From the NCBI GenBank assembly GCA_031281695.1, contig JAITFB010000017.1, forward strand, positions 1 to 32,090: DNA of 32,090 nt, written 5' to 3'. Each line of letters begins with the position of its first letter. The first letter of the stretch is position 1. Under the pieces are notes generated by a model. That model was not told the DNA's origin. It saw nothing but the letters and a program-made list of their open reading frames with translations, and did no database searches. This document shows positions 1 through 32,090 of this stretch, piece after piece. Origin of the DNA: Candidatus Servula neotermitis. GTDB lineage: Bacteria > Actinomycetota > Actinomycetes > Actinomycetales > Bifidobacteriaceae. Both the position numbers and the translations under genes were made by a program.

Positions 1-468
1 GGAGCGGGATTCGCTGGAACTAAAGAAATTTCCGACTTACACGCTGAAGACCAATCAGCTTTTGGCGATGCGGCGGCGGCAAAATTACAAGCCCAAATCG
101 ATAATCAGGCCAATAAAAATGAGGTGGTAGATCAATTATTCGGCTCAACCGATTTTTCCAACAGTATCGTTCGCGCGATGGTTCAAGGTTTTCAATTTTC
201 CAAGGATGTGGATAGTTTTGCTGGAACAGCCCAAAAATACTTCGACCGAATTTTGGACATTTGGCAAACTCGGGATTTTCAAAACGCTGAAACTTTGGCC
301 AAGCAACTTTATCCATTCCAGTCCGTTACGCCTGAAACTTTACAGATAGGAGAAACTTGGTTGTTAGAGCATCCAACGGCTCCGCGTGCCTTAGTTCGGC
401 TGATTGAGGAAAATATTTTTATTACGCGCCGGGCTCTAAAAGTGCAAGCGTCTCGCCGACCACAGTAG
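1..468 (+). CDS. pepN: C-terminal fragment of aminopeptidase N-like protein (truncated by window edge)
   Basis: Frame 1 is open from base 1 to the stop at 468 (GAGFAGTKEISDLHAEDQSAFGDAAAAKLQAQIDNQ...APRALVRLIEENIFITRRALKVQASRRPQ). It resembles the ERAP1-like C-terminal domain of actinobacterial aminopeptidase N. The listed ORF start at 124 is an internal GTG. Confidence 0.55.
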   Translation, partial: GAGFAGTKEISDLHAEDQSAFGDAAAAKLQAQIDNQANKNEVVDQLFGSTDFSNSIVRAMVQGFQFSKDVDSFAGTAQKYFDRILDIWQTRDFQNAETLAKQLYPFQSVTPETLQIGETWLLEHPTAPRALVRLIEENIFITRRALKVQASRRPQ

Positions 469-1705
469 CTGAACCGCTAACCAAAATCAGGCCTTTTTGT
501 TCAGGATGTTCTGACTGAAATTTTTCTAACCTAGTCACAGCTTGAGCCAGAGCTTGATTAACGCTAGCGGCGGTTTCAAAATCAGAACTGGAAAAATCCG
601 CTGGCAACAGTTTTACTAGCTGATCGGCTGGTAAAGCCCGCGGAGATTTAGATTGAGTCAAAACCAAATAATCCGCCAGCTTCGCAAAAGTAGTCAACAT
701 CGGCTGGACATCCTTTTCTTGCAAAATTCCTACTACCGCAATCAAATAATCATAATCCAGATATTCTCGAACCGCTTCCGCCAACACCGCCACCCCGGCT
801 GGATTATGCGCAATATCCACCACAATAGCTGGTTCTTGAGAGATTTGCTGTAAACGCCCAGGCACGAACACTTTGCTAAAGGTATCGTCCAAAAGCTGCT
901 GGTCCAGCGGTCCGAAAATGCTTTCGACTGCCAAAATGGCTGCGACCATATTGTCAATTTGGTAACGACCGCGCATCGCCAACTGAATAGTTTTGGGCTC
1001 AGCGTTTTCCACTCTCAACAATGGCGCTTTGAGTTTACTAGCCGCAGCTTCGACGACCTTCCGCGCTGCTGGCAATTGTTTTTGCACCACAGCTGGCACT
1101 TGAGGTTTGATTATTCCGGCTTTTTCGCTGGCAATAGATTCCAAAGTGTTGCCCAAATATTCAGTATGGTCGATGTCGATGCTGGTAATAATCGAGACTT
1201 CAGGAGTAATCAAATTGGTGGCGTCCCAACTTCCGCCCATGCCCACTTCAATCACTGCAAAAGCTACCGCTTCATCGGAAAAATAGCGAAAAGCCATCAA
1301 CACGATGAATTCAAAATAGCTGATTTTAGGTTGCGTTTTCGAAACAGTGGCGTCTTGATCGACCAGCTCAACATAAGGCAAAACCGCATTATATAAGTCA
1401 ATAAAATCGGCATCGCTAATATCGTGCCCATTAATTTTGATCCGCTCATTGATTCTCACTAAATGCGGGCTAGTGAAGAGTCCCACCTTGAAACCTAAAT
1501 TTTGAATCAAAGCCGCAGTAAAGTAAGCCGTCGAAGTTTTACCGTTAGTTCCCGTAATGTGCACTGATTTGAAATCATGTTCGGGATGGTTCATTAACTC
1601 CAAAGCCTGTTCCACCCTCACCAAACTGGGGTCGAATTTTGACTCTGAGGCCCGGGATTGCATAGCTTGTATAATTTTTGTAACCGAGTTATGAAATTGT
1701 GTCAT
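422..1705 (-). CDS. folC: Bifunctional folylpolyglutamate synthase/dihydrofolate synthase
   Basis: Mur-ligase-like ATP-binding motif HITGTNGKTSTA, plus SYFEFIVLMAFRYFS, VIEVGMGGSWDATN and DIAHNPAG. Confidence 0.93.
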   Translation of the reverse strand: MTQFHNSVTKIIQAMQSRASESKFDPSLVRVEQALELMNHPEHDFKSVHITGTNGKTSTAYFTAALIQNLGFKVGLFTSPHLVRINERIKINGHDISDADFIDLYNAVLPYVELVDQDATVSKTQPKISYFEFIVLMAFRYFSDEAVAFAVIEVGMGGSWDATNLITPEVSIITSIDIDHTEYLGNTLESIASEKAGIIKPQVPAVVQKQLPAARKVVEAAASKLKAPLLRVENAEPKTIQLAMRGRYQIDNMVAAILAVESIFGPLDQQLLDDTFSKVFVPGRLQQISQEPAIVVDIAHNPAGVAVLAEAVREYLDYDYLIAVVGILQEKDVQPMLTTFAKLADYLVLTQSKSPRALPADQLVKLLPADFSSSDFETAASVNQALAQAVTRLEKFQSEHPEQKGLILVSGSATVVGETLALLEPGA

Positions 1706-1711
1706 ATCCTT

Positions 1712-1717
1712 AGTCTA
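1712..1717 (-). promoter_or_regulatory. -10 box TAGACT of a probable leaderless folC transcript
   Basis: TAGACT followed by exactly 6 nt (aaggat) and then ATG; no Shine-Dalgarno. Confidence 0.55.
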
Positions 1718-1730
1718 AGTCGGAGTTGGC

Positions 1731-1736
1731 TAAGAT
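1731..1736 (+). promoter_or_regulatory. -10 box TAAGAT of a probable leaderless transcript for the 1743 gene
   Basis: TAAGAT followed by 6 nt (aatgga) and then GTG at 1743. Confidence 0.5.
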
Positions 1737-1742
1737 AATGGA

Positions 1743-4061
1743 GTGGACATCACTTGGATTGACTTAATTTGGCCCACATTTGTGACGTTTTTAGTAGTGT
1801 ATTTGCCTGGAGTTTTGGTCGGAATTGCTGGACGTTTACCATGGTCAACCAGCTTGGCTTTCGCGCCGATCTTTAGCATACTTATTTATTGCGTCCCACC
1901 TCTGTTTTTGGAGCCGCTTGGGGTTTGGTGGACTGCCTGGGTACCGGTTATATCGACCGTGGCAGTACTCATTATGGTTGCGGCAACGCTTTGGATAGTG
2001 CAGCGTAAAAGTGCTTTTAAAATTCCGAGCTTGAAACAGGTTTTTTCTCAATCGGAGATTTTTTCTAGAACTAATTGGTTGCTTTTAGCTGGGGCAGGTT
2101 TAGCTTTGAGCGTGTTCATTGTTGTTATGCTGTGGAGCGTGAGCGCGCCTTGGATGGTGACTAACAATTATGATACCGCTTTTCATCTTAACGCGACTGA
2201 GCATATCATTCATGTCGGACGTGCTTCGAGTTTTACCTTACGTGGCCAAATTATGGGGGCGGGGCTAAATTTTTATCCAGCAGCCTGGCATACTTTAGCC
2301 GCAATTGTAGCTACCTTGACGGGAATAGAGATGATGCCAGCTTTCTATGCGCTGATGTTTATTGTTTGCGCAGTAGTTTGGCCTTTATCGTTGGTTTATT
2401 TAACCCGTAAGGTGTTTGGGCCGAATACTATGCGCGAGTTGATTGTTTTCGCGCTTTCAATGATGTTTTGCGGAATTCCCTATCTCATGATCGATTGGGG
2501 ATCCCTCTATCCCACCTTACTGTCTTATTGCATAGCCCCACTCGTGTTAGGCGCAGGATATTCTGCAATTCGAACTCTGGCCTATGGCAATATAAGAACA
2601 AAGAACAAAGAACAAAGAATAAAGAATGACGAAGAAACAGAAATCAGAAGACAGCCTACAGAAGACAGCCTACAGTATCAGGGCGTCAGTACCTCTGGCT
2701 CTGCTGCTGAAGATCATTCTGATCTGTCATCTGACATCTGTCATCTGACATCCGCCAATAAACTTTTACAACCTCTAATCTTGTTCGTCCTCAGCTCGGT
2801 CGCATTGTTTTTCGCTCAACCTAGGACGATTTTTATGGTGTTGGTGGCTCTGCTTCCATATTTAATTGTGCAATTCCCTCAAATTTATTCGAGTTTAATT
2901 AAGTCTCGCGGACCTAAATTTGTCAAAGGATTTTGGATCACTGTAGCTGGACTAGCTGTAATTTTAGTTGGCATGTTGTTATTGTTCATTAAATTAATTT
3001 ATGGACTCTCGCGTCCTATAGAAGACCGACTCAATGGTCCACAAGCCGTTCCGACCAACACCTGGTATGAGTCGTTGTTTTATATGATTTCTATTACAGT
3101 TCGTCGTTCCAGCGGCCCATTACAATCAGTAGATTGGTTGGTTTTGGCGCTTTTATTATTAGGGATAGTCGCTTTAATAGTGTCGAAAAAACAACGTTGG
3201 ATTATTTTCGGATTTTTGGCTGTTGGAGCTCTGTTTGTCATGGCTAGTAGTTTTTCGGATAATTTTTCTAAAATTATGACTGCGCTTTGGTATAAAGACC
3301 AACGACGTATTCAAGTTTTTACTATTGTGATGGCGATTCCCATCATTGCTTATGGTTTAAATTATCTTATCGAATCGATTAGTAAAAGTGCATCCGAGCA
3401 ACTAAAGTTATTGCGTCGGCCGATGATTCTAAGAACTATTGCTGGAACTATGTTATTAGGTTTAGTTGCGAACTCTTTATTGACTCCAGCGGCTTGGGAC
3501 ATGCGGTTTCGACTTTGGGGGACTACAGAAGCTTGGAATTTCGATTCTGGCGAGAATCCCAAACCATTGTTGCTTAGCTTAGATGATTATAAAGTTATTT
3601 ATGAGTTGCCTAAGTATATGGAACCATTTGGAGAACGTTATATTGGCAATCCTTGGGACGGATCTGCTTTCGCCCAAGGTCTGGTTTCGCGGAGTGCTTA
3701 CCTTGCCGCTTTAGATGGAAACTGGAAAATCAAAACGCTTTGGTTGACTCAAAATTGGGAAGTCTTAGCGCAATATGATCAACCCAGCCACTCTATTGAA
3801 TATTATGATTCTATTTGGGGGGATAAAGAATTGGAGGCAATTTATCCAGATTACGATAAATATCGAGCCTGCCGATATTTAGTTCGCGATGGAAAAGTGA
3901 AGTATCTTTTGCATTTAGGTAATAGTATCGAACCTCAGAATATTAAATCGGCGCGTTTTCAAAACATTCAACCTTTGGATAAGGGGTTTGAGGAACTTTA
4001 TCGCTCAAGAAGTTCAGCGCTTTACCGAATCACCGCTTGCGATAATTGGGTAAGTAGTTAG
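1743..4061 (+). CDS. Polytopic membrane protein, DUF6541-like (putative glycosyltransferase/cell-envelope protein)
   Basis: 772 aa with many hydrophobic segments and a globular C-terminus. Interrupted in-frame by a polar repeat-encoded segment (NIRTKNKEQRIKNDEETEIRRQPTEDSLQYQ...). Confidence 0.6.
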   Translation: MDITWIDLIWPTFVTFLVVYLPGVLVGIAGRLPWSTSLAFAPIFSILIYCVPPLFLEPLGVWWTAWVPVISTVAVLIMVAATLWIVQRKSAFKIPSLKQVFSQSEIFSRTNWLLLAGAGLALSVFIVVMLWSVSAPWMVTNNYDTAFHLNATEHIIHVGRASSFTLRGQIMGAGLNFYPAAWHTLAAIVATLTGIEMMPAFYALMFIVCAVVWPLSLVYLTRKVFGPNTMRELIVFALSMMFCGIPYLMIDWGSLYPTLLSYCIAPLVLGAGYSAIRTLAYGNIRTKNKEQRIKNDEETEIRRQPTEDSLQYQGVSTSGSAAEDHSDLSSDICHLTSANKLLQPLILFVLSSVALFFAQPRTIFMVLVALLPYLIVQFPQIYSSLIKSRGPKFVKGFWITVAGLAVILVGMLLLFIKLIYGLSRPIEDRLNGPQAVPTNTWYESLFYMISITVRRSSGPLQSVDWLVLALLLLGIVALIVSKKQRWIIFGFLAVGALFVMASSFSDNFSKIMTALWYKDQRRIQVFTIVMAIPIIAYGLNYLIESISKSASEQLKLLRRPMILRTIAGTMLLGLVANSLLTPAAWDMRFRLWGTTEAWNFDSGENPKPLLLSLDDYKVIYELPKYMEPFGERYIGNPWDGSAFAQGLVSRSAYLAALDGNWKIKTLWLTQNWEVLAQYDQPSHSIEYYDSIWGDKELEAIYPDYDKYRACRYLVRDGKVKYLLHLGNSIEPQNIKSARFQNIQPLDKGFEELYRSRSSALYRITACDNWVSS
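2594..2756. repeat. Heptanucleotide repeat insertion inside a membrane-protein ORF
   Basis: (aagaaca)x3-aagaata-aagaatg, then (agaagacagcctac)x2, then (ctgtcatctgacat)x2. All periods are 7 or 14 nt, and the last two blocks are imperfect inverted repeats of each other. Confidence 0.8.
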
Positions 4062-4123
4062 CTGCTAGCTCAGATTGTTTTACTGAAACATAAGTCGCTC
4101 CAACAGCAAGATTTCATGGTTGC

Positions 4124-4151
4124 TTATTGATTATTGATAACTAATAACTGC
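4124..4151. repeat. Heptanucleotide array overlapping the trxB stop codon
   Basis: ttattga-ttattga-taactaa-taactgc. Confidence 0.6.
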
Positions 4152-5091
4152 GAGCGAAACGAGCGTTAATAAGATCTTTTGCAGCTTTACAACCGGAAGC
4201 TGCGGCGGTAATGGCTTGGCGATAAGTTGGGTCAGTAATGTCGCCAGCTGCATAAATATTTGGATTGGATGTGCGCTGACCTTTGAATAATTTAATGTAG
4301 CCTTGATTATCTAGTTCTACCAGATTTTGAACAACTGAACTGTTAGGAACGTGTCCAATCGCCACAAAAACGCCATCGACTGTCAAATGATTGGAAGCGC
4401 CGATGATTTCCGTGTTCGGTTTGGCTTGTAAGTTTAGGGTAGTTACCGCGTTTTCATTTCCTACAATTTCCTTAACCAAAGCATTTAGAACATAAGAGAT
4501 TTTGGGTTCTTGCTTGACTCGATCTTGTAAAATTTCCGAGGCTCTTAATTGATCACGACGATGGACGATGTAAACTTTTGCGGCGAATTCTGCAAGGAAA
4601 AGAGCTTCTTCTAAAGCTGTATCTCCTCCACCTATAACTGCGACAATTTTGTTTTTAAAGAAAAAACCATCGCAAGTCGCGCAATACGAAACGCCTTTAC
4701 CTGCATATTTATTTTCGCCGACAGCTTTTAGTTTTTTGTAAGTCCCGCCCATGGCCAAAATTAAGGACGAAGTTTCGAATTTTTGGTCGGCGGTTTCGAC
4801 TGTAAATTTATTATTTCCAGTAATCTGAGTGATTTTTTGGGCATTTTCGTAAATTATTTCAGTCCCAAATTTTTCGGCTTGTATTTGCATTTCTCCCATC
4901 AATTTTGGTCCGGAAATCCCTTGGGGAAATCCTGGAAAATTTTCAATCAGGGGAGTGTTCATTAAAGCTCCTCCAGGATTTAAGGAAGAAGCTATGAGAA
5001 GATGTTGGACGTCGGCTCGACCGAGATAAATTGAAGCTGTATATCCTGCCGGTCCTGATCCTATCACGATGGTTTCAAAAAATTTGGCCAT
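4141..5091 (-). CDS. trxB: Thioredoxin-disulfide reductase
   Basis: FAD motif GSGPAGYTASIYLGRA, redox motif CATCDG, NADPH motif GGGDTALEEA, AAGDITD. Confidence 0.95.
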   Translation of the reverse strand: MAKFFETIVIGSGPAGYTASIYLGRADVQHLLIASSLNPGGALMNTPLIENFPGFPQGISGPKLMGEMQIQAEKFGTEIIYENAQKITQITGNNKFTVETADQKFETSSLILAMGGTYKKLKAVGENKYAGKGVSYCATCDGFFFKNKIVAVIGGGDTALEEALFLAEFAAKVYIVHRRDQLRASEILQDRVKQEPKISYVLNALVKEIVGNENAVTTLNLQAKPNTEIIGASNHLTVDGVFVAIGHVPNSSVVQNLVELDNQGYIKLFKGQRTSNPNIYAAGDITDPTYRQAITAAASGCKAAKDLINARFARSY

Positions 5092-5103
5092 AACGAGGGT
5101 TAG

Positions 5104-5295
5104 TTATGAAAAGTCAATTGGAGTATTCGCGTTCGGAGTCGAGCTTTCGTTCCAAGGTTCGGCCCATGGATCGGTGTTCGATTGATACGCGTGGACTAGA
5201 TACGCTGCAATTACGCCAACGCCAACTCCAACCAAAAGACTGATTGCAGGGCTGACGTTTGGATGATGCCGACATTCTAAATCATTATTGCACAT
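5104..5295 (-). CDS. Small single-TM protein of unknown function
   Basis: ATG at 5295 is preceded by an aggag SD. 63 aa with one TM (AISLLVGVGVGVIAAYLVHAY) and four Cys/His near the N-terminus (MCNNDLECRHHPN). Lies just upstream of trxB on the same strand. Confidence 0.55.
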   Translation of the reverse strand: MCNNDLECRHHPNVSPAISLLVGVGVGVIAAYLVHAYQSNTDPWAEPWNESSTPNANTPIDFS

Positions 5296-5357
5296 TTTTC
5301 TCCTATCTAAATTAATCCTAACTAAAAAATGCTTTCCAAGAAATGAAAATCGCACAG

Positions 5358-5363
5358 TAAACT
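5358..5363 (+). promoter_or_regulatory. -10 box TAAACT of a probable leaderless transcript
   Basis: TAAACT plus 6 nt (gatggt) plus ATG at 5370. Confidence 0.5.
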
Positions 5364-5369
5364 GATGGT

Positions 5370-7022
5370 ATGGATCAGACTTCGGTCAATCAAAATTTTA
5401 ATCCTCTTGGAACTCGATTGGTTTTCCGTTTAGGTATCGTTTCGCTAATCGCAAGTGCAGTTGTTTTCGTAAGCGGTTTAGTTTTGTCTTGGGTTCTTTA
5501 TTCGACCAGCTCGGTCAATATTGAGACTGGGAAGGGTGCTTCCGATTATTTTGTTATTACTGACAATTATTTTCTTACTTCAATCAACGAAAATGTCACA
5601 GTTGAAGTAGAGGGTGACTCTGGGGAAGAAGTCATTTTAGTTTTAGGTCGAGCAGCTGATGTTTTTCCCTTCGTTGAAGATTTTCGATATACTTTAATTA
5701 CTGGGTTTCAAGATCTCAATCAAGTCTCTTCCACGACGGGAAATCTATCTGGTTCAGTTAAGAACCAACAAGTTCAAATCCAGAATTTTCGTCAGAAATT
5801 TATTAACTCAGACATGTGGATCTCTCGATCTGCTGGAGCGTTTGCGACTTTGGAATATTCTCCTGGACAATCTAACGGTCAAAATTTAGTTTTCGCCGCT
5901 TTTTCGCCCCCCGGTCAAGCTTTCTCAATGTCGATTTCTTTTACTCGAACAATTTCAAGTCAAATAATTGGTTTCTTCGGGTTCTTTTGTGCTTTGTTTC
6001 TAATTATTGGTATACTATTAATTATGGTCTATCGTCGTCAAAAACCCCTGTTGGTTATGGTTTTGGCTATAGTTTGTTTGGTTACTAATGTAAGTTGTAC
6101 TACGGCTCCTAAAGTTAAAAAACCTGTTGATGATCAAATTGGAATAGAGTATCCCAATTTGACTCTATCTCAAGTTCAAACTATCGTTGATCGGACTATT
6201 GGCATAGCTGATACGGCCCATAAAGAAAAATCTGAAAAACTATTAGAACAAAGGTTTACTGGCCCAGCCTTAGCCCTTCGTAAAAGCCAGCAAAAAGTGA
6301 ATCTCAAACTGAAAAAAATCAGTGATGAATCGGTCATCCCTAATCAATTAAGATCGGTCGTGATCGATAATCAAGTTAGTTGGCCGCGTTATTTCATGGT
6401 GATCACTGAACCTACGGAAAATTTGAGCTCCGAAAAAATGTTACTATATATTCAAGAATCTCCAACGGATGACTATAAAATATGGGCTATCACCCGTTTA
6501 TTCAGCGGAGTTGTATTGCCTTCATTTGATGCTGATGTAATCGGCACTCATCCGATCGACAACAAAACCTTTGATTTACGTAATAAGCCCATTGAGGTTT
6601 TGGCTCAATATGCTGACCTCTTGGAAAAGTCAGAAAGTTCAAAGTATTTTGATAATTTTACTGAAGATATGCTTCAAGAACAAATGCGCCAACAATTTTC
6701 TAAGGAGGTTGAAAGCGAAGCTTCCCAAAAACAAACTTTCAAAGTGGTAGGAGATTCAATTTACGGTTTTCATTCAGTTGATGGCGGTGGGTTGTTTTTT
6801 GGACGAATTGACTCAAAATGGACTCGTGATGCTGGAAAAAATCGTTTAGCTGTAGCGGCAAATGAAGAAGAAGACATTTTACTAGGCCAACAAGCTGCTA
6901 AACAGAAAATCGAAGCTACTTACGAACATATGGTCGCAATTTATATTCCACCTTCTGGATCGACTAACAAGTTTCAAGTCTTTGCGGCAGAGCGATACCC
7001 CATTAAAGTAACGCCCAAGTAG
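5370..7022 (+). CDS. Conserved membrane-anchored protein with Cys-containing hydrophobic segment, DUF8094-like
   Basis: 550 aa, N-terminal TM, second TM followed by a lipobox-like VTNVSCTTAP, large extracytoplasmic C-terminal region. Confidence 0.5.
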   Translation: MDQTSVNQNFNPLGTRLVFRLGIVSLIASAVVFVSGLVLSWVLYSTSSVNIETGKGASDYFVITDNYFLTSINENVTVEVEGDSGEEVILVLGRAADVFPFVEDFRYTLITGFQDLNQVSSTTGNLSGSVKNQQVQIQNFRQKFINSDMWISRSAGAFATLEYSPGQSNGQNLVFAAFSPPGQAFSMSISFTRTISSQIIGFFGFFCALFLIIGILLIMVYRRQKPLLVMVLAIVCLVTNVSCTTAPKVKKPVDDQIGIEYPNLTLSQVQTIVDRTIGIADTAHKEKSEKLLEQRFTGPALALRKSQQKVNLKLKKISDESVIPNQLRSVVIDNQVSWPRYFMVITEPTENLSSEKMLLYIQESPTDDYKIWAITRLFSGVVLPSFDADVIGTHPIDNKTFDLRNKPIEVLAQYADLLEKSESSKYFDNFTEDMLQEQMRQQFSKEVESEASQKQTFKVVGDSIYGFHSVDGGGLFFGRIDSKWTRDAGKNRLAVAANEEEDILLGQQAAKQKIEATYEHMVAIYIPPSGSTNKFQVFAAERYPIKVTPK

Positions 7023-7229
7023 AGAAACGCAAATTGCGATGCGCTGACATTGTTACAATCATGGAGGATTATTTACGAATATAAGCGTAAACATGAATCA
7101 GCTACCCAATCGCTTAACTTAATTCACTAATCGAATTCTAGGAGTGAGACTTTCAAATTGGCTTAGGACTGTCCGCTTGATGGCCTAATTCTTGATAAAT
7201 TGCTTAAGCTGTCGAACTGTAGCTTTAAA

Positions 7230-7667
7230 TTACGCAGCGTTGACTAAAGCCTGAGCGATTTCGTCGAGTTTCCCCTGATCATATTCGTTAAATTCGATTT
7301 TATAGACTGGAGCTGCCTTTTTGGCTCCTGCTTCGGTTAATATAGCATCGAAATCATCGGCAGCTTTGCAATACATGTAGTCATAAGAAGTGTCACCCGA
7401 TCCTAAAACTGCATATACTTTACCAGCTAAATCAATGTCTTTCAAGTCTTCGTAAAAGTCTTGAATATCGTCAGGCAATTCGCCTTGCCCATAAGTATAA
7501 GTTGCGACAACTAGGATGTCAAAGTTTTTGAAGTCCTCCGCTTTAGCGTCATTGACATCAGTCAATTCAACCTCCGCGCCGGCTTTTTTCAATGATTCTT
7601 GAAACGCTTGCGCAATTTCTTCGGTGTTTCCAGTCATGGTCGCATAAACGATTTTGGCATTTGCCAT
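7230..7667 (-). CDS. Flavodoxin
   Basis: MANAKIVYATMTGNTEEIAQAF, ATYTYGQGELPDD, GSGDTSYDYMYCKAAD. SD aaagga upstream of ATG at 7667. Confidence 0.92.
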   Translation of the reverse strand: MANAKIVYATMTGNTEEIAQAFQESLKKAGAEVELTDVNDAKAEDFKNFDILVVATYTYGQGELPDDIQDFYEDLKDIDLAGKVYAVLGSGDTSYDYMYCKAADDFDAILTEAGAKKAAPVYKIEFNEYDQGKLDEIAQALVNAA

Positions 7668-8080
7668 ATTGTGTCCTTTCTTAAACCTAATAAAGTTTAC
7701 TCCTAAGAACGATTGGTTAACCAAATTAATTCAACAAATTTGATGCATTAATTTGGATAGGGGAGTTTACGATGCCCTAGGATGCAAAATAGGCGTGATA
7801 CGTGCAATATACAACTATAAACAATCTAACAGCCCATCTCGATTGGAGAAAATGATGTTTAGTTTGTTAGGGATAAATCAGTTGATTTCAACGCAGACTA
7901 TTCACAGTATTTTGAACTTTGTGCAATTTTTCTAGCGCGCAATTTTTCCAGCAGGGGAAGCATTTATAAAGCATGGGTTGGGCATGATGAGAACAATTAG
8001 CCGTTTCAGGATTTTTTTCTTTTAGTGAAAAAGATTTAGAGTAACCAAGGTTTTGAAAGATGCATTATGAATGAATTTAT

Positions 8081-9718
8081 CTATTCCCACTCGATAGTAC
8101 CAGGCGGTTTAGAAGTTATATCTAACACAACTCGATTGATTTCTGGAACTTGATTAGTAACTTGAGTAGCAATTTTGGAAAGTAGTTGGTGAGGTAATTC
8201 GGAAAAATCGGCAGTCATAGCGTCTTCGGAATCGACGGGTCTAATCACTAAAGGATAACCATAGGTTCTGCCGTCCCCTTGAACTCCCACGCTACGAACT
8301 TTAGATAAGAGGACTATTGGGCATTGCCAAATCCGATCATCGAATCCAGCCTCGGTTAAGATAGAGCGTACGATTGAATCGGCTTTTCGTAAAATTTTCA
8401 ACTTAGTTTTATCGACATCTCCAATAATTCGAATGGCTAAACCTGGTCCGGGAAAAGGTTGGCGATTGACAATTGACTCAGGTACGCCTAATTCGCGACC
8501 GATATTGCGTACCTCGTCTTTGAATAAGTCTCGCAAAGGTTCAACTAATTTAAATTGTAAATCTTGAGGTAGTCCGCCGACATTATGATGGCTTTTAATA
8601 TTGTCGCCTACTCCGCCAGATTCCACCACATCAGGATACAAAGTTCCTTGAACTAAATATTTAATTGGTCGATTAGCTAGATCCGATCTGACCACCCTTT
8701 CGAACTCTCGAATGAACTTTTCACCGATGATTTTGCGTTTACATTCCGGATCTTCAATTTCTTTGAGTGCGGATAAAAAAACCTCTTCGCTATTAGTAGT
8801 AATCAAGTTCAGGTTCAAAGCTTGAGCGAAATCTTGTTCTACTTGTTCGCGTTCGCCTGATCGTAGTAGCCCATGGTCGACAAATATGCAAATTAATCGA
8901 TCGCCGATTGCTCGGTTGACTAGCGCTGCAGCGACCGCAGAATCTACCCCTCCCGAAAGTCCACAAATTGCTTTATTTTCAGGCCCGATTTGAGCACGGA
9001 TGTCTTTTAGTTTTTGTTCGATGATATTAGCTGGAGTCCAGTCAGCTTGCAGTTTGGCCTTTTTGAATAAGAAATTCCTAAAAACCTCTATGCCTGCTTC
9101 AGTATGTTTTACTTCAGGATGAAATTGAACGCCGTAAATTTTCAAGTCGTCATTTTCTATAGCTTCAACTGGCACCAATTCCGAACTGGCTGTACACTTA
9201 AATCCAGCCGGCGCTTTGGTAACACTTACCCGATGGCTCATCCATACAACCGCTTTGCGGTTAACAGGTAGGAATTGAGAATTAGGAATTAGTTGTGTTG
9301 GATTACCGTCAGCATTAGAGCCGCCAGCTGCTTCGCCGAGGATTTCGTTATTGTTAATTGTTCTACCAGTAGGAATCAGAGTTGAACCGTTGGTGGTAAT
9401 CAGAGTTTTGCCAAATTCACCATCGCTCAAGTTAGCCACAGTTCCTCCAAATACTTGAGCAATTTTTTGGAAACCATAGCATAAACCTAAAGTCGGAATT
9501 CCTAAATGCAAAATTCGCTCATCAAAATTCGGCGCATCGAAATCTAACACGTTCGCTGGTCCGCCAGTCAAAATCAAGGCTGCTGGATCAATTTTTTGAA
9601 TTTGTTCCAAAGAAACATCGTAACGCACAATTTCGGAATACACGCCTAATTCTCTGATTCGTCGCGCAATCAGTTGAGTATATTGCGCTCCAAAATCAAT
9701 AATTAAAACCGGTCTCAT
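8081..9718 (-). CDS. guaA: GMP synthase (glutamine-hydrolysing)
   Basis: GATase motif GLCYGFQ, ATP-PPase motif [16 protein letters not shown]-terminal [12 protein letters not shown]. Polar insertion near residues 118-155. Confidence 0.97.
9270..9292. repeat. Heptanucleotide array inside guaA
   Basis: aggaatt-gagaatt-aggaatt-ag, coding for part of the extra loop [11 protein letters not shown]. Confidence 0.65.
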
Positions 9719-10959
9719 TGATAGTTGCTGGTCGCTTGAATGGTTAATAATCCGTGAGGGTGGGATTCGCGAAGGCCAGCTGGCGAAATGCGAATAAATT
9801 GGCCATTGGCTTTTAAGTCTAAAATACGTCGAGCCCCTAAGTAGAACATGGATTGTCTCAAGCCGCCCAAGAGCTGGTCTATAATAAATTCGATGGGTCC
9901 TTTGTACGCGATGGTACCAGTTATGCCTTCGGGAACGATAGTTTGGGTTGTATTTTGAAAATAGCGATCTTTAGAAAAACTTTGAGTGCCGCGCGCCATG
10001 ACTCCTAAAGACCCCATGCCGCGATATACTTTGACTTTCCGGCCGTCAATTTCTTTTATTTCTCCTGGCGATTCGTCAGTTCCGGCGAATTGTGAGCCGC
10101 ACATGACCGTCCAAGCGCCCCCTACAATGGCTTTGGCGATGTCGCCTGAATAATTAATCCCGCCATCGGCGATCACGGGAATGTTGTGACGGTCTGCGAT
10201 TTGCGAAACCGCTTGAACAGCGGAAAGTTGGGGGACTCCTACGCCGGCCACGACTCGCGTAGTACAAATACTGCCTGGGCCAATTCCAACTTTTAAAGCA
10301 TCAGCGCCAGCTTCGACTAAATCGTTGGCGGCCTCAGCCGTGGCAATGTTTCCTGCTACAATATCCAAGTCGGCAAATTCTCGATCAGCTTTTAATTTCG
10401 CAACCATCTCTATTACAGCTTTAGAATGCCCATGCGCTGTATCTACCACCAAAACATTTACCCCAGCATCTCGCAATTTTTGGGCTCTTTCGTAAGCGTC
10501 GCCGTAAAACCCTACGGCGGCAGCAATAGGGCTCGAAATTGAAGATTGGGGGAGAGGAACTGGTTGGTTCGAAGTTTTATCTAAAGGCGAGCTTGCGGCC
10601 ATTACGCCAGGTTCCTGATTTGATTGAATTACAATCGTGGTTTCTGGCTCATTAGAGGTTTTTTGGTTGTCCTCATCTGCACTCTCTATTTTCGTTGCTG
10701 AATTGACCTGTTTTACCATAGCGACTTGGTCTTCGATGGTATTGTTACGGTGTAAGACGCCTACTCCGCCTAAGCGTCTCATCTCAATCGCCATTTTCGC
10801 GTCAGTGACCGTGTCCATTGCAGCTGAAATCAATGGGATGTTGATCGAAAAACGAGGTGTAAATTTGGTTCGAAAAGAAATTTGCTCAGGCAATAATGCG
10901 CTCTTTTTAGGAATTAACAGCACGTCATCATAAGTGAGCCCGATTTCAATTTTGCGCAT
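9715..10959 (-). CDS. guaB: IMP dehydrogenase lacking the CBS/Bateman domain
   Basis: [60 protein letters not shown]. Only about 58 polar residues occupy the normal CBS position. ATGA overlap with guaA. Confidence 0.95.
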
Positions 10960-11081
10960 TTATTTAGTCAGTTTAAACTAAAAAACCAATATAAGATACT
11001 CAATTTACGTAATGAAATCGAATCAGAGAAGTTGTAAACGAGTTGCCTATCGAAATCTCTTTAGATCGAACGCGTGAATAC

Positions 11082-11087
11082 TAAACT
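11082..11087 (+). promoter_or_regulatory. -10 box TAAACT of a probable leaderless transcript
   Basis: TAAACT plus 6 nt (aagagc) plus GTG at 11094. Confidence 0.5.
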
Positions 11088-11093
11088 AAGAGC

Positions 11094-11795
11094 GTGAAAG
11101 TTTTACAACAATATCAAAATATTGCTTTAATTACCGCATTTGAACCTGAAGCGCGGTTTATTCCTGCGCATATTCTAAAAATTAACTCGGGAGTAGGATT
11201 GGTCAATGCTGCAGCTGCGACTCAAAAATTGATTGACTTCCATCAGCTGGATTTAATCATTAATTTAGGCGTCGCCGGGGCGATTTCAAGTATTTTGAAG
11301 CCAGGGGACATAATAATAGCTGACAAATTAGAATATCTCTATTCCGATCACTCTCGTATTCAAGCGGATAATTTTGAAAAAATTATACTCGCCCCTATAA
11401 TATCTAGAAAAGTTTTTCAAACCGTCAATCACGAGGATTATAAGGGCGATGAATTTTCGGGGGATGAAAATGTCAGTATGAATACGGTTAGTAAGCACAT
11501 AGAGTCCGACAGTAATTCTCCGAAATTTTTTTTGGGAAAAATAGCTTCGTCAAATTATTTCATAGACTCTAACCGCAAAGCCGATGTGCAAACTATGACT
11601 GATGCTTTGGCAGTTGACATGGAATCTTGCGCGATCGCTCAAGTCTCCCAAGCTAATTGTATCGATTATTTGATCGTTCGAATCATCAGCGACAGCGCCG
11701 ATCAAGATTCGATTTATGAAGAACCTCTTGATATTGAAAAAACTAATGCTTATATTAAACAAGTGACCGATTTCGTCCTCAGTCTTTTTGATTGA
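11094..11795 (+). CDS. 5'-methylthioadenosine/S-adenosylhomocysteine nucleosidase-like (nucleoside phosphorylase family)
   Basis: NSGVGLVNAAAATQ, INLGVAGAIS, VDMESCAIAQVSQ, VRIISDSAD. Polar insertion around NHEDYKGDEFSGDENVSMNTVSKHIESDSNS. Confidence 0.8.
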   Translation: MKVLQQYQNIALITAFEPEARFIPAHILKINSGVGLVNAAAATQKLIDFHQLDLIINLGVAGAISSILKPGDIIIADKLEYLYSDHSRIQADNFEKIILAPIISRKVFQTVNHEDYKGDEFSGDENVSMNTVSKHIESDSNSPKFFLGKIASSNYFIDSNRKADVQTMTDALAVDMESCAIAQVSQANCIDYLIVRIISDSADQDSIYEEPLDIEKTNAYIKQVTDFVLSLFD

Positions 11796-11889
11796 CAGAA
11801 ATTTGTCTCGAGACTATTTGAAGATTGTTTTACATATCAGCGCAACAATTTTTAAGTCTCAGTTCTTGAGTTTGGGCTATTCATGAAGC

Positions 11890-11895
11890 TAAACT
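11890..11895 (+). promoter_or_regulatory. -10 box TAAACT of a probable leaderless transcript
   Basis: TAAACT plus 6 nt (gaccag) plus GTG at 11902. Confidence 0.5.
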
Positions 11896-11901
11896 GACCA
11901 G

Positions 11902-13266
11902 GTGAGTGCTTACAATCGGATTCTATTGCGAGCTGGCAAATCACCGTTTAACCATTTCCTCGGGAATGAATATTTAGGTGGTTTCGGAACCAATTTAGGT
12001 AATCTTTTGTTTTCCGACGCTACTTATTTGACTCTTGCTAAATCTAAAACTCAAATTCATACAGACCATTATTTAACTGAGCGGGAAAAATATAATCGTT
12101 CAAATTCTGTCCAAAAACATATCAACTGGATAAATCGTGATTTTGAAGTGTTTGTATTTCCGTTTTCGAATTGTTTTCGCGAAGGTTGGATTCCAGTACT
12201 ACGACGTCTTACTGAGCGTCTTCAAAAAATTAAAATACCTTTGATTTTTTGTTCTGGAAATGTACAATTGGAGTCTGATCAAACTTTTGATGACTTATCA
12301 TCTGAGTTAAAAAAAGTTTGTCGAGATTTTCTCAAGTTATTTTTCGAGCGTTCAAGTTTAGTCGGTGTTCGCGGAGAAATTACCTACGATTATCTTAAAT
12401 ATTTAGGATTCCCCGAAGACCAAATTTCCGTAATAGGATGCCCATCTTTTTTTATGCCCGGCTATCGACCGCGTTTGCCCAAAACTGCTCCAGCTATGAT
12501 CGAGCAGAGTAAAATCGCGCTTCACCAAAATTATTTAGCACCCTCAATTTCGAAATTAATCGCCCAGATGCTTGCTCAATCCCCAAATGCGACTTTCGTT
12601 GGACAAACTCATGTGGATTTAAGCTATGCTAAAACATTCGTTAAAAATCATGCCACTCATGAGGAACTCCAAAGCTATGCTCCCGACGAACTGTTAGGTC
12701 TGGCTATGAAGTCTTTGCAATTAAAGTCCAATCAAACCAATTTAGTGTTCCCTTTAGACTCGCGAGCTTGGGTAGGTTATCTTAAGACTCAATGTATGTC
12801 TTTTGGGTCGCGTTTCCATGGGTCGGTGGCTGCTATCTTAGCTGATATTCCTACTGTTTTTACTCGTTGGGATTCTCGCTCTAAAGAATTGATTGAATAT
12901 CACCAATTGCCATATATCGACCTAAGTGATAGCGTAGTCAACGATTTATTGACGAAGTATCCAAATTCACCTCAAAAAATACTTCAAGAAATTTTTTCCA
13001 CATATGATCCTCGTCCATATAAAAAACGTTGGTGGAAAACTATGCGAATCTGGTTAGACTTTTGGAAATCCAATGGCATTGCTACTATTTACGACGGGCT
13101 TTTTGTTGATAAAACTCAAATCCGAGCATTAAATAAACTCCCGCTCGTCCCTGTAATCTATGCGCCTTATCATGACCTTCGGAGAATACCTACTGTGAAA
13201 GAGTTAAAGAGCAGCCCTAACGGGATTCGAACCCGTGATCTCCGGTCTGAGAAACCGGCATCCTAA
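11902..13266 (+). CDS. Polysaccharide pyruvyl transferase family protein
   Basis: N-terminal NEYLGGFGTNLGNLLFSDA, SLVGVRGEITYDYLKYLG, GCPSFFM, SFGSRFHGSVAAILADIPTVFTRWDSR. The last ~18 codons (NGIRTRDLRSEKPAS) are antisense to tRNA-Glu. Confidence 0.75.
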   Translation: MSAYNRILLRAGKSPFNHFLGNEYLGGFGTNLGNLLFSDATYLTLAKSKTQIHTDHYLTEREKYNRSNSVQKHINWINRDFEVFVFPFSNCFREGWIPVLRRLTERLQKIKIPLIFCSGNVQLESDQTFDDLSSELKKVCRDFLKLFFERSSLVGVRGEITYDYLKYLGFPEDQISVIGCPSFFMPGYRPRLPKTAPAMIEQSKIALHQNYLAPSISKLIAQMLAQSPNATFVGQTHVDLSYAKTFVKNHATHEELQSYAPDELLGLAMKSLQLKSNQTNLVFPLDSRAWVGYLKTQCMSFGSRFHGSVAAILADIPTVFTRWDSRSKELIEYHQLPYIDLSDSVVNDLLTKYPNSPQKILQEIFSTYDPRPYKKRWWKTMRIWLDFWKSNGIATIYDGLFVDKTQIRALNKLPLVPVIYAPYHDLRRIPTVKELKSSPNGIRTRDLRSEKPAS

Positions 13267-13284
13267 CCGCTAGACGATAGGGCC
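13212..13284 (-). tRNA. tRNA-Glu(CUC)
   Basis: Reverse complement GGCCCTATCGTCTAGCGGTTAGGATGCCGGTTTCTCAGACCGGAGATCACGGGTTCGAATCCCGTTAGGGCTG folds as a cloverleaf; anticodon loop TTCTCAG. CCA is not encoded. Confidence 0.95.
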
Positions 13285-13414
13285 ATGTCCTTTTAAGATT
13301 AACACATTGTAAAATTTTCTAGAATCGATTTATAGATCGTTTCCGAATGTGTCCAGCCCTATACAGCGTTTCAATCGAAACTGCCTAGCGGTTTGAGTCA
13401 GATTTTGTCAATTG

Positions 13415-14503
13415 CTATCTAAAGAATCCAAAAGGTCTCCAAGAATCCATATAGTCCAGTAGGAATAATTCATTCTCGGGGATGTGTCCAACGACGTTTT
13501 TGTTACCAGCGTTAGGCATGGGTTTCAAAATAACGTGGAGTTCGGCTTTGTATTGACCGTAGTTGTCGTTGACCACTACAATATCGCCGCGCTTGAGATC
13601 GCGGGTGTTGGCTGGCGGAACTGGTTCTTTTTTGTAAGTAATTCGCGGCCAAGTGGACCTTCTCGAATATTCATTCAAATCGCCACGAACGATATGATCG
13701 GCCTCATAAATGACTTTCTCTTCGGTTGGATGTAAGTCTTTTTCAAACTCAATCTTGAAGGTCAGCAGGTTGGGATCGATTTTGGCCATAGTTTCCAATT
13801 CTTCGTCGGTTGCGAATTGATTGCCGATTAAAATGTCATCGACCGTTCCGATAGCAGCATAATGTCGCATTTGCACATCGATCGGAAGCTCACGATGCAT
13901 TTCAATTGTGCAAAGACCTTCAGCAACTGGCCAAGGACCGAAAGTATTTTGAGCTTGGCTGGTTACGAAAGCTGCAATATTCAAATTGTGTTTTTGAATC
14001 TGAGCGTTGCATTGATTGAAGAAATCTAAGCTGAGCCCAGTGTACTTTTGCGGATAAAAGTTATGGCAAGTGATGAATTTAGAGCGATTGGGCTTCCAAG
14101 AAACCACATTGTCAATGTATCCGTTTCCAGCACTGGCGTTAACTTCGATTTTCAAACCATATTTATTGAAGGTCAACGCGCTTTCTTCCATGCCCGTGAA
14201 ACCTTGGTCTAAACGAATGCCATCAGCGTGCATATCCGCGAAGAATGATAAATCTTCGTAGCTAATTCCTAAGCGTTCGAAAACATAAGGCGCAACATCT
14301 AAAATCACTTCCATGTTGTACTTATGAGCATGATCAATCATGCCGGTGAAATCGGCTTTGATTTCCTCTGGGGTTCGACCTTCAACGCTCAATAAGCAGG
14401 TGAAAATTCGGCTAAAGCCACTCTTGGCGGCTTTATCAATATATTTTTTGTTGTCATCCAGGCTGGCGTGCTCAGGATAGACAGAAATACCTAATTTAGG
14501 CAT
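13415..14503 (-). CDS. MupG/DUF871 family TIM-barrel protein (6-phospho-N-acetylmuramidase-like)
   Basis: MPKLGISVYPEHASLDDNKKYIDKAAKSGFSRIFTCLLS, ADGIRLDQGF, NASAGNGYIDN, CHNFYPQKYTGLS, GPWPVAEGLCTIEMHR, DDILIGNQFATDEEL match the DUF871/MupG family. SD upstream. Confidence 0.88.
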   Translation of the reverse strand: MPKLGISVYPEHASLDDNKKYIDKAAKSGFSRIFTCLLSVEGRTPEEIKADFTGMIDHAHKYNMEVILDVAPYVFERLGISYEDLSFFADMHADGIRLDQGFTGMEESALTFNKYGLKIEVNASAGNGYIDNVVSWKPNRSKFITCHNFYPQKYTGLSLDFFNQCNAQIQKHNLNIAAFVTSQAQNTFGPWPVAEGLCTIEMHRELPIDVQMRHYAAIGTVDDILIGNQFATDEELETMAKIDPNLLTFKIEFEKDLHPTEEKVIYEADHIVRGDLNEYSRRSTWPRITYKKEPVPPANTRDLKRGDIVVVNDNYGQYKAELHVILKPMPNAGNKNVVGHIPENELFLLDYMDSWRPFGFFR

Positions 14504-14513
14504 AATATTCCTT

Positions 14514-14981
14514 TCATTTTTTCTTCGCGGTCTTGGTTACAGCCGCGGATTTTTCTTCCATCAAAGATTGAACTTTGTCCAATACTTTGTTGATTCTTTT
14601 TTTTGAACTGCGTGAGTATAATAGACTCATCAGTTTATGGTTGGCGTTGGTCGAAGCTTTGTTACCTTGAAAAGTCTCTTCATAAATCAGGTCAAAGCTA
14701 GCTTCACCGTCGGAAACCAGAGTGTAGCTTAAAGTGTTGATTCCTTGCCGAGTATAAAAGCTGGCTTCGTAGAGTTCATTTTTGACTAATTTCGTGAGGG
14801 TGACTTTGACGTCCGCCGATTGGATCTTCCCGTGTAGGCGTTTAGTGTAAGTATAACCTTCAACAATGTCACGCATTTTTAGATGTTTTCCATTCGCGTA
14901 AGCAACGTCATTAATGAAACCTTCCATTAAGACTTTCCAGCACTTCTTGTAGTCGCCTTCAATATGTCGAGTTACTTTCAT
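14514..14981 (-). CDS. DUF3284 domain-containing protein
   Basis: 155 aa START-like sequence MKVTRHIEGDYKKCWKVLME...; the family is typically found with cellobiose PTS genes. Start overlaps the next ORF (ATGA). Confidence 0.7.
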   Translation of the reverse strand: MKVTRHIEGDYKKCWKVLMEGFINDVAYANGKHLKMRDIVEGYTYTKRLHGKIQSADVKVTLTKLVKNELYEASFYTRQGINTLSYTLVSDGEASFDLIYEETFQGNKASTNANHKLMSLLYSRSSKKRINKVLDKVQSLMEEKSAAVTKTAKKK

Positions 14982-15163
14982 TTAGTACCTTTTTTCGATC
15001 TGGGAAAGTACTTGCGTTTGAGTTCAAAACCCAAAGGGATGCCTGTACTAAGCGCAATCAGCAAGCCTAAGAGCAACCACATTAAATGACTATCGTCGCT
15101 CAAAGGGCTGAGAGCAATACTTAAAATGCCCATTGAGAACAAGAACAACAGCCAGCGATTCAA
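14978..15163 (-). CDS. Small two-TM membrane protein
   Basis: 61 aa: MNRWLLFLFSMGILSIALSPL...LMWLLLGLLIALSTGIPLGFELKRKYFPRSKK. Packed within the PTS operon. Confidence 0.6.
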   Translation of the reverse strand: MNRWLLFLFSMGILSIALSPLSDDSHLMWLLLGLLIALSTGIPLGFELKRKYFPRSKKGTK

Positions 15164-15166
15164 AAG

Positions 15167-15382
15167 TTAAACTACTTTCGCCGAGAAATACAAAACTGAG
15201 CCAATTTGTGTGGCTTTAATAGCCGATTTGGCTTTGGCAGCCGCAGCTGCTTGATCCGGCGCATCAGTTTCAAAAAGCAAATTTACGCCTTCTTCTTTCA
15301 CAAATGTAAACTTGGGATCATCGATAGCCTCGACGGTTTCTTTGATGAAGTCACGCTTCATGGGGCTGGAAATTTGAATCAT
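15167..15382 (-). CDS. Small conserved-looking protein of the PTS operon
   Basis: 71 aa, MIQISSPMKRDFIKETVEAIDDPKFTFVKEEGVNLLFETDAPDQAAAAAKAKSAIKATQIGSVLYFSAKVV. Abuts the IIA gene exactly. Confidence 0.6.
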   Translation of the reverse strand: MIQISSPMKRDFIKETVEAIDDPKFTFVKEEGVNLLFETDAPDQAAAAAKAKSAIKATQIGSVLYFSAKVV

Positions 15383-15721
15383 TTATTTCTCACTTTCTTT
15401 GACGAGCCGTTTATGCAGCTCAATGATTTCTAGAGCCAAAATCTTTACAGTTTCGGCTGCCATTAGTTGGTCTTCAGCGTGCACCAATAATAAAATCGGA
15501 ATGACTGGCTCTCCGCCAGCTTCTTTAGTGACTAACTCATGATGAGCATGATGCCCGCCAACGTAAATTTTATCGCCTTCTTCAATTAATTTATCGGCTT
15601 CGTCAAAACGACCTTCTTTAGCTTCTTGAATAGCTTGGATATAAAGGCTTTTGGCTGCGCCAACATTAGCGATAATCTGGAAAGAAATTTCTCCCAGTTT
15701 CTCGAATTCTTTTTCGTCCAT
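15383..15721 (-). CDS. PTS lactose/cellobiose-family IIA component
   Basis: MDEKEFEKLGEISFQIIANVGAAKSLYIQAIQEAKEGRFDEADKLIEEGDK, GHHAHHELVTKEAGG, LLVHAEDQLMAAETVK. SD gaaagga upstream of ATG at 15721. Confidence 0.95.
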   Translation of the reverse strand: MDEKEFEKLGEISFQIIANVGAAKSLYIQAIQEAKEGRFDEADKLIEEGDKIYVGGHHAHHELVTKEAGGEPVIPILLLVHAEDQLMAAETVKILALEIIELHKRLVKESEK

Positions 15722-15790
15722 ATTGTCCTTTCTAGGTAATAGTTCCAACAGTGTAAGTTTACTAGCTGTTGGGTATTTTCTTAAGGGCTT

Positions 15791-15912
15791 AGGAACTAGG
15801 AATTAGTCGTGAAAGACTTTAGGTGAAAGAACTCGCGCTCTAAGCGAATGATCACTTTTTGCGTTTGTTCTTGCGTCTAAATACCAGGGCTAATTCCTAA
15901 TTCCCAATTCCT
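15791..15912. repeat. Inverted pair of heptanucleotide arrays between IIA and IIC genes
   Basis: aggaact-aggaatt-ag (15791-15806) and aattcct-aattccc-aattcct (15892-15912) in opposite orientation, able to pair across an ~85-nt spacer. Confidence 0.65.
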
Positions 15913-15922
15913 TTTTAACTCG

Positions 15923-17374
15923 CTACGAAGTAGCAGCTGCTTCCACTTGAGCTTCTGCAGCAGCCTCCTTTTCAGCCATACCATTAGCCATAATCACGAA
16001 GACTGACCAAATCAAAACTGAAATAGCTAAGTTAATCGCGGCCAAAACCGCAGCCGTCCATTGGAAGCCAGTCGCTATGAATGCGCCGATAATAGGAGGA
16101 GCAATCCAAGGTAACTGAATAATGGTTGGCGGTACGATACCAGACATGGTAGCTAGCCAGGCGATTACCGCTAAGATAGGCGGAACCAAAATCCATGGGA
16201 TAAGGAAAACGGGGTTCAAAACAATAGGAAGACCGAATACCATTGGCTCATTGATTTCGAAAACGCCCATGGGAGCTGCTAATGCGGCGATTGTTCGATA
16301 TTCTTTTCTCTTAGAGAAGATGAAAATCGCGATAATCAAACCGATGCTGGCCCCTGAGCCGCCTAGATACACGAAAGCTTCCCATGAACCGGAAGTCCAT
16401 TGGTAAGGCAAATCAGCGTAGTTCTGGTTAGTAGCCCAAGCGTCCATGTTGGAAGTCAAAGCGGTAAGATATACGCCACTCATGACTGGCGCCATTACGT
16501 TCGAACCATGAATTCCGAAGAACCAGAACAATTCGACCATGAAGGTGACCAAAATGACCCAACCAAGACCTTGCGAAGCATTCAAGAACGGAGTTTGGAT
16601 GAATTTCGTAATCATATCTCCGAGCGAACCAGGGATTTCAGCATTAGCTGTATGTAATTCTCCTAACGCATAAGCCAAAATGCCAGCTCCGAATAAAACG
16701 GCTGTACCTGGAATCAAGGCCCTGAAAGCGTCCGAAACTGCAGGCGGAACGGAATCTGGAAGCGTGATGGTTAACTTGCTCTTCATCAATTTCGAGAAAA
16801 TGATAGTGAAAATTAAGCCGACAATCAAAGCTGTGAATAAACCTCCAGCATTCAAATAACTAACGTTCAAGTTACCCCAAGCGCCCAAAGACAAAGTCCC
16901 AGCTTCAGCGTCAACCACACCGCCCGACTCAGTAATCATGTCAAGAGCTTGTTGACTAACTAAAGTAGGATCGGCGAAAGTTAAGCTAGCGTTGGCCGTT
17001 TGCGGGGTTACAATAATGAAAGCTGAAGTAGAGATCAGACCTCCCGCCAAAGCGGTAACTCCGTAAGCTTTGGCTATTTGGTAACCGATTGCAAACGAGA
17101 AAACTAATGCTAACATCGCGATAGTTCCCCACCAGACGTTTCCGTCGATGGCGATCAGCCATTGGAACGCTTGGGTAACCTGAGGTAGGTTAAGGGCGTT
17201 CTCGGCCATAACATCGCGCACAATTGCGTTGAACAATACTGCAAACGAGCCTGCCATAGTGATGGGCAAGATTGCAATAAATGCGTCACGAATGGCAACC
17301 AAATGCTTTTGGGAACCAATTCGCGCTGCTATCGGGACGAAATGTTCTTCCATCCAAGCAGTAAATTTTTCCAT
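15923..17374 (-). CDS. PTS lactose/cellobiose-family IIC permease
   Basis: MEKFTAWMEEHFVPIAARIGSQKHLVAIRDAFIAILPITMAGSFAVLFN, FFGIHGSNVMAPVM, ALAAPMGVFEINEPMVFGLPIVLNP. Confidence 0.95.
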   Translation of the reverse strand: MEKFTAWMEEHFVPIAARIGSQKHLVAIRDAFIAILPITMAGSFAVLFNAIVRDVMAENALNLPQVTQAFQWLIAIDGNVWWGTIAMLALVFSFAIGYQIAKAYGVTALAGGLISTSAFIIVTPQTANASLTFADPTLVSQQALDMITESGGVVDAEAGTLSLGAWGNLNVSYLNAGGLFTALIVGLIFTIIFSKLMKSKLTITLPDSVPPAVSDAFRALIPGTAVLFGAGILAYALGELHTANAEIPGSLGDMITKFIQTPFLNASQGLGWVILVTFMVELFWFFGIHGSNVMAPVMSGVYLTALTSNMDAWATNQNYADLPYQWTSGSWEAFVYLGGSGASIGLIIAIFIFSKRKEYRTIAALAAPMGVFEINEPMVFGLPIVLNPVFLIPWILVPPILAVIAWLATMSGIVPPTIIQLPWIAPPIIGAFIATGFQWTAAVLAAINLAISVLIWSVFVIMANGMAEKEAAAEAQVEAAATS

Positions 17375-17391
17375 GGATAATTCTCCTTTTC

Positions 17392-17700
17392 TTATTCTGG
17401 AATCAGCGAGAGTGCTTGTTCTAACACTTTCTCGCCATTCATCTGGCCATATTGGACCATATCAATTACGCCTACGGGTTTTTCGTTGTTTACCCGTTCT
17501 TTCATTTTATCCAGCAAATAGCGAACTTGCGGTCCAAGCAAGACAACGTCAGCTTCTTGGGCAGCTTCTGTGGAGTTAGCATCTCCGACCGCCCAAATTT
17601 TAGCATCGACTCCTTTGGCCTCAGCCGCATTTTGCATTCTTTTTACCAATGCACTGGTGGACATCCCAGCAGTGCAAACTAGCAGTATGTTTTTTGTCAT
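17392..17700 (-). CDS. PTS lactose/cellobiose-family IIB component, copy 1
   Basis: MTKNILLVCTAGMSTSALVKRMQ, phospho-Cys loop CTAGMSTS. Confidence 0.95.
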   Translation of the reverse strand: MTKNILLVCTAGMSTSALVKRMQNAAEAKGVDAKIWAVGDANSTEAAQEADVVLLGPQVRYLLDKMKERVNNEKPVGVIDMVQYGQMNGEKVLEQALSLIPE

Positions 17701-17720
17701 ATTCTCCTATACGGGTTAAT

Positions 17721-17748
17721 CTTATATCACTGTTTAGGGCAAAAACAA
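17721..17748 (-). promoter_or_regulatory. Predicted promoter of IIB copy 1 (TTGTTT-16-TATAAG)
   Basis: Shared with the IIB copy 2 promoter: same 16-nt spacing, GTGATATAA core, and identical TATAGGAGAATATGAC leader/start. Confidence 0.5.
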
Positions 17749-17950
17749 AAATATTTCACACTAAACTAAAAAAATTTTTGCATTTTTAACTTGAGGATAA
17801 GATATCTAACCGAAACGTTAATTTCATTAGTAAAGTAATTAGAGAAAACGGGCTCGAAAACGCCTGCTAGGTCAGGCTTTAGCTATATTGATCGTCGGTT
17901 TTAAATTTCCAGCAACTGGTCATACCTAGTTACTCTTCGGATGGATTCTC

Positions 17951-18265
17951 TTATTGATTTGATTCTGGCAGCAACGCAAGTGCTTGTTCTAAAACTTTCT
18001 CGCCATTCATTTGGCCGTATTGCATCATGTCAATCACGGCTACAGGCTTACCGTCAGCCCGTTCCTTCATTTTATTTAGCAAAAAACGGATTTGTGGTCC
18101 AATTAAAATCACATCAGCTTCTTTAGCTGCCTCGGTTGAGCGTACGTCCGCTACTGCCCAAATCCGCGTGTCAATTCCTCGAGTATCGGCGGCCTTTTGC
18201 ATCCTTTTAACTAACACGCTGCTGGACATACCGCCACTGCAAACTAATAAAATATTTTTTGTCAT
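17951..18265 (-). CDS. PTS lactose/cellobiose-family IIB component, copy 2 (tandem paralog)
   Basis: MTKNILLVCSGGMSSSVLVKRMQ; closely similar to the 17392-17700 product. Confidence 0.93.
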   Translation of the reverse strand: MTKNILLVCSGGMSSSVLVKRMQKAADTRGIDTRIWAVADVRSTEAAKEADVILIGPQIRFLLNKMKERADGKPVAVIDMMQYGQMNGEKVLEQALALLPESNQ

Positions 18266-18285
18266 ATTCTCCTATACTTCTGAAT

Positions 18286-18313
18286 TTTATATCACCGAAT
18301 CATGTAAAAGCAA
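18286..18313 (-). promoter_or_regulatory. Predicted promoter of IIB copy 2 (TTGCTT-16-TATAAA)
   Basis: Duplicate of the promoter at 17721-17748. Confidence 0.5.
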
Positions 18314-18423
18314 AAATTTTTCACAGGTAATTTTGCTGGTTTCGCACGCGACAACTAACGATTATTGATCCTAGACTTACCACACCAGACCCTTTAGCTC
18401 TCTGACTCAGATTTTAAAATCGA

Positions 18424-18472
18424 TTATTCACTATTAATTATTAATTGAAAAAACTAATTCCTAATCAGCTAG
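18424..18472. repeat. Heptanucleotide-periodic array overlapping the stop codon of the HAD gene
   Basis: ttattca-ctattaa-ttattaa-ttgaaaa-aactaat-tcctaat-cagctag. Confidence 0.5.
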
Positions 18473-19224
18473 TCGCCAGCAGCCAACAAAAATCCTTGAA
18501 TGAAAAGCTTGGTTTCGCTAGGCCCCTTGACCTGATAAGTTTGAATACCTAATTTTTTGACCGGTGCGTCATTTCCGCCAGGGTCTAAACGATCGCCTAC
18601 AAATATGAATTTCTCAAGGTCTAAGCCAGTCGCCAAGGCTAATTCGGATAGCCCATAAGCTTTGTCAACTCCGCGTTTAGTTACGTCAATGCTGGTTGAG
18701 CCGCCAGAAGCTACGCGATACCCAGATAAGTCCATGCTGATCAAGGAACGTAATTGTTCTTTTTTAGTGTTGTCTGGATCCCATTGCAATTTAACTTCTA
18801 CTGGAGCTTCTTGCCCCAACGCGCTGAAAGTAATTTGGCTGCCGCGGTCTTCGATTCGCGGACCATAGGTAAATTCTTCCCATAAGTTTAAAGATCGTGC
18901 AGCATTTTCAATTATTTGAACAATCTGTTTTTTTTCAGGTTCAGTCAAATCGTAAGCATAGACTTGTTTCCATCCTGATGGTAAATGGCGATAGTACCGA
19001 GTTCCAGAAGTGGGAAGGATGTGTAAATTAGTTAAATTAGTTCCGTGGGGCAATAATCGTAAGAGGTTTTGGTCAAATTGTTCATATTTCCCGCCGGAGA
19101 TTACGCAAACTTGGATTGTGTCGATTAAGCGTCCTAAGATTTCGCTCATAGATTCGTCAATTTTCGATTTGCTTTGAGCCAAAGTCCCATCCAAGTCGAA
19201 AGCAATTAAATTAACTGAATTCAT
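18469..19224 (-). CDS. HAD-IIB family hydrolase (phosphomannomutase-like)
   Basis: [66 protein letters not shown]. Confidence 0.82.
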
Positions 19225-19961
19225 TTACCTTGGTTGGCCACTGCTTGAATAGAAGCTGCTGCGGCTTCAGGGTCTAAATATTCGCCACCAGGTTTAATTG
19301 GTCGGAAATTGGCGTCGAGTTCATAAAACAAGGGGATACCTGTGGGAAGATTCAGCTTGGAAATGTCCGCGTCACTAATTTGGTCTAAATGCTTGACTAA
19401 AGCTCGCAATGAATTCCCGTGGGCCGCGACAATGACTGTTTTAGCGTTAGTCAAATCTGGTTGAATTTGAGACTCCCAATAAGGCAGTACGCGTTCTAAA
19501 ACGAGTTTTAAACTTTCAGTTTTGGGAATGGGTTCGCCGATGTAACGCGGGTCGCTGGCTTGGGAATATTTTGAATCGTCAGCAATTGGCGGGGGAGGGA
19601 CGTCGTAACTACGGCGCCATTGCATGAATTGTTCCTCGCCATATTGTTCACGAATGGCCGACTTGTCCATTCCTTGAAGGTCTCCGTAATGCCGTTCATT
19701 CAATCTCCATGATCTTTGAACTGGAATCCATAGCCGGTCAGCGACGTCCAATGCTAAATTCGCAGTCTGGATAGCTCTTCGAAGTAAAGAAGTGTGTAAT
19801 TTGTCAGGGAATAATCCAGCGTCTTTCAAAAGTTGGCCTCCGCGGGCTGCCTCTGCTCTACCTTTTTCGCTCAATGCAACATCGACCCAACCTGTGAATA
19901 AATTGAGTGCGTTCCATTCGGATTCACCGTGGCGTAATAAGATTAGTTTGTAATTGCTCAT
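19221..19961 (-). CDS. gpmA: 2,3-bisphosphoglycerate-dependent phosphoglycerate mutase
   Basis: [59 protein letters not shown]. Confidence 0.96.
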
Positions 19962-19967
19962 ATGATA

Positions 19968-19973
19968 AGTTTA
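19968..19973 (-). promoter_or_regulatory. -10 box TAAACT of a probable leaderless gpmA transcript
   Basis: TAAACT plus 6 nt (tatcat) plus ATG. Confidence 0.5.
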
Positions 19974-20011
19974 TCAGTACTTTCGGATAAACTGAAAACA
20001 AGGAGATTATT

Positions 20012-20578
20012 ATGGATTTAGCATTGTGGATTATTCTTGGAGTCGTGGTCTTACTTTTACTTGTAATTTGGTTCCAATATAACGGTTTGGTTCGTCTTTC
20101 AGTTAGGGTAGATGAGGCTTGGAGCGATATCACAGTCCAATTAAAGCGTAGAGCCGATTTGATTCCTCAGATTGTCAATACAGTGAAAGGTTATGCAGCT
20201 CATGAAAAAGGAGTTTTTGAATCAGTAACTAACGCCAGAGCTGCGACTTTATCGGCTCAAGGACCCGCTCAAACTGCTCAAGCCGAAGGGGAGCTCCAAG
20301 GAGCTTTGAAAAGTTTATTCGCGGTCGCTGAGGCTTATCCTGAGTTAAAAGCGAATACCAACTTTTTGCAATTACAACAAGAATTAGTGGATACTGAAGA
20401 TAAAATCATGGCCTCTAGACGTTTCTATAATGCTGGAGTCAAAGATTTGAATACTCGCATTCGTCAGTTTCCTGGAAATATTTTCGCCAACTTATTTCAT
20501 ATCAATAATCGGGAGTTTTTCGAAGTTGATGAATCCACCAACGCAGCCATTCAAAATCCCGTCAACGTAGAATTTTAG
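20012..20578 (+). CDS. lemA: LemA family protein
   Basis: WFQYNGLVRLSVRVDEAWSDITVQLKRRADLIPQIVNTVKGYAAHEKGVFESVTNARA; SD aaggag. Confidence 0.93.
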   Translation: MDLALWIILGVVVLLLLVIWFQYNGLVRLSVRVDEAWSDITVQLKRRADLIPQIVNTVKGYAAHEKGVFESVTNARAATLSAQGPAQTAQAEGELQGALKSLFAVAEAYPELKANTNFLQLQQELVDTEDKIMASRRFYNAGVKDLNTRIRQFPGNIFANLFHINNREFFEVDESTNAAIQNPVNVEF

Positions 20579-20744
20579 CCGTGGAGAAATTTGGAATTAG
20601 CTATGACACCCCAGACTAGGAATTATCATAGTAGTTTGCAAATCGTTGTGTCCGTCCAAAACGGGAGTTGTTTCATTGCATTGGATAGGCGAATTCTTAA
20701 CTTCTAGCATCTAATGCAGTAGGCCAACGAAAGGATAAAGTAAA

Positions 20745-21632
20745 ATGTATAAAAATGTAACGCGAAATAAAATTAATACTTTCATCATCATGTTTTTCTT
20801 TTTGGCGTTAGCTTTTGGCATTGGCTGGGCTGTGTATTATTTCACTTACAATTCGCTTTTTTTGGTGATAGTTCCGGTTTTGGCCTTTATTTACGCTTTT
20901 ATACAATATTTCGGTGCGGCTAAAATCGCTTTGGCAGTTTCCGGAGCTAAGTTGGCTGATCCTCATGCTTTCCCGCAGCTTTATAATAGTGTGGAAAATA
21001 TCACTATGACCATGGGGCTTCCTATGCCTAAAGTGTACATCATCAACGATCCTGCTCCGAACGCATTTGCTACTGGACGCAATCCTAAAGACGGGCATAT
21101 TGCGGTGACGTCTGGACTTTTGGACCTTATGGATAAGCGAGAATTAGAAGGCGTTTTGAGTCACGAGATGTCGCATATTAAAAATTACGACATTTTAGTT
21201 TCCACGATTGTGTTTGGTTTAGTCAGCGCGATTTCTTGGATTTGCGATATTTTCTTGCGCATGATGATATTCGGTAATGTTCGTTCTTCAAGAAGAGATA
21301 ATGGCGGCAATTTCTTGATGATTTTTTATGTAATTGCAGCGATCTTAGTTCCGCTAATTGCAGTATTAGTTCAATTGGCCGTGTCTCGCCAAAGGGAGTA
21401 TTTAGCCGACGCTACTGGAGCTTTGGTTATGCGCGATCCTGACGGTTTGGCTGAAGCTCTAGAAAAATTAGAAACTGCTGAAAAGCCGATGTTGCGTCAG
21501 AATACTGCAACTTCCCACTTATTTTTTGTCAACCCTTTAAGTCGCGGAAATTTTATCAGTAAACTGTTTTCCACCCATCCTCCTTTGGCTGATCGTATTG
21601 CTCGACTCAAAGCTAGTTCCGGCCAGTTTTAG
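20745..21632 (+). CDS. htpX: Zinc metalloprotease HtpX
   Basis: Zn site SHEMSHIKNYD, NAFATGRNPKDG, AVSRQREYLADATGA, STHPPLADRIARL. Confidence 0.94.
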   Translation: MYKNVTRNKINTFIIMFFFLALAFGIGWAVYYFTYNSLFLVIVPVLAFIYAFIQYFGAAKIALAVSGAKLADPHAFPQLYNSVENITMTMGLPMPKVYIINDPAPNAFATGRNPKDGHIAVTSGLLDLMDKRELEGVLSHEMSHIKNYDILVSTIVFGLVSAISWICDIFLRMMIFGNVRSSRRDNGGNFLMIFYVIAAILVPLIAVLVQLAVSRQREYLADATGALVMRDPDGLAEALEKLETAEKPMLRQNTATSHLFFVNPLSRGNFISKLFSTHPPLADRIARLKASSGQF

Positions 21633-21689
21633 TTCGATAAGTCGCACGCCTGTTGCCGTATTGCGCAAAATTATCGTTCGTTGAAGATA

Positions 21690-22262
21690 TTAGCTGATCG
21701 CTGATAGCAAAGAAACGAGACTGATTTGACCTTCGCGAATCATCTGGATAGTCTCTTGATCCCAACTAATAATTGTTGAAGCTACGCCTTCTGGAGCAAT
21801 GCCACTTATGTTAGCAGAAGTTTGAGCCAAAGGACCGTTGAGTCGACAAAGCTCAAGAATTTGAAGGTCATTAGGAATCCTAACCGCGATGGTATCTTGA
21901 GGACCATCGCCGAGCCAGAGCGTTTTAGGGGCGATAGCTGGCAATACAATAGTTAATGCTCCAGGCCAAAAAGCTTTCGTCAGTCGTTGAAAATTAAGGT
22001 CGGCTGGAACACGACAAATACTACGTACTTGTACAAAGTTGTAGCAAAACACTGGTAGATTGTTCGTATACGATCGTTGTTTCATTTCGAAAATTTTTCG
22101 CACCGCTACATGATCAAACGCTCGGCACACATACGCATCCACGGTATCAGTCGTAATCTCCCGCACTTCTCCTGTCTGTAACGGTTGAATTTCCGTGAGA
22201 GTACTATCACGAGCAGCATCTAAGTTCTCTTTGGGGGTTCCTTCAAAGTCAACCACCTTCAT
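21690..22262 (-). CDS. Divergent TsaC/Sua5/YrdC-like L-threonylcarbamoyladenylate synthase
   Basis: TTDTVDAYVCRA (for PTDTVYGL), KIFEMKQRSYTNNLPVFC, FWPGALTIVLP, IAVRIPND, PLAQTSANISG, VASTIISW. Confidence 0.72.
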   Translation of the reverse strand: MKVVDFEGTPKENLDAARDSTLTEIQPLQTGEVREITTDTVDAYVCRAFDHVAVRKIFEMKQRSYTNNLPVFCYNFVQVRSICRVPADLNFQRLTKAFWPGALTIVLPAIAPKTLWLGDGPQDTIAVRIPNDLQILELCRLNGPLAQTSANISGIAPEGVASTIISWDQETIQMIREGQISLVSLLSAIS

Positions 22263-22396
22263 AAACAGCTACCGAGTTGAACAGTGTGTGTAAAGATAGC
22301 CAAATCGCTAATTGTACCATTGACCGAAATCATGCAAAAACAATTTGAGAAATCTTGGAACCTGCTACCAGTCACTTGTGATCTTTTATATATTGA

Positions 22397-23149
22397 TTAA
22401 TTTCGGTAATCTTGATAACCGCGTTCCTCTAAACGTTCGGCTAATTCCGAACCTCCGGATTCAACTATTCTACCGTCCAAGAAAACGTGAACAAAATTAG
22501 GTTTTATGTAACGTAAAATCCGAGTATAATGAGTGACCAGCAATAAACCTAAATGAGTATTAGCCAAAGCTCGGTTAACTCCCTCCGAAACCACTTTCAA
22601 AGCATCGACGTCCAATCCAGAGTCTGTCTCATCTAAAACTGCGATTTTGGGTTGTAAAATTTCCAGTTGTAAAATTTCAGCCCGTTTCTTTTCTCCTCCG
22701 GAAAAACCTAAATTAATCGGTCTTTCAGTGAATTCTTTAGCAATCTTTAAATTTTGCATAGCTTGATCCAAGTCCTTGATCCATTGGCGCAAAGGCGGAG
22801 CCTCTCCCGAAACAGCACTCTTAGCTGAGCGCAAAAAATTCGAAACGCTTACGCCAGGAATTTCGACTGGATATTGCATTGCCAAAAATAGTCCAGCTCG
22901 CGCTCTTTGGTCAGCTTTGAGTTCCTGAATTGGTTGACCATCCATAATGATTTCTCCGCCAGTAACATAATAAGCTGGGTGTCCAGCAATTGTATAAGCT
23001 AAAGTCGATTTGCCGCTCCCGTTTGGACCCATTACTGTATGGACTTCGCCACTATTTACAGTCAGAGTCACGCCTTTCAAAATCCGAATTCTACTTGCAT
23101 CAGGTTTTTCGACTTCAACTTCTAAGTCTTTGATTTCTAATTTACTCAT
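22397..23149 (-). CDS. sufC: Fe-S cluster assembly ATPase SufC
   Basis: MGPNGSGKSTLAYTIAGHP, LGFSGGEKKRAEILQ, VLDETDSGLDVDAL. SD aaggag before ATG at 23149. Confidence 0.97.
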   Translation of the reverse strand: MSKLEIKDLEVEVEKPDASRIRILKGVTLTVNSGEVHTVMGPNGSGKSTLAYTIAGHPAYYVTGGEIIMDGQPIQELKADQRARAGLFLAMQYPVEIPGVSVSNFLRSAKSAVSGEAPPLRQWIKDLDQAMQNLKIAKEFTERPINLGFSGGEKKRAEILQLEILQPKIAVLDETDSGLDVDALKVVSEGVNRALANTHLGLLLVTHYTRILRYIKPNFVHVFLDGRIVESGGSELAERLEERGYQDYRN

Positions 23150-23918
23150 AAATTGTCTCCTTAAATTTGTCAGTGATTGCTGGGCTTCCAATAGCTTCGA
23201 CCTGGTCGTTCAAAAAGCCACTAATCACCATTTTCCGAACACTTTGATAGTCCAACCCGCGGGACATTAAATAAAATATGTGCTCTTCGTTCAACTGTCC
23301 CGTAGCTGAAGCGTGTCCAGCTGCGATAATATCACCAGTCAAAATTTCCAAGTTTGGAATCGAGGTCACTTTAGGACCCAAGTTTAACAACAAATTTCGA
23401 TTCTCTTCATAAGTGTCAGTTCCAATCGCGCGTTCGCCGATAAAAACATCGCCTGACCAATAAAACTGCGAGGATGACCCCTCTAACGCGCCTTTTACGC
23501 TGATGCGCGACTTACAAGAAGGCGCGTTGTGGATTACAGTAGTCTCAATTCGCGCATGGTCGCGATCTTTGAGCAAATATACTCCGAGCAATTGTAAATC
23601 AATATCTGGATGATCTAAATGAATTTCAATTTTATATTCCGTTACCAGCGGTGCTGGATGAGTGTCACTAATGGCCGTAGCTGAAGTGCCGCTGGTCTTG
23701 CTGGAGACGCCAGAGTTGCTGGTGGTTACAGCGTTAAAAGCTTTAGAATTGATAATTCCCAAATAGAATAATACTTTCTCGGGCTGGGTTAAATGAATTT
23801 TTTGAACGCCAGGCTCCAATTGAAACTTCTTAGTTTCGTCATCCAATAATGATGGTGATGTTACAACTATTGGTAAAGTTTGCGCGGCTGCTGGTCCTGA
23901 AAGAAAAGAATTGGTCAT
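23142..23918 (-). CDS. sufD: Fe-S cluster assembly protein SufD
   Basis: HARIETTVIHNAPSCKSRISVKGAL, GTDTYEENRNLLLN, GQLNEEHIFYLMSRGLDYQSVRKMVISGFLND. Overlaps sufC start by 8 nt. Confidence 0.9.
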   Translation of the reverse strand: MTNSFLSGPAAAQTLPIVVTSPSLLDDETKKFQLEPGVQKIHLTQPEKVLFYLGIINSKAFNAVTTSNSGVSSKTSGTSATAISDTHPAPLVTEYKIEIHLDHPDIDLQLLGVYLLKDRDHARIETTVIHNAPSCKSRISVKGALEGSSSQFYWSGDVFIGERAIGTDTYEENRNLLLNLGPKVTSIPNLEILTGDIIAAGHASATGQLNEEHIFYLMSRGLDYQSVRKMVISGFLNDQVEAIGSPAITDKFKETIYE

Positions 23919-23921
23919 CTT

Positions 23922-25340
23922 TTACCCCACACTTTTTTCCATTTGTAACTCAATCAGCCGATTCAATTCCAAAGCATATTCCATCGGCAAGAATTTGGCG
24001 ACAGGTTCAATGAATCCTCGAACAATCATAGCCATTGCTTCTTTCTCTTCAATTCCGCGTGACATCAAATAGAATAATTTGTCCGCATCAATTTTAGAAA
24101 TCGTGGCTTCGTGGCCCATTGAAACTTCATCGCAACGAATATCATTTTCCGGATACGTATCGCTCCGCGAAAATTGATCGATTAAAAGCGCATCGCAAAT
24201 TACATTAGACTTGGTTCCTTTAGCTTCCGGCTCAATTCTAACCAATCCACGATACGAACAACGTCCGCCGTGACGGCTAACAGATTTGGAAACAATTTGA
24301 CTCGAAGTATGAGGTGCTTGATGAATGATTCGGGCTCCAGCATCTAAAATCTGATCGTCGGAAGCAAACGCAATTGATAAAACTTCGCCTCGCGCATGTT
24401 CGCCAGCTAGGATACAAGCAGGATACTTCATCGTAGCTTTAGATCCTATGTTACCGTCAACCCAAGCCATAGAACCTCCAGCCAGAACTTTAGCCCTTTG
24501 AGTTACCAAATTATAAACATTGGTTGACCAATTTTGAATGGTCGTATAACGAACTTGCGCGTGATCTTTCACTAAGATTTCGATCACCCCCGAATGCAAA
24601 GAATCAGTAGAATAAACCGGAGCGGTACAACCTTCGATATAATGTACAGATGCACCTTCGTCAGCAATAATTAGTGTGCGTTCAAATTGCCCTAAATTTT
24701 GAGTATTGATGCGAAAGTAGGCTTGAAGCGGGATTTTCACGTGAGTATTCTTCGGTACATAAACAAAACTTCCGCCGGACCAACACGCAGTATTTAATGC
24801 AGCGAATTTGTTATCATCCATAGGGACTATTGCGCCGAAATACTCTTGAATAATTTCGGGATATTCTTTGACGGCTGTGTCCATATCGGTAAATATCACT
24901 CCTTGATCCGCCCACTCTTTTTGCATATTTTGATAGACCACTTCAGACTCATATTGCGCGGCCATGCCCGATACTAACATTTTCTTTTCGACTTCAGGCA
25001 GTCCCAAACGATCATACGTTTGACGGATGTCCTCAGGTAAATCTTCCCAATGATTGACTTGAGTTTCAGTTGGCTTCACATAATATTTGTATTCGTCAAA
25101 ATCAAAGTCGGATAGGTTCAACCCCCATTTGGGCATCGAGATTTTTCGAAATACCTCATAAGCTTGGAGCCTGAGGTCCAACATATATTTAGGTTCGTTT
25201 TTGGTTTGGCTAATTTGCTCCACCACTTGCTTGCTTAAACCTTTGGCTGCATCTTTGCCTCGATCTGGATCCTTCCAGTCATACTCATAACTTCCAAACT
25301 CCGCAATTATCTCATCGTCGGAGCGCAGAATTTCGGGCAT
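23922..25340 (-). CDS. sufB: Fe-S cluster assembly protein SufB
   Basis: KEYPEIIQEYFGAIVP, VPKNTHVKIPLQAYFRIN, YIEGCTAPVY, SVSRHGGRCSYRGLVRI, GHEATISKIDADKLFYLMSRG. Confidence 0.97.
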   Translation of the reverse strand: MPEILRSDDEIIAEFGSYEYDWKDPDRGKDAAKGLSKQVVEQISQTKNEPKYMLDLRLQAYEVFRKISMPKWGLNLSDFDFDEYKYYVKPTETQVNHWEDLPEDIRQTYDRLGLPEVEKKMLVSGMAAQYESEVVYQNMQKEWADQGVIFTDMDTAVKEYPEIIQEYFGAIVPMDDNKFAALNTACWSGGSFVYVPKNTHVKIPLQAYFRINTQNLGQFERTLIIADEGASVHYIEGCTAPVYSTDSLHSGVIEILVKDHAQVRYTTIQNWSTNVYNLVTQRAKVLAGGSMAWVDGNIGSKATMKYPACILAGEHARGEVLSIAFASDDQILDAGARIIHQAPHTSSQIVSKSVSRHGGRCSYRGLVRIEPEAKGTKSNVICDALLIDQFSRSDTYPENDIRCDEVSMGHEATISKIDADKLFYLMSRGIEEKEAMAMIVRGFIEPVAKFLPMEYALELNRLIELQMEKSVG

Positions 25341-25347
25341 TTTTACT

Positions 25348-25353
25348 AGCTTA
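25348..25353 (-). promoter_or_regulatory. -10 box TAAGCT of a probable leaderless suf operon transcript
   Basis: TAAGCT plus 7 nt (agtaaaa) plus ATG. Confidence 0.45.
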
Positions 25354-25585
25354 GCCGAAACATTTCAGAGTCCAATGGGAGTTGACAGCAATTTAATGAT
25401 TGACTATCATTAGTTCGTTACGACTAATTAGGAATTTTAGAACAAGAAGTTATGAGTTCAAAAATTGATCGCCGAGAAAATTTGCTAAGAACCTCAACCT
25501 AAGAGTACAACCCCAGTTTCAAAAACATCCCAGAGCGTTGATTGTCGATCGCGAATAGTTGATTTTTGCGTACCAAAATAACGGG

Positions 25586-26137
25586 TTAGCTGATGTAAGT
25601 TACTTTGGCGTAATCTACGGCATGAGGAGTAGGCGGCAATGCCGAATATCCGACTAGACACGAAATGCTGAATTCAAAACCGTCTTTGATTTGCAACTCT
25701 TTAATAAGAGCTTGGGCTTCGGAACTTTGCAAAGGGAAGCGTCCCATCCCAAAAATAGTCGAACCTAATCCTAAGCTTTGGGCGGCCAAAGCTAAATTTT
25801 CTACAATAATTCCAGCATCCAAATCAGCAAAAACCGGATGAGTTTTTCGATCGACCATGATATAAAAAATTGCTGGAGCGTTATACAAAAGCGTACCTCC
25901 GCGTTGATCCATCCTTTGTTTAACCTCAGCTGGTAAAACTGCATAACCTGATGTTTCTAATTTCGCCAAAACTTCAGGATTTGTAACAGCAATCAGTTGA
26001 AAAGCTTGTGCGTTCATTGCAGTCGGAGCTTGTAAAGCAGCATCCACCAACTTTTTAATCTGATCGTCAGTCAATTTTTGGTCAGTATATTTACGGCAAG
26101 TATAACGATTTTTAATTGCTTCTAATACATTCGTCAT
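25586..26137 (-). CDS. Nitroreductase family protein
   Basis: MTNVLEAIKNRYTCRKYTDQKLTDDQIKKLVDAALQAPTAMNAQAFQLIAVT. SD aaagga upstream of ATG at 26137. Confidence 0.9.
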   Translation of the reverse strand: MTNVLEAIKNRYTCRKYTDQKLTDDQIKKLVDAALQAPTAMNAQAFQLIAVTNPEVLAKLETSGYAVLPAEVKQRMDQRGGTLLYNAPAIFYIMVDRKTHPVFADLDAGIIVENLALAAQSLGLGSTIFGMGRFPLQSSEAQALIKELQIKDGFEFSISCLVGYSALPPTPHAVDYAKVTYIS

Positions 26138-26473
26138 GTTGAATCCTTTCAAAGTCAGTTTAACATATTAATATGACGCTTTGGCCTGAGTTTTTTGTCT
26201 TTCGGCTCAATGAGTTTGAGAGGATTTTGCTCAGTACAATCTTTTATTGGCGAACAATTGAACAATTTGTAAACGGTCAGCATTGTCGCATGGGCTTATT
26301 GCACTTCGGTTGGAATTCCTCTTTAACTCCAAGCTGATTATTGGGGCCACATTCAGGAGTAAGGCAATTTTTCGCTTTGACAGTTTAACTTTATTCCAGT
26401 ACTAATCGGTCAGTTTTCTTTCAGCAATTATCAAACGCCTGTAAGATAAAACTATAGGACTCCTTTCGTATAA

Positions 26474-26500
26474 TAGCAGTTTACTTTTTGTAAACTGCTA
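26474..26500. repeat. Perfect 11-bp inverted repeat (hairpin)
   Basis: TAGCAGTTTAC-ttttt-GTAAACTGCTA, with an outer TAGGAC...GTCCTA pair. Confidence 0.7.
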
Positions 26501-26577
26501 GGTGTCCTAGTTCAAGTACAATTTAGGGGCTCTTGTCCGTTTCAATCAAACCATAATAATTCACTAGTATATTTGTT

Positions 26578-26670
26578 TTATGAAATTCCCGCCCTCGCTA
26601 TGATCATTTGCTCCATATCGTTAGTTAGTCATTAAAGTCAGAACGATCACTTCTTGCTTTTGGGCGTCGG
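26578..26670 (-). pseudogene. Decayed copy of the 3' end of the ORF at 29708-30160
   Basis: ttatgaaattcccgccctcgctatgatcatttgctccat...ttagttagtcattaaagtcagaac closely matches 29708-29800. The translated remnant is QKQEVIVLTLMTN*, then MEQMIIARAGIS*. Confidence 0.65.
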
Positions 26671-26747
26671 AAGTCAGATCAAAGTTGGAATTAAAAGTTT
26701 TATAATTTGTAGGACTATGTATTAAGAATTAATAAGAAGGGTAAAAA

Positions 26748-27017
26748 TTGTCTACTATAAGTGTTCGAATTGATGACAATACTAAGTCAAATGTCGAAAA
26801 ATTGTTTTCATCCATGGGGCTGACAGTTTCTGCGGCAACCAATTTGTTTTATCATCAGGTATTGAATTACGGTAAACTTCCTTTTGAGGTAATTGCAAGC
26901 GTTCCTAATCCCAAGTTGCAAGAGGCTATTCGGGAAGCCTACGACATTGCAGATGGGGAATCGGACTCGCCTAGTTTTACGAACGTTTCCGAATTGATGT
27001 TGGATTTGAATAGTTGA
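26748..27017 (+). CDS. RelB/DinJ family antitoxin
   Basis: MSTISVRIDDNTKSNVEKLFSSMGLTVSAATNLFYHQVLNYGKLPFEV; TTG start. Confidence 0.87.
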   Translation: MSTISVRIDDNTKSNVEKLFSSMGLTVSAATNLFYHQVLNYGKLPFEVIASVPNPKLQEAIREAYDIADGESDSPSFTNVSELMLDLNS

Positions 27018-27309
27018 TGTTGACGATACGTCGAACGTCTAAGTTCGTTAAGCAATTTAAGGCGCTGAAACGTTCACACGTAATTGATAAAAATACCGAA
27101 CAAAAAATTGAAAAGGTTATTAATATTTTGGCCAACGGCGATCTCTTAGATTCGAGTTGGTCTGACCATGCTTTGTTGGGGCAAAACGCCCTGTTAGAGA
27201 ATTACATATTAAAAATGATTTATTGTTAGTGTATTTGCTCGAAAAAGGCCAGTTGGTGCTAACCCTTATTCAAGTAGGATCGCATTCGGAATTGTTCGGT
27301 CATTTTTAA
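27017..27309 (+). pseudogene. YafQ/RelE-superfamily toxin, frameshifted at a G tract (27178-27181)
   Basis: Frame 1: MLTIRRTSKFVKQFKALKRSH...WSDHALLG. Other frame: AKRPVRELHIKNDLLLVYLLEKGQLVLTLIQVGSHSELFGHF*. One extra G restores a full YafQ-like protein. Confidence 0.85.
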
Positions 27310-27417
27310 CGGTTTTGAAGATTGTTTGAATTGTGGCGGGAGGCTTCCCAAGAGATAAATTTAACTCAGTAATCGACTATGCAGTAAACTGATAACAAAT
27401 GAGAAAGGTGGTATCAA

Positions 27418-27687
27418 ATGCCAACAACACAAATTGCTTTTAGAGCTGATGAAAAAATCAAGCGAGAGGCCACTGAAGTTGCTCAGGCTATGGGTTTGGA
27501 GCTTTCCGATACTTTGCGAATGTTTGTCCATAAAATGGCCAAAGACAAAACTCTCCCTTTCACTTTTACTGATCGTAATAACGAGTCGGCTCTAAGTAAG
27601 CATATAAAGCTTATGAATGAGTTCGCCCAATCTGGTTTTGATTCAGAAATTAAATTAGCTCCAAGAAGGCGTTATGATTTTGTATGA
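27418..27687 (+). CDS. RelB/DinJ-type antitoxin (second module)
   Basis: MPTTQIAFRADEKIKREATEVAQAMGLELSDTLRMFVHKMAKDKTLPFTF; SD gaaaggtgg. Confidence 0.85.
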   Translation: MPTTQIAFRADEKIKREATEVAQAMGLELSDTLRMFVHKMAKDKTLPFTFTDRNNESALSKHIKLMNEFAQSGFDSEIKLAPRRRYDFV

Positions 27688-28012
27688 CACTTCAATCTGG
27701 ATCGATATATTCAAAAAGCGAAAAGAATCTAATTTTTCAGATGTAGTCTTGCACGAACTGGTGATCGCAGAACTTTTTATTGGTGGCATGTCCATAGATT
27801 ATTCTAAACTTTTTTCTGATTTATACGTTTTGAAGGCTGATCCAGTAGAGAAAATTTTGGAATTTGTTCAGCATAATCGTTTGATTAGTTCCGGCATCGG
27901 CTGGATTGACGCATGCCTGTTATGTTCAGCGGTTGAAAGTCATTGCAAAATTAGAACACTGGATCAGGGTCTAGCGAATGTCGCTCGGAAATTACAAATC
28001 TTGGCGGAATGA
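27674..28012 (+). CDS. PIN-domain (VapC-like) toxin
   Basis: MILYDTSIWIDIFKK, VVLHELVIAELFIGG, GIGWIDACLLCSAV, RTLDQGLANVARKL: the four PIN acidic positions. Overlaps the antitoxin by 14 nt. Confidence 0.87.
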   Translation: MILYDTSIWIDIFKKRKESNFSDVVLHELVIAELFIGGMSIDYSKLFSDLYVLKADPVEKILEFVQHNRLISSGIGWIDACLLCSAVESHCKIRTLDQGLANVARKLQILAE

Positions 28013-28067
28013 GGTGCAACCACCCCTAATATGAAATTTACAATTACCTTATTTAAAATTTGCTCTA

Positions 28068-28073
28068 TAAGAT
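28068..28073 (+). promoter_or_regulatory. -10 box TAAGAT of a probable leaderless transcript for the SLH-like protein
   Basis: TAAGAT plus 6 nt (taaaat) plus ATG at 28080. Confidence 0.5.
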
Positions 28074-28079
28074 TAAAAT

Positions 28080-29526
28080 ATGAAATCCAAACTTGTCAAT
28101 AAAGTTTTAGCAGCTGGAATGGCTGTTGCGATTAGCCTAACATCATCACCCGATTGGGGGGGGGCTTCTAAGTAATAACCCCGCGAATTCAGCGGATGTA
28201 GTTTTTTCTGACGTAAAGGTCGGAACCAGTAAAGTTAAAAAGTTTAACGTAACCTATAAGGGCGATAAAAAATCTACTTCAGTTCCTACTGTGAGCGAAG
28301 CCCGAGCCGATGCAATTGCATGGTTGGTTGAAAAAGGTATCACCACAGGAAAAGAAACCGATAAAGATGGCAACCCCACTTTTCACCCACAAGATGTGGT
28401 TACCCGTGGAGCGATGGCAGAATTTTTATATAAACTGGCGAAATCTCCCACCTACACCAACGATACTCTTAATTCGAAAGATTCCACCAAAGGACTAACC
28501 AAAGCCAGAATCATTGCCATTAATTGGTTGATCGACACAGCTATTACCGTGAAAGATATAAACGACAAGTTTAATCCTGATGATCCGGTGACCCGAGGTG
28601 CGATGGCTGAGTTTTTGCAGAAATTTGTTGGTTCAACGAATGAGAAATATTCTATTTCGAGTTTTATAGATGTGAGCAGAGATTCTATTTTAGTGAAGTA
28701 TTCTGATTCGAAGAAAAAAACAAGAATTGCGGGATTGTCAGAAAATCGGATGAAAGCAATCATTTGGCTTTACAATCAGCGTATTACAGCAGGGGTAGAA
28801 TTCGGTACTGTGTTTACTCCTGACCAAAGAAACATATCGGGGTGGAAATCAAAAAACGGGTATGTTTATCGACCGACTGATTTTGTCACACGTGGCTCGA
28901 TGGCAGAATTTCTCTATAAACTCGAGAATACTTTTTCTCTCTCGCAGATATTCAATCTTCTCGAGAAGATTGAAGTGAATACCAATATTGTGCACGATGT
29001 TGGATTGGATTCGTTATATTCTCAGATTATGAGTGGCGATTGCTCAAGCATTTTGGGGTATTATGATCGTAGAAACAGAGTAAATTTAGATCCGGAGCTA
29101 CCATATGACGGGACAAGTTATCCTTTCGGTTATTACACCCAATTACGTGGTAACTGTTCAGTCGATCACGGCGAAGATGATTTTGTGCTCGCTTTCGGGA
29201 GTTATAGTGGTCCAAACTATGTAAAAGTCCGTGGAATTCCGGTGGCAGGAGTTTCGAGTAAAGCATCATTGATCAATTCTGGAGGAAACGGCATTGTGTT
29301 GATACTCACTCCACAATTCATCGGAGCAACTCGTTTCATGGGGAATTATAGCGCCTTGATAATTTACCCTCCTGGTGTTGATACTGCTTGGGGAGGCGGC
29401 GATATTTCTCGAGTACGCATACTTTTTATTGAAAAAGATACTGTCATAGACTCAAATTTGTCCGAAAATGTGATGTACAAATGTGATTCTTGGAGCAAAG
29501 AAAATGGTTGTGTAATCAACTGGTGA
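28080..29526 (+). CDS. Secreted SLH-like repeat protein, frameshifted at a G9 tract (28156-28164)
   Basis: Signal peptide MKSKLVNKVLAAGMAVAISLTSSPDWGG in frame 0. LLSNNPANSADVVFSDVK... continues into the 411-aa ORF in frame +1. Three repeats ending VTRGAMAEFLYKL / VTRGAMAEFLQKF / VTRGSMAEFLYKL. Confidence 0.8.
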
Positions 29527-29570
29527 TAGGTGGTTTGAGGATACAAAAACTTCCCTTTTGAAAGTTTTGC

Positions 29571-29613
29571 AACATTTTTTTGCGAAAACTGTAAAAAATA
29601 TTTGTTTTTGACA
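29571..29613. repeat. 43-bp direct repeat, copy 1
   Basis: aacatttttttgcgaaaactgtaaaaaatatttgtttttgaca, 42/43 identical to 30289-30331. Confidence 0.85.
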
Positions 29614-29707
29614 TTCAATCACTGCCCCGCGCGTGAGGACTGGAAGAATTTATGCGTTCTTCCACCTGCTCATAACCCAAACTTGTAAACTTTAGAGTAA
29701 ATAGATG

Positions 29708-30160
29708 TTACGAAATTTCGACCCTCTCTATGAGCATTTGCCCCATTCGGTAGTTAGTCACTAAAGTCAGAACTACCAGCTCTTGCTTTTGGACATTCAC
29801 ATATTGAATTACGGAATTGAATGTCCCAAACGAGGACACCGTTACACTGAGGTAACTTTGTCGAAGATGGTTTGAGCTCAAATTTGGTTTGGGGATCAAA
29901 GCTCGAAGACTTTGCAGACCTTTGTAACTCGTACGGTCTTTTATAGCCGTAATATTTATGGTTCCGTCTATTACCCGGAGGGTAACTTTCGCTAAATTGG
30001 ATAATTCTCCAATTATTCGGTCGCGGATGTCAGGGGAACTAAGCATTTCGCTGATTTGTTCTCCTTGGAAAAAACCATCGGAAATAGCATCTGAATTATT
30101 TCTTAATTCTTCCGAATTTATTCCATGGATTATTGTGATACGATGATTAATTTTAATCAT
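29708..30160 (-). CDS. Hypothetical protein (150 aa)
   Basis: Uninterrupted ORF. TACTAT plus 7 nt plus ATG matches the local leaderless pattern. A decayed homolog of its 3' end lies at ~26578. Confidence 0.5.
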   Translation of the reverse strand: MIKINHRITIIHGINSEELRNNSDAISDGFFQGEQISEMLSSPDIRDRIIGELSNLAKVTLRVIDGTINITAIKDRTSYKGLQSLRALIPKPNLSSNHLRQSYLSVTVSSFGTFNSVIQYVNVQKQELVVLTLVTNYRMGQMLIERVEIS

Positions 30161-30288
30161 ACTTCTTATAGTAGTAGATTTTGTTCGAGATTTGCACCTA
30201 AGGTTAATTCAACGAGGTCGATTTTTTTTACGGTGTGGTATATTCACGTTCTAGTATTGGTGAAATACCCTGAATTTTCAATGTTTTT

Positions 30289-30331
30289 AACATTTTTTTG
30301 CGAAAACTGTAAAAAAAATTTGTTTTTGACA
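30289..30331. repeat. 43-bp direct repeat, copy 2
   Basis: aacatttttttgcgaaaactgtaaaaaaaatttgtttttgaca; ends with consensus -35 hexamer TTGACA upstream of the rrn operon. Confidence 0.85.
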
Positions 30332-30413
30332 ACTTAAGCAGTTAGAATTTAATAGTTGCATTAAATTTTGTTGCTGAAATATTTATCAACTGAAATTTTA
30401 GAGCAATGGTATT

Positions 30414-30431
30414 TTGAGAACTTAATAGTGT
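30414..30431 (+). promoter_or_regulatory. rRNA leader boxA-like antitermination element
   Basis: TTGAGAACTTAATAGTGT resembles the actinobacterial rrn leader motif TGAGAACTCAAYAGTGT; located ~240 nt upstream of 16S. Confidence 0.6.
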
Positions 30432-30652
30432 ACGCAAACAAGACAAATGTTCGAATAGGCGAACCCCGTCTATTCAAAATCGAGTTAGATAACTCAAACC
30501 TTTTGTTTTGCAATTAATCTTGTATAACAAAAGACCTCTTGAAATTGGTGGAAGAAGCGAGTATAACAAGGCGCGGAACATGAAGCTGTACTCTGTTACA
30601 GCGATTGCTTCGCAACACAGTTCGATGAAGCTTATTGTGTCAATTTCATATT

Positions 30653-32090
<1,438 letters not shown>

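Follow-up and report, generated by a model that had tools for sequence, protein, structure and literature searches.

A probable dispersed protein-coding repeat element, framed by heptanucleotide arrays, in the genome of Candidatus Servula neotermitis

The window analysed here, the whole 32,090 nt stretch of Servula neotermitis DNA, encodes a multi-pass membrane protein of the DUF6541 family. The gene is interrupted by a block of short repeats, and a second gene of the window, read from Pfam matches as guaA, also carries an insertion. The coordinates are listed in Table 1. A first-pass annotation had described three repeat blocks with 7- or 14-nt periods in the DUF6541 gene, the last two forming an inverted pair, and proposed that they lengthen a loop of the membrane protein. 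TRF recovers exactly those three blocks, in frame within the ORF.

Table 1. Positions of the features in the window.
Feature	Position	Strand	Basis
DUF6541 (PF20176) host gene, 772-aa multi-pass membrane protein	1743..4061	+	ORF; Pfam E 4.9e-94
Entire predicted in-frame insertion	2594..2756	+	Borders approximate, +/- about 10 nt; linker length versus 12 homologues; AlphaFold
Left outer module, (AAGAACA)4.7, then ATGACGAA	2594..2626	+	TRF, 96% match
Left arm, CAG-heptads (CAGAAGACAGCCTA)2.2	2645..2675	+	TRF 14-mer x2.2, 100%
Non-repetitive conserved core, peptide YQGVSTSGSAAEDHSD	2676..2721	+	Alignment of eight coding copies; pattern search
Right arm, inverted CAG-heptads (ATCTGTCATCTGAC)2.2, peptide LSSDICHLT	2722..2752	+	TRF 14-mer x2.2, 100%
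GuaA putative insertion, core-like segment and heptad array (9269-9292)	9260..9382	-	ORF 8084-9718, minus strand

We compared the linker between the YPTLLSY and FAQPRTIF motifs of the DUF6541 protein with its counterparts in related genomes. Here it spans 101 residues, against 38-56 in 12 homologues, an excess of roughly 45-63 residues. None of the 12 homologues carries the segment, so the polar loop is not a shared feature of the family and the proposed lengthening holds. In the AlphaFold model, built on an alignment of 11 homologues, residues 307-336 have pLDDT values below 50 and are bounded by helices on either side. Taken together, linker lengths and model indicate that the block is an in-frame insertion of about 45-60 residues in a loop between membrane helices. 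The exact borders are approximate because there is no close relative without the insert for comparison. A search of a broad genome contig collection gave no confirmed DUF6541 homologue.

The inverted pair is real. The two arms pair with each other across a 46-nt spacer, with an RNA MFE of -41.1 kcal/mol (z -2.6) that was equalled by 1 of 200 shuffles. Folding the element alone gave a z of -3.0.

Other repeats are present in the window. Directly 3' of the DUF6541 gene, self-BLAST and alignment identified a dispersed intergenic repeat (4053-4164, plus strand; ATTGTTTTACTG...GCAAGATTT) with heptads at 4120-4138. Relatives of this repeat lie on three other sampled contigs (L174, L160 and L164), and some copies have GCGAGCGAAACGAGCG-like ends. 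Two adjacent stretches of ~400 nt (17360-17760 and 17928-18325) are 72% identical and are not contained in any single called ORF. Dispersed repeats of 100-140 nt at 26370-26509, 26566-26663 and 29696-29792 are outside called ORFs; the first recurs at L167 19608-19746. The last 119 bases (31972-32090) recur unchanged, but inverted, at the end of contig C13 (L160 16928-17046); the assembly probably overlaps there at a repeat.

The window's own genome (G000) is 1.12 Mb in 101 contigs and 77% complete. A 551-base query spanning the segment matched 12 stretches of G000 at E<=0.001. One is the segment itself and the eleven others match the inserted part only. A consensus query raised the number to 29 at E<=10, of which the weakest matches consist of heptad arrays alone. 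The core pattern occurs clearly at eight places, two of them belonging to a single copy divided between overlapping contig ends, and a peptide query added a degenerate copy in PheS. About 15 copies, each of roughly 100-200 nt, are therefore dispersed at unlinked sites. The segment had first been described as a heptad-built cassette inside an actinobacterial gene. The heptad build, the genic setting and the host group stand, but the segment is better described as one copy of a dispersed composite element than as a lone tandem cassette.

Eight copies fall in long ORFs, all in one frame and orientation. The encoded proteins are DUF6541, Obg, PolA, XerD, IspF, carbamate kinase (ArcC), PheS and GatA. 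The GatA copy sits at the C-terminal end and the other seven are internal. Pfam confirmed the host families, with domains recognisable either side of the insert; gene names finer than the Pfam assignment (XerD rather than XerC, for instance) are our interpretation of the sequences. About seven further copies are intergenic (contigs C44, C59, C23/C35, C74, C15, C69 and C10).

The copies are built around a core of ~50 nt. CAGANGN or CAGCYTA heptads precede the core and CATCTGN heptads follow it, the two arms being inverted relatives of each other. Left arms related to that of the DUF6541 copy are found in the Obg, PolA, XerD, IspF and PheS copies. In the right outer region, the PolA, XerD, ArcC and PheS copies have in common a GATAAACCAATCACTAAT-like sequence and CTAATCA-type heptads. 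The left outer region consists of AAAGAAC or AAAAAAC heptads ending in ATGACGAA, and occurs in the DUF6541 and ArcC copies and, with one change, in the intergenic C15 copy. By this comparison, the DUF6541 copy appears to combine two left modules.

We examined the insertions in conserved enzymes, each of which is deduced from homologues in other genera rather than from an empty site in the same species or genus. XerD carries 41 additional residues at a single position in its N-terminal SAM-like domain; about 20 homologues lack them, and the Pfam match to the domain is split at the insert. In the AlphaFold model, pLDDT values are below 50 for residues 46-86, whereas most of the catalytic domain is modelled with confidence. 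Residues R192, K216, H288, R291, H314 and Y323, which we take to be the tyrosine-recombinase active site, are in invariant alignment columns. PheS has about 70 more residues than its homologues between QDTFY and RTHTS. In Obg, a loop that is variable and shorter in relatives is longer by roughly 15-25 residues. IspF is interrupted just past the first strand, with Pfam and solved structures aligning from residue 63 or later. Heptad inserts also occur in proteins that we read from Pfam matches as MnmA, FolD, GpsA, GuaA, NadE, PheT, GyrB and PriA. For GuaA residues 113-153, there are only 7 counterparts in the solved GMP synthase 2ywb. The NadE, GpsA, FolD and PheT inserts are heptads without a core.

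The GyrB and PriA inserts have a different core. Self-comparison of the sample found 159 nt, 79% identical, common to the gyrB and priA ORFs (L165 8572-8729 and L172 1409-1567). The shared stretch is read in the same frame in both genes and is adjoined by heptad arrays in both. In the corresponding region, GyrB is about 56 residues longer than solved gyrases (120 residues, against 64 in one of them).

Heptad arrays are abundant in G000. The sample comprised 349 kb in 21 stretches (G+C 42.6%), partly picked for element copies, and 81 of its 159 tandem arrays have a period of 7, 14 or 21. At a TRF score of >=45, there were 45 such arrays, against a mean of 0.65 and a maximum of 3 in 20 dinucleotide shuffles (~70-fold). 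ORFs make up about 90% of the sample and hold 49 of the 81 arrays; genes are under-represented for heptad arrays, yet far from free of them. Since 7 is not a multiple of 3, a stop-free heptad array encodes an identical cyclic heptapeptide in all frames, which helps to explain the survival of such arrays in genes. Two period-21 arrays (L163 10034 and L166 9919) resemble ordinary coiled-coil coding repeats.

The dominance of period 7 raises the possibility that the arrays are heptanucleotide microsatellites, of the STRR/SSR type, that grow in place by slippage. No mobile element would be needed, and sequences would be shared only because few heptads are stable or free of stops. In many bacteria, heptads outnumber the other long SSR classes, and polymerase slippage has been proposed (PMC4679880, PMC4692102). 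This model may hold for heptad-only inserts, and many of the inserts, including those of NadE, GpsA, FolD and PheT, have no core. However, the ~50-nt core of the main element is not a tandem repeat and is common to unlinked copies; slippage cannot transfer a core between contigs. The same applies to the GyrB/PriA core. Given the shared core, pure slippage is excluded as the origin of the main element, and as a general account we consider slippage unlikely.

Among 189 genomes of the family, no convincing copy of the element was found, with three single weak partial matches outside G000. Peptide patterns, limited to two short ones, were run against 84,980 species genomes and gave 37 matches, none confirmed; the underlying alignment (A4) has three rows, with a few residues set to the consensus in two. 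A tblastn search of phages and plasmids with the insert peptide found none. A single pattern match on viral contig L090 has no arms and was taken as chance. For heptad arrays in general, samples of about 20 kb from other family genomes mostly have 0-10 period-7 arrays per 100 kb, with one at 20. In 126 kb of the sister genome, G008, the density is 34 per 100 kb, compared with 0-6 in G003, G018 and G004.

G008 also has an insert in PheS (L198). The insert is in frame, occupies the same loop as that of G000 and is built of GTGCGGAATTC-type repeats. This sequence has 29 matches in the 126 kb of G008, against none in 349 kb of G000. By sequence comparison, G000 and G008 fill one permissive PheS site with unrelated repeated DNA. 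A similar case, in which WPE and RPE-4 coincide in one gene, has been described (PMC3767692). Further GTGCGGAATTC-type repeats of G008 are at L192 8751-8814 and L217 6911-6945. G008 also has very long heptad arrays (L223 12562-12855 and L219 8254-8475), for example TAAGGAG over about 290 nt.

An alternative is that the element is a functional peptide module. A tag or linker, selected for binding, localisation or proteolysis, would then have spread for its amino-acid sequence. All eight coding copies do share one frame and orientation, and the hydrophilic peptide is conserved. Yet the sense strand of the element has one long stop-free frame, encoding this short peptide, and more stops in the other frames, so a single frame is expected anyway. 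Differences per codon pair at positions 1, 2 and 3 were 0.38, 0.32 and 0.36 in six ungapped coding copies, a small sample of non-independent sequences. Positions 1 and 2 have not accumulated fewer changes than position 3, and hence the insert peptide does not look conserved as protein. The lack of protein-level constraint and the intergenic copies argue against a selected tag. So do the lack of a pathway common to the host proteins and the unrelated DNA in the same PheS loop of the sister genus. We regard a peptide module as highly improbable.

The hairpin could instead act in the transcript, by attenuation, processing, translational bypass or excision, with the element untranslated as such. 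Of the 11 copies folded, those of DUF6541, PolA, GatA, C59 and C74 gave hairpins more stable than shuffles (z -2.0 to -4.9), as did C23 weakly. Conversely, there was no structure excess for the Obg, XerD, IspF, C44 and PheS copies, so that a stable hairpin like that of the DUF6541 copy is a property of about half of the copies only. Furthermore, the seven internal copies are all stop-free and in frame on both sides, which neither excision nor bypass needs. The chance expectation for frame is (1/3)^7, about 5e-4, although copies in long ORFs are easier to recognise as genic. The kept frames thus argue against excision, and we give an RNA-level role scant credence. An assembly or binning artefact can practically be discounted: the assembly is in 101 contigs, some of them with terminal repeats and overlaps of 119 bp (C23/C35 and C13/C92), but the copies are deep within contigs and individually diverged, and host domains continue in frame either side.

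We conclude that the block in the DUF6541 gene is probably one copy of a non-autonomous, dispersed, protein-coding repeat element, and that such copies are neutral or selfish coding insertions. The DNA of the element would spread as selfish or neutral DNA, and such a spread, with survival where loops tolerate it, would account for the shared core, the intergenic copies, the unconstrained peptide and the kept frames. Replication slippage may lengthen the heptad arrays, which could supply short homologous stretches through which sequence is copied or recombined from one site to another. For the movement itself, we propose recombination or template switching among the arrays. Matches to the Y1 transposase/RAYT family (PF01797) were absent from G000, at 77% completeness, as were matches to reverse transcriptase (PF00078), which bears on retrons, group II introns and DGRs. 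The only insertions to survive selection would be those that keep the reading frame and end up as disordered loops on the protein surface; we assume that the host proteins are translated with the insert.

Weak selection in an intracellular symbiont may let the insertions persist. Servula neotermitis is one of the termite-flagellate Bifidobacteriaceae and is represented by one genome of 1.10 Mb and 42.03% G+C (PMC11707648). Its intracellular life is presumed from its relatives. Transposable elements are reported to be absent from the genomes of this group (PMC11707648). Servula and Nutricula are also reported to be without the phosphoketolase Xfp (PMC11707648), and Xfp was not found in G000 (77% complete).

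A broader proposal, which we advance tentatively and with the balance somewhat against it, is that heptad DNA is a generator of new protein segments in one actinobacterial endosymbiont lineage. Unrelated heptad-bounded cores would have entered the loops of essential enzymes independently, and sister genera would have filled one loop with unrelated repeats. The origin would be independent of the Rickettsiales, and the spread transposase-free and heptad-dependent. To our knowledge, in-frame repeats in conserved bacterial proteins have been documented chiefly in Rickettsia and Wolbachia. If our reading is true, a second and unrelated case, in another phylum and in a reduced, intracellular-looking genome, would suggest that decaying genomes repeatedly gain protein sequence in this way. 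It would also bear on the old puzzle of why 7-nt repeats build up in bacteria, the arrays here framing shared cores that can be traced from gene to gene. Annotators should note that inserts of this kind break up domain matches and create spurious similarity among unrelated proteins.

Bacterial MITEs and REPINs depend for their movement on a transposase or RAYT that acts in trans. The element resembles them in being small, non-autonomous and multicopy with inverted arms. It differs in that no RAYT was found in G000 and no sharp terminal inverted repeats are defined. The STRRs of cyanobacteria, TAACTGA of Beggiatoaceae (PMC4679880) and GGGGATT/GGGAATC of Nostoc and Xanthomonas (PMC4692102) have, like the arrays here, related units of seven nt in short arrays across the genome. 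The likeness to STRRs, noted from the outset, holds as an analogy: 7-nt arrays are in excess. Those systems are mainly intergenic or at protein ends, whereas the arrays here frame a dispersed, non-repetitive conserved core that is in frame within the domains of many unrelated housekeeping proteins. The element is not repeat-only, and 49 of 81 arrays are in ORFs rather than mostly intergenic.

The nearest analogue would instead be the protein-coding palindromic elements of Rickettsia and Wolbachia, RPE and WPE (Ogata et al., 2000, as described in PMC2229807 and PMC3767692). Set beside those descriptions, the element is similarly a dispersed repeat of 100-150 bp, partly palindromic in those copies whose arms still pair, and occurs in frame in genes for conserved proteins as well as between genes. 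The genomes concerned are likewise reduced and belong to intracellular bacteria, as presumed for Servula neotermitis, and different families strike the same gene region in related genera. Conversely, this element is in a different phylum, its arms are tandem heptad arrays, it is a composite of several heptad families and, unlike in RPEs, the hairpin is lost in about half of the copies. An RPE insert in guanylate kinase is translated and tolerated, and the Rickettsia elements have been proposed to spread neutrally or selfishly and to survive where loops are permissive (PMC2229807). The element of Servula neotermitis would be analogous to the Rickettsia palindromic elements and apparently independent of them.
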